Source: Deltaproteobacteria bacterium
Lineage (GTDB): Bacteria; Desulfobacterota; Syntrophobacteria; BM002
Direction of reading: 5' to 3'
Assembly: GCA_019309045.1 (NCBI GenBank)
Contig: JAFDGZ010000012.1
Span: 1 to 59,461 of the forward strand
DNA: 59,461 nt
In this document: piece after piece, positions 1 through 59,461 of the stretch
Numbering within the stretch: the first letter of the stretch is position 1
Layout of the letters: each line of letters starts with the position of its first letter
The notes under the pieces: model-generated
Databases searched by the model: none
What the model was told of the DNA's origin: nothing
Seen by the model: only the letters and a program-made list of their open reading frames with translations
Position numbers and translations under genes: made by a program

Positions 1-132
1 TGGAAAAGCGTGGTGGCAAGAGCGGCCACTACCGCAGAGATGCTACATGAATTGCTCCACTTTTGTTCTTTACTTGTGGCAGAAGGTGTGTTAAACGTAC
101 GTTTTCCAAATAGACGTGGGAGACAAGGCTAG
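1..132 (+). CDS. possible 3' end of an upstream gene, cut by the window edge
   Basis: Frame 1 is open from the first base to a TAG that abuts the dksA start codon, giving 43 codons. The residues include a plausible helical stretch (AEMLHELLHF) but match no family I recognise. The tail (NRRGRQG) looks less protein-like. It could be the end of a gene cotranscribed with dksA, or chance open frame in a leader. The window does not reach far enough left to decide. Confidence 0.2.
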   Translation, partial: WKSVVARAATTAEMLHELLHFCSLLVAEGVLNVRFPNRRGRQG

Positions 133-495
133 ATGGATCAAGAAAAGCTCGACTACTTTCGGCAGATACTCACAGAAAGAATGCAAGAACTTCTTGCAGA
201 AGCCGAGAAAACGGTTACTGGCATGACCTCGAGTGGTGAAAATTATCCTGATCCTACTGATCGAGCCTCTCTTGAGTCAGACCGGAATTTCATGCTGAGA
301 ATACGCGACCGGGAGCGCAAGCTTCTCTCGAAGATTACCAGTGCTCTCGAGCGTATTGATTCAGGGGAGTTCGGTATCTGCGAGATGTGTGGCGATGACA
401 TAGGTGAAGAGCGTCTGAAGGCGAGGCCCGTGACCACCCTTTGCATCAACTGCAAGAAAAAGCAGGAAGCCCTCGAGAAAGCTCGTGGATTATAA
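133..495 (+). CDS. dksA: DksA/TraR family zinc-finger transcription factor
   Basis: 120 aa. DksA-type proteins insert a coiled coil into the RNA polymerase secondary channel and, with ppGpp, adjust initiation at stable-RNA and amino-acid promoters. Visible here are an N-terminal helical half (about residues 1-75) with the acidic DPTDRAS segment at the coiled-coil tip, and a C-terminal zinc finger CEMCGDD...CINCKKK with four cysteines. The length is slightly below that of E. coli DksA (151 aa) and typical of the short deltaproteobacterial form. The ATG follows a purine-rich stretch (GGGAGACAAGG). A parS site lies about 190 bp downstream. The family is clear; which of several dksA paralogues this is cannot be told. 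Confidence 0.9.
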   Translation: MDQEKLDYFRQILTERMQELLAEAEKTVTGMTSSGENYPDPTDRASLESDRNFMLRIRDRERKLLSKITSALERIDSGEFGICEMCGDDIGEERLKARPVTTLCINCKKKQEALEKARGL

Positions 496-932
496 CTGCT
501 GGCCGCATTCTTATCTGGAGTATCCGTACTGTGCCGCCCCCACCATGGGGACGCTGCCTGCTGGACGCACCCGGGCGCTTTCTGGGGAGAACAACCTCGC
601 TGCCATGCCGCCCTCAGCCATCATTCAACCCGCGGTGAGTACTCATAGCCATAAGTCTCTGGAAATGCTTCATGCCCTGGCCATGTTTCACGTGAAACAA
701 TCCAGGTAATCAGCAAGTTCACCTCGACAAATTCCCCCGGACTCTTGCTTTGTCAAGATCTTCTCTAAGAGCAGTCAAACAACAAGACAACATTATACCC
801 CGTGCTACCTGCCGGGCCAGCCAGGTCCTGCGATTTAAATGACGAACTCATTTACCCGGGACCTGGTGCTGAGTGAATAATTGCTTCCTGGTAAATTACC
901 AGAATGCGTCACTGTATTTGCGAATCGAAGCA
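496..932. other. intergenic region holding a parS site and one copy of a dispersed repeat
   Basis: About 440 bp between dksA (+) and the DUF3842 gene (-), so it lies downstream of both. It contains a perfect 16-bp parS palindrome at 684-699 and repeat copy A at 879-933. Short frames here show no recognisable protein. I see no clear intrinsic terminator for dksA. Confidence 0.6.
684..699. other. parS centromere site (perfect palindrome)
   Basis: The sequence TGTTTCACGTGAAACA is a perfect 16-bp palindrome identical to the symmetric form of the bacterial parS consensus bound by ParB. It lies in non-coding DNA. parA and parB are encoded 13-16 kb away in the same window, and a second, one-mismatch site lies beside parA. 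Chromosomal parS sites usually cluster near the replication origin. Confidence 0.9.
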
Positions 933-933
933 C
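879..933 (-). repeat. dispersed repeat, copy A
   Basis: Read on the minus strand, this segment matches 41701-41757 on the plus strand. A 20-bp core (909-928 here) is identical, and a second block ending in GAAGCAATT also matches; the region between is diverged with a 2-nt length change. This copy starts at the stop codon of the DUF3842 gene. It contains the near-palindrome CTGGTAATTTACCAG. No coding potential is evident. Confidence 0.7.
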
Positions 934-1358
934 TAGGCCTGTTCTTTTTCTACGAGACTTCGCAGCCGCTTCTCCACGAGATGCTCCACTAGGTGCGGCA
1001 GAGGTTCCGGTGAGACGCCAATCACCTCCACGTTTTCCTGGGTCAAAGGCAGCAGAAACTTGGCAGCCGCACTGCTGGCCACAGCAGCTGCCATGGCCGC
1101 AGTTAGTTCTCCCATCATTGAGTTTGCCAGCACAATAGAAATTGGCCCCACTATTACATCCACATGGGGTACTGTAACCACCACGGCATTCTCACCTGTT
1201 GCCCCTCTATTGGCCCTCGCTTTCATCATCTGGGCCGTGGCAATAGCATTGGTCCCCAGGGCAATCACTTCCACCCGTTCTTCGAATGCTTCCTTGATTT
1301 TCTTGATCAAGGCGGACCCTATTCCCCCACCCTGCCCATCAATAACACAAATTCTCAT
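933..1358 (-). CDS. DUF3842 family protein
   Basis: 141 aa, function unknown. The N-terminus MRICVIDGQGGGIG looks like a Rossmann-type nucleotide-binding loop. It is followed by a region rich in A, V and G with short beta strands (VIALGTNAIATAQM, VVVTVPHVDVIVGP). Proteins of this family occur in anaerobic bacteria. The ATG at 1358 is chosen because GGGAG sits seven bases upstream and the conserved MRI start coincides with it; the frame extends 15 codons further upstream without similarity. It stands alone, with its 3' end touching dispersed repeat copy A. Confidence 0.8.
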   Translation of the reverse strand: MRICVIDGQGGGIGSALIKKIKEAFEERVEVIALGTNAIATAQMMKARANRGATGENAVVVTVPHVDVIVGPISIVLANSMMGELTAAMAAAVASSAAAKFLLPLTQENVEVIGVSPEPLPHLVEHLVEKRLRSLVEKEQA

Positions 1359-1915
1359 CACGAAACTCCCTGCTCCAGAAAGGGCAGCCAGCAAGGTGCA
1401 CATCTGGCAGCTTTGAGGAGCGATATCCCACCTAACGAGTCATCTCCCTTTTTCCCAGGGCCTTACCTGCGACCTTTTTTGCCGGCTACACGAAAATACT
1501 ACAAGTACCCATTGAGAACAAGGGGCGCTTCTTGGTGATCGCTGTCTGTTGTCTGTATGTTCCTGCCCGCTCGCAGCGAAGAGCAAACCAGGAGATTACT
1601 GTGAGGGTACCTTGTGGCTGCTGACTTTCGCCGTCCTCCGGGCATTTCTTGGCATCCAGACAGGTCAAGCTCTTGACTGCAGATCTGAGGGAGCGGTAGG
1701 ATTGACAGGTGAGTGCGGCGACGACAGCTGATAAAATTTGTTACTGCCCCTCTTACCATACTGGCAAACAGCAATGGTCGAGCACTGCCCACACATGAGG
1801 GCCTGCCTGGTGATGCCGCCAGATTTTTCGAGCAGCTCAGGATGATGTGCAGGAAATTGTCACAACCTTGCCAGCAGAATCGCCGTAGGGCAAAATAATT
1901 GTAATGGGGTGCTAC
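1359..1915. other. intergenic region between divergent genes, no gene recognised
   Basis: About 560 bp between the divergent DUF3842 and glycine-zipper genes. Several short overlapping frames exist but none resembles a protein. A possible sigma70 promoter on the plus strand reads TTGACT (1673-1678), 18 bp, TAGGAT (1697-1702), about 200 bp before the lipoprotein gene. Nothing else stands out. Confidence 0.5.
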
Positions 1916-2347
1916 ATGAGATTGAGCAGAGCACAATTGTGGATCAGCCATCTCCTCCTTGTCCTGTTGTTGCTTGTCTCAGCATGCGCTGAAAAGCGCC
2001 CGGTTCTCTATCCCAATGAACTGTTCAAGAAGGTTGGCAAGACAGTGGCCCAGAAAGACATTGATGAATGTCTGCAGAAAGCGAAACTTTCTGGTCTCAA
2101 TTACGGTGGGGGGGAACGGGTGCTCAAACGAGCTGCCGGAAGCGCTGCAATTGGCGCTGCAGCCGGAGCAGCCACCGGGGCTGTGCTGGGCAATGCTGGC
2201 AGGGGTGCTGCTGTGGGTGCTGCCGGAGGAGCAGCAACCGGGGCAACGCGCGGCGTGCTCAGTTCCGCTGAACCTGACCCTCTTTTCCGCAATTTCGTTG
2301 ACAAGTGCCTCCGCGACAAGGGATACGAACCAATAGGCTGGCGCTAA
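1916..2347 (+). CDS. glycine-zipper lipoprotein
   Basis: 143 aa, predicted outer-membrane or periplasmic lipoprotein. A hydrophobic signal segment ends in a lipobox-like LVSAC, so the mature N-terminus would be the Cys. Residues about 75-110 form an A/G-rich glycine zipper (AAIGAAAGAATGAVLG and a similar second block), a membrane-inserting motif found in small envelope proteins. The C-terminus has a conserved-looking CLRDKGYEPIGW segment shared with other zipper lipoproteins. An ATG 12 bases upstream is in frame, but 1916 has the GGGG ribosome site at good distance. The exact role is unknown. Confidence 0.75.
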   Translation: MRLSRAQLWISHLLLVLLLLVSACAEKRPVLYPNELFKKVGKTVAQKDIDECLQKAKLSGLNYGGGERVLKRAAGSAAIGAAAGAATGAVLGNAGRGAAVGAAGGAATGATRGVLSSAEPDPLFRNFVDKCLRDKGYEPIGWR

Positions 2348-2493
2348 GCCAGCCAACTCCAATGCTGGCAGCATCGACAGACTGTTTTTCTCGGACAGGC
2401 CGATATGGCTGGCTCGCACAGGCTGGCAGTGCTCCTGACAGGCTTACTGAGGCTGCCCAAGTGAGCAGAGTCTAACTCGCCGCCAGGACATGT

Positions 2494-2778
2494 TCAATAT
2501 TCCAGCCCGTCTCTGAATGCGTACCAGTCAATAAGCATGTCAGCCATGGCCCTGAACACCCGGGTGGTCTGCGGATGGCCACACCCCAGGTCATTTCCCA
2601 GCTCCCTTACAAGCCGGCGGGCACGCTCTTCTAGGGCCCTGATCTTTTCGTCTGCCTCGCCTACCTGTTCCAGGATGTCAGATCCCTCAGCGAGCATTTC
2701 TCTGAACTGCTCCGGCCAGGCCCTGGCATCTGTCAGCTCTTCCAGCAGGCCGTCTATCGCCTCTCGCCTTGAAGCCAT
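2494..2778 (-). CDS. hypothetical protein, second gene of a two-gene operon
   Basis: 94 aa. I do not recognise a family. The sequence is mostly helical, with an acidic coiled-coil-like stretch (EQVGEADEKIRALEERARRL), and ends in ADMLIDWYAFRDGLEY. Its start overlaps nothing but lies 17 bp after the stop of the preceding 141-aa gene. AGGGG precedes the ATG by seven bases, so the pair is almost surely cotranscribed. The frame is open far upstream of this ATG, but that part lies antiparallel to no similarity and crosses the other gene. It could be a small adaptor or chaperone-like partner; this is a guess from size and pairing. Confidence 0.65.
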   Translation of the reverse strand: MASRREAIDGLLEELTDARAWPEQFREMLAEGSDILEQVGEADEKIRALEERARRLVRELGNDLGCGHPQTTRVFRAMADMLIDWYAFRDGLEY

Positions 2779-2795
2779 GTCTGCACCCCTCAGCT

Positions 2796-3221
2796 CTACA
2801 GAGTCTCCATGATACCCTTGAGATGCTCGACGAGGACCTTGTTTTTGGGATCTAGATAATCTGGCAGCTCTGCGGGTATCTTGCCATATCTCGCCAGTCT
2901 GCCGCTTTCCAGTTCTACCAGACTTGTCCAGAGAATCAAGCATTGTCCCCGGATGCTGTCGGCTACACTCTGGACATGTGGTTCCAGCTGGAGATCCTCC
3001 CTGATATGGAGAAGCTTCTCTTGCATACTGCTCACCGTTGCCAGTATATTTTCTCTCTGTGTTGCCGTGAGCCGATTGCTTTCCTGATAAAAGACAGAGC
3101 GCACTTCTCGACCTTCCGCCCACTGGCACACTCCGCAGAGAGCTTGGTCTAGCAGTCTGAGAGTGGTTGTGATGCCGCGCCTGTGATTTTCTGTCAGCCC
3201 AAGAGCACGAATGTTTGCCAT
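2796..3221 (-). CDS. hypothetical protein, first gene of a two-gene operon
   Basis: 141 aa, family not recognised. It is predicted to be all-helical. The N-terminal half contains a CxxC-like GVCQW context with two Cys-poor helices. The middle segment (TQRENILATVSSMQEKLLHIREDL) is heptad-like. No signal peptide or membrane segment is visible, so it is probably cytoplasmic. It is followed within 17 bp by the 94-aa gene on the same strand. The overall look, with long helices and an internal four-helix-like pattern, resembles small secretion or flagellar chaperones, but no flagellar or secretion gene lies nearby. Confidence 0.65.
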   Translation of the reverse strand: MANIRALGLTENHRRGITTTLRLLDQALCGVCQWAEGREVRSVFYQESNRLTATQRENILATVSSMQEKLLHIREDLQLEPHVQSVADSIRGQCLILWTSLVELESGRLARYGKIPAELPDYLDPKNKVLVEHLKGIMETL

Positions 3222-3658
3222 ACCGTTCCTTCCGAGAGCCTAGACCGAGCAAGAGCAAAACGTCCTTCGAATCTTCGTCCACATACAAAGGTAACACAGA
3301 ACTCATTGGTTTCTGTCAATTTCCCTCTCCATTCCAGCATTCCATCCAAGCTTCCCAGCCAGGCCTGGAGATTCCAAAAAATTTGTAGCCTCAAGATTTA
3401 TGATGTATCATATCCTACACGCAATGCTCAACATCCGGGCTACTCCACATCGGCACATCGTTCTTTTGACTGCTTCGACAGTGGCATGTTAATAGAGGAA
3501 ACTCCATGGGCTCAACCGGGCGACAGGCCCCCTGTTTGGGACTATAGCGGAGCCACCAGCTCATAGTGCGATACTGGCCAGGTTCGAGTTCGTCTTTACC
3601 GTGTGAGCATCCAACTTTGAAAGCATAACAAGGTTTTCATAACTACAAGGAGGGTCTC
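3222..3658. other. divergent intergenic region, no gene recognised
   Basis: About 440 bp between the unknown operon (-) and the old-yellow-enzyme gene (+). It should hold the promoters of both. The plus-strand gene has a strong AAGGAGGG ribosome site just before 3659. I see no RNA gene, no convincing promoter and no repeat. Confidence 0.4.
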
Positions 3659-4774
3659 ATGTACGAGCAGCTTTTTTCACCATTGACCGTGGGCGGCTTG
3701 CGCTTCAAGAATCGCCTGACCATGGCGCCTCTCTATCTAGGTTACGCCAGCGAAGGCGGCAGCGTGAGCAGACTTCTCCTGGAGCACTATAGTCTCATGG
3801 CCCAGAGCGGCGTTGCCCTCGTGGTGGTGGAAAACGCTACCATTGACCACCCTGCTGGCAGCGGCAGCAACCGCACTCTTCGCGTGGACACCGACGACAA
3901 TTTGTCAGGCCTGGCGCAGCTGGCCAAGACCATAAACAGGCAAGGCGCCCTGTCCTGCCTGCAAATCAACCACGCAGGACGGTTTGCAGGTGCTGACGCG
4001 CAGCCGCTGGCCCCTTCGGCAGTGGAGACTTTTGGCCGCAGGCCCAGAGCCCTCAGCAAAGAGGAAATCGAGGATATTGTAGCCCGGTATGCGCAGGCCG
4101 CCGTCAGGGTGAAGAAGGCTGGCTTCCACATGGTGGAACTGCACGGCGGCACTGGCTACCTCCTCGCCCAGTTTCTTTCACCCAGAACCAACAAGAGAGA
4201 CGATGAATATGGCGGCACCCTGGAAAACCGCTTGAGATTTCCACTTGCTGTAGTGGCTGCAGTGAAACAAGCAGTGGGCGATTTTCCTGTTGGCTATCGC
4301 TTTCTTGCCGACGAATGGCTTCCCGACGGCCTCGGTCTGGAAGAGTCGAGGCAAATAGCCGGAGAGCTTGCCAATGCCGGGGTGGCCTACCTCTCTGTCA
4401 TGGGCGGCACCTATGAGTCTTTCTTTCTGCCAGAGATAGTCGAGAAATCGAAGAAGGAGGGCTATATGGTTGATCTGGCTGCAGCCGTCAAGAGCCAGGT
4501 CAACATTCCGGTGATTACTGCAGGCAGAATAGCCTCTGGAGCTCTCGCTGAAAAGATCATTGCCCAGCAGCAGGCAGACCTCATCGGTCTGGCGCGGGTA
4601 CTCTGGACTGACCCCCAATGGCCGGACAAGGTCAGAGAGGGAAGAGAGAGCGACATACTCCACTGCGACCCGGAGTGCGACACCTGCATGCAGCTGGTCA
4701 TGAGAGGAAAGCCAGCATTTTGCGTCCAGTGGCCGCACAGCAAGATGCAGCTCTGGAAGGAAAAGTACGAGTGA
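3659..4774 (+). CDS. NADH:flavin oxidoreductase, old yellow enzyme family
   Basis: 371 aa, an FMN TIM-barrel protein of the OYE family. Typical features are FSPLTVGGLRFKNRLTMAPL at the N-terminus, GYLLAQFLSPRTNKRDDEYGG and LRFPLAVVAAVKQAVG in the middle, and ITAGRI with IGLARVLWTDPQWP near the end. After the barrel come four cysteines spaced C-x3-C-x2-C-x11-C (residues about 338-357). This is close to the 4Fe-4S motif of 2,4-dienoyl-CoA reductase-type enzymes. The C-terminal FAD/NAD domains of those longer enzymes (about 640 aa) are absent, so electrons would have to come from a partner. The substrate is unknown, possibly an enoyl or enone compound. A strong ribosome site precedes the ATG. 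Confidence 0.88.
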   Translation: MYEQLFSPLTVGGLRFKNRLTMAPLYLGYASEGGSVSRLLLEHYSLMAQSGVALVVVENATIDHPAGSGSNRTLRVDTDDNLSGLAQLAKTINRQGALSCLQINHAGRFAGADAQPLAPSAVETFGRRPRALSKEEIEDIVARYAQAAVRVKKAGFHMVELHGGTGYLLAQFLSPRTNKRDDEYGGTLENRLRFPLAVVAAVKQAVGDFPVGYRFLADEWLPDGLGLEESRQIAGELANAGVAYLSVMGGTYESFFLPEIVEKSKKEGYMVDLAAAVKSQVNIPVITAGRIASGALAEKIIAQQQADLIGLARVLWTDPQWPDKVREGRESDILHCDPECDTCMQLVMRGKPAFCVQWPHSKMQLWKEKYE

Positions 4775-4889
4775 AGCCATGCCAGCCTGGCAAAGTTCTA
4801 TCCGCAAAAAAGCCATGACCTAATTGCAAAATATCTGTAAACTCGCTTGCTGACAACAACGCTTCAACCCTGGGAAAATCGGAGTCTCA

Positions 4890-5480
4890 ATGCCGCCACA
4901 ACCACCCCTGGGAGCTGGGCGAAGCAGCTTCAATCTACTGGATTCTGACAAGCTGTTTACCTCACTCCCGCTCTTCGAACGGCAGGAAGTACTCGATATT
5001 GGCTGCGGTCGCGGCGAGTATGCCCTGGCTCTGGCTGCAATCGTTGGTGACAGGGGACGGGTGCACGCCCTGGACCTCTGGCAAGAAGGAATCCGCTCGC
5101 TCCGCGAGCAGGCTGCTGCCAGAAACCTCCGCAACCTCGACACCTATGTGGCTGATGTGGGGAAGAGAATCCCGCTTGCAGACAACAGCATTGATCTTTG
5201 CTTTATGGCCACGGTATTTCACGACCTGGTGACGGAAAACGTTGCCACTGCTGCCATCTCCGAAATCACCAGGGTGCTCAAAGCAGAGGGATGGCTTGCC
5301 ATAGTTGAGTTCAAGAAGATCGAAGGGGGACCCGGACCACCCGCAGCTGTCAGACTTGCACCCGAGCAGGTCGTTGAGATCATCAGCCCCTTTGGCTTCC
5401 GCCAGGAACAACTTGTCAATGTTGGCCCCTATAACTACCTCCTCACTTTGCGGCGCACTCGATTGGAGTCCAGCAGATGA
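4890..5480 (+). CDS. class I SAM-dependent methyltransferase
   Basis: 196 aa. Motif I LDIGCGRGEYAL (about residue 35) and the acidic residue after strand 2 (HALDLW) mark a Rossmann methyltransferase of the Methyltransf_11/25 type. Strand 4 reads DLCFMATVFHDL and strand 5 GWLAIVEFKK. The segment GGPGPPAAVRL near residue 150 is common in the small UbiE-like methyltransferases of deltaproteobacteria. The start follows GGAG. It sits 115 bp after the OYE gene on the same strand. The substrate is not deducible; small-molecule methylation or metalloid methylation are both possible. Confidence 0.85.
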   Translation: MPPQPPLGAGRSSFNLLDSDKLFTSLPLFERQEVLDIGCGRGEYALALAAIVGDRGRVHALDLWQEGIRSLREQAAARNLRNLDTYVADVGKRIPLADNSIDLCFMATVFHDLVTENVATAAISEITRVLKAEGWLAIVEFKKIEGGPGPPAAVRLAPEQVVEIISPFGFRQEQLVNVGPYNYLLTLRRTRLESSR

Positions 5481-5687
5481 GCAAACCTGTTGAAGTAAAT
5501 GAGCTGCCACCCAGGTACTCTTGCTTCTCGAGGCAAGTGCAGCAGAGCGCCACTGCCCAGATAGCCCAGTAACAGGGCCATGTCTGTGCGGCTCGTGCTG
5601 CCGCCCTCACTCATCTGCTGAAAAAATGTCTCATCTTCACCGAGATGTTCTAACCTGAGCCGCTGAGGGTTCTGGAGAGGCATTATA

Positions 5688-6287
5688 ATGGCCTGGCAAA
5701 AAGGCATACTCGTTGTGGCCGCCTATATTATAGGCTCCATTCCCACGGGCTATCTTATCTGCCGCTGGAGGGCTGGTCTTGATCTCAGGCAAAGCGGCAG
5801 CGGCAACATTGGTGCCACCAATGTTGCCCGCACCCTGGGTGTCCGCTGGGGTGTGCTGGTTCTTCTGCTCGATATGGCCAAAGGTGCCCTGCCCGTGAGT
5901 CTGGCACTGCTTCTTGGGTACGCTCAACCAGAATCCAGGGCTACCTGGGCAGCACTTGCAGGCTCTGCTGCGTTCCTGGGCCATATTTATTCTCTGTTCT
6001 TGCACTTTCGGGGAGGCAAAGGCGTAGCCACTGCCTTTGGGGTCTCTCTGCTGCTGATGCCGCAGGCAGCTCTTGCTGCCCTGGCTATCTTCTCATTCGT
6101 GTGCTGGAAGTGGCGCTATGTGTCCCTGGCATCTTTGCTGGCATCTCTGTCTCTGGTTTTCTGGGCAGCTTTGTTCAACTATCCTCGAGCCTTTCTTGCC
6201 CTGACTATTCTCTTCGCCCTGCTCATTACCATAAGACACAGAGAAAACCTCAGCCGCCTGCGACAGGGCAGAGAACACAGGTGGTGA
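5688..6287 (+). CDS. plsY: glycerol-3-phosphate acyltransferase PlsY
   Basis: 199 aa integral membrane enzyme that transfers the acyl group of acyl-phosphate to glycerol-3-phosphate, the first step of phospholipid synthesis. The three conserved loop motifs are visible: SGNIGATNVARTLG (about residue 38), DMAKGALPV (about 62), and GHIYSLFLHFRGGKGVAT (about 95-115). About five hydrophobic segments match the PlsY topology and the length is normal for the family. GGAGAGG lies eight bases before the ATG. The partner PlsX is not in the window. Confidence 0.95.
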   Translation: MAWQKGILVVAAYIIGSIPTGYLICRWRAGLDLRQSGSGNIGATNVARTLGVRWGVLVLLLDMAKGALPVSLALLLGYAQPESRATWAALAGSAAFLGHIYSLFLHFRGGKGVATAFGVSLLLMPQAALAALAIFSFVCWKWRYVSLASLLASLSLVFWAALFNYPRAFLALTILFALLITIRHRENLSRLRQGREHRW

Positions 6288-6470
6288 CGGCCACCTGTGC
6301 CGGAAATTGCCAGCAAGACATGCCCCATGCCCAGGAGTGAACCGCCGTATCAGAGGCACCTCCGCCAGAATCAGCCTTACTGAAGGCAGACCTGCATTGG
6401 CCTGGAGGCTGCAGAGGGCAACAGGCTGCAAACCATGCTCACCGCCCCTGACACCTGGAGTCAGCAGCAC

Positions 6471-6496
6471 AAAAAAGCCACCATATTCCTGGTGGC
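6471..6496 (-). terminator. intrinsic terminator of the universal stress protein gene
   Basis: On the minus strand GCCACCA, loop GGAATA and TGGTGGC form a perfect 7-bp stem followed directly by six T. It lies 35 bp after the stop of the universal stress protein gene and is convergent with plsY. Confidence 0.85.
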
Positions 6497-6530
6497 AACT
6501 GTCAGTTCGAAACTCAGGCGGCTTGCAGTC

Positions 6531-6980
6531 CTAGACCGCCTCAGTCATTGTCGGCTTTGCTTGTCGAGGTCGAAAGAGGAGAACCGGCTTCTCACTGTGC
6601 CGGACTATCTTTTCAGAAACGCTGCCCAGCAGCCACCTGCCCACACCGGTCCTGCCGTGAGTTGACATGGCAATGAGATCAATGTCATTGCGGATGCTGT
6701 GGTTGAGAATCTCCTGCGCCACATCGCCATAGCGCACGCTGCTTTCTACCTCAAAGCCTTCCGCCCACAGCTCTTCCTGAATCCTGGTTAGATAGGTCTG
6801 CGCGCCTCTCATTACCTCTACTTCTGCATCGGTTGAATCCTTCCCCGGAAAGACATGCGCTCTGCACACCCGCAGCAGCACAATACGCGCCCCTAAAGCC
6901 CTGGCCAGCTCCTTGATCTCCACCAATATCGCTTCTGCAAGCTTCGACCCGTCTAGAGGAACAAGAATCGTCCGATACAT
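6531..6980 (-). CDS. universal stress protein (UspA family)
   Basis: 149 aa single Usp domain. It begins MYRTILVPLDGSKLAE, typical of the first strand and loop. The nucleotide-binding signature G-x2-G-x9-GS is seen in THGRTGVGRWLLGSVSEKI, followed by the final strand KPVLLFRPR, so ATP binding is likely. Usp proteins of this type are induced by starvation or envelope stress and act in the cytoplasm, often as dimers. It is monocistronic, with its own intrinsic terminator downstream and about 250 bp of non-coding DNA upstream. Confidence 0.93.
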   Translation of the reverse strand: MYRTILVPLDGSKLAEAILVEIKELARALGARIVLLRVCRAHVFPGKDSTDAEVEVMRGAQTYLTRIQEELWAEGFEVESSVRYGDVAQEILNHSIRNDIDLIAMSTHGRTGVGRWLLGSVSEKIVRHSEKPVLLFRPRQAKPTMTEAV

Positions 6981-7227
6981 TGGAAATTAGCCTTTTTCTA
7001 TGGCGCCACCCGGAGCAACCGTAGTCTTGAATTCCGTCTCCACGTCAGCAATGGCCAGTTGTCATCGCAACCACCTCTGCCAAAAGGCACTCTACCCGTT
7101 AATCATATCATCATCCACATGCAAATATATAGTCCTTATGCCTAAATAACATGCAACGGGCCAGCCACGCATGAAAAAAGCAGCAAAACAAAAAGGCTGT
7201 TTGTCCACTAGAATTTACTGCACCAGC

Positions 7228-7752
7228 CTACAATTTGCGCCATCTTTGTTGCCGCCGCCTTTCTTTTTTCGATCGACGCCTGGCAGGACCTTTCTTGCGT
7301 GTTCCTCGCTTCGGCTCCCACCTTTCCGGCTCCTCTTCTTCCCCTTTTTCTACCACCAGGAAAGCCATCTCCATTCTCGCCTCGAACTCTTCAGAATCTA
7401 TGGCCACAGCATCGCAGGACTCAACGTAGCCAGCCAGGTCGCGGTCCGATGTTACCACCGTGAGTTTGGCCCTGTACTTGCGGCACATGCTCTTGATTAC
7501 TTCATCTGCTGTCTCGCCTGGAGCTGAGTAAATGATGCTGATTCCTTTTTCCCGGCCCTGTTCTCTACCCAGATGCACCTTGTGGGCCCCATCAAAGACC
7601 ACAGTAATTCTGCAGCCCTTCAGCTGCTTGTAGCGGCGCAAGCTTTCCAGCAAGGAATTTCGACCGAGCTCCAGGGCCAGCTCGTCCTGAGGACCAAAAC
7701 GGGACGATCTTCTGATCAAGTTGTAACCGTCGATGAGGAGATGCAGTGCCAT
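7228..7752 (-). CDS. NYN domain protein (YacP-like)
   Basis: 174 aa. It begins MALHLLIDGYNLIRRS, the hallmark first strand of the NYN (PIN-like) nuclease fold, and later shows TVVFDGAH and LTVVTSDRDLAGY, which carry acidic metal-binding residues. YacP/Rae1-type proteins cleave mRNA, in some bacteria on the ribosome. Residues from about 135 on form a highly basic tail (KRGTRKKGPARRRSKKERRRQ), which fits RNA or ribosome contact. The internal ATG at 7752 is chosen because homology begins there; the frame extends 30 codons further upstream without similarity. The ribosome site is weak. Confidence 0.85.
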   Translation of the reverse strand: MALHLLIDGYNLIRRSSRFGPQDELALELGRNSLLESLRRYKQLKGCRITVVFDGAHKVHLGREQGREKGISIIYSAPGETADEVIKSMCRKYRAKLTVVTSDRDLAGYVESCDAVAIDSEEFEARMEMAFLVVEKGEEEEPERWEPKRGTRKKGPARRRSKKERRRQQRWRKL

Positions 7753-7954
7753 TGTGCTGTACTCAATGACCGTATCTGCATTGTGTTTCCAGGCAATCCC
7801 AAAGCAGCACATCTGCTCCAAGGGGCAGCAACTTTTCAGCAATGCAGCGGCACAGGCAGCCTCCCGGGCAATTACCCTTAAGACCCTTAAGCAGCCTCCG
7901 GTAGTAAACTCGCCGTCCTACACCGGATATTGCAGGTTATTTCGCCTTGTGCTG

Positions 7955-8734
7955 CTAGTGTTCTACTTCGAACTCCCTTTTTCGCAAATAGAGCATACGA
8001 ATAAGTTCATATTCGAATGGTGTGCCTGTAGCATAGTAGCGGAAACTCTGCTGATGCCTGGTATCAATAGCATCGAGCACCGTGACGCCCAGCTGTATCT
8101 GCCAGTTGAGATCGGCTTCGTCCATGACAGCGCCGGTGATATAGCTGTAGCTTACCACGTCCACGGCCAGCCCCCCGGCGTCTCGCAAACTAGAGGGGCC
8201 AAACACGGGAAGGACCAGATAGGGCCCCGGACCCATGCCGTAGAAACCAAGTGTCTGGCCGAAATCTTCATTCTGTTTGCGGATCTCCAGGGCTGTGCTC
8301 ACATCCAGGAGCCCTGCCGCTCCAATGGTGGTGTTCAGCAGTATTCGCGACAGGGTAATGCCGAACTTCTGCATTTTGAATTGCAGCAGAGAGTTGATCA
8401 GGGTGGTGATCTCGTGCACGTTGTTGTAAAAATTAGACACACCCTTCTGGGTAAAATCGGGTGTTATGAATTCGTAGCCTCTGACAATGGGCAAAAAGAC
8501 ATACTGGTCAAACAGGGCGTTGAATATGTAAATGCGCCGGTTCATCCCTTCCCAGGGATCATAGGCATCGATAGGATATTTGACCCCCTTCTTGACAAAC
8601 TCGCTCACCGGCCGCTTCGGCGGAATCTCCGGTTCTTTCTGTACTGGTGTGGAGGCGCAACCATATCCGAGAAAACCAACCAGCAATACCATAAGCATTC
8701 CAGCAACGGCAGATCTGGGTACGCCATTGATCAT
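7955..8734 (-). CDS. mlaA: MlaA/VacJ family outer-membrane lipoprotein
   Basis: 259 aa. MlaA removes misplaced phospholipids from the outer leaflet of the outer membrane and passes them to the Mla pathway. A signal peptide ends at the lipobox Cys26 (GYGCAST). The conserved core includes DPWEGMNRRIYIFN, the N-rich NFYNNVHEITTLINSLLQ helix, GAAGLLDV, EDFGQTLGFYGMGPGPYLVLP and FGPSSLRDAGG. Length is normal. The start overlaps the stop of the exported hydrolase gene by 4 bp (ATGA), so the two are translationally coupled. No MlaC, D, E or F is in this window; the PqiABC block lies just upstream on the same strand. Confidence 0.93.
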   Translation of the reverse strand: MINGVPRSAVAGMLMVLLVGFLGYGCASTPVQKEPEIPPKRPVSEFVKKGVKYPIDAYDPWEGMNRRIYIFNALFDQYVFLPIVRGYEFITPDFTQKGVSNFYNNVHEITTLINSLLQFKMQKFGITLSRILLNTTIGAAGLLDVSTALEIRKQNEDFGQTLGFYGMGPGPYLVLPVFGPSSLRDAGGLAVDVVSYSYITGAVMDEADLNWQIQLGVTVLDAIDTRHQQSFRYYATGTPFEYELIRMLYLRKREFEVEH

Positions 8735-10017
8735 TGCCCTGCCCCCCTTTCATTCCTGAAGAAGCCGACTATGTAATTGATGTTGTTCTTCTCGGCAATA
8801 TTGCCGCAATGGCCGCCGTTGGGATAGATCTTTGCCCGGGCCCCGAATACCTTGACAAGATAGTCCAGCTCCCCGGGAGCCAGGATAATGTCGTCTTCAT
8901 TGGTAACCAGGCCAATCTTTCTTGCTCTTTGCAAATACAGTTCAATGCTCTTCAAGCTCATACTCTCGATAAGAGCCTCTTTGCTGATCCCAGGATGTTG
9001 CGAGGCAAAATATGGGTAGAAGAGGCCGTCGAAATAGTCTTCGAAACTCGTCCTGGCTGCCACCTTGACGTAATCGGTAAGGGGATCTGTAGCTGACAAC
9101 ACCCGGTTCTTGGGAACAATAAAACCAGCATTGCTCATGACATCGGCAGCAAAGACCATGTTTTCTGAAGAGATCCGAAAGGAGATGCCGATAAGCGCGG
9201 CCAGAAACTCTTCTGAAGGAGGTCCCTTTTTCCGGTAGACATCATAGAGAAAGTTTTCGGTAAACTCTATGTAACCCATTAATTTGTATGTCTCAGACAA
9301 GCGCCGCATCATTTCTTCCCAGAACTCATAGAAATGATCCAACCCACCAGGTATATTGTCCTCCAGCATGCCATCCAATATTTTCACCGAGTTGTAGAGA
9401 CTGACGGGCGGGTTGATCATCAAGACCTTGCGAAAATTGAATCTTCGCCTGTCTTCATCCAGCTTTGCCACAAAGGCAGCTTGCGCTGCTCCCAGGCTGT
9501 ACCCGGTGAGATAGAACTCCGACACCTTGATTTTGTCTTTGACCTGCTCCCAGGCAAGCTGCATCACCCGGTAAAGATCGCGAGAATCCTCTATGAGATT
9601 GCCAGGCACACCACTTTTCGAGGCCGTAACGATGAAATTGAAATAGGTGGGAGAAGAAAGGCAAATCACGTGAAAACCGGCTTGATAGAAGGCTTTCTGC
9701 AGCACCCGCATTTTGGCAGAGTAAAAACTGGCCCCGGTGCCGGCAATTACAAAAATCAGGGGGGCTTCCCCTTTTTGCGAGGAGAACGAGTACCTGAACT
9801 TGTTCTGATACCAGAAAACCCCAGGGATCTTGCGTTCTGCGAACACAGTCAATTCCATCATCTTGCTGGGTATCTTTTCGGGCAGGGCTGCTCTATACAA
9901 ACTCGGCGTTCCCAACACCGTGGCCTCGTAGCCATTGATGAAGGGATAGTCGTAAACACTCGCCCAAGCCGTGGAGGTCAACAACAGGATGAATAGCATC
10001 AAGAGCAATTTTCTCAT
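8731..10017 (-). CDS. exported alpha/beta-hydrolase-like protein
   Basis: 428 aa. A cleavable signal peptide (MRKLLLMLFILLLTSTAWA) indicates export. The body shows an alpha/beta-hydrolase pattern: a strand with the oxyanion region (PLIFVIAGTGASFYSAK), a nucleophile elbow GYSLGAAQ (Ser, about residue 180) and a late His in YPNGGHCGN near residue 410. It may act on lipids, given the 4-bp overlap with mlaA and the nearby pqi genes. I know proteins of this kind only as unnamed serine hydrolase-like neighbours of mlaA. The start is placed at 10017, where GGGAGGG precedes the ATG and the signal peptide begins; 47 further upstream codons look unrelated. Confidence 0.8.
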   Translation of the reverse strand: MRKLLLMLFILLLTSTAWASVYDYPFINGYEATVLGTPSLYRAALPEKIPSKMMELTVFAERKIPGVFWYQNKFRYSFSSQKGEAPLIFVIAGTGASFYSAKMRVLQKAFYQAGFHVICLSSPTYFNFIVTASKSGVPGNLIEDSRDLYRVMQLAWEQVKDKIKVSEFYLTGYSLGAAQAAFVAKLDEDRRRFNFRKVLMINPPVSLYNSVKILDGMLEDNIPGGLDHFYEFWEEMMRRLSETYKLMGYIEFTENFLYDVYRKKGPPSEEFLAALIGISFRISSENMVFAADVMSNAGFIVPKNRVLSATDPLTDYVKVAARTSFEDYFDGLFYPYFASQHPGISKEALIESMSLKSIELYLQRARKIGLVTNEDDIILAPGELDYLVKVFGARAKIYPNGGHCGNIAEKNNINYIVGFFRNERGAGQ

Positions 10018-10039
10018 CTTTCCCTCCCTGAAACATGTC

Positions 10040-10081
10040 GGTTGTTGTTCACCAACCCTCCTGAGGTGTTCTTGAACACCT
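10040..10081. promoter_or_regulatory. two adjacent inverted repeats upstream of the hydrolase-mlaA pair
   Basis: GGTTG/CAACC (10040-10057, 8-nt loop) is followed by AGGTGTTC-TT-GAACACCT (10064-10081). They lie 23-65 bp upstream of the hydrolase start and downstream of pqiC. They could be an operator or an mRNA leader structure. There is no U-run, so a terminator for pqiC is less likely. Confidence 0.3.
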
Positions 10082-10190
10082 ATCCAGGTACGCAGCCGCC
10101 TGGCCAAAGCTGCCCTTTCCCAGCCCCCTGCAAGACCCACCCGGGTGGCAGCCTTCACCAGGATGCCGTTGTAACCAGTTGCCTGCTCAG

Positions 10191-10820
10191 TTATTGCGCC
10201 CTGGCAATCTCCAACTGTTTGATCTGTTCGACAACCTGTTGACTCAAGGCGGCGAGAGCTCTACTTTCGGCTGCAACCAGGGCTTCATAACTGCTGGCAG
10301 CCACCGGCTCTCTTACCACGGAATTCTTCACAGCCAGCACCCCTGTTGCCTCTCTGCCCCGCACTGTCCAGCTCACAGAGAGCACTACATTTCCTGCCAG
10401 TTCACCATCGAATCGCTGCACATCAAAGGCGACCCGGTAGTCGGGAGTAAAGTAGCTTTCCCACGGATAGACCGCCACCTTGCTAGTGCCGAGGAGCTGC
10501 GAGATATTTTCCCCAATTACTCGCAAGAAATCTTCCCGCAAAGATCCTCCCCATCGATGAGATTCAGACAGGTTCACCATGTTGGGACTGGTGCGGATCA
10601 CAATCTGCGGCCTTTCCAGCAAAGCAGGCAATCGCACTGGCCCAACGCCTACGGCGACCTCTCTATTCGCTGCCGCCTGCAGAGAGCCTTTCTCCAATCC
10701 CTGCATAGCATCCAGGGTGTAAAACTTCACGGGAGCTTGAGTACTTCTGCACGCCGGCAAGCATATGGTTACAAGGGTAAAGGCGAAAGCCACTGCCAGA
10801 AACCATATCCTTTGCTTCAT
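10191..10820 (-). CDS. pqiC: PqiC/YmbA-type ABC transport auxiliary lipoprotein
   Basis: 209 aa lipoprotein. The signal peptide ends at Cys24 (CLPACRST) and is followed by the typical KFYTLD motif. Further family motifs are VGPVRLPALLERPQIVIR, WGGSLREDFLRVIGENISQLL and YRVAFDVQRFDGELAGNVVLSVSW. PqiC anchors the needle-like PqiB complex to the outer membrane for inter-membrane lipid transport. Its start overlaps the pqiB stop by 4 bp. Length and order (pqiA-pqiB-pqiC) match the E. coli operon. The next gene downstream is 170 bp away. Confidence 0.9.
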   Translation of the reverse strand: MKQRIWFLAVAFAFTLVTICLPACRSTQAPVKFYTLDAMQGLEKGSLQAAANREVAVGVGPVRLPALLERPQIVIRTSPNMVNLSESHRWGGSLREDFLRVIGENISQLLGTSKVAVYPWESYFTPDYRVAFDVQRFDGELAGNVVLSVSWTVRGREATGVLAVKNSVVREPVAASSYEALVAAESRALAALSQQVVEQIKQLEIARAQ

Positions 10821-12481
10821 CTGCTTTCTCCTTTGCCAAAAATCAGAGAATCTGGATGGCGCTCCAGGTAATCGGCCAATATGCTGAGAGAATGGGCGGC
10901 TCTGGCCAGTTCTTTCAAGGCACGTTTGAGTTCATACTGTAAAGCAGAATCGGAATTGATCGCACTTTCCACCCCGGCCACAGCCTTTTCCGTCTGGTCC
11001 AGGATGGAGCTCACTTTGGGGGCGAGATCATTGTTGACATTCGCCGCCAACTGCTGCGTCTGCACAAGAGTCGCCTTCAGGGCCCGGACAGTTTCCAGCA
11101 GGTCAGGCGCGGTCATCAGCCGCCGCGTCCCCTGCACTGTATCACGCAAGTCGCTGCCTATCTGCTCAATTGGTACCTTTTCCAGTTTTGCAACTATATT
11201 TGTCAAACGACCAGTGATCTGCTCCAGAGGAGACGGCAGCGTGGGAATCTCTGGATAGCGGCCCTGCAGCTTGACCAGCTGCACAGGTGGGGTATCGGGA
11301 TGCATGTCCAGGTCCACATAGAGCTCGCCGGTGAGCAGACTCCCGGTCTTCAACTGCGCCCTGAGCCCTTTCTCCACTAATTTCTTGAGCCGGCTGCCCG
11401 GATCCATGGTCTCTTCACCTATGAATCTTATCCTCTGGGGCTCTATCTGAATCAGCACGGGAATGTAAAAAGCCACATCCTGCTCCCGATATTCCAGACC
11501 TATGTCAACAACCTTTCCCACCTTGATGCCCCGAAATTCCACGGGTGCACCTCGTGAAAGGCCTCGAACCGAGCCCTTGAAATTCAGCAGGAAATAGCGC
11601 TTATCCTCATAGCTTTTTTCATAGATGCTGCGGCGATTCTTGTAAAGTTTGAATACATGACCTTCTTTTACAGGACCACCCGCTTCGAGATCCATGGGCG
11701 TATCAAAGGCAATGCCACCGATCATCATGCTCACAAAAGACTCGGTATCCAGCCGAATTCCATTGGCGTCCACGGTCAGATCTATACCGCCGGCATTCCA
11801 GAAGCGGGTATTGCTGTGGACGCGCTGGTCGTGAGGTGCGTGAACGAAAACCTCGATATGAACGCTCCTGCCATCCTCGTCAAGCTTGTAGCTCACTACC
11901 TCCCCCACTTTGATCTGCCTGAAATAAACGGGAGAACCAATGTCCAGTGAACCGAGCCGGTCCGCCCGCAAAAGGAAGCTGCGCCCGGGCTCGCCGCTGG
12001 TAACCACCGGCGGGATCTCCAATCCCTTGAAGCTGTACACTGGCTCTTCCCCTTTCACCGGCTCCATACCGATATAGGCCCCTGAAAAAAGCGTCCCCAG
12101 GCCTGTAACTTTACCGGCAGCCACCCGGGCCCGCACCACCCAGAAGCGGGTCTTTGCTGACAGGTATTTCTCCGCGCCCTTGACAAGTTCCGCAGTAACC
12201 ACCACGTGAGAAAGGTCTTTGCTCAGAGTTATGTTTTCCACCGTGCCAACTTCAACCTCTTTGTATTTGATCTTGGTCTTGCCGGCCTCGAGCCCCTCGG
12301 CCGTCTTGAAGGTGATGGTAATTGTCGGACCCTTCTCTGTATAAGCCTTGTACGCCAGCCAACCTCCTATGAGAGCGGCCACCAGGGGGATCAGCCAGAC
12401 AATGGAAAATGATCTCTTGCTGCTGACAACTGCCTCTGGCACATCCGCAGACACGGTCCCCTCTCTCGGTTCCTCATTCAT
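10817..12481 (-). CDS. pqiB: PqiB-type MCE domain protein
   Basis: 554 aa. One N-terminal membrane helix (SIVWLIPLVAALIGGWLAYKAY, about residues 22-44) is followed by three MCE repeats starting near GPTITITFKTAEGLEAGKTKIKYK, GRSFLLRADRLGSLDIGSPVYFRQIKVG and YFLLNFKGSVRGLSRGAPVEFRGIKVG. A long C-terminal helical region (about 430-554) should form the needle. This is the architecture of E. coli PqiB, a hexameric tube that spans the periplasm and carries lipids. The ATG at 12481 follows GGAGAAAGAGG and overlaps the preceding pqiA-like gene by 8 bp. Closely similar YebT has seven MCE repeats, so PqiB fits better. Confidence 0.93.
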   Translation of the reverse strand: MNEEPREGTVSADVPEAVVSSKRSFSIVWLIPLVAALIGGWLAYKAYTEKGPTITITFKTAEGLEAGKTKIKYKEVEVGTVENITLSKDLSHVVVTAELVKGAEKYLSAKTRFWVVRARVAAGKVTGLGTLFSGAYIGMEPVKGEEPVYSFKGLEIPPVVTSGEPGRSFLLRADRLGSLDIGSPVYFRQIKVGEVVSYKLDEDGRSVHIEVFVHAPHDQRVHSNTRFWNAGGIDLTVDANGIRLDTESFVSMMIGGIAFDTPMDLEAGGPVKEGHVFKLYKNRRSIYEKSYEDKRYFLLNFKGSVRGLSRGAPVEFRGIKVGKVVDIGLEYREQDVAFYIPVLIQIEPQRIRFIGEETMDPGSRLKKLVEKGLRAQLKTGSLLTGELYVDLDMHPDTPPVQLVKLQGRYPEIPTLPSPLEQITGRLTNIVAKLEKVPIEQIGSDLRDTVQGTRRLMTAPDLLETVRALKATLVQTQQLAANVNNDLAPKVSSILDQTEKAVAGVESAINSDSALQYELKRALKELARAAHSLSILADYLERHPDSLIFGKGESR

Positions 12482-13109
12482 CCTCTTTCTCCATTGCGTC
12501 CCAGATGAGCCTGGGATCAAAATTCATGGCGGCAAACATAGTGAGAACCACCACCGCCGCAAAGTATACTGCAGCCGGCCCGGCCTCGATACTTGCCAGA
12601 GCACCAAGTTTCACCAGGGCCACCAGAATGGTGACCACATAAATATCCACCATGGACCAGCGACCAACCGCTTCAGTAATGCGGTAGAGGCGCGTACGGT
12701 CTCGCGGCCGCCAGCGAGACTTCTTCTGAACAGAAATCAATAAATATGTGAGGATAATCAGCTTTAACACCGGCACAAAGATACTCGCAAAGAAAATCAC
12801 CGCGGCTATTGGCCACATTCCGGTAGCAATGAAATAGAGTACACCGCTCAGAATGGTGTCGGCTTGTGTCTTCCCCAGGGAGGTAACAATGGTAATGGGA
12901 AGTACATTGGCTGGAATGTAAAAGATAAACGCCCCAATAACCAGGGCCCAGGTCCTTTGAATACTGTTCGGTTTTCGCTGATGGATTACTGAACCGCAGC
13001 GCGGGCAGATGTATTTGCCTCTGGTAGCCGGCCGGACCTTGCTGACCAGATGGCAGCTCTGGCAGCCGGCAAGGCAAGCCTTTTGTGCCGTCAAGGAAAA
13101 GCCGTTCAT
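12474..13109 (-). CDS. pqiA: paraquat-inducible protein A, second half-size subunit
   Basis: 211 aa. An N-terminal zinc ribbon (CQSCHLVSK...YICPRCGSVIHQRK) precedes about four membrane helices ending in NFDPRLIWDAME. E. coli PqiA (417 aa) contains two such ribbon-plus-four-helix halves in one chain; here each half is its own gene. This half overlaps the first half by 4 bp (ATGA at 13106-13109) and pqiB by 8 bp, so the two products are probably made in equal amounts. PqiA-type proteins are thought to feed lipids to or from PqiB at the inner membrane. Confidence 0.9.
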   Translation of the reverse strand: MNGFSLTAQKACLAGCQSCHLVSKVRPATRGKYICPRCGSVIHQRKPNSIQRTWALVIGAFIFYIPANVLPITIVTSLGKTQADTILSGVLYFIATGMWPIAAVIFFASIFVPVLKLIILTYLLISVQKKSRWRPRDRTRLYRITEAVGRWSMVDIYVVTILVALVKLGALASIEAGPAAVYFAAVVVLTMFAAMNFDPRLIWDAMEKEDE

Positions 13110-13714
13110 TTTTCTATTGCCACTCTCTCCCAAACAATATGAGGGTCCAGGGATGCAGCAGCAGCAGCCAACACAAAGATCAGAATGGCGAAAGAGTAAA
13201 GAGCAAGACCAGGGACAATACTCGCCATCTTGGCAAGCTTGACTACGGATACCAGGATGCCGAGCATGAATACTTCCATCATTCCCCAGGGTTGCATGCT
13301 GCGGACGCAGCGAAAAATTATGGCAAGCCCCGGGGGCGTCTTGTTGAACTTCAGCGGCCCCAGCACATAGACCATCCCCAGGAGCTGCAGCAGGGGAATC
13401 AGGATGGTAGTAACAAATACCAGCACAGCCAGCTCCGGCATACCCTGGGCAGAGAGCTCTCTGATACCGGTGAAAAGAGTGGTCTCCTGCACCAGGCTGC
13501 CGCTTTTCAATGCTAGAAATGGATAGGTGTTGGCCACTACAAAGAGAATTATCCCAGCAATAGTAAACGACAGGGTGCGGTCCAGGCTGTGGCGCTTGTG
13601 CTGAAGGAGGATCCCGCCGCAGCGACTGCATCTGGCCACCCCTCCTGGCGGCAATGGCCGCACTCGCTGCAGCAAGTCACATTCGTGGCAGGCAATTATT
13701 GTATCTGAATGCAT
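13106..13714 (-). CDS. pqiA: paraquat-inducible protein A, first half-size subunit
   Basis: 202 aa with the same layout as its neighbour: a zinc ribbon (CHECDLLQRV...CSRCGGILLQHK) and about four hydrophobic segments, including FTIAGIILFVVANTYPFL and ILIFVLAAAAASLDPHIVWE. The repeated ending (DPxxxWE or WD) shows that both halves arose by duplication. The start lies 56 bp after the parB stop on the same strand, with AGGGAAAGAG before the ATG. Pqi genes may therefore be transcribed from the par region, or from a promoter within parB. Confidence 0.9.
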   Translation of the reverse strand: MHSDTIIACHECDLLQRVRPLPPGGVARCSRCGGILLQHKRHSLDRTLSFTIAGIILFVVANTYPFLALKSGSLVQETTLFTGIRELSAQGMPELAVLVFVTTILIPLLQLLGMVYVLGPLKFNKTPPGLAIIFRCVRSMQPWGMMEVFMLGILVSVVKLAKMASIVPGLALYSFAILIFVLAAAAASLDPHIVWERVAIEK

Positions 13715-13770
13715 CTCTTTCCCTGCAGCTTCAATTTACCCCAGGTGCGTGCTGCTGGGGCACTTGCATG

Positions 13771-14646
13771 CTATATTCCGGCTAACATAGATTGCTGACC
13801 AAGGAGGTCGAGAATCCGCTGCAGATCCTCATCCGAATAGAATTCGATCTCAATCTTCCCCCGTTTTCCTCGGCGGCTGATCTTCACCCGGGTGCCGAAG
13901 TAACGGATTAGTTGATCGGTAACCGCCCGAAAGTGGTCATCTTGCTGAGGTACGCTTTTCCGTTTCCTGCCCTTTTTCAACAACATTTGCACGAGTTTTT
14001 CAGTCTCCCGCACAGAGAGGCCGCGCTGGACTACCACATCGCGTGCCTGCAGCTGCAGGCTCTGTTCCCGCAGAGCCAGTAGACAACGAGCATGCCCCAT
14101 ACTCAAGGTACCTTCCAGTAAATCATTTCTTATTTTTTCGGGCAGCTTCAACAAGCGCATCATGTTGGCAACTGTAGAACGGTCCTTGCCGATCTTCTTT
14201 GCTATTTCCTCCTGGCTCAGGTTAAAGTCCTTGCTGAGTCGTTGATAGGCCTCAGCCTCCTCCACTGGATTCAAATCCTTGCGCTGGATGTTTTCGATCA
14301 GGGCAATTTCAACGGCTTCAGGTTCGGCACTCTCTCTGATGATCACTGGGACCCTCTGCAAGCCGGCAATCTGTGCAGCCCGCCAGCGTCTCTCTCCTGC
14401 AAGCAGCTGGTAGCCTTGCTTACTCCGCCGAACAAGCAGAGGCTGCAAGATGCCTTTCTCTCGAATGGAATTGACCAGTTCATCCAGGGCCTTGTCGCGC
14501 ACATGTTGCCTTGGTTGATAGGGATTGGGAGAAATTTCTTCGATCTCACAGAAGAAAAACTGGTCTCCTCCCCTGGAAAGCACATCCGCATCGGGTATGA
14601 GTGCACCCAACCCCTTGCCTAATCCTTTTTTCTTAGCAGCAGCCAT
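13771..14646 (-). CDS. parB: chromosome partitioning protein ParB
   Basis: 291 aa CTP-dependent DNA clamp that loads at parS and spreads. Motifs are the N-terminal ParA-interacting segment KKKGLGKGLGALIPD, the CTPase motifs (PNPYQPR, GERRWRAAQ, ENIQRKDLNPVEEAEAYQRL), the helix-turn-helix SQEEIAKKIGKDRSTVANMMRLLKLP and a C-terminal dimerisation domain ending in DLQRILDLLG. Length is typical of chromosomal ParB. A GGGGG run lies eight bases before the ATG. Two parS sites in this window are its expected targets. It is unusual that 602 bp separate it from parA. Confidence 0.97.
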   Translation of the reverse strand: MAAAKKKGLGKGLGALIPDADVLSRGGDQFFFCEIEEISPNPYQPRQHVRDKALDELVNSIREKGILQPLLVRRSKQGYQLLAGERRWRAAQIAGLQRVPVIIRESAEPEAVEIALIENIQRKDLNPVEEAEAYQRLSKDFNLSQEEIAKKIGKDRSTVANMMRLLKLPEKIRNDLLEGTLSMGHARCLLALREQSLQLQARDVVVQRGLSVRETEKLVQMLLKKGRKRKSVPQQDDHFRAVTDQLIRYFGTRVKISRRGKRGKIEIEFYSDEDLQRILDLLGQQSMLAGI

Positions 14647-15248
14647 GTTGCCCCCAGAATTTCGTGATTAATTCTCATGAAGCCAGGCTCTTCCTCTCAC
14701 TCCCTATTGATAGAGACGCACTCTAGACAGCAGGCAGCACCATTCTGCCCACTGACCATCAGCAATACAGCCACAAGGTGAGGCCTCAGCAGCAACTCTC
14801 TGCTCAATGCACTGCGAAGAACTGTTTGCCATCCTGATTGGCTTCATGCCTGAAACGGCACCGCCGCCGCAAACAGTGGGGAACTGGTTCTCTGGAATAT
14901 GAGGCCAAAGTTGCCAGATGCTTCCTCAGGAAACAGCGCGAGCAGTTGAATGATGTACTTTTCTGTGGACTACGACATTCTTGCTGGCTAGAACAGAAGG
15001 AAACCGAGACCTTGTTCTTCTCCTGCTGGCCTCCTCAAGCACGAAGGACAAGGAGAATTTCGCAATCTCCTGAAAGTCCCCCCAGATTCCTTTCTTTCTG
15101 AGCTGGACCTTCCGGCACCCTCTTCTCTACTATTCTTCCCGGGTACTCTAGAGTCCGATAAGTGCTTCATTCAATCTCCAATTTTGAAACTGTCGCCATT
15201 TCAAGTCATCACCAGGAAACAACTTTCCTTAGAACACTCTGTTTTCAC
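14647..15248. other. 602-bp spacer between parA and parB, no gene recognised
   Basis: In most chromosomes parA and parB are adjacent or overlap. Here 602 bp intervene. Short frames exist on both strands (for example 14838-15101 plus), but their translations show no family resemblance and no good ribosome site. Neither a parS site nor an intrinsic terminator is evident. The spacer may hold a separate parB promoter or the remains of a lost gene. Confidence 0.5.
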
Positions 15249-16073
15249 TCAGCTCGGCAGCCCGCGGGGCGCAGCGCGCTCACCTCCCGTGCGCCGCGGC
15301 TCACCGTCACTTCCTTCTCGCTGCATCAGCTCCTTGGCCAGTTCCAGGTAAGAGCGGGCACCCTTGCAATTGATATCATAAAGGAGCGCTGGCTCCCCAT
15401 GGCTGGGACTCTCACTCAGCCTGACATTCCTTGGTACCACCGTGTTGAACACCCTGTCCTTGAAGTGCTTTCGCACCTCCCCGGCCACCTGATGACACAG
15501 GTTGTTGCGCACATCGAACATGGTGAGCAGGATGCCTTCAATGGACAGCCTGGGGTTCAGAGTGGTCTTGATGAGTTGGATGGTCTTCAGCAGCTGGCTC
15601 AAGCCCTCCATGGCATAGTATTCACATTGCAGCGGAATAATCACACTGTCTGCAGCAGTAAGGGCGTTCACAGTGAGCAATCCCAGGGATGGCGGACAGT
15701 CCAGTATAATGTAATCGTAAAGGCTGACAAGGGGGCGCACCTGTTCCCCCAGCACTTTTTCCCGCCCGGGCATTTCCTGAAGTTCGATCTCGGCTCCTAT
15801 GAGCTCCATGTGGGCCGGAATAATGTGCAGGTAACTGAGGGCAGTACTGTAGACGGTCTCGGATGGTTCCGTTTCATTGATCAGCAGTTGGTAAAGATTC
15901 TTGCGGATGTGCTCCCGCATCAATCCCAGGCCGCTGGAAGCATTTCCCTGCGGATCACAATCAATCAAAAGGGTCCGCCGTTCCGCCACTGCCAGCGATG
16001 CCGAAATGTTCACCGCAGTGGTGGTCTTGCCCACGCCGCCCTTTTGATTGGCTACTGCTACGATCTTGGCCAT
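15249..16073 (-). CDS. parA: chromosome partitioning ATPase ParA (Soj)
   Basis: 274 aa. The deviant Walker A motif KGGVGKTTTAVNISASLA begins at residue 10, Walker A' is LLIDCDPQGNASSGLG, and Walker B is YIILDCPPSLGLLTVNALTAAD. The short N-terminus, without a helix-turn-helix, is the chromosomal Soj type. It acts with ParB at parS to segregate origins. The C-terminus has a charged tail (REGSDGEPRRTGGERAAPRG) longer than usual. GAGGG precedes the ATG. The gene usually follows mnmG-rsmG near oriC, but neither is present here. A parS site lies 229 bp upstream. Confidence 0.97.
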   Translation of the reverse strand: MAKIVAVANQKGGVGKTTTAVNISASLAVAERRTLLIDCDPQGNASSGLGLMREHIRKNLYQLLINETEPSETVYSTALSYLHIIPAHMELIGAEIELQEMPGREKVLGEQVRPLVSLYDYIILDCPPSLGLLTVNALTAADSVIIPLQCEYYAMEGLSQLLKTIQLIKTTLNPRLSIEGILLTMFDVRNNLCHQVAGEVRKHFKDRVFNTVVPRNVRLSESPSHGEPALLYDINCKGARSYLELAKELMQREGSDGEPRRTGGERAAPRGLPS

Positions 16074-16937
16074 TGCAGCCCTCGACTAAATCAATCGCCG
16101 TTCCCTCCAACTGTCACGGCAATAGATATTACAACATATTGTGTATCCTATTAAAATGGCACGCCTTAATGGCCAGCATATTCGCCTGGCCGTCCCCAAA
16201 ATAACACACCGACTCTGTTTTTGAAAGAGGAATACCACCCTATTTTTTCTCTCACCCGCGGCCAGCTGTACATCGCATCTGCAGACAGTCCCCTGCCAAA
16301 ATGTTTCACGTGGAACACTTTTCTCATCCATGTGCACCACTATCAAACGACTCACGGCTAGCATCATGCAGAGAGTTGCCAAATCCGCCTGGACAGGCAT
16401 CAGACAGATTGCGCCAGCGCTGAGCACTGCAGAGCCATCCTAGAGGACCACTGGAACCATCCCTCCATCCTCAACCACAGTCATCCTGAGGCTCGCTTCA
16501 TGAAAAACCCGGATCAAGATACTTGTATTTTTAAACAAAAAGATCTAAGCTGCCAGCAATGACAGAAAATGTCTTGAAGCCTTTACATTTGCTTGTTCGT
16601 TGTGATAGCATGCATTCCTGTTTTTTCCTTGCGGAGAGCCTGTCGAGCCATCCCTCTAGGGGCATGGGTCTATATTATATGCTACAAAACATGATCGAAG
16701 CGCACCTAGCATTTGCTACAATCTCCTGCTACAGTAGCCTTGCTCTGGAGGTCTTGCCCCTCGGTGAAGTCAGCTCACTGGAGCATGGGGCGCCTCTACC
16801 GCCAGTTTCAGCAGCAGATAACAAGCAGTTCCCATATGTGTCTGTTATTTCAGCGATATCAGACGATCTCTTCAGAAACTCCTGCAGAGTTGGCTATAAA
16901 GCAAAGAACCATCATTTGATCAAGAGGAGGACTACTC
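16074..16937. other. 864-bp divergent intergenic region with a parS site
   Basis: It separates parA (-) from the MipA/OmpV gene (+). It contains parS at 16302-16317 and a hairpin GGCCAG/CTGGCC at about 16174-16191. Translations of short frames on either strand are not protein-like. I looked for DnaA boxes and AT-rich unwinding repeats and saw none convincing, so I do not call an origin here. Confidence 0.5.
16302..16317. other. parS centromere site (one mismatch from the palindrome)
   Basis: TGTTTCACGTGGAACA differs at one position from the perfect palindrome at 684-699. Its reverse complement is the classic B. subtilis form TGTTCCACGTGAAACA. It lies 229 bp upstream of parA, a common position for parS, and may also let ParB affect parA expression. 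Confidence 0.88.
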
Positions 16938-17765
16938 ATGAAAACCAGCAAGACACTGTCGTTACTTATCCTTAGCCTATTTGCCACAGCTGCCTTGGCC
17001 TTCACACCCCCGGCTGCCCTGGCAGCAGACGTCTCCATAGGCGCAGGTGCAGGAGTGGTACCTGATTACGAGGGCTCAGATGACTACGAAGTGGTGCCTG
17101 TGCCATATTTGACGGTAAAGTGGGACAACAATATGTCTCTAGATCTGCTCGGCAACAAAGCAAAGGCAAATCTTCTTCCTTCTCCGACCTGGAAACTCGG
17201 ACCGATTTTCCAGTACATAAAACAGCGGGATAATGTGGACGATAACAAAGTGGATAAAATGAAAAACGTCGGCACATCCCTGATGGCCGGCGGTTTTCTC
17301 GGTTTTCACTATGAGAACTGGAGAGCCGGCATAGAAGCGATGACGGATGTCAACAACGGCAATGATGGCTCGATTGTCAGACTCAATGGCGGCTACAGCA
17401 TCCCCTTTGCCCCCGTGTGGAACCTTTCTATTGGTGTCTATACCACCTGGGCTGACGACGACTATATGAGCAGCTATTTCGGGGTAGATAGAAAAGATGC
17501 CGAGCGCAGCGGTCTGAAGAGATACAATGCCGACTCTGGCTTCAAGGATGTGGGTACCACCTTCACCCTGTCGTACAGTCCCTGGCAGCGTGTGAGCCTT
17601 CTTGGAATAGCAGGTTACAAGAGGCTGCTGGGAGATGCAGCAGACAGCCCGGTTACAGACGATCGGGGTGATGAGAACCAGTTTGTCGCCGCCATAGTGG
17701 CAGTCTACCATTTCAATATTGGCTCAACCGAACAGTCAGAGGTGGGCTCTGGGGCATGGTATTGA
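16938..17765 (+). CDS. MipA/OmpV family outer-membrane protein
   Basis: 275 aa. A signal peptide (about residues 1-30, ending AALAA) leads into [29 protein letters not shown], the start expected for MipA/OmpV barrels. Alternating strands follow, with [22 protein letters not shown] and [24 protein letters not shown] near the end. In E. coli MipA is a scaffold for murein synthesis; other members serve in antigen or osmotic roles, so the function here is open. The sequence ends with about 15 residues after the last strand instead of at a terminal aromatic. GAGGAGG gives a strong ribosome site. dapL starts 9 bp after the stop. Confidence 0.88.
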
Positions 17766-17773
17766 GGCTCGAT

Positions 17774-19009
17774 ATGGCACTGGCAAACAGGCATTACCTC
17801 AAACTCACATCCGGCTACCTCTTTCCTGAAATCGCCCGCAGAGTACAGGCTTTTTCCCAGGCAAACCCCCGGGTTGCCATCATTCGTCTCGGCATAGGCG
17901 ATGTCACCCTCCCTCTGCCACCAGCAGTAATCGAGGCCATGCACCAGGCCGTGGAGGAGATGGGCCGGGCCGAAACCTTCCGTGGCTACGGCCCTGAGCA
18001 GGGCTACAATTTTCTCATAGAAAAAATCATCAGCCATGATTACCAGGCCCGGGGTATTTCTCTGCAGCCTGACGAGGTGTTTGTCAGCGACGGCTCAAAG
18101 TGCGACTGTGGCAACATCCAGGAAATATTCGCTCTGGAGAACAAGGTTGCGGTGGCCGACCCGGTATACCCGGTGTACGTGGATACCAATGTCATGGCCG
18201 GCCGTACAGGAGAAGCAGACGACCTGGGGCGCTACCAGGGACTCTACTACATGCCCTGTACTGCAGAGACCGGTTTTCTGCCGGAGCTGCCCACAACCCG
18301 GGTGGATCTCATATATCTCTGTTTTCCCAATAACCCTACCGGGGCAGTGGCCGACCGTCACTTTCTGCGGAGATGGATCGATTATGCCAGAGAACACCAG
18401 GCAATAATTCTCTTCGACGGCGCCTATGAAGCATACATCACCGAAGAGCACATCCCCCGCTCCATTTACGAACTGGAGGGCGCCAAGGAGTGCGCCATCG
18501 AATTCAGGAGCTTTTCCAAGACAGCTGGCTTCACCGGCACTCGCTGTGCATACACAGTGGTGCCTAGAGAGCTCAGCGCCCGCACTGCAGATGGAAGTAC
18601 GGTCAGCCTCAACAGGCTCTGGCATCGGCGCCAGAGCACGAAATTCAATGGGGTATCCTATCCTGTGCAGGTTGCAGCTGCAGCAGTCTACAGCGACGCC
18701 GGCAAGAAACAGGTAAAAGAGACCATTGCCTACTATATGGAAAATGCCAGGATTATAAGAAATGCTTTGACCAAGGCGGGCTTTACGGTTTACGGCGGGA
18801 TAAACGCTCCCTATATCTGGCTGAAAACCCCAGGCAGCATGACCTCCTGGGAGTTCTTCGACCTGCTTCTTGGCGAGACTCACGTAGTGGGTACACCTGG
18901 CTCCGGCTTTGGACCTTCGGGAGAGGGCTATTTCCGCCTGAGCGCCTTTGGCCAGAGGCAGCAAGTAGAAGAAGCCGTGCGTCGTATTCAGGACCGCTTC
19001 GCCTCGTAG
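17774..19009 (+). CDS. dapL: LL-diaminopimelate aminotransferase
   Basis: 411 aa PLP enzyme that converts tetrahydrodipicolinate to LL-diaminopimelate in one step for lysine and peptidoglycan synthesis. Signs of DapL are [13 protein letters not shown] at the start, [49 protein letters not shown] and the PLP lysine motif [12 protein letters not shown]. Length is normal. An in-frame start 18 bases earlier overlaps the previous gene; 17774 has GAGG at a good distance. It is probably cotranscribed with mipA. The DapL variant is typical of deltaproteobacteria, chlamydiae and plants. Confidence 0.95.
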
Positions 19010-19065
19010 CTGCCAGCGATTCAGATCAGCAGGTTTTCACAGCGGCGAATTGGCTTGCTGCTCAG

Positions 19066-19323
19066 TCATTGCACCTTCACCGGCGGGATTCGAACGGCCC
19101 AGGCATCAAAGAGGGAATTGTAGCGAAGCAAGAAGATCCTGCCTTCTGTTGTCTTCACCTTGAAATAATCCAGGATCGGCGTACCCGCCCTTATGCCTCC
19201 TTCATACCAGCGATCGAGTATCTCGGTTATTTCCCAGCGCCGCTCTCTATGGGTAAAAGCCAGGGGCCGTTCATTGGAGCGGTAGCCGCTGTAGCACTCT
19301 ACCGCAACCCTTTCATAGGGCAT
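19066..19323 (-). CDS. small conserved hypothetical protein (DUF6504-like)
   Basis: 85 aa. The pattern is RPLAFTHRERRWEITEILDRWYEGG, DYFKVKTTEGRIFLLRYN, then DAWAVRI. This resembles the small beta-rich DUF6504 proteins, though I rely on memory of the pattern. The function is unknown. It starts 16 bp after the stop of the preceding membrane-anchored protein gene, with GGAGG ten bases before the ATG, so the two form an operon. It converges with dapL. Confidence 0.65.
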   Translation of the reverse strand: MPYERVAVECYSGYRSNERPLAFTHRERRWEITEILDRWYEGGIRAGTPILDYFKVKTTEGRIFLLRYNSLFDAWAVRIPPVKVQ

Positions 19324-19339
19324 GCAATCATTCCTCCGC

Positions 19340-20041
19340 TCATTCTTTCAGTCTGATCTGCAAGTGACCCTGACGAACCTTTATGTATTCCACTCCTCTG
19401 GAAAACAACTGCCAGAAGCCGCCCTCCCCGCTGAATTCTTCCACCAGATTCTTGTTCTTGATATCACCCCACCAGGCGCCTGGCAGAGGAATGCCTCCCA
19501 GACTCACACCGCGCACAGCTACCACTGGCCGCCCCTTGTTATAGCCCAGAGTGAGGCCAAGGCTGAGACGCAATGTCTTGCCGCCCAGGATCGGAAAACC
19601 ATCGTCAATGGGCAGCAGCAGCTTCACACTTACCAGGTCATTGGCCAGGTCGATGGCCATCCGTCTGGCGATTTCTGGATCATTGGCCACCAGGGCATTC
19701 AGTTCCTTTTCAGACAGGTTGATCACCCGGCTGGCATCATCCTCTCTGTATGGTTCCGGCTCGAGTGGCACAGGATAACGCAGCTTCTTTTTCCTCTCCG
19801 GAGAAGACTTGCTGCCGGCTGCTGACTGCTCCAGCCTGGCAAGCTTCTGGGCGAGTACTTGCTGCTCCTTTTCATTGAGGCGGGTGGGCTGAAATTCCGA
19901 GGCATAGATGTTCCGTTTGACCCACCAGGCCAGAGCAATAGTACATGCCAGGGTGGCGATCAAAATAGTCAGCACTACATGAGGCCTCTTCAAGCGGGCC
20001 TTCTTCACCGAATCCTGGTCCTGCTTTGCGAACATATCCAT
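19340..20041 (-). CDS. membrane-anchored hypothetical protein
   Basis: 233 aa. A basic cytoplasmic N-terminus (about 20 residues) is followed by one membrane helix (VVLTILIATLACTIALAWWV) and a periplasmic domain. A Glu/Lys-rich linker leads to NLSEKELNALVANDPEIARRMAIDLANDLVSVKLLLPID and strands such as LRLSLGLTLGYNKGRPVVAVRGVSLGGIPLP. The sequence suggests a lipid-binding or YpmS/LmeA-like beta domain, but I cannot confirm that. The start at 20041 has GAGGAAA seven bases upstream; a second ATG lies two codons on. It is cotranscribed with the 85-aa gene. Confidence 0.65.
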   Translation of the reverse strand: MDMFAKQDQDSVKKARLKRPHVVLTILIATLACTIALAWWVKRNIYASEFQPTRLNEKEQQVLAQKLARLEQSAAGSKSSPERKKKLRYPVPLEPEPYREDDASRVINLSEKELNALVANDPEIARRMAIDLANDLVSVKLLLPIDDGFPILGGKTLRLSLGLTLGYNKGRPVVAVRGVSLGGIPLPGAWWGDIKNKNLVEEFSGEGGFWQLFSRGVEYIKVRQGHLQIRLKE

Positions 20042-20294
20042 AAAGTTTCCTCGAATATTTCTCCAGGCCAATGTGATGCATAGCCTATAATGGCCGCCTT
20101 TCACCTCGCAGAGTTTGGCCCTGCCAACAGATGCTTACCTTTTGCCTGCAACCCTCCCTGGGGCCGCACAATAACTCTTCAGGCCCGAGTGGAGCGGTTA
20201 GCCATCCTCGTACTGGACATTTTTCAGCATGTTATCATATCATGCTTTTTCGTGCTGCCGGTAATTCTGATTCTTACCTTGCGGAAGGGAACAG

Positions 20295-21113
20295 TTGAGG
20301 CCCGCAATCCTTTTTTTCATAATCGCTTTTCTCCTGCACGTACCTGCAGCGTGCGCCTTTGACCTCGATGTCGGCAAAGATCTTACCAGGCAAGAAAAGG
20401 CAATTGCGCTCAATGCAGGTGCAGCTCTTTTTATGACCGCCTGGGGCGTCATCTTCTGGGACTACTTTCAGACCAAGCCAAAATTTGGCTCGGAGGATTG
20501 GTTTGGCCAGAACACCAGCAACGGAGGCGCAGACAAGCTAGGACATTTCTACAGTGCCTATGTTCTTTCGCATTCCTTCTCATATGTCTATGAAAAATTG
20601 GGATATCCATATGATGAGGCCGCGTTGTACGGTTCGCTCTCCTCTTTCGGATTGTTGGGACTCGTGGAATTAGGGGATGCCTTCAGCAGCACCTATGGTC
20701 TTTCCTATGAAGACTTTATTATGAACACTCTGGGGAATTGCGTCGGCTTTCTCACAAAAAGATATCCTGAAGTTTCCCGAAAAATTGATCTGCGGCTGGA
20801 GTATCGCCCCAATACGCAGGAATCAGACATCTTTACAGACTATGATCACATGAAATTTCTCCTGGCAGTAAAACTGGATGGCTTCGATTTTATAAAAAAT
20901 AATTACCTGAAGTACCTGGAGCTGCACTTTGGCTATTACGTGGATGGCTACTCAAAAGCTCCAAAATACAGGAGCCGCAATATCTATGTGGCCCTGGGCC
21001 TGAATCTATCAAAAATTGCCTCGCAGTTTTCTTTCAAGAAGCTGTCAACTTTCTTCCGCTACTATCAAACCCCCTATACCTATGTGAGCACTAGTAAAAG
21101 ACTGAAACGCTGA
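20295..21113 (+). CDS. DUF2279 family exported protein
   Basis: 272 aa. It begins at a TTG codon with GGAAGGGAA just upstream. A signal sequence (about residues 1-21, ending ACAF) is followed by a hydrophobic, helical domain with GGADKLGHFYSAYVLSH and EDFIMNTLGNCVGFL, motifs of the DUF2279/YfiM family. The C-terminal third (YDHMKFLLAVKLDGFDFIKNNYLKYLELHFGYY...YVALGLNLS) resembles beta strands of an outer-membrane protein. The conserved DKLGH and ELGD segments look like a possible active or metal site. The function is unknown. The stop codon lies within an 18-bp palindrome. Confidence 0.8.
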   Translation: MRPAILFFIIAFLLHVPAACAFDLDVGKDLTRQEKAIALNAGAALFMTAWGVIFWDYFQTKPKFGSEDWFGQNTSNGGADKLGHFYSAYVLSHSFSYVYEKLGYPYDEAALYGSLSSFGLLGLVELGDAFSSTYGLSYEDFIMNTLGNCVGFLTKRYPEVSRKIDLRLEYRPNTQESDIFTDYDHMKFLLAVKLDGFDFIKNNYLKYLELHFGYYVDGYSKAPKYRSRNIYVALGLNLSKIASQFSFKKLSTFFRYYQTPYTYVSTSKRLKR

Positions 21114-21126
21114 CACCGGTGTCAGC
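21109..21126. repeat. perfect 18-bp palindrome at a gene end
   Basis: GCTGACACCGGTGTCAGC is perfectly self-complementary and spans the stop codon of the DUF2279 gene. It lies between convergent genes. It could act as a short transcript-end hairpin for either side, but no U-run follows. Confidence 0.5.
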
Positions 21127-21164
21127 AGATCCATTTAAAACTGCTTTCAGCCAGGTTTTCCCGC

Positions 21165-22946
21165 TTACGGCAGACTGATGTCATGGAGACTCCGATCGTA
21201 GAGCTTGCCTATGCCATATTCAGATCTTCGCAGGAACCGTTCTTTGCTCGGCCCGATGATCTGCATTTCCGGATGTGTTTTCTGGACATCAAGAGCGATG
21301 TTCATCTCTTTGGTACAGCCGGTGCTGTAGGTCGCATCCTTGCCAAGCCACTCTGGAGGCACTGCCTGATCCAGAATCCGGAAACTTGTTTCGATATCTT
21401 CCACTGTCTGGAATCGCCATATGTCAATCAAACCACTTCTCTGGACTCTCTCCCACATGTACATCAGGTCGTCGGCGTCCATGCCCGGTACAAAGTGCTC
21501 GGCCGGGTTGATGATAAAACTTTTGCGATAGCTCTGCCGCAGATGATCAACAAATACTTTGAGTATCCTTATAGCAGTTTCCATCTGCCCGGGAATGCTA
21601 CCAACAATGGCGCTGTAGAATATGACCTTCTCACCGCGTCTCCTGGCAGCCTTCATCTGCCTGATGATTTCATCAGCCTTGTCATTGAGATCCTGTTCGC
21701 TGAAGGTAACCGCCTCGGGGTGTCTTGGTTTGAAGTCCACTATCACTCTGCTGCCATCCTCTGAAAGCCTCACATTGAATATATCTCTGGTAAACTGATA
21801 GGGTGTGGCAAGCAGTCGGCGCCACTTTTTTTCTCCTTTGGCTATTACCAGATCAGCTTCCTTGAACATGCGGGCAAAGGTGGTGGAGGTGAGCATAAGA
21901 TTGAGCCGCTCCCGGGTACCGTCAGATATGATGAACAATTGTCTATCTGTCTTGAGATTTTCAAGCAGTTTCTTTTTGGAGATAACCGGATCCTTGATAA
22001 AGAGTGCGTCTCTCAGTTCCTCTGTAAGCACAGGATCATTTTCCACGTCATGGCGGCTGATCTTATTCAGGTAGAAACCATCTTTGACCACCAGGATGAC
22101 CTTGTGCCCCCAGCCGAGGAGAAAGCGAATGATCTTCAGGTCCACAACGATTTCTCCTGCTTCGTTGCTGAGCCAGAGAATCTTCAAAGGAGGCCTGCTG
22201 CAGCTCCCCGGCGCCTCCTGCGGTCGTTGCAGCTGCTGTTGCAGCGGTTCAACACCATCGCCAGTGAGAGGCCTGTTGAGAATGGTTCGGTAGCTGACAT
22301 GAGACTCTTCCTTTTCCTCCGCCCTGTCCTCCCACAGTTCTTTAGCCACGCAGAGCTTGAGCAAACGCAACAACTGCAGCCTGGCAGCAGCTCCCTTCAG
22401 GTCCTCAAGGCTTTCAAAGCTGAGAATGGTCTGCTCGTCAATCCAGTTGAAGGCACGCCAGAAGCCGGGATCTGCCAGCAATTCCGCCACACGCCGGTTC
22501 TTCTCCACCTTCTTGTGGTAGTACGGGGCGTCAATCTTGCTCTTATCAATGAAGATCTTGCACAACCTCTTCTTCAATCTGGAAGGCAACAGGATGCCAT
22601 CGTGGGTGTCGTGATTGAATTTCAGGCGGAGCAGTTCAAGAAGAAACTGCCTCTTTTCATCATCTGGGATGTGATCTTTTACCAGTTTTTCCACAATGGA
22701 CCATACCTCCTGGTAGCGACGGAGCAAGTATGGTGTTTTCTCTTTGCTGGCAACGGCTTCGAACAGCTCGAGAGAACAGGGGACATAGATGCCATTTTCC
22801 TCCAGATGAACCATAAACCTGATCTGTTCAGGCGAGGCAACATCTTCCGGCGTAGTTTCAAAGTCGAGGTGATTTTCAGTAAAAAAGTGAGTGAGCCAGG
22901 CATGGGCCACCGGATCATTGCTGACAATTGGGATTGGTTCACTCAT
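21165..22946 (-). CDS. large protein with a DUF89 (ARMT1-like) core
   Basis: 593 aa, function unknown. Residues about 254-395 resemble the DUF89 damage-control phosphatase fold: KILWLSNEAGEIVVDLKIIRFLLGWG, VILVVKDGFYLNKISRHDV, FIISDGTRERLNLML and ADLVIAKGEKKWRRL. In the usual family the first motif reads DNAGE and the second NDAT, with Asp and Asn binding metal. Here they are NEAGE and NKIS, so both Asp are missing. An N-terminal helical region (about 1-250, with the PYLLRRYQEVW segment) and a C-terminal domain (about 430-593, with MYMWERVQRSGLIDIWRFQTVEDIE and STGCTKE) flank the core. GGGGGG lies nine bases before the ATG. It is monocistronic. Confidence 0.65.
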   Translation of the reverse strand: MSEPIPIVSNDPVAHAWLTHFFTENHLDFETTPEDVASPEQIRFMVHLEENGIYVPCSLELFEAVASKEKTPYLLRRYQEVWSIVEKLVKDHIPDDEKRQFLLELLRLKFNHDTHDGILLPSRLKKRLCKIFIDKSKIDAPYYHKKVEKNRRVAELLADPGFWRAFNWIDEQTILSFESLEDLKGAAARLQLLRLLKLCVAKELWEDRAEEKEESHVSYRTILNRPLTGDGVEPLQQQLQRPQEAPGSCSRPPLKILWLSNEAGEIVVDLKIIRFLLGWGHKVILVVKDGFYLNKISRHDVENDPVLTEELRDALFIKDPVISKKKLLENLKTDRQLFIISDGTRERLNLMLTSTTFARMFKEADLVIAKGEKKWRRLLATPYQFTRDIFNVRLSEDGSRVIVDFKPRHPEAVTFSEQDLNDKADEIIRQMKAARRRGEKVIFYSAIVGSIPGQMETAIRILKVFVDHLRQSYRKSFIINPAEHFVPGMDADDLMYMWERVQRSGLIDIWRFQTVEDIETSFRILDQAVPPEWLGKDATYSTGCTKEMNIALDVQKTHPEMQIIGPSKERFLRRSEYGIGKLYDRSLHDISLP

Positions 22947-23450
22947 TGTTGATACCCCCCATCTGTTTTGCCGCACATTCCATGACTAACTTCTTCTGCA
23001 TCCCCAGGGGGAACGAACCCCATATGAGCAAGTCATCATCCCCATGGCAACGCTTATTCCCTTCCATGGTAAACTCTCGATGGCTGCCCCCATTCGCTAT
23101 CACAGGGCACGAAGCGAAGCTTTACTATACACGATTTTAACGATATCCACACCACTGTTCCTTGACAGCGCGTCTTTAGCTCAACTCATCCGCCATCAAT
23201 GATCTGTCACTTTTCCGCCGACCGCCAGCGCCAGTGACACATAAAGAAGAAGATCCAGGAGTGTAAGTAGATCAGGCAAAATAAGGTCTGCTCTTTTGAG
23301 GTTTCAGAAAGGCGCCTTTTTACCCTGACTTTGTGAATTAGATAATTATCTTGAACCCTTGTCCCCTTTCTGCTAAACAGGGTAAAATATTTAACTAAAG
23401 CAAATTATATCCAGAAATCATGGCTGGCCTGGGTAGATGAGGAGGTTGGC
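22947..23450. other. 504-bp divergent intergenic region
   Basis: Between the DUF89-like gene (-) and pncA (+). A possible plus-strand promoter reads TTGTCC (23359-23364), 18 bp, TAAAAT (23383-23388), about 60 bp before pncA. A palindrome AAAGGCGCCTTT at 23308-23319 is followed by TT. Short open frames show no similarity. Confidence 0.4.
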
Positions 23451-23972
23451 ATGGCAAGGAAGGCCCTCATCGTGGTGGATATGCTCAACGATTTCGTAGA
23501 TCCCAAGGGCGCTTTATACTGCGGTGAGCCAGCACGCCGCATCATCCCTTTCATCGCCAAGCTGATTGACTCTCACCGTTCACGGGGGGACGTGGTAATA
23601 TACTTGCAAGACACGCACTCGGAAGATGACAAGGAATTTGAAATCTTCCCTCCCCACTCAATCGACGGTAGTTGGGGCCATGAAATCATCCCGGAACTAG
23701 CTCCTCGACCGGGAGATATCGTGGTGCAGAAGCGGAGATATAGTGGTTTCTTTCAAACACCACTGGAAGATATCCTCGAGGACCACCATATCACTGAAGT
23801 AGTGGTCACAGGAGTATGCACATCCATCTGTGTGATGGACACGGTAGGGGGGTTGCGAAATCGTGATTATCCGGTAAAGGTGTTTCGAGATGGCGTGGCC
23901 GATTTCGACGAGAGAATGCACCAGTTTTCCCTAGAGCGAATGGCAAAGATTTATAAGGCAGAGGTCCTCTGA
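23451..23972 (+). CDS. pncA: nicotinamidase-type cysteine hydrolase
   Basis: 173 aa isochorismatase-fold hydrolase. The catalytic triad is visible as Asp10 (VVDMLNDF), Lys94 (VQKRRYSGF) and Cys127 (GVCTSICVMDT). Metal ligands fit Asp54 and His56 (DTHSEDD) and His69 (PPHSIDG). Together with the nicotinate phosphoribosyltransferase gene 75 bp downstream, this makes nicotinamide deamidation for NAD salvage very likely. Length is slightly under the 180-210 aa of typical PncA. GAGGAGG gives a strong ribosome site. Confidence 0.9.
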   Translation: MARKALIVVDMLNDFVDPKGALYCGEPARRIIPFIAKLIDSHRSRGDVVIYLQDTHSEDDKEFEIFPPHSIDGSWGHEIIPELAPRPGDIVVQKRRYSGFFQTPLEDILEDHHITEVVVTGVCTSICVMDTVGGLRNRDYPVKVFRDGVADFDERMHQFSLERMAKIYKAEVL

Positions 23973-24047
23973 GTACCTCACAGCCTTCTCTGGGGCGTCA
24001 AATTTTCTTCCAGTCCAATCCTTATACCATTATTTGGGAGTGCTTCT

Positions 24048-25421
24048 ATGGGCCCGGATGAAATGCGCGGCCGGGCAATCATGACTGATCTCTACGAGCT
24101 CACCATGGCCGCCAGTTACTTTGCCCAAGACATGTTCGCCCCGGCAACCTTCAGCCTCTATGTGCGCAGCTATCCGCCGAACCGCTCTTACTTCGTCTGC
24201 GCCGGGCTTCACGAACTCCTAGATTATCTCGAGTCTTTTTATTTCCATGAGGATGATCTGGAGTATCTCGAGCAGACCTCTCTTTTCCGCAGCGATTTCT
24301 TGCAGTACCTGGAAAAGCTGCGCTTCACTGGCGAAGTGAGAGCAATACCGGAAGGAAGAATCTTTTTTTGCAACGAACCATTGTTGGAAATTACCGCACC
24401 TGTTATTCAGGCCCAGCTAGTAGAGACCTACGTGATCAATACCATGAATTTTGCCTCTCTCATCGCCACCAAGGCTTCCCGCTGCGTCCACGCTGCAGAC
24501 GATAGGAGACTGGTAGACTTCTCCCTGCGAAGAACCCAGGGTATGGACGCCGGCCTCAAAGCAGCAAGATCGAGCTACATCGGCGGCTTCCTCGGCACCA
24601 GCAACGTCCAGGCCGGCAAAATTTACGACCTGCCCATCTATGGAACCATGGCCCACTCTTATGTTGAAAGTTTCGACCGAGAAATCGATGCCTTTCGCGC
24701 TTTTGCCAAATCTTTCCCAGACAACACTATCCTGCTCATTGACACCTATGATACACTGGCCGGAGCTCGCAAAGCAGTGAAGGTGGCTGAAGAGATGCGT
24801 GCTGCTGGCAAGGCCCTCAGGGCCGTCCGTCTAGACAGCGGCGACATGGTGCAACTCAGCCGCCAGGTCAGGAAGATTCTAGACGATGCTGGCTTTCCCG
24901 AAGTAAAGATCTTCGCCAGTGGGGGCTTTGACGAGTTCAAGATCCAGGAGATACTTGCGGCAGGTGCCTGTATCGACGCCTTTGGCGTGGGCACCAAACT
25001 GGGCGTTTCGGCGGACGCACCCTATCTGGATGCTGCCTACAAGATGGTCCAGTACAACGGCCGTCCGGTCCTCAAACTGAGCAGCGGCAAGGTTTCGCTG
25101 GCTGGACCCAAGCAGGTGTTCCGCCAGTATGATGAGCATGGCATGTTCCGCAGTGATCTTATCGGCTTGCGGGATGAAGACGTTGCTGACGCCGATGCTC
25201 TGCTGGTAGTGGCCATGCAGCAAGGAAAACGGCTGCTGCCAAATGAACCGACGAACCAGATTCAACAGAGATTCCGCCAGGAATTTGCTCAACTGCCGGA
25301 CATTTACAAGAGCCTCCAGGGCACTCGCAACTACCCCGTGGGCATCACTGCAAAGTTGCAGGCGCTCCAGGATCAGGTCCAGTTGAAGATTCACCAGCAA
25401 GAACTGGCCAAACCCTTATGA
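24048..25421 (+). CDS. pncB: nicotinate phosphoribosyltransferase
   Basis: 457 aa. It converts nicotinate and PRPP, with ATP, to nicotinate mononucleotide. The start shows TDLYELTMAASYF, the family's N-terminal hallmark. Other motifs are SLRRTQGMDAGLKAARSSYIGGFLGTSN, GTMAHSYVESF, LLIDTYDT, VRLDSGDM and ASGGFDEFKI, with GVGTKLGVS in the phosphate-binding region. It pairs with pncA immediately upstream. GGGAG precedes the ATG. The C-terminus of about 60 residues is helical and charged and lacks the long extension of some family members. Confidence 0.95.
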   Translation: MGPDEMRGRAIMTDLYELTMAASYFAQDMFAPATFSLYVRSYPPNRSYFVCAGLHELLDYLESFYFHEDDLEYLEQTSLFRSDFLQYLEKLRFTGEVRAIPEGRIFFCNEPLLEITAPVIQAQLVETYVINTMNFASLIATKASRCVHAADDRRLVDFSLRRTQGMDAGLKAARSSYIGGFLGTSNVQAGKIYDLPIYGTMAHSYVESFDREIDAFRAFAKSFPDNTILLIDTYDTLAGARKAVKVAEEMRAAGKALRAVRLDSGDMVQLSRQVRKILDDAGFPEVKIFASGGFDEFKIQEILAAGACIDAFGVGTKLGVSADAPYLDAAYKMVQYNGRPVLKLSSGKVSLAGPKQVFRQYDEHGMFRSDLIGLRDEDVADADALLVVAMQQGKRLLPNEPTNQIQQRFRQEFAQLPDIYKSLQGTRNYPVGITAKLQALQDQVQLKIHQQELAKPL

Positions 25422-25475
25422 TGGTCATATCTTGCTAGTGCTTGATGCTCACCCCTCAATCACAGGACTGAACCC

Positions 25476-26762
25476 ATGACCAGACCAGAACGTGCCGTTT
25501 CTTTTTACGACGAACACCTCGAGACCATGCCATGGGAAGAAAAAGAACAACTCTTGCAACAACAACTTCAAAAGATGGTGCGCTTTGCCTATGAACGCTC
25601 CGAGGCCATGAGGCAAAAGTTCCTTGCCGCTGGAATCGAGCCCACAGAGGTGCAGAACATTGAGGATCTCCAGAAGCTGGCAATTACCTCGAAGGCAAAA
25701 ATGCGCCAACTGCAGCAGGCGACTCCACCTTTTGGCGGCTTTCTCGCTGTGGATCCTGGAGAACTCAGGAGGATCTATACTTCGCCAGGGCCAATCTTTG
25801 ATCCTGAGGGACGGCAGCCGGATTACTGGCGGCTGCAGTCGTGTTTTTACAACTGCGGCTTTCGCGCTGGCGATCGGGTGATGAACACCTTCTCCTACCA
25901 CCTGACGCCCGGAGGCCTCATGTGCGACGAGGCCCTCACCGGCATAGGCTGCACAGTGATCCCGGGCGGCGTGGGCAATACAGAAACCCAGCTGCAATTG
26001 CTGCAAGAACTGCGCATCAATGGCTATATCGGCGTGCCCAGCTTCTTGCAGACTCTGATCGAACGCGCCGAGCAGAGTGGCAAAGACTTTCGCCGGGAGT
26101 TTCACCTGCAAACGGCGGTCACTGCCGGAGAAATGCTCAGCAGCAGCGCCCGGACAACCCTGCAGCATCATTATGGCATTACGGTGCGACAGTTTTATGC
26201 CACAGCAGACGTGGGAGCCATTGCCTATGAGTGCCAGGCACAAAACGGCATGCACTTTGCCGAACACCGCCTCATTGAGGTTGTGGACCCGGATACCGGG
26301 GCCCAGCTTGGCCCTGGTGAAGTTGGCGAGGTGGTGGTCACCCTTCTGGACAACGAGGTCTATCCTCTCATTCGCTTCGGCACCGGCGACCTTTCATATT
26401 ACGAAGATACACCCTGTGACTGTGGCCGTTCTTCGCCCCGCCTGATGAAACTGGTGGGCAGAGTGGACCAGCTCACCAAAGTTCGGGGCATGTTCATTCA
26501 CCCCTCCCAGATAGATGAACTGACAGCTGCTTTCCCAGAAATCAACCTTGCCCAGGCCGTGGTCAATCGGTCGGCCAACCAGGACACCCTTACTCTGCAG
26601 GTTGTCCTGCGCCAGGAGCCGTCTTCCCGTGAGGATTTTGCCGGCAAATTGCAGGACAGGGCTCGCAGTGTGCTGAAACTGAGGGCTGATGTGGCCTTTG
26701 TCCAGGAAGATGAAATAAGTGAACCCGAAAAACGTATAATTGATCTCAGGAAATGGGACTAA
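25476..26762 (+). CDS. phenylacetate-CoA ligase family protein (PaaK-like)
   Basis: 428 aa AMP-forming CoA ligase. It shows NTFSYHLTPGG, GCTVIPGGVGNTETQL, GVPSFLQTLIERA and ITVRQFYATADVGAIAYEC in the adenylation core. LIRFGTGDLSYYEDTPCDCGRSSPRLMKLVGRVDQLTKVRGMFIHPSQID carries the Cys pair and hinge typical of PaaK. The degenerate P-loop is weak (YTSPGPIFDP). Members activate aryl acids, but many in anaerobes have unknown substrates. The next gene (GYD protein) starts 22 bp after its stop, suggesting an operon. The ribosome site is poor. Confidence 0.88.
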   Translation: MTRPERAVSFYDEHLETMPWEEKEQLLQQQLQKMVRFAYERSEAMRQKFLAAGIEPTEVQNIEDLQKLAITSKAKMRQLQQATPPFGGFLAVDPGELRRIYTSPGPIFDPEGRQPDYWRLQSCFYNCGFRAGDRVMNTFSYHLTPGGLMCDEALTGIGCTVIPGGVGNTETQLQLLQELRINGYIGVPSFLQTLIERAEQSGKDFRREFHLQTAVTAGEMLSSSARTTLQHHYGITVRQFYATADVGAIAYECQAQNGMHFAEHRLIEVVDPDTGAQLGPGEVGEVVVTLLDNEVYPLIRFGTGDLSYYEDTPCDCGRSSPRLMKLVGRVDQLTKVRGMFIHPSQIDELTAAFPEINLAQAVVNRSANQDTLTLQVVLRQEPSSREDFAGKLQDRARSVLKLRADVAFVQEDEISEPEKRIIDLRKWD

Positions 26763-26784
26763 CCAGAACCGAAGGAGGAGGACC

Positions 26785-27078
26785 ATGCCTAGGTATGTCA
26801 TACTGGCAAAATTGACTGACGATGCCATCAGAGCGGTGAAAATTGCCCCTAAACGCATTGACAAGGCCATCAAGAACCTGGAGGATATGGGAGGGAAGCT
26901 GATTTCCTTTTACGCAACCATGGGAGAATATGACTACGTGGCCATCGGGGAAGCTCCCAACGATGAAGTTGCCATGGCTTTCCTTCTCAGACTGGGCGCC
27001 AGCGGAGATGTGCGGACAACCACTTTGCGTGCCTTCAGCAGAGATGAGCTGGCAGAGCTGGTGAAAAAGCTGCCATAG
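26785..27078 (+). CDS. GYD domain protein
   Basis: 97 aa. The pattern MPRYVILAKLTDDAIRAVK, then MGGKLISFYATMGEYDYVAIGEAPND, is the GYD family, named for the Gly-Glu-Tyr-Asp turn. It is a small ferredoxin-fold, dimeric protein of unknown function, possibly a sensor or ligand-binding unit. The ATG at 26785 follows AAGGAGGAGG. In-frame codons upstream overlap the ligase end and are not homologous. It often sits beside CoA ligases, as here. Confidence 0.88.
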   Translation: MPRYVILAKLTDDAIRAVKIAPKRIDKAIKNLEDMGGKLISFYATMGEYDYVAIGEAPNDEVAMAFLLRLGASGDVRTTTLRAFSRDELAELVKKLP

Positions 27079-27130
27079 GGCTGAAAACATCCAGAGTTCG
27101 TGCTTTACCATCTATATCATTGCTGCCTGG

Positions 27131-27170
27131 CCTGGATATCTTCATTGATGTCCAGGTAAAAGGAATTTTT
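27131..27170 (+). terminator. possible intrinsic terminator after the GYD gene
   Basis: CCTGGATATC and GATGTCCAGG pair over 10 positions (one G-T) around a 6-nt loop. A five-T run comes only after nine more bases, so termination may be weak. It lies 53 bp after the GYD stop and before the MFS gene. Confidence 0.4.
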
Positions 27171-27235
27171 GCGGCCTGTTGCAACACGGCCATGACAGGT
27201 TTCACTGTCAAAATGATTCAAGGAAGCTGAAGAAG

Positions 27236-28474
27236 TTGCAAGATATTCCCAGCACCCCCGAGGCAAACACTCCTCAACAATTGCAGCCCCAGTCTCTCCG
27301 TTCACATCTGAGTGCTATTCTATTATTGGCGGCGATCTTTTTTCTCAACTTCCTTGCCAGGATTACCCTTGCCCCTTTGCTGCCCACCATTGAACAGGAT
27401 CTGCACATAGGCCACACCATGGCAGGCTCACTTTTCTTTTTCATATCTGTTGGCTATTTTCTCTCTCTGCTGGCATCCGGCTTTGTGGCTTCTCGTCTCA
27501 CTCACAGGACAACCATCATTATTTCTGCCACTGCTGTTGGTGCCGCCCTTCTGGCTGTGTCGCGCAGCAGCAACCTCCTGGAGGTGCGCTTGGGGTTGTT
27601 TCTCCTTGGCCTGGCTGCCGGACTCTATCTACCCTCGGGCATCTCGACTCTCACTTCTCTGGTCAGCCCGGAAAAATGGGGCAAGGCCCTGGCTATCCAT
27701 GAAATTGCCCCTAATCTGGCAGCTGTGGCAGCGCCGCTAATAGCCGAGGTTCTGCTGCACTGGTTTTTCTGGAGAACGGTGCTGGCCCTGTTGGGTGGAG
27801 CCTCTCTTGTGGTGGGTCTGATCTACTTCTGCTTCGGCAGAGGTGGACAGTTCCTCGGCAGAGCGCCCCAGATGGCCTTTGTCAAGTCACTGCTTGCCCG
27901 ACCTGCCTTCTGGATCACCACTCTGCTCTTCGGGCTGGCAATTGGAGCCAGCCTGGGAGTCTACGCCATGCTTCCCCTCTATCTGGTTACCGAAAGAGGC
28001 TTTGACCGCTCCTGGGCCAACACCCTCGTGGGACTTTCCCGCATCTCCGGGCTGCTGATGGCCTTTGTGGCTGGCTGGGCAACAGACCGCTTTGGCGCCA
28101 AGCGCACCATTTCGGGCGTCTTTCTTCTTACAGCTGTTTCCACAGTGCTCCTGGGCGCAGTGCCGAGCAGAGGTATCGTGATCATTGTTTTCATCCAGCC
28201 ATTGCTGGCCGTCTCCTTTTTTCCAGCCGGACTTGCGGCCCTGTCGTGCCTCGAACCACCTAGCTCACGTAATGTAGCGATTTCACTAACAATCCCCTTT
28301 GCTTTCGTCCTGGGGGCAGGTGCCATCCCCACAGGCATCGGCATCATGGCAGATCGGGGCTCTTTTGCAGGAGGATTTATTGTAGTGGGCCTTTTGATAC
28401 TCTCAGGCTTCGTCCTGTCGCTCTCCTTGAAATTGCCAGCGCCCCATGAGTGCCCCGCGTCTTCGCCGAGATGA
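27236..28474 (+). CDS. MFS transporter
   Basis: About 412 aa with twelve predicted membrane helices. Typical loop motifs include FVASRLTHRTT between helices 2 and 3, the TM5-like PNLAAVAAPLIAEVLLHWFFWR and GWATDRFGAKRTIS in the second half. The substrate cannot be told; the layout (LAPLLPTIEQDLHIGHTMAGSLFF at the N-terminus) is that of the sugar/organic-acid or drug MFS groups. The start is uncertain: no ATG is available, TTG at 27236 has AAGGAAG nine bases upstream, and another TTG lies at 27179. The gene is on the plus strand after the GYD gene. Confidence 0.85.
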   Translation: MQDIPSTPEANTPQQLQPQSLRSHLSAILLLAAIFFLNFLARITLAPLLPTIEQDLHIGHTMAGSLFFFISVGYFLSLLASGFVASRLTHRTTIIISATAVGAALLAVSRSSNLLEVRLGLFLLGLAAGLYLPSGISTLTSLVSPEKWGKALAIHEIAPNLAAVAAPLIAEVLLHWFFWRTVLALLGGASLVVGLIYFCFGRGGQFLGRAPQMAFVKSLLARPAFWITTLLFGLAIGASLGVYAMLPLYLVTERGFDRSWANTLVGLSRISGLLMAFVAGWATDRFGAKRTISGVFLLTAVSTVLLGAVPSRGIVIIVFIQPLLAVSFFPAGLAALSCLEPPSSRNVAISLTIPFAFVLGAGAIPTGIGIMADRGSFAGGFIVVGLLILSGFVLSLSLKLPAPHECPASSPR

Positions 28475-28604
28475 AACATGCCAACTTCAGAGCCGGCTAC
28501 TATGAAACGAGGATAATCGGCACAAACCTTTTAAAGGAAAGGAGAACACCATTCTTACCAGCAAGAGATTCCACAAGCGGCTAGCCAGGAAGTTCGGTGA
28601 AGAT

Positions 28605-29111
28605 GTGCGTCTGTTGGACAATGAGGCCGACATCCTTGCTATTGTACTTCCCATGGTGCCAGAGTTTCTCGCTGCCATGGGGTATGAGAACATGCTCCCT
28701 GAAGTGGTCGGCCTTCTTCGGGATATTGACAACATCCACACCTTTGTCCTTCTCTCAAATGACGAACCTGCTGGTTTTGCCACTTTCATGGCATCCTTCA
28801 TGCCGCGAAACCCCACCCTCCACCTCTGGCACATCTTTGTCAGGCCGCAGTACCGAAACCACAGCTACTTGCTTTATGACCTCACAAAATTTCTCATGGA
28901 CGAACTCTCCCTGGACAATCTTTCTTTTACCAGTGTCAACCATAAGATAGCCGAGCACATGGCAAGGCAATATCAACAGCGCGGCATTCAGGTGAAACTG
29001 ACCGGCTACTTCTATCGCAGTTTTCATAATACAGAGAAAAGGTACTACCAGTCTTTGCTCAAAGAACTCAGCAGATTGTCTACGGAAATGAAGAAAATGG
29101 CGCAAAAATAA
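28605..29111 (+). CDS. GNAT-like acetyltransferase fold protein
   Basis: 168 aa from a GTG start. Strand-helix order and segments such as LSNDEPAGFATFMAS, LHLWHIFVRPQYRNHSYLLYDLTKFLMDE and FTSVNHKIAEHMARQYQQRG fit a GNAT N-acyltransferase; the Q/R-x-x-G/A acetyl-CoA loop is imperfect (RPQYRNHS). The target is unknown. The start is debatable. An ideal ribosome site AAGGAAAGGAG at 28534-28544 points to codon 28551, which is ATT, in frame, and would give 186 aa. The GTG at 28605 has only a distant AGGAAG. No ATG lies in between. Confidence 0.65.
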   Translation: MRLLDNEADILAIVLPMVPEFLAAMGYENMLPEVVGLLRDIDNIHTFVLLSNDEPAGFATFMASFMPRNPTLHLWHIFVRPQYRNHSYLLYDLTKFLMDELSLDNLSFTSVNHKIAEHMARQYQQRGIQVKLTGYFYRSFHNTEKRYYQSLLKELSRLSTEMKKMAQK

Positions 29112-29244
29112 CCCAAACTCATTGTCAGCCGGCAGCGATAATGCTATCGTTCCATTTCTTGTACTGCCTATGGAAAAATGATAAAAGTTACTGGAAATCG
29201 CTTGACCTCATCCAGCAAACAACACAACAGGAAGGAGTTTTGAG

Positions 29245-29751
29245 ATGAGAAAGACAGTGGGCCTGCTGGCTGCAGTGGCTGCGATCATGTTTCTTGCCGG
29301 CCAAGTCCTGGCTCAAGATTTCATGGTTTACCCTGCCAAGGGACAGAGCCAGCAGCAGATGGAGAAGGACAAGTTTGAGTGCTACAACTGGGCCAAAGGC
29401 CAGACTGGCTTCGATCCCATGCAAACCCCTCGGGCCACCTCGGCCCCGCCTCCCAAGTATGAGGGCAGCACCGCAGGCGGAGCCGTAAGAGGCGGTGTGG
29501 GCGGCGGCCTGCTGGGAGCAGGAATTGGAGCCATAGCCGGCGGCAAGAAAGGCGCCAAGAAGGGAGCCCTGATAGGTGGGCTCGGCGGCGCTACCATAGG
29601 TGGCGTGAGGAGCCACAGGCAGAAACAGGAACAGGAGCGAGCACGACAACAATGGGCCGAACAGCAGGCGGCACAGTACGCCCACAAACGCAATGCTTAC
29701 AATCGCGCCTACAAGGCATGCCTCGAAGGCAAAGGCTATTCAGTACAGTAA
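29245..29751 (+). CDS. glycine-zipper exported protein
   Basis: 168 aa. A signal peptide (MRKTVGLLAAVAAIMFLAGQVLAQD) is followed by an acidic/Gln segment QSQQQMEKDKFECYNWAKGQTGFDP, typical of the YMGG-like glycine-zipper family. The zipper itself lies at about residues 75-115 (AGGAVRGGVGGGLLGAGIGAIAGG). The C-terminus is Gln/Arg rich and ends in RAYKACLEGKGYSVQ, the same kind of ending as in the lipoprotein at 1916. It probably sits in the periplasm or outer membrane. GGAAGGAG is an excellent ribosome site. The next gene starts 18 bp after the stop. Confidence 0.85.
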   Translation: MRKTVGLLAAVAAIMFLAGQVLAQDFMVYPAKGQSQQQMEKDKFECYNWAKGQTGFDPMQTPRATSAPPPKYEGSTAGGAVRGGVGGGLLGAGIGAIAGGKKGAKKGALIGGLGGATIGGVRSHRQKQEQERARQQWAEQQAAQYAHKRNAYNRAYKACLEGKGYSVQ

Positions 29752-29769
29752 GAAATTTTGGAGGAAATT

Positions 29770-30204
29770 ATGAGCAAGTGGACTGTAATTGGTCTGATCT
29801 TTCTGGGGATCTGCTTTATCACCACCTCGGCCACAGCCGGCGACTTTGACGGCTCCAAACCGTTGCTCTTTTCTGCAATCAAGGTCTTCGAGTGCAGCCC
29901 TCAGGGGAGCTGTGACGAGGTAACGGCGGAGAGCATTTCTTTGCCGCAGTTTCTCAAAATCGATTTCAAAGCCAAGAAAGTGACCCCTGCACGGAAAACC
30001 GCAGGCAAGAAAGGCAGCGACATTCAGAGCATGAAGGTGGTTGACGGTAAACTCATGCTCCAGGGAGCAGAAGATGGTGTGGAGGGCGTCAGAGACGGCA
30101 TCGGCTGGACCATGGCCATTTCTGAAGAAACAGGCAAAGCTATACTTACAGCTTCGGGCGAAGAGGTGGCCTTTGTTGTGTTTGGTGCCTGCACACCACT
30201 GTAA
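29770..30204 (+). CDS. exported hypothetical protein
   Basis: 144 aa. It has a signal peptide (MSKWTVIGLIFLGICFITTSATAG) and a small beta-rich domain: DGSKPLLFSAIKVFECSPQGSCDEVTAES, LKIDFKAKKVT, KLMLQGAE, GWTMAISEETGKAILTASGEEVAFVVFGACTPL. I know this pattern from proteobacterial periplasmic proteins without assigned function. Three cysteines (residues about 43, 48 and near the end) could form a disulfide. It follows the zipper gene closely with GGAGGAAA before the ATG, so the two are likely cotranscribed. Confidence 0.75.
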   Translation: MSKWTVIGLIFLGICFITTSATAGDFDGSKPLLFSAIKVFECSPQGSCDEVTAESISLPQFLKIDFKAKKVTPARKTAGKKGSDIQSMKVVDGKLMLQGAEDGVEGVRDGIGWTMAISEETGKAILTASGEEVAFVVFGACTPL

Positions 30205-30233
30205 GACCTCCAGACAGCTATAATTTTTGTCAA

Positions 30234-30253
30234 CTCTTGAAGTTATTCAAGAG
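30234..30253. other. stem-loop between convergent genes
   Basis: CTCTTGAA-GTTA-TTCAAGAG is a perfect 8-bp stem with a 4-nt loop. It lies 30 bp after the exported protein's stop and about 150 bp after the thiE stop on the opposite strand. On the minus strand AAAAATT follows seven bases later; neither side has a classic U-run. It could be a weak bidirectional terminator. Confidence 0.4.
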
Positions 30254-30406
30254 AGTCTGCCTAAATTCAGAAAAATTACCCGGGCAGGTTCCTTGTGTGT
30301 CTTTTCCTGACGAGGGCTGCCGCCCATGGAAGCCCTCACTTTATTCTGCCACCAGCAGCCCGGCCAGCTTTTGTCGCCCTTGCGCCAGCGGCCGCAGCCA
30401 TCCCAG

Positions 30407-31063
30407 TCAAGGAGCACTCTGCCTCAGAATTCTTTCCCGCAACAGCCTTACAGTGGCAGCGATGTCTTTTGCCCGGGTAATGGCGCTGATCATTGCCACC
30501 CGCCGAGCTCCCCTGCGCAGCACCTCATCCAGATTGGCCTCATTTATGCCGCCCATAACCGTAAAAGGCACATCCAGTCGAGAACCGATTGTTTCAATAG
30601 CATCAGGCCCCAGGAAAGATTTCAGCCCTTTCTTGGTGCCGGTGGGGAATATGGGGCCGATATTGACATAGTCGGCGCCCTCCTGTTGAGCTTGCAGTGC
30701 CTGTTCCAGGGAATGGCTGGAAGCACCGATGAGCAGCTCAGGTGCCAGCTTTCTGGCAACTGCCACCGGAAGATCATCCTGGCCAAGATGAACACCATCG
30801 GCTTCCACGGCCAGAGCTATGTCAAGATGGTCATTGATTATGAACAGAACACCTTCACTGGCGGTCCGTCTTCTGAAGTGAATCGCCATCTCATACAGGG
30901 CGCGCCTGGAGTACTCCTTCTCTCTAAGCTGGACAATGCGAGCGCCACCTTTGAGTATCTCCTCCAGCACCTCCATGTTGGATCTGCCGCCAGAGAGATG
31001 TTCGCAGGTTACCGGATAGATATCCACCCTGGCAAACATTTGCCGTCTGATTTCTCTGTTCAT
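30407..31063 (-). CDS. thiE: thiamine-phosphate synthase
   Basis: 218 aa TIM barrel. It joins HMP-pyrophosphate and thiazole phosphate to give thiamine phosphate. Motifs are VQLREKEYSRRALYEMA, FIINDHLDIALAVEADGVHLGQDDLPV, LIGASSHSLEQALQAQQEGADYVNIGPIFPTGTKKG and FTVMGGIN followed by a late RRVAMISAIT. Lengths and order match ThiE. It follows the ECF fusion gene by 26 bp on the same strand and so belongs to the thiW operon, matching thiazole uptake. Confidence 0.95.
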   Translation of the reverse strand: MNREIRRQMFARVDIYPVTCEHLSGGRSNMEVLEEILKGGARIVQLREKEYSRRALYEMAIHFRRRTASEGVLFIINDHLDIALAVEADGVHLGQDDLPVAVARKLAPELLIGASSHSLEQALQAQQEGADYVNIGPIFPTGTKKGLKSFLGPDAIETIGSRLDVPFTVMGGINEANLDEVLRRGARRVAMISAITRAKDIAATVRLLRERILRQSAP

Positions 31064-31089
31064 GTCCTGTGTCTATTCCTCTGTCAGTT

Positions 31090-33306
31090 TCAGCCTCTTT
31101 CCCCCCAGTAGAACACTGCCAGCAGCGCCACAGCAGCGAGCATAACGCCGTATTCCCACAGGCAGAGATGGAGTTCCCTCCAGGAGCTGCGCTCCTTCCT
31201 GCTGAAGCCGCGGGATTCCATGGCCAGAGCCAGCTCGTCAGCCAGAACGAATGTCTGCACCAGAAGCGGCATGAGCAGGGCAGCAAGATTTCTGGCATTT
31301 CTCAACCGCAGCTTGAGATCGATGCCCCTGGACCGCTGTGCCTCCATAATATTTTTCATTTTCCTCTTGATGAGGGGCACATAGCGCATGGCGGTAGTCA
31401 GAATAAAAGTGATCTCGAAAGGCAAGCGCAGCTTGCCGAGTGCCTGTCCCATCTCATCGGTGCTAATGGAGCTAAAGAGGATAAAGGACACATTCAACAG
31501 ATTGACGAGCCTCACAGTGAGCAGAACAGCCGGCTGCAGACCAAAGGCAACAAGGCCGATGGCAAATACCAGCCCTGCTACAGGGGCCATCATTTTGAGA
31601 GAAGCAAGCCACTTCCTGCCAGAGCCGAGAGCAGCCACAACAGCCAGTATTGCGCCAAGTTCCAGGAAGAGAGTCGTTGGTCTCGTGGCAATGAACACCG
31701 CCACAATACCCAGCAGCCCCAGGGCAAGCCTGGTCCTGGGATCGAGCAGCTCGGCCCTTTCTTTTCTCAGCAGATTATGCCGTTGGTGCCCCTCAACAGG
31801 ACGCTCAACCCCTGTGTCATTGGCTGCAGCCTTGCCAACAGCACTCTTTTCCTGACATTCCAGCGCCCCTGCCCGGACGAGTCCCTCATCGGCACACAGT
31901 TCTTCCGGGGGACCATCAGCCACCAACCTACCATCGTGGAGAACAAGCCAGCGCGAAGCCACTGCTCTGGCAAAATCGAGATCGTGAGTCACCACTACCA
32001 CGCTCATGCCGTTTTTTTCAGAAGCTCTAAGCTTGTGGGCGAGAGTCTCGCGAAAACGACCATCCTGCCCTGCTGTGGGCTCATCGAGCACTAGAACTCT
32101 TGGAGCCAGCGCTAGGATGGAAGCGATGGCCACCCGCTTCTTTTCTCCTTCGCTCAGTTTGTAAGGCGAACGGTCAAGCAGTGCTTCCAATTCGAGAATA
32201 TGGCAGATTGAAGAAAAAAGCTCCCTGTCTTCCCTGGCCAGCATTTCAGGGCCCACCATGATCTCATCTCTAACTCGATACTTGAAAAACTGGTCGTTGG
32301 CATTCTGAAAGCAAAGTCCCACAAGAGCTGCCATCTCTTCAGCAGATTTCTCAGCCACTCTTTCTCCGAGAAATCTGACTTCCCCACCGGCAGGAGTGAG
32401 AAGTCCGTTCAAGTGTTTGATCAATGTTGTCTTGCCGGAGCCATTGCGGCCCACAATGGCAATTGTCTCTCCTGCCCTCAGATCAAAAGATATATCCTCT
32501 AGAATCATTCTGTTGTCAAAACGGCAGCAAAGATCGCGCACCTCCAGTATGGTGTCGCTGCTGGCAACCCCTTTTTTCTCCTCGGGATACCGGGGCAACA
32601 GGTGCAGATCACGCAATACTTCCCGGGCAAACTCCGGCCGCTCCACCAGGAGCACTTCTCCCCCTTCCATGATAAGGCAGCGATCAACATCATCCAGAAA
32701 AGGACCAACTGTCTGTTCAATGACAATTACGGTAGTCCCCTGCTGGCGAATTGACCGCAAGGCCGCTCTGACCCGCGTCATAGAGAGCCAGTCCAGGTCT
32801 CCATAGGGTTCGTCCACCACAATCACTGCTGGCTCGAGACACAACACCGAAGCAATTGCCACCAGTCGCTTTTCTCCACCTGAAAGCTGCGCGGTATCGC
32901 GCTCTAGCAAGGATGTTATTCCCAGGGTCTGGCAAACTTTCTCTATGCGCTGCTCAATTTCAGCCCCGGAACACCCCAGACTTTCCAGACCAAAGGCAAG
33001 TTCGTTTTGCACTGTGCTGTTAAAAAGCTGTGCTTCACAGTTCTGCAGCACCAGCCCCACCCGGGGAAAAAGCTCAGCTACGCTTTTCTCAGTGGTGCTG
33101 CAGCCCTCTATCTGCACCGAGCCCTGTAAAGTGCCTCCAAAAAAGTGCGGAATAAGACCATTGCAGAGATATGCCAGGCTGGATTTACCGGAACCACTGG
33201 CCCCGCAGACCAGCAGGTATTCGCCTGGAGAAACCGTCAGCTCGAGCCCTTTGAGAACCCATTCAGAGTCTGGATAGCTGTACCATACGCCTGTGAATTC
33301 GATCAC
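31090..33306 (-). CDS. ECF transporter EcfA-EcfA-EcfT fusion protein
   Basis: 738 aa, one chain carrying both ATPases and the EcfT membrane subunit of an energy-coupling factor transporter. ATPase 1 (about 1-235) has Walker A GASGSGKSS at 35, signature LSGGEKR at 141 and Walker B VIVVDEP at 161; its H-loop reads VIEQ (Gln198) where His is usual. ATPase 2 (about 250-475) has GRNGSGKTT, LSEGEKKR, LVLDEP and a normal H-loop VTHD. EcfT (about 515-738) has several membrane helices and coupling motifs AQRSRGID and ESRGF. The GTG start overlaps the thiW stop by 4 bp. Substrate specificity would come from ThiW. The long open frame upstream of the GTG overlaps thiW and is not used. Confidence 0.92.
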   Translation of the reverse strand: MIEFTGVWYSYPDSEWVLKGLELTVSPGEYLLVCGASGSGKSSLAYLCNGLIPHFFGGTLQGSVQIEGCSTTEKSVAELFPRVGLVLQNCEAQLFNSTVQNELAFGLESLGCSGAEIEQRIEKVCQTLGITSLLERDTAQLSGGEKRLVAIASVLCLEPAVIVVDEPYGDLDWLSMTRVRAALRSIRQQGTTVIVIEQTVGPFLDDVDRCLIMEGGEVLLVERPEFAREVLRDLHLLPRYPEEKKGVASSDTILEVRDLCCRFDNRMILEDISFDLRAGETIAIVGRNGSGKTTLIKHLNGLLTPAGGEVRFLGERVAEKSAEEMAALVGLCFQNANDQFFKYRVRDEIMVGPEMLAREDRELFSSICHILELEALLDRSPYKLSEGEKKRVAIASILALAPRVLVLDEPTAGQDGRFRETLAHKLRASEKNGMSVVVVTHDLDFARAVASRWLVLHDGRLVADGPPEELCADEGLVRAGALECQEKSAVGKAAANDTGVERPVEGHQRHNLLRKERAELLDPRTRLALGLLGIVAVFIATRPTTLFLELGAILAVVAALGSGRKWLASLKMMAPVAGLVFAIGLVAFGLQPAVLLTVRLVNLLNVSFILFSSISTDEMGQALGKLRLPFEITFILTTAMRYVPLIKRKMKNIMEAQRSRGIDLKLRLRNARNLAALLMPLLVQTFVLADELALAMESRGFSRKERSSWRELHLCLWEYGVMLAAVALLAVFYWGERG

Positions 33307-33785
33307 GGTTCCCAGACCTTTCCTTTGCGCAGCAAATGCAGAGCAACGATCCCTATGATGGTGCCGCCGATGGTACTGATACTGAAGGCAATCATCAGGC
33401 TCGCCGCAGCCATGGTCCTGCCCATGAACACCGGAGCAATTATCCAAACGCTGGCCAGCGAGCCCAGCAAACCAGTGCCCACAATCTCTCCCAGACCAGC
33501 TAGATAGATGTTTTTCGACCATCGGTAGGCCAGTCCTGCCAGCAAAGCGCCGATCATGCCGCCCGGGAAAGCAAGGATGGTCCCCAGCCCTAGAATATTT
33601 CGAATAACAGCAGCAATACCGGCGATGCACACGGCATACCAGGGGCCGAGCAGCACAGCACTCAAGACATTCACCATATGCTGCGCCGGGAAGCATTTGG
33701 AGATGCCAACCGGAATGAAAAATGGTGACAGTGCCACAGCAATCGCCACCAGCACTACTGCTCGGGCCACATCTTTCGACTTCAC
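33303..33785 (-). CDS. thiW: ECF transporter S component ThiW
   Basis: 160 aa. It has about five or six hydrophobic helices; the beginning AVVLVAIAVALSPFFIPVGISKCFPAQHMVNVLSAVLLGPWYAV is typical of ThiW, the substrate-binding unit thought to import hydroxyethylthiazole. The start is GTG with GGGGAGAGG eight bases upstream. The stop overlaps the ECF fusion gene (GTGA), so translation is coupled. The gene lacks a TPP riboswitch directly upstream; one lies 1.1 kb further up on the same strand, across nfo. Confidence 0.93.
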   Translation of the reverse strand: MKSKDVARAVVLVAIAVALSPFFIPVGISKCFPAQHMVNVLSAVLLGPWYAVCIAGIAAVIRNILGLGTILAFPGGMIGALLAGLAYRWSKNIYLAGLGEIVGTGLLGSLASVWIIAPVFMGRTMAAASLMIAFSISTIGGTIIGIVALHLLRKGKVWEP

Positions 33786-33944
33786 GACACCTCTCCCCTC
33801 GCTCTACACCGTTGGCAGCATTCTGCTGCCTCCGGGCAAGCCAATTCCAATCGTTTGCCGAGCCGCCACTGTAAGGCAGCCCTTTACAGCCACACCTATC
33901 CAGGCTATTTTTTCCTCCAACAACGCTCGCCAGGGAGGAACCTC

Positions 33945-34862
33945 ATGCCCTTGTTCGGTGCTCACATGTCCATTGCGGGCGGCCTTCATCTCGCCTTTCA
34001 GCGAATCCAGGAAGTACAGGGCGATACTCTGCAGATCTTCACCAGAAACCAGAGGCAGTGGCGCAGCCCGCCTCTCTCAACTGAGGAAATCCAAAAATTC
34101 CAGCAGTACCGGCGGCAGATGCACCCTATGCCGGTGGCAGCTCACGACTCCTATCTCACCAACCTTGCTGCTCCACCAGGAGAACTGCTCGACAAGTCCA
34201 TGCTCTCCTTCGCAGGAGAACTGCAGCGCCTGGAAGCTCTCCAGATTCCATTTCTCATTACTCACCCTGGCTCTCATCTAGGGCAGGGCAGAGAAGCCGG
34301 TCTCAAACGATATGTCCGCAACCTCGACCAGGCCATCTCTGCCGCCGCTGTGAGCCAGGTGACCATACTTATTGAAACAACAGCAGGCCAGGGCACCAAC
34401 CTCGGGTCAAGCTTCGAAGAGATAGCTTACATCCTGGAGAACAGCCGCTACAGCCACATGCTCGGCGTCTGCCTGGACACCTGTCATATCTTTGCTGCCG
34501 GCTATGATTTTCGCAGCCGCAAGGCCTACGAGGCAACCTTCTCCGCTTTTGACAAAATTGTGGGCTTGCAGCAGCTCAAATTTATCCACCTCAACGACTC
34601 CAGGCGCCCCCTGGGCTCCCGGGTGGACAGGCATCAGCATATCGGTGCTGGCCACATCGGCCTGGCTGGCTTCCAGCTGCTCGTCAACGACCCCCGCTTT
34701 CAGACACATCCCATGGTGCTGGAAACACCAAAGGGGCAGACCCTGCTCGAGGACCGCAAGAATCTCGACACCCTTCGCTCGCTCCATGCTGACAGCCCGG
34801 CCACCTTCCAGCAAAAAAGGCTGCTCGCCAGCAGAGCAGCCTCAGGTAACGCATCCATGTAG
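33945..34862 (+). CDS. nfo: endonuclease IV (deoxyribonuclease IV)
   Basis: 305 aa AP endonuclease for base-excision repair. Family motifs are GAHMSIAGGLHLAFQRI, PMPVAAHDSYLTNLAAP, LITHPGSHLGQG, ILIETTAGQGTNLGSSFEEI, VCLDTCHIFAAGYDF, KFIHLNDS, HQHIGAGHIG and MVLETPK. Those residues bind the three zinc ions. The ATG follows GGGAGGAA. The last about 20 residues (from SPATFQQKRL) go past the usual end, and their codons overlap a minus-strand terminator hairpin. The gene lies, in opposite orientation, between the TPP riboswitch and thiW. Confidence 0.95.
   Translation: MPLFGAHMSIAGGLHLAFQRIQEVQGDTLQIFTRNQRQWRSPPLSTEEIQKFQQYRRQMHPMPVAAHDSYLTNLAAPPGELLDKSMLSFAGELQRLEALQIPFLITHPGSHLGQGREAGLKRYVRNLDQAISAAAVSQVTILIETTAGQGTNLGSSFEEIAYILENSRYSHMLGVCLDTCHIFAAGYDFRSRKAYEATFSAFDKIVGLQQLKFIHLNDSRRPLGSRVDRHQHIGAGHIGLAGFQLLVNDPRFQTHPMVLETPKGQTLLEDRKNLDTLRSLHADSPATFQQKRLLASRAASGNASM
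34813..34841 (-). terminator. riboswitch-linked intrinsic terminator
   Basis: On the minus strand GGCTGCTC, a 7-nt loop and GAGCAGCC make a perfect 8-bp GC-rich stem followed by six T. It lies 22 bp downstream of the TPP riboswitch, the usual expression platform. It is inside the last codons of nfo on the other strand. The same palindrome on the plus strand has no T-run, so it acts on the minus strand only. Confidence 0.9.
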
Positions 34863-34863
34863 T

Positions 34864-34938
34864 GCCGATTCCTCCGCCGGTATTGTCCGGATCAGGTTCC
34901 AGGGGTTTGATCTCAGCCCTTGTGGGCACCCCCTCGGC
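34864..34938 (-). promoter_or_regulatory. TPP riboswitch (THI element)
   Basis: Minus-strand sequence. P1 is closed by GCCGA (5') and TCGGC (3'). Between these lie the conserved GGGCTGAGATC block and ACCTGATCCGGACAATACC with GGCGGAGGAA, the thiamine pyrophosphate aptamer core. All highly conserved positions that I can recall are present. A promoter lies immediately upstream and an intrinsic terminator immediately downstream, so TPP should cause premature termination. The next gene in the same direction is thiW, 1.08 kb away, with nfo lying antisense in between. Confidence 0.95.
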
Positions 34939-34948
34939 TGCAGTAGTA

Positions 34949-34977
34949 ATTATGCTCTGCAATTAGCCGGATGTCAA
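34949..34977 (-). promoter_or_regulatory. sigma70 promoter of the TPP riboswitch transcript
   Basis: On the minus strand TTGACA (34977-34972), exactly 17 bp, then CATAAT (34954-34949). The expected start point, about seven bases later, coincides with the 5' end of the riboswitch. This is one of the closest consensus promoters in the window. Confidence 0.8.
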
Positions 34978-35164
34978 ACTTTCAGAATTATAAGATTTCA
35001 CTTTTTTCGAAACAGAGTTAGTATAAATTGTCCTTGCTGGGACATCTTATTGGCAAGTCCGTCTCTCGCCACAGAGCTCTGGACGGAGCAGCCATTCCAC
35101 ATAGTAATCAGGGTCCTACAACACTGTTGAACCAGACTGTGGCGCCGGGAGGATCTTCATCAGC

Positions 35165-36265
35165 ATGGACTCTCTTTCTATTCAGCAAAAGGTGCAGCGG
35201 GCGAGACTCCTCTGCCAGGTATGGTCGAAAAGACTCTTGCAGGAAAACTCCATAAGAACTTTGCTGGAGACACTGCAGCAGAACCTGCATGCCAGCCGGC
35301 AGACCATGCGGCAGGTGGGATTGGTGGAAATCTGCAAGAGATGTGAAGAACTGGAAGGAGGTAGCTGTTGCGGCAAGGGCATCGAGAACAGATACAATGA
35401 AATTCTCCTGCTGATAAATCTTCTTCTCGGCTGCCAGCTGTCAGACGAACAGCACCGTGCTGACAGCTGCTTCTTTCTCGGCCCCAGGGGCTGCACCCTA
35501 TTGGCTCGCCATGTGCTCTGCGTCAACTATCTCTGTCAAGCGGCACGTCAGGAGCTTTCAGCGCAGGCCCTGCACAGTCTCCAGCACTCTGCTGGAGTGG
35601 AACTGGAGACCACTTTTTTGCTCCATGAGAAGATCAAAGAATACATCAGGAGGAGCCAGCTGGCTCAGACTATCGCCACGATCACAGATTTCTACAATGC
35701 CCGCAAGTATGGCTATGAAGGCTTTGAAGGCTATCGCAAATCCACTGACCTGACAAAACTCACAAGCTGTGTCAGGGCACTGCAGTCGCAGGGGTTGCTG
35801 GAGGCGCAGCGCACTGTCTTCCTTGACCTGGGATGCGCCGATGGCAGGGTTAACATTCTCCTGAGTTATTTCGTCAAATATTCTCTGGGGATCGAAATTG
35901 ACGGGGAGATCCTGGCCGAAGCAGATGGTCGCCTGGCCAAGCTGCAAGCCCGCCTCGAGGATGCCTTTCTTTTGCCTGTGCCGGGGAATGTTACCCTACT
36001 CTCGGGCGACTCCCTGCAAAGTGAGCCGTATGTCGAGTTCAAGAAGAAGCTTGGAGTGCACTTCTCAGACGTTGACGTCTTTTACACCTACATTACTCTC
36101 CACGATCTTTTTGCTGCAAAGATCGCCAGAGAAGCAAAAGCTGGCGCTCTGTATCTGGTATACGGCTTCAACAAGGTTCTGCCGCAGTATGAAGGCCTGC
36201 AGCTGATCGATCCAGATCTGGCCGGCCAGGGCATCGTGGCCCTTTACCGCAAGAGGCTCTCCTAG
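35165..36265 (+). CDS. YkgJ-like Cys-rich domain fused to a SAM methyltransferase
   Basis: 366 aa. The N-terminal half has cysteines in the order C57-x2-C60, C68-C69, then C102, C110, C119 and C124 (SCFFLGPRGCTLLARHVLCVNYLC). This resembles the metal-binding YkgJ (zinc/iron-chelating) pattern. From about residue 215 a class I methyltransferase follows: motif I VFLDLGCADGRVN, a second acidic strand GIEIDGEIL, and VFYTYITLHDLFAAK. The segment DFYNARKYGYEGFEGYRKS (about 175-193) bridges the two. The substrate is unknown. GGAGG lies eleven bases before the ATG. I have not met this fusion as a named family. Confidence 0.75.
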   Translation: MDSLSIQQKVQRARLLCQVWSKRLLQENSIRTLLETLQQNLHASRQTMRQVGLVEICKRCEELEGGSCCGKGIENRYNEILLLINLLLGCQLSDEQHRADSCFFLGPRGCTLLARHVLCVNYLCQAARQELSAQALHSLQHSAGVELETTFLLHEKIKEYIRRSQLAQTIATITDFYNARKYGYEGFEGYRKSTDLTKLTSCVRALQSQGLLEAQRTVFLDLGCADGRVNILLSYFVKYSLGIEIDGEILAEADGRLAKLQARLEDAFLLPVPGNVTLLSGDSLQSEPYVEFKKKLGVHFSDVDVFYTYITLHDLFAAKIAREAKAGALYLVYGFNKVLPQYEGLQLIDPDLAGQGIVALYRKRLS

Positions 36266-36309
36266 GTCGGCAGTATTATGAAAAGTCTGCTGGTGGGGAA
36301 TTCAGGCCA

Positions 36310-36669
36310 TCAATCAATCTTATCAAGAATAATGGCATTATCCCTTCTCGATATGGCAAAGGTATCTCCCTCTTTGAAGCCAAGCTCATCCAGCAGCAGC
36401 GATCTGGTCAGGGTAATGGTGCCGCTGGCGCCAATTGCTCTGCGGCAAGAGGTTGTGATAACGTTTGCCTGTCTGCGGCGACCCCTTGGCTCTACGGTTG
36501 GAATTTCTTGCAGCAGACTCAGTCCCTTGCTGTAGAGATCAAGAAGCTGACTCCTCATCTTGATGCCATATTTCTTCTGTACCCGATCAAACGAGGCGCC
36601 GTTGAGAATTTCCTGAGCGATATCCTTGGGATCTGGAGGCTCCCCTCGCGAACGCATTTCAACCTGCAT
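36310..36669 (-). CDS. AbrB/MazE-type DNA-binding protein
   Basis: 119 aa. The C-terminal 45 residues (RAIGASGTITLTRSLLLDELGFKEGDTFAISRRDNAIILDKID) form a swapped-hairpin AbrB domain. The N-terminal part (DPKDIAQEILNGASFDRVQKKYGIKMRSQLLDLYSKGL) looks like a small helix-turn-helix with 'KKYGI', so it may have two DNA-binding elements. No toxin gene is adjacent, so it is more likely a free-standing regulator than an antitoxin. It converges with the methyltransferase fusion gene. GGAGGGAGGAA is its ribosome site. Confidence 0.8.
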   Translation of the reverse strand: MQVEMRSRGEPPDPKDIAQEILNGASFDRVQKKYGIKMRSQLLDLYSKGLSLLQEIPTVEPRGRRRQANVITTSCRRAIGASGTITLTRSLLLDELGFKEGDTFAISRRDNAIILDKID

Positions 36670-36970
36670 GTCTATTCCTCCCTCCTGAGAGCAGTGTGAT
36701 CCTAGTTGTTTATGTCCCGGTCAATCGGTGCAGAAAACTCCTGGAAAGACTTTTTAAATCAAGGACTTCTCCTGTTGAGATCCAGCCCTGCCAGCCATCC
36801 CTGAACTGCACAAGAGTTGCCTGTCATTCCCAGATAACAAGCACAGCCCCTGGCCGCCTTGCTGCCTGGTCAACACAGCCGGCCCAGAAAGGGTACTGCT
36901 CAACCCCTTGCCATTTTTTGCCGTTTCGATTATTGTTCGCTTCGACTGAAATAAAGACAGGCTGACTTCT
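36670..36970. other. divergent intergenic region, no gene recognised
   Basis: 301 bp between the AbrB-type regulator (-) and the thioredoxin-like lipoprotein (+). It should carry both promoters; I see no clear consensus match, repeat or RNA. Confidence 0.4.
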
Positions 36971-37543
36971 ATGGTATTTTTCTATCGATTACGCGCTCTG
37001 GCTCTTGTGGTCTTTATTTTTCTCTGTATCTCCTGCGGCAGGGAGCCTTCGAATGAGAAGCAGAGATCTACATCTCTGACCGAAGGGGCGGCAATGGCAA
37101 CCCCTGGCCGAGTACAGGTGAAATGGCTGGACTTCGACGACGGCCTCGCCAAAGCTCAGAGCAACAACAAACCTCTGTTCATTCATTTTTACACTGAATG
37201 GTGCCTCTACTGCAAGAAGTTTAACCACGATACTTTGCAAAACCGTAAGGTGGCAAGAATGCTGGCGGAAAATTTCGTCTCTGTGCGCCTGGAGGCAGAC
37301 AGCAACAGCCACCGTCTTCGCTACCAGGGAAAGACTTTCTCCAATGCCGATTTCAGCCGCTACTTCGGGGTAACAGCCTTTCCCACCCAGGTGTTCCTCG
37401 ACGCCAGTGGCCAACCGATCACCATGATCCCCGGGTACATGCCTGCTTCTCAGTTTCTCACCGTTCTCAGCTACATTCAGAAAAAATGCTATCTGACCAA
37501 GATATCATTCCACGAGTTTGCCAGGAGCGGCACGTGCAATTGA
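36971..37543 (+). CDS. thioredoxin-fold lipoprotein
   Basis: 190 aa. The signal segment ends in a lipobox at Cys22 (LCISC), so the protein is likely membrane-anchored in the periplasm. A thioredoxin-like domain contains the redox motif WCLYC (Cys78, Cys81) and the cis-Pro AFPTQVFLDASG. The order FDDGLAKAQSNNKPLFIHFYTEWC fits the DsbD-gamma/SoxW-like group of disulfide reductases. Partners are not visible nearby. The C-terminal tail has two extra Cys. The start has only a weak AGG upstream. Confidence 0.85.
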   Translation: MVFFYRLRALALVVFIFLCISCGREPSNEKQRSTSLTEGAAMATPGRVQVKWLDFDDGLAKAQSNNKPLFIHFYTEWCLYCKKFNHDTLQNRKVARMLAENFVSVRLEADSNSHRLRYQGKTFSNADFSRYFGVTAFPTQVFLDASGQPITMIPGYMPASQFLTVLSYIQKKCYLTKISFHEFARSGTCN

Positions 37544-37690
37544 GACGCCCGAACCGATATGCCCCTTCAGCACCGGCAGCCCATATGACCTCCAGTGCTT
37601 CCCAGGCCAGAGCCCCTTCGGAGCTCCTTTTCTCAATACATCAACTTTCCCACTTTGTCTACACCCTGCACCACAGCAGCCCCAGGCTGA

Positions 37691-38635
37691 ATGTTCTTAG
37701 AGATGACAACCAGGCCTAGCATAGGTCTCGCCCTCGGCAGCGGTTCGGCCCGTGGCTGGGCCCACATCGGCGTGCTGCGAGGTCTGCAAAGGGAGAACAT
37801 CGCCGTGCACATCATAAGTGGAACCTCGATAGGAGCTGTGGTGGGCGCCGCTTTTGCAGCTGGAGCACTGGATTCGCTGGAGTCCTGGGCCAGAAAGTTG
37901 GACTGGTCGGATATCTTGAAGTTTGTGGATATTACTATTCCCAGGTCCGGCCTCATTGAAGGTGAAAAGATGGCCGCTTTCTTTACAGAACAAATCGGCT
38001 ACCGGGCCATAGAAGAACTGCCCCTTCCCTTCGGGGCAGTTTCCACAGACCTGCTGTCAGGCGAAGAAGTCTGGCTGACGCAGGGCCCACTCTTTGAGGC
38101 TCTGCGGGCGAGCATCGCAATGCCGGGCATATTTACCCCCACTTTGCTGAAAGGTCGTTGGCTGGTGGATGGCGGCCTGGTAAACCCCATCCCCGTGAGT
38201 CTTTGTCGGGCCATGGGGGCGCAGGTGGTAATCGCCGTGAATCTCAACACTGGCCTGGTCAGCCGCAGCCAGGTGCAGAAAGAGCGTCGAGCCAGAAAAC
38301 GTAAAACCAGGCAGGGCGCGCCCAGATTGGGCCATCTCATCTCCTCTTCACTCAACCATGGTTTGCGCCGGGGGAAATCACTTTTCTTTGAACGCCTTGG
38401 CAGTGATTCTGCCGAACGCGGACCCTCCCTTTTCCATGTTCTGGTCACCTCTCTTCACATCATGCAGGATTGCATCACCAACCACCGCCTGACCATTGAC
38501 CCCCCTGATATCCTCATTTCGCCTCCTCTAGCCCACGTGGGCCTGCTCGAATTTCATCGGGCCCAGGAAGTTATCGCTGCCGGAGAGGCAGCCCTGGAGC
38601 AGGTGCTGCCCCGCATACGAAAGCTGCTGGGCTGA
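37691..38635 (+). CDS. patatin-like phospholipase family protein
   Basis: 314 aa, RssA/YchK type. It shows the glycine-rich oxyanion loop GLALGSGSARGWAHIGVL, the nucleophile elbow GTSIG (Ser about 51) and the Asp dyad motif DGGLVNPIPV. A basic stretch in the middle (KERRARKRKTRQG, about 196-208) and a long C-terminal helix ending in LPRIRKLLG follow. These enzymes cleave acyl esters, often phospholipids, but the bacterial short forms have no fixed role. An alternative start four codons on (37703) is possible. It lies 140 bp before the pnt operon. Confidence 0.9.
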   Translation: MFLEMTTRPSIGLALGSGSARGWAHIGVLRGLQRENIAVHIISGTSIGAVVGAAFAAGALDSLESWARKLDWSDILKFVDITIPRSGLIEGEKMAAFFTEQIGYRAIEELPLPFGAVSTDLLSGEEVWLTQGPLFEALRASIAMPGIFTPTLLKGRWLVDGGLVNPIPVSLCRAMGAQVVIAVNLNTGLVSRSQVQKERRARKRKTRQGAPRLGHLISSSLNHGLRRGKSLFFERLGSDSAERGPSLFHVLVTSLHIMQDCITNHRLTIDPPDILISPPLAHVGLLEFHRAQEVIAAGEAALEQVLPRIRKLLG

Positions 38636-38700
38636 AACGCTGCCGAGAGATTTCCTCGATTGCACCCTGGCTTCAAGAATGTTGTAGGGCTCCTCAGAGA

Positions 38701-38736
38701 TGGACACTTGACGTCCAGCAAAAACCCTACTATATT
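38701..38736 (+). promoter_or_regulatory. sigma70 promoter of the pnt operon with overlapping inverted repeats
   Basis: TTGACG (38708-38713), exactly 17 bp, TATATT (38731-38736); the expected start is about 33 bp before the pntAA ATG. The -35 box lies in the inverted repeat TGGAC-acttgac-GTCCA (38701-38717), itself nested inside GTAGGG (38684-38689) and CCCTAC (38725-38730). The repeats would suit a repressor. Confidence 0.7.
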
Positions 38737-38775
38737 TCCCTGGATATTTATCTTTTTCTTCTTCGCAGGATAGAC

Positions 38776-39933
38776 ATGATTGCTGCCGTACCAAAAGAAA
38801 CATACCCTGGAGAACGACGAGTAGCCCTCATCCCTCAATCCATCTCTGCCCTGAAAAAAGCCGGTCTGGAGGTGGCAGTGGAAGCCGGTGCGGGCGAACA
38901 GGCCGGCCATGCTGACTCTGCCTACCAATCCCAGGGCGCCCGCATAGTGCCAGAGCGCCGGACATTGCTTTCGGAGGCGGACGTGGTACTGATGGTCCGG
39001 GGGCCCGGCGCCCACCGCGACTTTCCGGAGACAGATCTCGACTGCCTCCGCAAGGGCACTATCCTCATTGCCTTCCTCGAGCCCCTTGCCGAGCCGGAAA
39101 TGATGCAAATCCTGGCGGAGCGTGGACTCACTGTCTTCTCAATGGAGCTCATGCCTCGCACTACCCGGGCCCAGAGCATGGACGCCCTGAGCTCCATGGC
39201 CACCATTGCGGGCTACAAAGCAGTGCTCCTGGCTGCAAACGTGCTGCCCAAAATTTTTCCCATGTTCATGACTGCCGCAGGCACCATTACCCCTTCCCGG
39301 GTCTTCGTCCTTGGTGCCGGTGTCGCCGGCCTGCAGGCCATTGCTGCAGCCCGCCGCCTGGGCGCTGTAGTAGAAGGCTACGACATCCGGCCGGAAGTCA
39401 GAGAACAGGTGGAAAGCCTCGGCGCCAAATTCGTCCAGCTGGACCTGGAGACCGAGGCTGCTGAAGGCACTGGGGGCTATGCAGCGGCCCAATCCGAAGA
39501 ATTTTATCGCCGCCAGCAGGAACTCATGGCCCAGCGCATTCAGGCAGCCGACGTGGTGATTACCACTGCAGCGGTACCTGGCAAGAAGGCGCCTGTCCTC
39601 ATCAGCCGCCAGGTGGTAGAGGGCATGCAGCCCGGCTCTGTCATCGTTGATCTGGCTGCGGAGAAGGGCGGCAACTGCGAGGTCACCGAGCCTGGAAAAA
39701 CAGTGATCTACAAGAGAATAACCGTGCTGGGCCCCTTGAACCTGCCGGCAGAGATACCTGTCCATGCCAGTCAGATGTATGCCAAGAACATCTCTACTTT
39801 TCTCCTGCATTTATTGAAAGAAGGTAAAGTTGACATCGACCCTGAGGATGAGATCACGGCAGGCACCCTGGTGACGCACGAGGGCAAGATCGTTCACCAA
39901 GCCGTAATCACAGCTCTGGGCAAAGGAGATTGA
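38776..39933 (+). CDS. pntAA: NAD(P) transhydrogenase subunit alpha part 1
   Basis: 385 aa, the soluble NAD(H)-binding domain I. It starts MIAAVPKETYPGERRVALIP, typical of the alanine dehydrogenase/PntA fold. Other marks are the SMDALSSMATIAGYKAVLLAA region, the Rossmann motif VFVLGAGVAGLQAIAAARRLGAVVEGYDIR, and VITTAAVPGKKAPVLI with GSVIVDLAAEKGGNCEVT. With the two following subunits it couples proton flow to hydride transfer between NADH and NADP+. The membrane part is a separate gene, as in Rhodospirillum and most deltaproteobacteria. The operon has its own clear promoter. Confidence 0.96.
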   Translation: MIAAVPKETYPGERRVALIPQSISALKKAGLEVAVEAGAGEQAGHADSAYQSQGARIVPERRTLLSEADVVLMVRGPGAHRDFPETDLDCLRKGTILIAFLEPLAEPEMMQILAERGLTVFSMELMPRTTRAQSMDALSSMATIAGYKAVLLAANVLPKIFPMFMTAAGTITPSRVFVLGAGVAGLQAIAAARRLGAVVEGYDIRPEVREQVESLGAKFVQLDLETEAAEGTGGYAAAQSEEFYRRQQELMAQRIQAADVVITTAAVPGKKAPVLISRQVVEGMQPGSVIVDLAAEKGGNCEVTEPGKTVIYKRITVLGPLNLPAEIPVHASQMYAKNISTFLLHLLKEGKVDIDPEDEITAGTLVTHEGKIVHQAVITALGKGD

Positions 39934-39937
39934 GCTC

Positions 39938-40222
39938 ATGGATATGTTCATCACCTCTGTGACGGTCTTCCTGCTTGCCATTTTTGTTGGTTTCGAGGTG
40001 ATCACCAAGGTTCCTCCCACACTGCACACTCCCCTCATGTCCGGCTCCAACGCCATCTCAGGCATTACGGTGGTGGGAGCCATCGTGGCTGCTGGCTCTA
40101 AAGAACCTCTGGTTGCCGCGGTTCTCGGCGTGGTGGCTGTAATATTCGCCACCATCAATGTGGTGGGCGGTTTTCTGGTGACGAATCGCATGTTGTTGAT
40201 GTTCAAGAGGAAGAAGAACTGA
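39938..40222 (+). CDS. pntAB: NAD(P) transhydrogenase subunit alpha part 2
   Basis: 94 aa membrane subunit of domain II. Three hydrophobic helices are visible: FITSVTVFLLAIFVGFEVI, NAISGITVVGAIVAAG and LVAAVLGVVAVIFATINVVGGFLVT, with the conserved PPTLHTPLMSGSNAISG loop. Length is normal for PntAB. It begins 4 bp after the pntAA stop and ends 2 bp before pntB. Confidence 0.96.
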   Translation: MDMFITSVTVFLLAIFVGFEVITKVPPTLHTPLMSGSNAISGITVVGAIVAAGSKEPLVAAVLGVVAVIFATINVVGGFLVTNRMLLMFKRKKN

Positions 40223-40224
40223 AC

Positions 40225-41613
40225 ATGGGAACACAGCTGATCAATATTGTCTATCTCATCGCTTCTATCTGTTTCATCCTCGGCCTCAAAGGACTGACCT
40301 CACCGCGCACTGCCCCGCAAGGGAATCTGCTCGGGGCCTCGGGCATGCTACTGGCGGTGCTGGCCACTCTGCTCGACCAGCACATCCTCACCTATCAACT
40401 CATTATCGTTGGTCTGGTTGTCGGCGGAGCAATCGGCGCCTATCTCGCTCTCACCGTACAAATGACTGCCATGCCCCAGATGGTGGCAGCCTTCAACGGC
40501 TTCGGCGGCGGTGCCTCCGCCCTGGTCGCGGCCACAGCTCTTATTGCCCCGGGAGATTTGACCAGTGTGCCACCCATACAACTCTATGTTGCCAGCACGG
40601 CCAGCGGCCTCATTGGAGCAGCCACTTTTACCGGCAGCATGGTGGCCTGGGCCAAATTACAGGGAACCCTTCTTTGGCAGCCGAAGAGTGATGTACTTCA
40701 AAAAATCATCAATGGAGGGCTTTTTTCTCTCTGCCTACTTCTTGCTGCCTTTGTGGTAGTCAATCCTACCGGGCTCTGGGCCTACTGGCTTCTGGTTGCA
40801 GCAGCAGCTGTACTGGGTGTCATGCTCACCGTACCCATAGGTGGCGCAGACATGCCTGTGGTTATTGCTCTGCTCAACTCATATTCTGGCCTGGCTGCCG
40901 CTGCCACCGGCTTTGTGCTCGGCAACAACGTGCTCATTATCAGCGGTTCCCTGGTGGGAGCCTCCGGCATTATCCTCACCAACATCATGTGCAAGGCCAT
41001 GAATCGCTCTCTGGTGCATGTCCTCTTTGGAACTCTTGGACCCACCGCGGAAACTGCCACAGCCGATGAAGTGTACGGCGGCAAAGTCAAGAGCGCCAGC
41101 CCTGAAGAAGCCGCCATGATTTTCGATACTGCCAGACTGGTGATCATAGTGCCCGGCTACGGCATGGCTGTAGCCCAGGCGCAGCATGCAGTGCGCGATC
41201 TGGCCAATCTCCTGGAACAGCGCGGCGCAGAGGTGCGTTATGCCATTCATCCAGTAGCCGGCCGCATGCCTGGGCACATGAACGTGCTGTTGGCAGAAGC
41301 GGATGTGCCTTATGAACAGCTCTATGCCCTGGAACAGATCAATGACAGTTTCCCGGAAGCTGACGTTGCTCTGGTAATCGGCGCCAACGATGTGGTCAAC
41401 CCCACGGCTCGCGAGGACAGCAGCAGCCCCATTTACGGCATGCCCATACTCGATGTGGACAAAGCGCGCACCGTGATGATCATCAAAAGGAGCCTTAGTC
41501 CAGGGTTTGCTGGCATCCCCAACCCGCTGTTTGCGGCGCCCAATGCTCTCATGCTTTTCGGAGACGGCAAAGACATGGTCCGTGAGCTCATAGCAGCCTT
41601 GAAAGAGCAGTGA
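40225..41613 (+). CDS. pntB: NAD(P) transhydrogenase subunit beta
   Basis: 462 aa. The N-terminal half has about eight or nine membrane helices (domain II), including MVAAFNGFGGGASALVA and the conserved ADMPVVIALLNSYSGLAAAATGFVLGN. The C-terminal domain III binds NADP(H): VIIVPGYGMAVAQAQHAVRDL, YAIHPVAGRMPGHMNVLLAEADVPYEQL, LVIGANDVVNPTAREDSSSPIYGMPIL and KRSLSPGFAGIPNPLF. Length and order fit PntB. The enzyme is the last gene of the operon; repeat copy B lies 88 bp downstream. Confidence 0.97.
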   Translation: MGTQLINIVYLIASICFILGLKGLTSPRTAPQGNLLGASGMLLAVLATLLDQHILTYQLIIVGLVVGGAIGAYLALTVQMTAMPQMVAAFNGFGGGASALVAATALIAPGDLTSVPPIQLYVASTASGLIGAATFTGSMVAWAKLQGTLLWQPKSDVLQKIINGGLFSLCLLLAAFVVVNPTGLWAYWLLVAAAAVLGVMLTVPIGGADMPVVIALLNSYSGLAAAATGFVLGNNVLIISGSLVGASGIILTNIMCKAMNRSLVHVLFGTLGPTAETATADEVYGGKVKSASPEEAAMIFDTARLVIIVPGYGMAVAQAQHAVRDLANLLEQRGAEVRYAIHPVAGRMPGHMNVLLAEADVPYEQLYALEQINDSFPEADVALVIGANDVVNPTAREDSSSPIYGMPILDVDKARTVMIIKRSLSPGFAGIPNPLFAAPNALMLFGDGKDMVRELIAALKEQ

Positions 41614-41700
41614 ATCACCCGGCTCTCCATGATTGCCCTCTGCCGGCTGCATGACGGCCACAGTGAGCCTCAGGGCCTAAGGGTGGGCGGCACATCCTCA

Positions 41701-41757
41701 GTACCTCGATTCGCAAATACAGTGAGGTATTTTGCGATGATTTACCTCGAAGCAATT
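41701..41757 (+). repeat. dispersed repeat, copy B
   Basis: It matches copy A (879-933, opposite strand), including a perfect 20-bp core at 41706-41725 and the end block TTTACC...GAAGCAATT. In this copy TCGCAAATAC and GTATTTtGCGA form an inverted repeat around AGTGAG, and TACCTCGA occurs twice. It lies in the gap between pntB and the glutaryl-CoA dehydrogenase gene. Confidence 0.7.
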
Positions 41758-41794
41758 GCCCAGGCAGAACCGAGCCCTGAGTATAGAACTTCTT

Positions 41795-41811
41795 GATTCA
41801 ACTTATGAATC
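41795..41811. promoter_or_regulatory. possible operator upstream of the glutaryl-CoA dehydrogenase gene
   Basis: GATTCA-actta-TGAATC is a 6-bp inverted repeat with a 5-nt spacer, ending 40 bp before the ATG. The size fits a TetR or GntR-type site, as seen for acyl-CoA catabolism genes. No such regulator is encoded nearby. Confidence 0.25.
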
Positions 41812-41851
41812 GCAGGACTTGGCATAGCCACGAGCACAGAAAGAGAAGAAA

Positions 41852-43030
41852 ATGAAACCGTTTCAAGGGGTAGATTATTATCGCCGCGACGACCTGTTCA
41901 CTGAAGAAGAGCGGACTGTGCGCAACACTGTCCGCCGCTGGGTAGACCAGTACTACATGCCAAGAGTTCAGGACTATTTTGCGGAAGGCATCTTCGATGT
42001 GGAACTGATACCCCAGCTCGCCGAACTGGGCTTGCTCGGCATCAAGCTCCAGGGCTACGGTTGTCACGGCATGAACAATGTGACCTATGGGGTGGTGTGC
42101 CAGGAAATCGAACGCGGCGACAGCGGCCTGCGCTCGTTCGTCTCAGTGCAAAATTCCCTGGTGATGTATCCAATTCATACCTTTGGTACAGAAGAGCAGA
42201 AAAATCGTTGGCTGCCTGCCATGGCTCGCGGCGAGAAAGTGGGCTGCTTCGGCCTCACCGAGCACGATATCGGCTCGAACCCGGCCGGACTGCGCACCAG
42301 AGCTGTAAAAAGAGGAGGCGATTATGTCATCCACGGCAACAAACTGTGGATAACCAACGGCGAGCTGGCAGACGTTGCCATAATCTGGGCCAAATTGGAT
42401 GGCACCATCCGCGGCTTTCTCGTTGAGAAAGGCACCCCCGGCTTTGAAGCATATCCCATCCCTCACAAATATTCGCACCGGGCATCTGTCACTTCAGGAC
42501 TCGTGCTCGATGAGGTCCGAGTGCCTGCTGACAGCCTGCTGCCGGGCACTGCTGGACTCAAATCGGCCCTCATGTGTCTGAATGAAGCCCGCTACGGCAT
42601 TGCCTGGGGTGCTGTGGGGGCAGCCATGGCCTGCTATGAAATTGCCCTCGACTACGCCAACAGCCGCCTGCAGTTCGAAGTGCCCATCTCCTCCTTTCAA
42701 CTCGTGCAGCGCAAGCTGGTCAAGATGCTTTCTGAGATCACCAAGGCGCAGCTCTTGAGTCTGCAGCTCGGCCGGCTAAAGGATGAAGGCAAAGCCCGGC
42801 ACACCCAGATTTCCCTGGCCAAGATGAACAACGTGGCCGAAGCATTAAAGATAGCTCGCACTGCCCGCGATATTCTGGGCGCCAACGGGGTCGCCCTGGA
42901 CTACCACGTGATTCGCCACATGCTGAACCTGGAAGCAGTCTACACTTACGAGGGAACTCACGATATCCACACCCTCATTGTGGGACGCGACATCACTGGC
43001 CAGGACGCCTTTTCGGCCAGGCAGCCATAA
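41852..43030 (+). CDS. gcdH: glutaryl-CoA dehydrogenase
   Basis: 392 aa acyl-CoA dehydrogenase. It oxidises and decarboxylates glutaryl-CoA to crotonyl-CoA using FAD. The catalytic base Glu367 is in TYEGTHDIHTLIVGRDITG, the form typical of GCDH. SGLRSFVSVQNSLVM contains the Arg that binds the free carboxylate of glutaryl-CoA in the human enzyme. GCFGLTEHDIGSNPAGLRT and KLWITNGELADVAIIWAK form the FAD-binding middle domain. Length matches GCDH. Some anaerobes use non-decarboxylating versions; which applies here cannot be seen. Genes for lysine breakdown lie 3.5-9 kb downstream on the other strand. Confidence 0.92.
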   Translation: MKPFQGVDYYRRDDLFTEEERTVRNTVRRWVDQYYMPRVQDYFAEGIFDVELIPQLAELGLLGIKLQGYGCHGMNNVTYGVVCQEIERGDSGLRSFVSVQNSLVMYPIHTFGTEEQKNRWLPAMARGEKVGCFGLTEHDIGSNPAGLRTRAVKRGGDYVIHGNKLWITNGELADVAIIWAKLDGTIRGFLVEKGTPGFEAYPIPHKYSHRASVTSGLVLDEVRVPADSLLPGTAGLKSALMCLNEARYGIAWGAVGAAMACYEIALDYANSRLQFEVPISSFQLVQRKLVKMLSEITKAQLLSLQLGRLKDEGKARHTQISLAKMNNVAEALKIARTARDILGANGVALDYHVIRHMLNLEAVYTYEGTHDIHTLIVGRDITGQDAFSARQP

Positions 43031-43041
43031 GGAGCCCGCTG

Positions 43042-43692
43042 CTAGCTCGACTCGATGGGTATAATTACTATGTTGACCCTCCGGTTGAGGGCCGCCACCG
43101 ATGACACTGGCATGGACTCGCCAAAACCCACGGCATGGATTCTTGCTGGATTCACCCCCCGCTGCACCAGGGCATTCTTTACAGCCTGGGCCCGCTTTTC
43201 CGAAAGCTGTTGATTGTATGCCTCCGAGCCGCTGGCGTCAGTGTGTCCTTCAACCCTGACAGCAGTCTCTGGAAAGTCGTTGAGCACCTTGGCCACTCGA
43301 TCCAGCTCCGCGTAGGCCCCAGGTTTGATCACGGCTGAATCAAAGTCGAACAGCACATCACCTCTGAAGGTGGCTGTCAGGACATCCCGGGTGCGCGATA
43401 CGGTCATGGCCTCTGACTGGGCTGCCATCTGTCTCAATTCCTCTTCCTGCCGATCCATATAGGAGGCAATTTCGTGCCCGGCTATGCCGCCTACCACAGC
43501 ACCAATGGCTGCACCCCAGAGGGTAGAGGCAGTGTTGCGGCCAATGGCCTGGCCAAGGGCTGCTCCTGCTGCCGCACCAACCGCGACTCCAGTAGCCGTA
43601 CCTTTCTCCTTCCTGGTCTGCAAGGTGGAGCAAGACGCCGCCATTAGCAAAATGATTACCAGCCCTGTAGCCACTACAGCGTTTTTCTTCAT
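43042..43692 (-). CDS. OmpA family lipoprotein with glycine zipper
   Basis: 216 aa. The signal peptide ends at lipobox Cys21 (MAASCSTL). A glycine zipper follows (GVAVGAAAGAALGQAIG and AAIGAVVGGIAGHEIASYM, about 35-80), then the OmpA peptidoglycan-binding domain: FDFDSAVIKPGAYAELDRVAKVL, VRVEGHTDASGSEAYNQQLSEKRAQAVKNALVQRGV and IHAVGFGESMPV. This is the YiaD-like layout and links the outer membrane to the cell wall. The start at 43692 follows GAGGGGGAAA. It is the last gene of the sigma factor cluster and converges with gcdH, 11 bp away. Confidence 0.9.
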   Translation of the reverse strand: MKKNAVVATGLVIILLMAASCSTLQTRKEKGTATGVAVGAAAGAALGQAIGRNTASTLWGAAIGAVVGGIAGHEIASYMDRQEEELRQMAAQSEAMTVSRTRDVLTATFRGDVLFDFDSAVIKPGAYAELDRVAKVLNDFPETAVRVEGHTDASGSEAYNQQLSEKRAQAVKNALVQRGVNPARIHAVGFGESMPVSSVAALNRRVNIVIIPIESS

Positions 43693-43824
43693 TGTTTCCC
43701 CCTCGGCAGAATGATCATCCTCTGATATCAAGTCTGTCTTGCCTGCAAGATCCTTACATTAATGTCATCCAGAACTACTTTCAACCCATAAGGTAAAAAC
43801 CATATCAGATGAATGACTTCAGTT

Positions 43825-44373
43825 CTAATAACCGCGAAATTTTCTTCTAATTCTTTCCTGCTCCTGAGGAGACAGCTCATCCCAGTGCCGCAGTTTCTGC
43901 CGTATCCTCTGACGCTCCTCAGGAGAAAGTGCCTGCCACTGTTGGTACCTTTTCCTGAGCAGGTCCCGCTCCTCAGGGGGCAGTTTCTTCCATCTCTCCA
44001 TTCTTCTCTTCAGCATCTGCCGCTCTCGAGGAGACATTCTTTTCCACTTTTCATACCGCTGCTCCAGTCTTGCCTTCTCCTCGGGAGAAATACCATTATA
44101 ATCACCACCCACCCTGTGATCATATCCACCACCCGGAGAAGGGTTTCTCCCCTTCCCTCTGGCAACAAAGAACCTTTGGTGGTATTTTCCCCTCTGTTCA
44201 GCTGCCTGCCAGCCAATCATCTTCTCCCCTGCGCCTGTGGCCACGGCCAGCTCTCTCTGAACAGATCCGGCCCAGGCGGGTTCTGCCGCCAGAACTGCCG
44301 CGGCCACAATGAAACCCCAGATGCGAAACCGGCGCCTGAGACAGTATGACAGCAAGGGCAAGCAAAATTTCAT
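43825..44373 (-). CDS. DUF3106 domain exported protein
   Basis: 182 aa. It has an N-terminal hydrophobic export signal (about residues 14-35, AAAVLAAEPAWAG). The C-terminal half (about 90-180) is a DUF3106-type repeat: SPEEKARLEQRYEKWKRMSPRERQMLKRRMERWKKLPPEERDLLRKRYQQWQALSPEERQ and so on, in units of about 22 residues with P-x-E-R. It is highly basic and helical. Its role is unknown. ATG at 44373 has GGGGAGA ten bases upstream; an earlier ATG at 44409 is also possible. It lies between the anti-sigma and OmpA genes, suggesting an envelope function. Confidence 0.8.
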   Translation of the reverse strand: MKFCLPLLSYCLRRRFRIWGFIVAAAVLAAEPAWAGSVQRELAVATGAGEKMIGWQAAEQRGKYHQRFFVARGKGRNPSPGGGYDHRVGGDYNGISPEEKARLEQRYEKWKRMSPRERQMLKRRMERWKKLPPEERDLLRKRYQQWQALSPEERQRIRQKLRHWDELSPQEQERIRRKFRGY

Positions 44374-44444
44374 AACCGCATTTCTCCCCTCATGCCGGCA
44401 GGCTTTCATGAAACTCCAGATTCTCATTCGAGAGCCAATCTGAA

Positions 44445-44960
44445 CTAGAGTGCCACATTTCTCCGGTCCACCACCCTGACAATGCCTTCTATATCTTCAA
44501 TATTTTCCAAAAGATCCAGGTTTTCAATGACTTCAAGATCCTCAGCAGCGACTGTTTTGCCGGCCAGCAGCTCACCTTTGCTGCCGCCGTGAAATATCTG
44601 CTCGATGCCTGCCTGATTAATCAGGGCTGCCGTCAGCACCACCACACCGAGGGCAATCAGGGCATGAACAGGCCGCAGAGGAATACCCCAGAACCGTAGA
44701 GTGTTTGGCCTTTTCTCTGCGGGGCTACCCAGAACTTCTCTAACAATGAATTGTTTGAGTCTGGCAGCCTGCTGTCTCGAGAGCTCAGGCGCCCCCCCTG
44801 TCTCCTTCACCTTGACAAGCATATGCTTTAGCCGCTGCCGCTCACTGCGGCAACTGCTGCACTTCAGCAAGTGATCCTGCCATTGTTGTTGCTCCTCAGC
44901 AGGCAACTCATCGTAGACATCCAGCAAAAGCGTCTTTCTGAACTCGGCACAACCTTCCAT
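44445..44960 (-). CDS. anti-sigma factor with zinc-finger (zf-HC2)
   Basis: 171 aa. The N-terminal zinc-binding anti-sigma domain is seen in VYDELPAEEQQQWQDHLLKCSSCRSE (His30, Cys34, Cys37). A single membrane helix (PVHALIALGVVVLTAALI) at about 97-114 follows, then a short periplasmic acidic part ending in NIEDIEGIVRVVDRRNVAL. It starts 4 bp after the stop of the sigma factor gene, the normal arrangement for sigma-antisigma pairs. Membrane-held anti-sigma factors are usually released by stress-triggered proteolysis. Confidence 0.9.
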   Translation of the reverse strand: MEGCAEFRKTLLLDVYDELPAEEQQQWQDHLLKCSSCRSERQRLKHMLVKVKETGGAPELSRQQAARLKQFIVREVLGSPAEKRPNTLRFWGIPLRPVHALIALGVVVLTAALINQAGIEQIFHGGSKGELLAGKTVAAEDLEVIENLDLLENIEDIEGIVRVVDRRNVAL

Positions 44961-44964
44961 TTGT

Positions 44965-45636
44965 TCACCTCGCCTCTGGCTGCGCCCACTCTTTCAGAGC
45001 TGTGCGAAGAACCTGTGTTGCTCTGAAGAGGTGACTCTTTACGGTGCCCTCAGCATTTTGCATGATCTCGGCAATTTCTCTGATCCGCAGTCCATGGAAT
45101 ACCTTCAGTTGGAAAACCAGCCTTTGTTTTTCGGGCAGTTGCAGAAGCGCTTCTTCTATATCCTGGCTCAGCTGTTTACTCCTCAACACGGTTTGAGGAT
45201 TGGCGCAGGTGCGCTCGTCCGGTTGTTCCTCGATCCTTTTGTCTGTGCGGCGTCCCTTATCTGCTGTCGGTCTGCTGCGGGAGAAAATTCTCCTCCACCT
45301 GCGATGGCGTCGCCTCTGATCAATGCAGGTATGAATGAGGATACGGTAAAACCAGGTGTAAAATACCGCGTCTCCACGGAAGCTGTCCAAACTGCGAAAG
45401 GCACGCAAAAAAGCTTCCTGGGTGGCATCTTCAGCGTCGTCCCTTCCGCCGAGGTAGTGGTAGGCAATAGCATAGGCCTTCTGCTGATGGCGCTCCACAA
45501 GTTCTTCAGCGGCTCGTCTGTCTCCCTGACGAATGTTAATTATCAATTCTTCGTCCGTGAGCACCTCTGCCACAGCCCTGTCAGCTTCATTCTGTCCAGC
45601 TCCGAAACAAAGTTGTTGCTTGAGGTTAACGCTCAC
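44965..45636 (-). CDS. ECF sigma factor (RpoE-like)
   Basis: About 223 aa. Region 2 is DRRAAEELVERHQQKAYAIAYHYLGGRDDAEDATQEAFLRAFRSLDSFRGDAVFYTWFYRILIHTCIDQRR; region 4 is LLQLPEKQRLVFQLKVFHGLRIREIAEIMQNAEGTVKSHLFRATQVLRTAL. The linker (about 115-150) is long and very basic. No ATG start exists: GTG at 45636 with GGACAGG is preferred, TTG at 45693 is an alternative giving 242 aa. The anti-sigma gene follows by 4 bp. Targets probably include the envelope genes beside it. Confidence 0.9.
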   Translation of the reverse strand: MSVNLKQQLCFGAGQNEADRAVAEVLTDEELIINIRQGDRRAAEELVERHQQKAYAIAYHYLGGRDDAEDATQEAFLRAFRSLDSFRGDAVFYTWFYRILIHTCIDQRRRHRRWRRIFSRSRPTADKGRRTDKRIEEQPDERTCANPQTVLRSKQLSQDIEEALLQLPEKQRLVFQLKVFHGLRIREIAEIMQNAEGTVKSHLFRATQVLRTALKEWAQPEAR

Positions 45637-45780
45637 GAACCTGTCCAATCGCTGTTTCTGTTGCCAAGACCGGATCCCTTGCAGAATTGGCAAGCTTGTT
45701 TCAGCCCATCGTCAGCATTATTACAAGTCGATCTCCAGGTATCATCCCGCCCGCCGGCGCCTCAGAACGGCAAAATATAT

Positions 45781-45840
45781 GGCCCGGCCATCTCAGGGAA
45801 AGTAACTATTCTCCTAGCAAGAGCCGGGCCGTTCAGATTC
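45781..45840 (-). terminator. possible terminator or leader stem of the GY-rich protein gene
   Basis: GGCCCGGC and GCCGGGCC are perfect 8-bp inverted arms separated by 44 bp, starting 13 bp after the stop of the minus-strand gene at 45853. ATATATTTT follows the stem on that strand. The loop is long, so termination is uncertain. Confidence 0.35.
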
Positions 45841-45852
45841 GGGCAAATTTAC

Positions 45853-46368
45853 CTAGTAACCACCCGCCGACCAGGCCACCAGCCGGTCTGGCTGCGCCAT
45901 GACCCCGCTGAAAAAGAAGCCGTACCCGTACCATGGATAGCAGTAACCCCGGTAATGGTAATGTACCCGGCATACACTACAATATGTCGGTCTATACCGA
46001 CGATAGTGCTGGGGGTGATAACGAGTTCTGTAAGGCGCTCTATAGCCATAGTACGCTCTGCCGTTGTTTTTCATACGATAGATATGCCGACTGGCTCGAT
46101 TCTGCGCCCATTCCAGGTAACACCTCTCAGGTCTGCTCAGGTAGCCATCTGCCCAGGCGCGTCTCTTGGTCGCCTGGATATGGTGCTGTTCTCTTTCCAA
46201 CCTCAAAAACTCTCTGTCAGTGATCGTTCCATTTCTGACGCCGTGGACTATCCTCCTCTGCTGTCTCAGCTGGCGCTGCGCCATCCTGCCGCCTGCCCAC
46301 GAGAAAGTCGCCAAAAGGAGCGTCAGAACTGCTGCCACGGCAATAACCATTAGAATTCGTGCTTTCAT
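45853..46368 (-). CDS. exported Tyr/Arg-rich hypothetical protein
   Basis: 171 aa. It has a signal peptide (MKARILMVIAVAAVLTLLLATFSWAGG). The middle is a charged helical segment with ITDREFLRLEREQHHIQATKRRAWADGYLSRPERCYLEWAQ; the end is Tyr/Arg/His/Gly-rich (AYYGYRAPYRTRYHPQHYRRYRPTYC...GYCYPWYGYGFFF). This composition resembles envelope proteins with low-complexity GY tails. The function is unknown. GGAGGACGT gives a strong start. It lies 160 bp upstream of the sigma factor and is on the same strand. Confidence 0.7.
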   Translation of the reverse strand: MKARILMVIAVAAVLTLLLATFSWAGGRMAQRQLRQQRRIVHGVRNGTITDREFLRLEREQHHIQATKRRAWADGYLSRPERCYLEWAQNRASRHIYRMKNNGRAYYGYRAPYRTRYHPQHYRRYRPTYCSVCRVHYHYRGYCYPWYGYGFFFSGVMAQPDRLVAWSAGGY

Positions 46369-46489
46369 TTGACGTCCTCCTTTGTCTGGAGTTTTGTCAA
46401 AGTTAGACGTCTCAGTGGCAAAATGGTTTACCTGGCATGCCAATCAGCCATGTTTGGCGCGCCCTTTCCTGCCCCATGAAATATGCCCC

Positions 46490-47791
46490 TCAGCCTGGCA
46501 TCTTTGCAGCCCGTGCCACAATCTCCATTGCCCTCGCCAGCTTGGCCCCTTTGAATGTGCGGTTTATTGCATCTTCCAACATCTCCAGGCTAATCACCTT
46601 TCGCTGTCTGGCCAGAAAACTGAGTGCAGCAAGTGCTGCTTCCTTCCTGCGGATGCCTGCGGATTTGAAGTCCAGTTGCTGCACCTCTGCAGCAGTGGCT
46701 GGTATGTCCACTCCCTTTGCCAGCAGAACCTGACCTTCCGAGTCGAGACGTGCAAAGAACGGTCTGCCTCTGGCGACCCCCTCAGGTGACAGAGCCACCA
46801 CAATATCCGGCTGTTCAACCCCGGTGAAGTCAATAGGCTCGGGAGAGAGGATGAGTTCGCTGACCGAGGGCCCCCGCATGACTGTCACGTTGTAGTCATT
46901 TTTTTGAGTCACATGCATGCCGCTGGAAATGGCAGCCCGGGCCAGCAGCAGACCGGCGGAAATCACCCGGCCGCCGGCACTGCCGAGCAAAACTATTTCC
47001 CTTCTCGCCTGCAGCAGAGGCGCAAAATCACTCTGGTATTCCGGCCATGGTTCTCTGCGCCTCTTCGCCCGCATTTGCTGCTGATACCTGCCACCGTATT
47101 CAGGGCGCTGGTTGGCCGCAACCGCACCAGTAAAAGGCGGCAGCTCGTCCATGAGAGTCTGCATCTGCCTGGGTGACATCCTGTTCCACCTGAGATAGCG
47201 GCCCGGGCACAGCCCCCAGACATCCACCACGGCAAAACCTTCAAAGGAAATGGCCTCTGCCAGAATGGCAGCAAGATCTTTGTGGTACACTGAACAGCGT
47301 CTCACGTAGGGTGCGCCCGCAGCTGCAGCAACGCTGCAGATGTCCATTGGCTTTTCCAGGGTGTTCAGGAGTCCAGAGGCCACAGCAGCCTCTGCTGGCG
47401 TGGTACAGGAAAACTGGCCGCCCGTCATGCCAAAATTGAAATTGTTGAGCACCAGCAAGGTCACATTCAGATTGCGGCGGCAGGCCGCCAGCAGGTGGGC
47501 CCCGCCAATGCCCATGCCGCCGTCTCCCATGGTTGCCACCACGGTGAGGTCGGGACGGGCCAGCTTGAGGCCAGCCGCATAGGTAAGGGCCCGGCCGTGC
47601 AGGCCGTGCAGGGCATGAGTAGCAAAAAAGGTGTCAAAGAGCCCGCAGCAGCCTATGTCGCTCACAATGGCCACTTCACTGCCGCTGAGGCCCAGATGCT
47701 GCAAGGCGCGGTCCAGGCTGTGCAGGCTTCTGTCGTGCGAACAGCCAGGGCAGAAAACCGGCGGCCTATGGGGATTGAGCAGACTCGCCAT
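46490..47791 (-). CDS. 2-oxoacid:ferredoxin oxidoreductase, fused beta-gamma subunits
   Basis: 433 aa. The N-terminal part (about 1-245) is the TPP-binding beta subunit: VFCPGCSHDRS, SDIGCCG, TVVATMGDGGMGIGGAHLLAACRRNLNVTLLVLNNFNFGMTGGQ, and GLCPGRY, giving the Cys set for a 4Fe-4S cluster. The C-terminal part (about 275-433) is the gamma subunit: IVLLGSAGGRVISAGLLLARAAISSGMHVTQKNDYNVTVMRGPSVSELILS. Two subunits normally separate are thus one protein. The start (47791) overlaps the alpha gene by 26 bp. The likely substrates are 2-oxoglutarate or, given the neighbours, 2-oxoadipate. A separate ferredoxin subunit is not present. Confidence 0.9.
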   Translation of the reverse strand: MASLLNPHRPPVFCPGCSHDRSLHSLDRALQHLGLSGSEVAIVSDIGCCGLFDTFFATHALHGLHGRALTYAAGLKLARPDLTVVATMGDGGMGIGGAHLLAACRRNLNVTLLVLNNFNFGMTGGQFSCTTPAEAAVASGLLNTLEKPMDICSVAAAAGAPYVRRCSVYHKDLAAILAEAISFEGFAVVDVWGLCPGRYLRWNRMSPRQMQTLMDELPPFTGAVAANQRPEYGGRYQQQMRAKRRREPWPEYQSDFAPLLQARREIVLLGSAGGRVISAGLLLARAAISSGMHVTQKNDYNVTVMRGPSVSELILSPEPIDFTGVEQPDIVVALSPEGVARGRPFFARLDSEGQVLLAKGVDIPATAAEVQQLDFKSAGIRRKEAALAALSFLARQRKVISLEMLEDAINRTFKGAKLARAMEIVARAAKMPG

Positions 47792-48902
47792 CAAGCACCT
47801 CTCTGACGATTTCCTCGGGGCTGATGAGCTTGCCCGACATCTTGCCCAGAAAGTCCACCCGCTGCTTCCCAAGAACTCGCCTCACTTCGAGGACATACTG
47901 GCCCAGGTTCATTTCCACCACCAGCACACGCTGCACTCCAGCAGCAGCACAACGAAGCACCTCGGCCGGCACAGGCCAGAGGGTCTTGACGGTCAGGTGC
48001 GACACCGGCACGCCCTGGTGCCGGAGGCGAATTCTAGCAGCGCCAGCTGCTCTGGAAGTTACCCCATAGGTTATGAGCAGGGTGCGAGCTTCCGCCTCCT
48101 GGTGGAGTTCGTAGAAGCAGAAGGAGTCTTGCTGCGCTTCGATCTTCCTCTGCAGCCTTTCGACCGCTCGCTGAATCTCCTCTGGATCAGTGGTAATATA
48201 GCCGTCAGCACCGTGGCTTGAAGAAGTCTGCCGCACTGGAATCGAGGCCCCAATCGGCAGAAAGTCGGGCACATCCTGGCCAGGCCTGCTGGCGAAAGGT
48301 AAGAACGTCCCCGAACTGTGCAGCCGCCGCTCTACCACTGGCAGCTCTTCCAGGGCATCTCTGTCCAGGGTCTCACGGGTCATGCCCACTTCTTTATTGG
48401 AGGCAATGAACACAGGGCAGCGAAATTTCTCGGCCAGGTTGAAGGCGTGTACAGTCAGGTGATAGCAGTCTCTCACATCAGCAGGAGCCAGGACGATCAC
48501 GGGCAGCCCACCGCTGCATCCCCACCTGAGAAACTGCACGTCGCCGTCTGCCCCCTTGGTAGCGGAACCGGTGGAGGGCCCCTGACGCATGACATCCACA
48601 ATTACAATGGGAATTTCTCCGGCAATGGCAAAAGAGATGTTCTCGCTGTAGAGGCTGATGCCGGGCCCGGATGTGGCGGTCATAACCTTCAGGCCCGCCA
48701 TGGAAGCGCCCAGGCAGTAGCCGATGGAGGCTATTTCGTCTTCTCCCTGAATCACAATGCCGCCTGCAGGCGGCAAGAGCTCCAGCATAGCCGCAAGAAG
48801 CGTGCTCGCCGGTGTGATGGGATAGGATGCGAAGAAGCGGCAGCCTGCATAGAGGGCTGCCATTGCCACCGCCTGATTGCCGTCTACAAAAAGCACTGCC
48901 AT
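47766..48902 (-). CDS. korA: 2-oxoacid:ferredoxin oxidoreductase alpha subunit (KorA-like)
   Basis: 378 aa. Motifs are DGNQAVAMAALYAGCRFFASYPITPAS, EDEIASIGYCLGASMAGLKVMTATSGPGISLYSENISFA, IPIVIVDVMRQGPSTGSATKGADGDV, FRCPVFIASNKEVGM and, at the end, SHLTVKTLWPVP with VVEMNLGQYVLEVRR. This is the KorA (2-oxoglutarate) type more than PorA or VorA. It works with the fused beta-gamma subunit, translated with a 26-bp overlap. It oxidises a 2-oxoacid to acyl-CoA, reducing ferredoxin. The ATG at 48902 follows AGAGG. Confidence 0.92.
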   Translation of the reverse strand: MAVLFVDGNQAVAMAALYAGCRFFASYPITPASTLLAAMLELLPPAGGIVIQGEDEIASIGYCLGASMAGLKVMTATSGPGISLYSENISFAIAGEIPIVIVDVMRQGPSTGSATKGADGDVQFLRWGCSGGLPVIVLAPADVRDCYHLTVHAFNLAEKFRCPVFIASNKEVGMTRETLDRDALEELPVVERRLHSSGTFLPFASRPGQDVPDFLPIGASIPVRQTSSSHGADGYITTDPEEIQRAVERLQRKIEAQQDSFCFYELHQEAEARTLLITYGVTSRAAGAARIRLRHQGVPVSHLTVKTLWPVPAEVLRCAAAGVQRVLVVEMNLGQYVLEVRRVLGKQRVDFLGKMSGKLISPEEIVREVLDGESAQSP

Positions 48903-48975
48903 GGCTGCGCACCTCTGCTGCAATCCTGGATCTTCCTGTACCAGACCATAATCTCCCGCCCAGCTCAGACAGCTG

Positions 48976-50511
48976 TCAGCTTTCCACGTCGAATTCTATG
49001 CCCTGCGCCAGGGGCAGCTCCCTGGACCAGTTGATGGTGACCGTCTGGCGGCGCATATAGGCTTTCCAGGCATCAGAGCCAGCTTCACGCCCGCCGCCCG
49101 TGTCTTTCTCACCTCCAAAAGCACCGCCGATCTCCGCACCTGAAGTACCAATGTTCACATTGGCAATGCCGCAGTCGCTGCCCTCACAGCTCAAGAACAA
49201 TTCGCTCTCGCCCAGCTCACTGGTAAATATGGCTGAACTGAGGCCCTGGGGCACATCGTTCTGATAATGAATCGCCTCTTGCAGGTCATCATATGGAATG
49301 ACATAGAGGATTGGCGCGAAGGTCTCCTGCTTGACAATGTCAAAGTCATTGCTGGCCTCACATATGCACGGCCGCACATAGGTGCCCGCATCATAAAGGC
49401 CGCCGCTCAGCACCTCGCCGCCGTAGAGTATCCTGCCGCCCTCGTCCTGCAGCTTCTCCAGGGCTTCTTGCATGCGAGCCACGGCCTGGCCGTCAATCAG
49501 GGGGCCCATGAGGACGCCGTCTTCCAGGGGATTGCCGACTACCACCTGGCGGTAGGCACCGATGAGGCTCTCTGTAAAAGAGGCAAAGATCTCCCGGTGG
49601 ACAATCGCCCGCCTGATGGTGGTGCACCTCTGGCCAGCAGTACCCACCGCCCCGAAAAGTATGGCCCGCACCGCAAGCTGCAGATCAGCGCTGGGCGTGA
49701 CTATTACCGCGTTGTTGCCCCCCAGCTCCAGCAAAGTTCTACCCAGTCTGGAGCTCACTTTCCTGGCCACCTCCCGGCCCATGGCAACGCTGCCAGTGGC
49801 TGAAACGAGCGGCAGTCCCCTGTCCTGCACCAGGGCTTCTCCCACCTGATGGCGGCCGCCGATTATAACGTTGAGCACTCCTTCGGGCACCCTGTTTTCC
49901 GCGAGCACCGGTGCAATGATCTTCATGAGGGCCAGGGCTGTGAGGCATGCCTTGCTGGACGGCTTCCACACCACCGGATCTCCAGCCACCAGGGCAATCA
50001 TCGCATTCCAGGACCACACAGCCACCGGAAAGTTGAAGGCAGTGATAACCCCTATGGGGCCGAGGGGCAGCCACTGTTCATACATCCGGTGTCTCGGCCG
50101 TTCACTGTGCATGCTGAGGCCGTAGAGCATGCGGGACTGGCCCACAGCAAAATCACAGATATCAATCATTTCCTGCACTTCGCCCTCTGCCTCCACGCGG
50201 ATCTTGCCAACTTCCAGGCTCACCAGCGCCCCCAGTTCTCTCTTGTGAGCTCTGACAGCGTTGCCAATCTGGCGCACTATTTCTCCTCTCCTGGGAGCGG
50301 GTACCGTCCGCCATTGCAAGAACGCCTCTCTGGCTGTTGCCGCCAGTCGAGCATAATCCTCTGCTGTGGCCTGCTGCACCGCGGCTATCAACTGATTGTC
50401 TATGGGTGAGCGGCAGGCCACTTCCTCGCCACCGCACTTCAGCCAGCTGCTGCCCGTGCAAGCACCAGCCATTGTCTCAGTCAATCCCAGGGCTGCGGCA
50501 ATGTCATGCAT
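48976..50511 (-). CDS. aldehyde dehydrogenase, ALDH7 (aminoadipate semialdehyde) type
   Basis: 511 aa NAD(P)-dependent dehydrogenase. It has the catalytic Cys in GTAGQRCTT, the Glu in LLELGGNNAV, and LPLGPIGVITAFNFPVAVWSWNAMIALVAGDPVVWKPSSKA. The ALDH7/antiquitin group is suggested by the ATGSVAMGREVARKVSSRLGRTLLELGGNNA segment and the end FGGEKDTGGGREAGSDAWKAYMRRQTVTINWS. Those enzymes oxidise 2-aminoadipate-6-semialdehyde to 2-aminoadipate in lysine degradation. The start has AAGGAG. It lies between the aminotransferase and KorA-like genes, which supports that role. Confidence 0.9.
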   Translation of the reverse strand: MHDIAAALGLTETMAGACTGSSWLKCGGEEVACRSPIDNQLIAAVQQATAEDYARLAATAREAFLQWRTVPAPRRGEIVRQIGNAVRAHKRELGALVSLEVGKIRVEAEGEVQEMIDICDFAVGQSRMLYGLSMHSERPRHRMYEQWLPLGPIGVITAFNFPVAVWSWNAMIALVAGDPVVWKPSSKACLTALALMKIIAPVLAENRVPEGVLNVIIGGRHQVGEALVQDRGLPLVSATGSVAMGREVARKVSSRLGRTLLELGGNNAVIVTPSADLQLAVRAILFGAVGTAGQRCTTIRRAIVHREIFASFTESLIGAYRQVVVGNPLEDGVLMGPLIDGQAVARMQEALEKLQDEGGRILYGGEVLSGGLYDAGTYVRPCICEASNDFDIVKQETFAPILYVIPYDDLQEAIHYQNDVPQGLSSAIFTSELGESELFLSCEGSDCGIANVNIGTSGAEIGGAFGGEKDTGGGREAGSDAWKAYMRRQTVTINWSRELPLAQGIEFDVES

Positions 50512-50597
50512 ATCTATCTCCTTGCTAAGCTATACTACAAACCTCCATGAAAGGTGAAAGACAACAGACAGCCATGCCTCTTCCGCAGGAAAAATCG

Positions 50598-51923
50598 CTA
50601 CCCGAAAAGCTCCTTCAAGGATTCCTCGAGGATGGAGAGACAGACCGAGATTTCTTCCTCACTCACAGTGAGTGCCGGGCACAAGCGAATACTGTTCTCG
50701 CCGCAGCCGAGCAGGAGCAATCCTTTTCGAAAGGCATTGTCGATCACCTGGTTGCGCCACTCTCCTGCCCGCTCTTTGCTGTGCCGGTCCTTGACCAGCT
50801 CTATGCCGATCATCAAGCCTTTGCCCCGCACATCACCGATGCACTCAAATGATTTCTGCAGCTCCTGCAGGCCTGCCCTGAAGCGGCGCCCCTGTTCAGC
50901 AGCGTTGTCCATGAGTTCCTTTTCCAGGAGATCTATGGTGGCCAGAGCAGCTTCGCAGGAAAGGGGATTGCCGCCAAAGGTGGAGGCGTGCGAGCCAGCC
51001 TCCCAATCCATGATTTCGGCCCGGGCTATCATGGCCCCCAGTGGCAGGCCGGAGGCGATGCCCTTGGCCACGGTCATAATGTCGGGTGACACCCTGAAAT
51101 GTTCCATGGCAAACATCTTGCCGGTTCGCCCCATGCCGGACTGCACCTCGTCGGCAATATAGAGTATGTCATACTTGCGAGCTATCTTGAAAAGTTCCTG
51201 GTGAAACTCTACCGGAGGCACAATGTAGCCTCCTTCGCCCTGGATGGGCTCCACAAAAATGGCAGCCACCTCTTCCGGGGGTATAGTTGTGCGAAAGAGG
51301 GTCTCCTCGATCCACTGGACGCAGGCAATGGCGCAGCCGGGGTAGCTGAGGTGATACGGGCACCGATAGCAGTAAGCATACGGAATGTGAGTAATGCCGG
51401 GCACCAGGGGGTTGTAGTGCTTTTTCTGAATGGCCTTGCTGGCAGTCAGAGACAGGGCGCCCATTGTCCTGCCATGAAAGGCGCCGAAAAAAGCCAGGTT
51501 CAGTTCGCGGCGGGTGTGCCAGCGGGCCAGTTTGAAGGCAGCCTCCACTGCTTCGGCTCCCGAGTTGCCGAAATATACCTTGCTGCCGCTGCTGCCCGCT
51601 GCCAGGCTGGCAAGCTTGCGCGCCAGCAGGATTTGCGGCGTGTAGTAAAAGTCGGTTCCCGACATGTGGAGAAGACGCTCACTCTGCTTCTTGATTGCCC
51701 TGACCACAACGGGATGGCAGTGGCCGGTGGCACAAACTGCTATGCCGGCAGTAAAATCAAGAAACTCATTGCCGTCCGGATCTTTGACCCACAGGCCCCG
51801 GGCAGACTGCACCACCAGGGGATAGATTCTGGTGTAGGAGGGTGAGACGAACTGGTTGTCTACTTCAATTAGCCTTTTGGCCTTTGGCCCTGGCAGGGAC
51901 GTCTTTATTCGCGGGTATTTCAT
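50598..51923 (-). CDS. class III omega-aminotransferase (probable lysine or ornithine type)
   Basis: 441 aa PLP enzyme. The core shows LDFTAGIAVCATGHCHP, VYFGNSGAEAVEAAFKLAR, FFGAFHGRTMGALSLT, FVEPIQGEGGY, DEVQSGMGRTGK, the PLP lysine VAKGIASGLPLGAMI, and STFGGNPLSCEAALATI. A Cys-rich insert (YCYRCPYHLSYPGCAIAC, about 172-190) is seen in the archaeal and deltaproteobacterial members of this family. Members act on ornithine, 4-aminobutyrate or lysine. The ALDH7-type gene 86 bp downstream suggests lysine 6-aminotransferase activity. The ribosome site before 51923 is weak. Confidence 0.88.
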   Translation of the reverse strand: MKYPRIKTSLPGPKAKRLIEVDNQFVSPSYTRIYPLVVQSARGLWVKDPDGNEFLDFTAGIAVCATGHCHPVVVRAIKKQSERLLHMSGTDFYYTPQILLARKLASLAAGSSGSKVYFGNSGAEAVEAAFKLARWHTRRELNLAFFGAFHGRTMGALSLTASKAIQKKHYNPLVPGITHIPYAYCYRCPYHLSYPGCAIACVQWIEETLFRTTIPPEEVAAIFVEPIQGEGGYIVPPVEFHQELFKIARKYDILYIADEVQSGMGRTGKMFAMEHFRVSPDIMTVAKGIASGLPLGAMIARAEIMDWEAGSHASTFGGNPLSCEAALATIDLLEKELMDNAAEQGRRFRAGLQELQKSFECIGDVRGKGLMIGIELVKDRHSKERAGEWRNQVIDNAFRKGLLLLGCGENSIRLCPALTVSEEEISVCLSILEESLKELFG

Positions 51924-52225
51924 AGCTCTAGCGCATCAGCTGACGGCCAGTTGCCTCTGCTGCAGTATGCAAGTCAACGCCTGCAGAATGTTGCCTCAGT
52001 AGTTGAGCCATAAACCGGCTCTATTTTGCCTGCGCGCAAACCCTCATTACAGATGTAGCAGCAACAAGGCGATCCAGGAGTTCACCTGGCAGACAACTTG
52101 TTGTTCTGGCTTATAGAAAGAGAAAATCCCACAGATGGGACCGATTGTGCCTTCTTGCACCCTGGAATTCACTGTTTGCTGCTGGAGGGGCGCTGCGGTT
52201 CAGCCGCAGCACTCTCTCCTCACAG
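51924..52225. other. intergenic region with a GC-rich hairpin
   Basis: 302 bp between the FTR gene end and the aminotransferase start, both minus strand. It holds a hairpin GCTGCGG-TTCAG-CCGCAGC at 52192-52210, 16 bp after the FTR stop and without a U-run. It probably also carries the aminotransferase promoter. No gene is seen. Confidence 0.45.
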
Positions 52226-52561
52226 TTAGAACCTTATTTTTTCAGGTGGTCTTCGTTCGGGAACATAGGTGTGGGGGATCTTCCCCTCGTTCCACTCCCT
52301 GGACACGTAGAGGTTGCAGTAGCAGCTGCCGTACTCCTTCACATCGGGCTCGCGGTAGACGCAGGGACAGATTATATCCTTGTCCCATTCCCGATCGCCA
52401 TTCGCCAATCTGCAGGGACAGGCCATGTAGCCATAGCGCTGCTTGTTCTGTAGGAGCCCCTCCAGGAGCTCCATGGTGCGTTCCCTGTCCGCATTGAAAT
52501 AGTAGCCTTTCGGCTCCTGTACCTTCCGCAATACCTCGTAGAGCTTCTCAGCATCCATCAT
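52226..52561 (-). CDS. ferredoxin:thioredoxin reductase catalytic (beta) subunit
   Basis: 111 aa. The Cys pattern is that of FTR-beta: YMACPCRLANG, DIICPCVYREPD and YGSCYCNLYV, which hold the 4Fe-4S cluster and the active disulfide. In plants and cyanobacteria a variable alpha subunit completes the enzyme; in anaerobes such as this, FTR-beta homologues occur without one. It transfers electrons from ferredoxin to a thioredoxin-like partner, here likely the glutaredoxin-like protein whose stop overlaps its start by 4 bp (ATGA). The ATG at 52558, one codon on, is an alternative start. Confidence 0.9.
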   Translation of the reverse strand: MMDAEKLYEVLRKVQEPKGYYFNADRERTMELLEGLLQNKQRYGYMACPCRLANGDREWDKDIICPCVYREPDVKEYGSCYCNLYVSREWNEGKIPHTYVPERRPPEKIRF

Positions 52562-52824
52562 GCCAGTCCCAAAGCCTCCCTGATCTCCTGCTCCCGGTAG
52601 CCCACAATGACTTTGTCGCCGATAATCACCGTAGGAAACGAGCAATTAGGGTTGAACTTTTTCACATCTTCTAGAATTGCACGCCGTTCCTTCCCTTTGA
52701 GAAGATCGACGTCAGTAACCTCGTACTGAATCGTGCACTCGTCCAGCAGTTTTTTGGTGGCTTTGCAGTGACTGCAGGTGCTGAGAGAATAAAGCTTCAC
52801 TGCGTTGTCATTCGGTTCTGCCAT
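52558..52824 (-). CDS. glutaredoxin family protein
   Basis: 88 aa. The active site CSHC is in KLYSLSTCSHCKATKKLL, near residue 17; cis-Pro is in NCSFPTVIIGDKVIVGYREQEI. This is a small NrdH/glutaredoxin-like fold. Translational overlap with the FTR beta subunit gene suggests that it is the electron acceptor of that enzyme. GGAGGAAGG makes a strong ribosome site. Confidence 0.9.
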   Translation of the reverse strand: MAEPNDNAVKLYSLSTCSHCKATKKLLDECTIQYEVTDVDLLKGKERRAILEDVKKFNPNCSFPTVIIGDKVIVGYREQEIREALGLA

Positions 52825-53011
52825 TGACCTTCCTCCCGTAAAGAATCTCCACGGACCAACGAATATCTACCCGGAATTGTGACATATGCTTTCTGCAAAA
52901 GCAACAACCATGAAGGCGGACATATATTTCCTCGATAATGCGCCGAGCTGACTGCCGCCCACCTCATCCTGGCCTCAAACAGGCGCCGTGGAAAAACTGG
53001 ATTTCGGCTCT

Positions 53012-53731
53012 TCACCCCTGTTCCCCGGCCCGGCGAGCAGCAATCGCTGTCAGTGCTTCCTGGGCCAACTCCTTAACCCTGAACAATTTCTGGCGGCCCT
53101 CCTGGTAGAGAAAGATCTCAGAGTCGTCGCCCAGCAAGCCTTGCAGGGAGGCCAGGCTTTCTTCGGCGCCAAGAATGCCCAAGAGCCAGGCGCTGAGCCC
53201 CCTCAGAGATGCATCCTCACTGCTCAGGAATGCAGCCGCATCATGCGCTGCTGCCTGGAGGCACTGGGGCCGCCTCTGGGCAACTCTGGCCAGGCCCCAG
53301 ATCACTCCGCGCTGCAGGGGTATATGCTCCAGGAAATTGCCATGCTCCTGCATATAGGAGACAAGCATATGACAGTATTCCCTGGCAAGCCCCTGCTGGC
53401 GAGCCATTATCTCTCCCATGGCCTCTGGTATACCCCAGCCGATGCCGCCTGATTCATCATTCAGCTGCCAGATCATCCTGCGCATGATCACTCTGGCAGA
53501 CTCCATGTCTTTACGGGCCAGCTCGGCCACTACCACGCCCATGGCCGTGACTGCCCGCCATTTGACCAGGGAGTCGCCATGACAGAGAAAAGAAAAAAGT
53601 GGATTCACCACCTGCCGGGCGGGCAAACTCCGCAATGTTTCGAGACCGGCAGCAAAGTCTTCTTGCTGCAGGAGCTCCAGAACCTTGCGCTTCAGCCGGC
53701 GACCGCTCCATCTATGAGCCTCACTGTTCAT
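53012..53731 (-). CDS. HEAT-repeat protein, DVU0298 family
   Basis: 239 aa, all-helical. Paired helices of about 30-40 residues recur (for example HGDSLVKWRAVTAMGVVVAELARKD, DAAAFLSSEDASLRGLSAWLLGILGAEE). The IGWGIPEAMGEIMARQQGLAREYCHMLVSYM region is characteristic of the DVU0298-type proteins of sulfate reducers and relatives. The function is unknown, possibly a scaffold. There is no signal peptide. It is divergent from the ferritin-like gene (250 bp). Confidence 0.82.
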   Translation of the reverse strand: MNSEAHRWSGRRLKRKVLELLQQEDFAAGLETLRSLPARQVVNPLFSFLCHGDSLVKWRAVTAMGVVVAELARKDMESARVIMRRMIWQLNDESGGIGWGIPEAMGEIMARQQGLAREYCHMLVSYMQEHGNFLEHIPLQRGVIWGLARVAQRRPQCLQAAAHDAAAFLSSEDASLRGLSAWLLGILGAEESLASLQGLLGDDSEIFLYQEGRQKLFRVKELAQEALTAIAARRAGEQG

Positions 53732-53980
53732 AGCTACTCCCGAGTATGCCTGTTCGCCCCGCCTCCTGTGCAGCTGCGGTGGCTATCTCCCCCATATAAT
53801 CACCCCCTTTACTCCATGCAAGCAACCGCTACTGGGCCCAGATGCTACTCGAAGGCAGCCCAGCCCTTTTCTGTTGGCACTCTCAGGAGGTGCACTCTGC
53901 GTCAAACTGTTCGTTGCACCGCTGCTGGCAATGCGCTATACTTGTGCCGCTTTGATCATTTCAGGCAGAGAAGGGAGCAG

Positions 53981-54493
53981 ATGATGACAGCCAATGAAAA
54001 CCTCATCAAAGTCTACGAGTATGCTCTGAACCAGGAACAGACCGGCATGAGTTTTTTCCAGACCTCGCTGCAGCGCCTTGGCATAGGAGCGGCAGTGAAC
54101 GCTTTCAAGCGTCTGATCGAGGAGGAGGAAAAACATATCGTTTTCATCAGCACTATCATTGAGAATCTGAAACAGGGAAGGGATCTGGATCTGGATAAGG
54201 TGAAAGAAGTTGTCCTGGAGCCGACCAATTACTTTGATGACCGGGCAAAATCCGAATTCTTGCAGCAGTGTGTGGAGGGGTCCATGGTGCCTGATGTAAC
54301 CGTGTTCAACACTGCCTGGCTCATCGAAAAAGATCTCAGTGAATTCTATGCTGCTGCCGCCAGAAACACAGAAGGAAGAGCCAGCGAAGCCTTTGCCATG
54401 CTTTCCCGCTGGGAAAAGGCCCACGAAAAGTTCTTCAAGGAATACCGGGACAAGATTGCCGCAGTGTACGCCACCATGCCCTGGGGTGGATGA
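53981..54493 (+). CDS. ferritin-like/rubrerythrin-type protein
   Basis: 170 aa four-helix ferritin-like protein. Di-iron ligand motifs are EQTGMSFF (Glu about 19), LIEEEEKH (about 45-52), LIEKDLSEFY (about 114-123) and WEKAHEKF (about 144-151). There is no C-terminal rubredoxin domain. Such proteins protect anaerobes against peroxide or store iron. The start with AAGGGAG before ATG-ATG is clear. The last five residues MPWGG are typical of the family. The last 20 bases, including the stop codon, are part of a 31-bp tandem duplication that repeats the same ending downstream. Confidence 0.9.
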   Translation: MMTANENLIKVYEYALNQEQTGMSFFQTSLQRLGIGAAVNAFKRLIEEEEKHIVFISTIIENLKQGRDLDLDKVKEVVLEPTNYFDDRAKSEFLQQCVEGSMVPDVTVFNTAWLIEKDLSEFYAAAARNTEGRASEAFAMLSRWEKAHEKFFKEYRDKIAAVYATMPWGG

Positions 54494-54533
54494 AGGTCCT
54501 TCCACCATGCCCTGGGGTGGATGAAGGTCCTTC
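54472..54533 (+). repeat. 31-bp tandem duplication at the ferritin-like gene end
   Basis: Two identical 31-bp units (54472-54502 and 54503-54533) starting CACCATGCCCTGGGGTGGAT. The first encodes the terminal MPWGG and the stop; the second repeats this in non-coding DNA. The exact identity indicates a recent slippage event, or an assembly error. Confidence 0.85.
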
Positions 54534-54840
54534 GTTGGTTATCACACATCCCATAGGCCTAACGTCGGTGAATGCTGGGATATTGTCGAAGCGGCGTATA
54601 TTCGTCCCGCCTCCCCTTGCTTTTGTTACTATCACTATCTCTTTTTCCAAGGAAGGCGGGGCAATATCCGCAGCGAGGGCTGTCACAAGCTATCATTCAG
54701 GGGAGCAGGTTCGCTACCGGAGCAGCCCGAGCGTAAGCGATGACAATGTCCCAGCATTCACCCTGTGGCCCGTCATTGTTACTCCTCATAAGACAAAAAA
54801 ACTTAGCGGACTCCGATTGCATCTCCTCTAGTTTCATCAA
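54534..54840. other. intergenic region between convergent genes, no gene recognised
   Basis: 307 bp between the ferritin-like gene (+) and sufB (-). Frames on both strands are open for some 80-110 codons (for example plus-strand 54490-54831) but have no recognisable family or ribosome site. Base use resembles the surroundings. It might be a decayed gene. Confidence 0.4.
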
Positions 54841-56052
54841 TTACATCATATCCTTATCACTTTCTTCCACGGCCCGATCGATCTCCGCCTTCAACTGCGG
54901 CGGCAGTCCAGGTATATCCACGCTCAAAAACCCCCTCACTATGGTGGCAGTAGCCTCGTCTTCGGAAAGTCCCCGCGACATGAGATAGAGTATTTCTTCC
55001 TGGGCAATCTTGCCCACAGCAGCTTCATGAGACATCTCCACTCCGTCCACCTTGCCCTGCAGCTCGGGAATGGCATGAATACTGCCGCCATTGAGGATTA
55101 GCCCCCGACACTCCAGATGAGCCTTGACCCCGGGGACCTCACCCACCAGGTCTCCCCGGGCAATTATGTGCCCGCCATTGCTGATGGTCCGCGCAATAAT
55201 TTCGGCCCGGGTCTCCGCTTCCTGCAGAATAATCCGGCCGCCCACATCCATAGTCGAACCTGGACTTCCCACGAGCAGGCTGTAGAAGCGCGCCACAGCC
55301 CCCCTGCCCACCAGATGTGTGGTGGGATACATTTGCAGCGATTTCACCGGCTTCATGCAGATGTAGTTGTTCAGGAAAAGCCCCCCTTCTTCCACCACGC
55401 CCACTGATCTGGGCCGCACTGCCATCTCCTCTGCCCAGTTGTGAATCATGGTAAAGCTGAGAGTGGCATTCTTCTTGATGAAGAATTCAGAGATGCCCAC
55501 ATGGAGGCCGCGGCGCAGATGGGCAGCAGTGGCGCAGCCAGTGATCACATGCAATTCAGAGCCCTCTTCGGCAATAATCAGATTGTGCACATTCTGACTC
55601 GAGCCTTCCCTGTCAATATAAAGGCAGGCCTGCACCGGATAGATCACCTTGCTGCCTGGCAGGGCCCTGATCACATAGCCGTCTTGCAGATTCAACTGGG
55701 CGCTGGCGGTATACTTGTCTGTGTCGACCTGGACGAGCTTCCAGTAGTAGTCTTTGACCCAGTCATACTGCTCCAGGGCCTGCCTTATTGGTATCACCTC
55801 CAGGCCATCCTGTTTCGAGTGGCAGTGTATCACTGAGGCGCCCTTCTGCACGTAAGTGCCGGCCCGGTCTCTTTCCTGCACGTCGACTCCTGCCAGCAGC
55901 AGCCTGGACTGGTCTTCTGCCGGCAGGCTTCTCAGGTCTTCAATGTAGTCCTCCTGGCCAGGTTCAACCGTGTAGGCGTCAAGATCAATATCTTCACCAA
56001 TGGCAGCCTTCTTGTCCCTGGCTCGCTCAGCCCTCTCATTTAAATCAAGCAT
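54841..56052 (-). CDS. sufB: SufB/SufD family Fe-S assembly protein
   Basis: 403 aa. The right-handed beta-helix domain is in SSQNVHNLIIAEEGSELHVITGCATA, LSFTMIHNWAEEM, SVGVVEEGGLFLNN, GRIILQEAETRAEIIARTISNGGHIIARGDLVG and VKAHLECRGLIL. The C-terminal signature SMSHEAAVGKIAQEEILYLMSRGLSEDEATATIVRGF appears as VEMSHEAAVGKI. Cys present at GCATAA and HLECRG. It is a SufB-like scaffold acting with SufC; no SufD, SufS or SufU is adjacent. ATG at 56052 (GAGGAG upstream) is preferred to GTG at 56061. It overlaps sufC by 13 bp. Confidence 0.92.
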   Translation of the reverse strand: MLDLNERAERARDKKAAIGEDIDLDAYTVEPGQEDYIEDLRSLPAEDQSRLLLAGVDVQERDRAGTYVQKGASVIHCHSKQDGLEVIPIRQALEQYDWVKDYYWKLVQVDTDKYTASAQLNLQDGYVIRALPGSKVIYPVQACLYIDREGSSQNVHNLIIAEEGSELHVITGCATAAHLRRGLHVGISEFFIKKNATLSFTMIHNWAEEMAVRPRSVGVVEEGGLFLNNYICMKPVKSLQMYPTTHLVGRGAVARFYSLLVGSPGSTMDVGGRIILQEAETRAEIIARTISNGGHIIARGDLVGEVPGVKAHLECRGLILNGGSIHAIPELQGKVDGVEMSHEAAVGKIAQEEILYLMSRGLSEDEATATIVRGFLSVDIPGLPPQLKAEIDRAVEESDKDMM

Positions 56053-56798
56053 CGTACACACTCCTCGTAGCCGACCTCACCTATACATTCCAGAATCTCC
56101 TGGGGATTGCTCTTGCAGCTGAGTACACCGTTGTAGAGCACCTGGGCCTTGTCCGCTGTAACATAATCCAGGATGAAGCCTGTGTGGGTGATGATGAGGC
56201 CCATCTTGGTCCGCTCCTGGCGCAGCTGCAACCTGGTTTTTTTGTCCGGGTGCGGCGGTAGTTCACGCTGAAGCAGTTCGCTGATGGTCATGCCTATGAG
56301 CGAGATATTCTCCAGATCCACGCCAGACTCGGGCTCATCGAAGAGAATGAGGTCCGGGTCCTGCGCCATGAGCTGCAGCAGTTCAGACCGCTTGATCTCG
56401 CCTCCGGAAAAGCCGGCATTGATGTCCCGCTCTAGAAAGTCAGCAAAATTTACCCTTCTGGCCAGGCTCTCCACCTCGATGCCGTTGCTGGCACAGATTT
56501 CCACCATCTGTCTCGTCTTCAATCCATGAATAGTGGGGGGGCGCTGATACGACATGCCTATGCCAAGTTTGGCTCGCTCGTTCACCGGCAGATCAGTGAT
56601 GTCTCGGCCTTTGAAGGAAATTCTTCCACCAGTGACCCTGTACTGCGGATATCCCATGATGGTCATCAGCAGCGATGTCTTCCCGGAGCCATTGGGACCA
56701 AAAAGAACGTGCGTTTCCCCCGGGGGGATTTCCAGGTCAATGTGCTTCAGTATTTCCCGATCCCCAAGCTCCACCTGCAAGTCTTCAATTACCAGCAT
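56040..56798 (-). CDS. sufC: SufC-like ABC ATPase
   Basis: 252 aa ATPase of the Suf Fe-S cluster assembly system. Walker A is GPNGSGKTSLL; the Q-loop is GMSYQRPPTIHG, the SufC form; the signature FSGGEIKRSELLQLMAQDPDLILFDEPESGVDLENI is that of SufC. An insert of about 25 residues (QRELPPHPDKKTRLQLRQERTK) comes before the H-loop LIITHTGFILDYV. It energises the SufB scaffold; the two overlap by 13 bp and lack other suf genes. This matches the minimal two-gene (SmsCB-like) arrangement. The ATG at 56798 follows GGAGAGG. Confidence 0.93.
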   Translation of the reverse strand: MLVIEDLQVELGDREILKHIDLEIPPGETHVLFGPNGSGKTSLLMTIMGYPQYRVTGGRISFKGRDITDLPVNERAKLGIGMSYQRPPTIHGLKTRQMVEICASNGIEVESLARRVNFADFLERDINAGFSGGEIKRSELLQLMAQDPDLILFDEPESGVDLENISLIGMTISELLQRELPPHPDKKTRLQLRQERTKMGLIITHTGFILDYVTADKAQVLYNGVLSCKSNPQEILECIGEVGYEECVRCLI

Positions 56799-57024
56799 AC
56801 TTTCCTCTCCTTTATTCACTGGCGCTCTTTGCCGACCGGCTCACACCCTGGGCATTATCCCTGGTTATTGCAAGATCCTTTACCCGAGCTCTCAGCTGAT
56901 TGTGCTGCATCCGCACTTGGCAACCTGTGTTGTTTCAGCTGGTTAGTGTTTATTGACACCTCGTGATGTCTCTGCAGCATGGCAGCAGTTCCGGCGCTGC
57001 AGCATTTGTTGCCAGCAGACCATC

Positions 57025-58827
57025 TCATGAATCATCCGACCTCAGGAAAAAATCGAGAGCACTCAAAAAATGCGTATACGCTGCAGGATAAGCCCTGAGC
57101 CGTTTGGCAAAGGCTGCCGCTGTACTCACTGCCTTTTCCTCGAGACTGCGCTCACCGGTTGCCTGGGCCAAACGCAGCAGGTTCATTGCTGCCACTGAAT
57201 TGCTCGAGGGCACTGCGCCGTCATAGATCTCTTTTGTCTGCTTTATCAGCACCTCGTTCTCCTTGCCGTTGAACAGAAAACCTCCTCCCTTGTTATCCCA
57301 GAACAGCTCCAGCATGGCTCCAGTGAGAGCCAGGGCTTTCTCCAGGTAGCCGTCCTCAGAGGTGGCCTCGTAGAGCTCCAGCAGTCCCCAGACAAGAAAA
57401 CTATAGTCGTCGGCAAAACCCTGATAAGCTGCTTCTCCCTGGCGGAAGCGCCTGAGCAGCCGCGGGCCAGGCCTCTCGAGGGCCTCCTCTATGAAATGGG
57501 CTGCTCTTCGGCCCGCCCGCAGAAACTTCTCATTTGCCATCGCCCGGTAGCCTCTGGCCATGGCCGCTATCATGAGTCCATTCCATGAGGTAAGTATTTT
57601 GTCATCCTTGAGCGGATGGATCCTTTTTTCCCTGGCATCAAACAACCGCTTCCTGGCAGACTCGAGTATCTTCGCCAGTCCAGCCGCATCCATCCCTTCC
57701 CCTGCGGCGAATTCTTCCAGGCTCATTCGAATGTGCGGAATGCTGCGGCCGCCCTCGAAGTTGCCGTTGGGGCCAACATCGTAGAAGCAGCAGAAGAGCT
57801 CGGCCTCTTCTTTGCTCAGATGCTGCCGTACTTCCTCTGGCGTCCAGGTGTAAAAACGCCCCTCTTCACCCTCGCTGTCAGCATCTTCTGCCGTGTAGAA
57901 GCCTCCCTCCCGCGCCGTCATGTCGCGAAGCACATAGTTTAGAATATCTGCAGCCACCTCCCCGTAAAACGGCTCGCCGGTCAGCTGATAGGTTTCCGCG
58001 TAGACAATAGCCAGCAGAGCCTGATCATAGAGCATCTTTTCGAAATGAGGCACCAGCCATTTCTCGTCCACCGAGTAGCGGTGAAAGCCGTGGCCCAGCT
58101 GATCGTAGATGCCACCCATTCTCATCTGAGTAAGGGTCTTCTTCACCATGGCGAGAGCCTGGGAATTGTGCTGTCTCCTGTACCATCTGAGGAGAAAAGT
58201 GAGGTTGTGCGGCGTGGGAAATTTGGGCGCCTGGCCGAAGCCTCCCCAGGTCTGGTCAAAAGTCTGCCGTAGTTGAGCAAAGCCTTTTTGCAGGGTGGCA
58301 AGCCCAGGGACAGAGCCGGCGTCGCCGGCAGCGCGAGGTTGAATTCCTCTGGTTATCTTGTCGCTCAGCTGCAGCAGTTGAGAGCGGTCTTTCTGCCAGG
58401 CTGCAGCGATCTGAGTGAGCAGCTCTATGAATCCCGGCATTCCCATGCGGCCGGTTCTGGGGAAATAGGTGCCGGCATAGAAGGGTTTGCCCTCCCAGGT
58501 CATAAAAATACTCAGAGGCCAGCCCCCCCGCAAAGTGACAGCCTGGCACACGGCCATGTAGGTGGCATCCACATCCGGCCGTTCCTCGCGGTCAACTTTG
58601 ATAGAGACGAATGACTCATTGAGAAGACGCCCAACCTCTAGATCTTCGAAAGACTCGTGCGCCATCACATGGCACCAGTGACAGGTAGAATAGCCGATGG
58701 AGAGAAAGATAGGCTTGTCCTCGGCCCTGGCTCTGGCAAAGGCCTCTTCTCCCCAGGGATACCAGTCCACCGGGTTTTCCGCGTGTTGCAGAAGATAGGG
58801 GCTCTTTTCTTGCGCCAGTCTGTTCAT
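57025..58827 (-). CDS. YyaL/DUF255 thioredoxin-like protein
   Basis: 600 aa. It starts [30 protein letters not shown], the DUF255 hallmark, with a thioredoxin-like domain holding STCHWCHVM (Cys49, Cys52) and [10 protein letters not shown] six-hairpin glycosidase-like domain follows: [70 protein letters not shown], and [18 protein letters not shown] near the end. Homologues are about 680 aa, with roughly 80 more residues at the C-terminus; here the gene ends at [12 protein letters not shown]. The role is unknown. AAGGAA precedes the start. Confidence 0.92.
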
Positions 58828-58978
58828 GCCAAAAAATTCCTTTCGCCATTCAACGCCGGCCGCTCATCCTGACCTGTGACAACAAAGCTAACCATCCGTG
58901 AGAGGAAAATCCACACTGTTCAACCCATTTCCCCTCGGGCCCGCTGGCAAGCTCTTTCATTGGCGGCAATCTACTACA

Positions 58979-59010
58979 AAGAAAGGAGAACCGCATGGTC
59001 CTCCTTTCTT
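58979..59010 (-). terminator. possible terminator of the flavodoxin-like gene
   Basis: On the minus strand AAGAAAGGAG, a 12-nt loop and CTCCTTTCTT pair perfectly over 10 bp. The 3' arm is T-rich and ends TTTCTTTG. It lies 42 bp after the stop of the flavodoxin-like gene. Confidence 0.5.
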
Positions 59011-59052
59011 CGCCTCACCTGGCTGTTCAAGCAGAAGAAACAATAAAGAGAA

Positions 59053-59461
59053 TCAGGAGCTCATCTTTTCGGCAATTTGCCTGCCGTAGTCATGAGCCAT
59101 CTGCATGCCTCCGCCCAGAGTGGCCGATTTCAGCCGCAGCGGGTCACTCACCATGGTCATTTTGAAGATATGTTTCATGGTGTCGTAGATTCGAGCCGGG
59201 GCCTCGCCGCTCCAGCCAAAGGCCCCGAAAGCACCCCCCACCTTGCCTTCCAGGTTGGCCTTTTCACCGAGAAAGAGCAGGGTTTTCATGGCAGGCATCA
59301 TTTCGCCATGATAGGTGGCCGCCCCGAATACATAACCATCGTAGCCTCGCAGGGCCTCTTCATCCTTTATGTCTCGCACATTGACTACATCCGCTTCGCA
59401 GCCGGCCATGCGAATGCCTTCTGCAATCAGTTCAGCAATCTTTTTCGTCTGATTCGTCCTG
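59053..59461 (-). CDS. flavodoxin-like protein, N-terminus beyond the window edge
   Basis: Partial, 135 codons visible to the window end. The visible part continues into RTNQTKKIAELIAEGIRMAG at the edge, which is the FMN phosphate-binding helix after the lost first strand. YDGYVFGAATYHGEMMPAMKTLLFLG and VGGAFGAFGWSGEAPARIYDTMKHIFKM follow, as in flavodoxin and the flavodoxin part of FprA-type flavoproteins. Only the first few residues are missing, or it may be the C-terminal part of a longer flavodiiron protein. The end KMSS and total length cannot separate these. Confidence 0.8.
   Translation of the reverse strand, partial: RTNQTKKIAELIAEGIRMAGCEADVVNVRDIKDEEALRGYDGYVFGAATYHGEMMPAMKTLLFLGEKANLEGKVGGAFGAFGWSGEAPARIYDTMKHIFKMTMVSDPLRLKSATLGGGMQMAHDYGRQIAEKMSS

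Follow-up and report, generated by a model that had tools for sequence, protein, structure and literature searches.

What does a riboswitch control when the gene in front of it points the wrong way? The window analysed here—the whole stretch of DNA under study, 59,461 nt of genome G000, a member of family f1—holds a TPP riboswitch that raises this question. Such switches usually, if not by strict definition, lie directly before the thiamine gene that they control. The next gene on the strand of this one is thiW, about 1 kb away across an opposing gene, nfo; from the T-run of the leader to the start of thiW there are 1,028 nt. The original prediction saw two ways to read this geometry: either the switch governs thiW and its operon through nfo, by way of a long antisense transcript, or nfo has inserted or inverted between an old leader and its operon, leaving the switch an orphan. 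Comparison with relatives indicates that the switch is indeed an orphan, but not of that operon. Very probably it is the leader of a lost thiC, a remnant of gene loss stranded beside nfo.

The leader itself has every part that had been read in it. On the minus strand it begins with a sigma-70-like promoter, TTGACA-17-CATAAT (34977–34949), the sole site in the window, both strands scanned, to match at 11 of 12 positions. The aptamer follows at 34852–34943 (minus strand); it is the window's one Rfam match at gathering scores (RF00059, covering the whole model at 72.6 bits, where the gathering score is 54.3; E 2.1e-12), and the span first given for it, 34864–34938, is that of the P1-closed core and not of the complete match. 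An intrinsic terminator, the expression platform, completes the leader (34813–34841, minus strand): a perfect 8-bp stem, GGCTGCTC-7-GAGCAGCC at 34841–34819, with a folding energy of −14.2 kcal/mol, and then T6 at 34818–34813. The 5' side of P1, GCAGCC (34936–34941, minus strand), can pair instead with the 5' arm of the terminator, GGCUGC, to give an antiterminator. Folding predicts that terminator and antiterminator exclude one another in this leader and in those of two relatives, G005 and G002: in all three the GCAGCC/GGCUGC pairing is predicted once the 3' arm of the terminator is omitted. In G000 the intermediate comes to −37.8 kcal/mol when antiterminated and to −33.6 with P1 formed; for the complete leader the values are −48.9 (P1 plus terminator) and −43.9 kcal/mol. 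Without TPP, then, GCAGCC would pair with the terminator arm (GGCTGC in DNA) and transcription would continue; with TPP, P1 would form, and the terminator would end transcription after about 130 nt.

Whose leader is this? G005, which belongs to the same family, has orf366 first, then promoter, TPP aptamer, terminator and thiC, convergent with nfo, then an MFS gene and thiE (locus L080; TPP element 5706–5797, thiC ATG at 5854, ThiC identified by NCBIfam). The leader stands where it does in the window, with the start of orf366 on one side and the 3' end of nfo on the other, and its promoter, TTGACA-17-AATAAT, has the same layout. The promoter, aptamer and terminator of the window align, in the same order, with those of the thiC leaders of G005 and of G002, where a leader of this type precedes thiC at a different locus. 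When the aptamers of 32 TPP elements from G000 and its relatives were compared, the closest three to the window's all proved to be thiC leaders (G002, 74.7% identity; G005 and G043, 73.9%), as did nine of the closest ten; thiW leaders shared 52–58%, except that of G002, at 67.8%. When 56 genomes of the class were searched at the DNA level, the top match outside G000 was the thiC leader of G005. The window thus has a thiC leader in all its parts, and no thiC behind it. That a thiW leader was moved here can be rejected: G002 and G003 have different terminators in their thiW leaders, and the resemblance to most thiW aptamers is weaker.

The ground on which the leader stands is old. orf366 (35165–36265, plus strand), its neighbour on the other side, is syntenic with nfo in most genomes of the family (G001, G002, G005, G006, G008, G009, G010 and G012), and this rules out the insertion or inversion of nfo that the original prediction had offered as the cause of orphaning. 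orf366 has no match in Pfam or NCBIfam. By eye its C-terminal half resembles a methyltransferase, and it is a single ORF in the window where most relatives have two adjacent ones.

It is the 3' end of nfo (endonuclease IV, TIGR00587; 33945–34862, plus strand) that bears the scar. We compared its C-terminus in ten relatives whose copies are complete at that end, nine from f1 together with G043 (the G003 copy is cut by its contig). Past the residues LRSL the protein continues for three to eight residues in the f1 relatives, for 13 in G043, and for 25 in G000 only. These last 25 codons, from 34785 on, are a new extension, read from the reverse complement of the terminator and on into the aptamer match, within which the stop codon (34860–34862) falls. 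The terminator (34841–34813) does therefore sit in the last codons of nfo, as had been noticed at the outset. Between its T-run and the ancestral end of nfo, as judged from G005 and the ten C-termini, lie 28 nt (34785–34812) that would hold the junction left by the loss of thiC.

These features fit a simple course of events. The ancestor would have had orf366 followed by promoter, TPP aptamer, terminator and thiC, convergent with nfo, an order that survives in G005. A deletion in the lineage of the window would then have taken thiC, with one end immediately after the terminator and the other slightly within nfo, at its 3' end. Deprived of its own stop, nfo would have come to read on for 25 residues, along the strand opposite the terminator, until it met a stop inside the aptamer match. 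nfo itself would never have moved.

The rest of the genome is in keeping with this. Neither a protein search nor a Pfam search finds ThiC in G000, and the Pfam search was positive in 13 of 14 control genomes; among the 13 genomes of the family, some of them incomplete, the protein search finds it in G002 and G005 only. ThiG is likewise missing from G000, where it gives only weak partial matches, and a ThiD-type kinase is encoded at full length. The genome has a second TPP riboswitch (L094, contig C60, 374–476), before an ABC transporter operon (ATPase, permease and SsuA-like binding protein) that is plausibly for the pyrimidine precursor. G000 seems, then, to scavenge both halves of thiamine, and the loss of thiC fits such a habit.

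The history of thiC at nfo is another matter. The thiC–nfo arrangement is found in G005 alone, a point against our reading. No remnant of the leader was seen at nfo in the other f1 genomes examined, at E up to 0.5, nor any TPP element near nfo in 14 loci of more distant relatives. In a tree of thiW and nfo, with G043 as the outgroup, G000 falls outside the other f1 genomes, and G005 lies deep inside its genus. The shared position is explained most simply by a leader with thiC at nfo in the ancestor of the family and several losses since then; alternatively, it may reflect a later transfer. A scan for a closer genus of relatives of G000 found none, the top nfo identity being only 62%.

If the leader is a relic, it is a well-preserved one. 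We looked for decay in its bit score, P1, terminator and antiterminator and saw none in comparison with leaders that still precede thiC; the aptamer, at 72.6 bits, is on a par with its thiC-linked homologues, at 71.9 and 73.1. So intact a switch is unexpected for an old remnant, and this counts against our reading. The nfo proteins of G000 and G005 are only about 65% identical, so that an unselected leader should show decay had thiC gone early. Either, then, thiC was lost recently or the RNA is still under selection, and a single genome cannot distinguish between the two. Judged by its predicted folds, the leader can probably still switch. Most likely it controls no gene today.

Could it, instead, control thiW? 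Protein family matches bear out the minus-strand operon that had been described beyond nfo: thiW (33303–33785; TIGR02359), the S component for a thiazole precursor; a fused ecfA-ecfA'-ecfT ORF with two ABC ATPase domains and a CbiQ-type T domain (31090–33306, the start at 33306 being suggested by a GTGA overlap with the thiW stop); and thiE (30407–31063). In the sister genus and in G002 the T component has an ORF of its own, apart from that of the two-ATPase protein. In an excludon, one long RNA is antisense to one gene and the mRNA of its neighbour. Were this locus of that kind, low TPP would let transcription read through the terminator, producing about 1 kb of RNA antisense to nfo that continues as thiW-ecfAAT-thiE mRNA, so that thiazole uptake went up and nfo down. 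The coordinates suit this: the promoter, placed past the 3' end of nfo, aims at a divergent operon downstream on its own strand. The switch is intact, too, and scores as well as its thiC-linked homologues. Directly upstream thiW has no TPP leader and no clear promoter, the best sigma-70 matches there (7–8 of 12) being at background. And in six genomes (G002, G003, G020, G021, G043 and G049) a TPP leader does stand before thiW.

We nevertheless consider this reading unlikely. The cognate gene of the leader is thiC, and the arrangement in the window is not kept in relatives: the same riboswitch precedes thiC in G005, and to find it before a different gene in a relative was what the original prediction itself had named as telling against the excludon. 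In none of the relatives examined does an opposing gene lie between a TPP leader and thiW, and thiW in the f1 relatives examined sits elsewhere, away from the locus of the leader at nfo. In nine genomes of the sister genus no TPP element was found near thiW in the stretch examined (some contigs are short upstream), so thiW in the window's family does not need one; and since several of these thiW genes likewise show matches of just 7–8 of 12, the lack of a clear promoter in the window weighs little. A kilobase of untranslated RNA would, moreover, be exposed to Rho. A link of the switch to thiW is thus possible but unsupported. G005, for its part, carries a second copy of thiW, truncated at the 3' end (L079, about 6076–6471; query residues 1–132), with an almost identical upstream region.

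The leader might also, with no role for thiW, act on nfo alone, as a TPP-controlled antisense RNA or an interfering promoter. Its near-consensus promoter would fire into the 3' end of nfo, and by coordinates even the terminated RNA would overlap the nfo reading frame over its final 50 nt. This, too, we find improbable. nfo encodes a DNA-repair endonuclease; nothing ties it to TPP, we know of no such link, and we see no evidence for a switch that joins B1 to DNA repair. The deletion alone, besides, accounts for the geometry. Antisense-acting riboswitches are on record, but in the survey that describes them TPP riboswitches are not enriched in the antisense orientation (83 antisense versus 9,766 sense, P 1.00; PMC9943018).

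There is a small chance, finally, that the leader was kept after the loss of thiC for a new job, as the source of a long, TPP-controlled RNA that would lower nfo as its antisense and double as the mRNA for thiazole uptake; if so, an ordinary riboswitch became an excludon switch through the loss of a gene. Because G000 is a draft (211 contigs, 96.9% complete), thiC could lie in an assembly gap or the junction be misassembled, but that the organism has a thiC which assembly dropped between leader and nfo is very improbable, the whole assembly being without one, as are most genomes of the family, and leader and nfo both being G000's own diverged versions.

A TPP-like aptamer of another kind came to light along the way, outside thi operons. 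It occurs in eight copies in seven genomes of the window's family: G000 (L243, contig C83, about 181–377, minus strand), G001, G004, G006, G010 (cut by the contig end), G011 (two copies) and G012; the other loci are L245, L246, L244, L239, L241, L242 and L240. The element, about 200 nt long, has its own promoter-like stretch, a long closing helix and a T-run. In the full copies the promoter-like stretch is similar, around CTTGACC, with a −10-like hexamer that ends 6 nt before the first helix in six of seven, and the closing helix, GTGACCCCAAG ... CTTGGGGTCAC, is 18 bp long, with 97.6% of cells paired. No gene is constant downstream, and in G004 the element is inverted relative to its neighbours. 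A covariance model of the element gives full-length, high-scoring matches (190–216 bits) solely in the window's family; in other genomes of the phylum sample its matches are mostly confined to the aptamer, and the few that span the full length are weak, at no more than 50 bits. From its sequence the element looks like a candidate free-standing TPP-sensing small RNA.

Unless we misread the locus at nfo, it illustrates the making of an orphan riboswitch: the gene under control disappears, its promoter, sensor and terminator stay behind, and the protein next door acquires a tail encoded on the strand opposite the terminator. Surveys that go by orientation only would count such cases as antisense-acting riboswitches, and gene loss is therefore the first thing to test for. 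Should the RNA prove to be under selection still, the locus would offer a natural example of how an antisense riboswitch originates.

The known systems that this locus recalls are three. With excludons it shares a promoter that sits past the 3' end of a gene and points through that gene at a divergent operon; it differs in that the arrangement, known here from sequence alone, is not conserved, and in that the leader evolved with thiC. With antisense-acting riboswitches, such as the SAM switch of ubiG-mccB-mccA in Clostridium acetobutylicum and the cobalamin switch of pocR in Listeria (PMC9943018), it shares a riboswitch that adjoins a gene's 3' end and is transcribed toward that gene from the opposite strand; unlike theirs, its orientation is explained by the loss of the true target. 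It comes closest to the thiC leaders of G005 and G002, TPP riboswitches with a transcription terminator (RF00059) to which its promoter, aptamer, antiterminator and terminator are homologous. In those leaders thiC comes next; in the window it is the 3' end of nfo, facing the other way.
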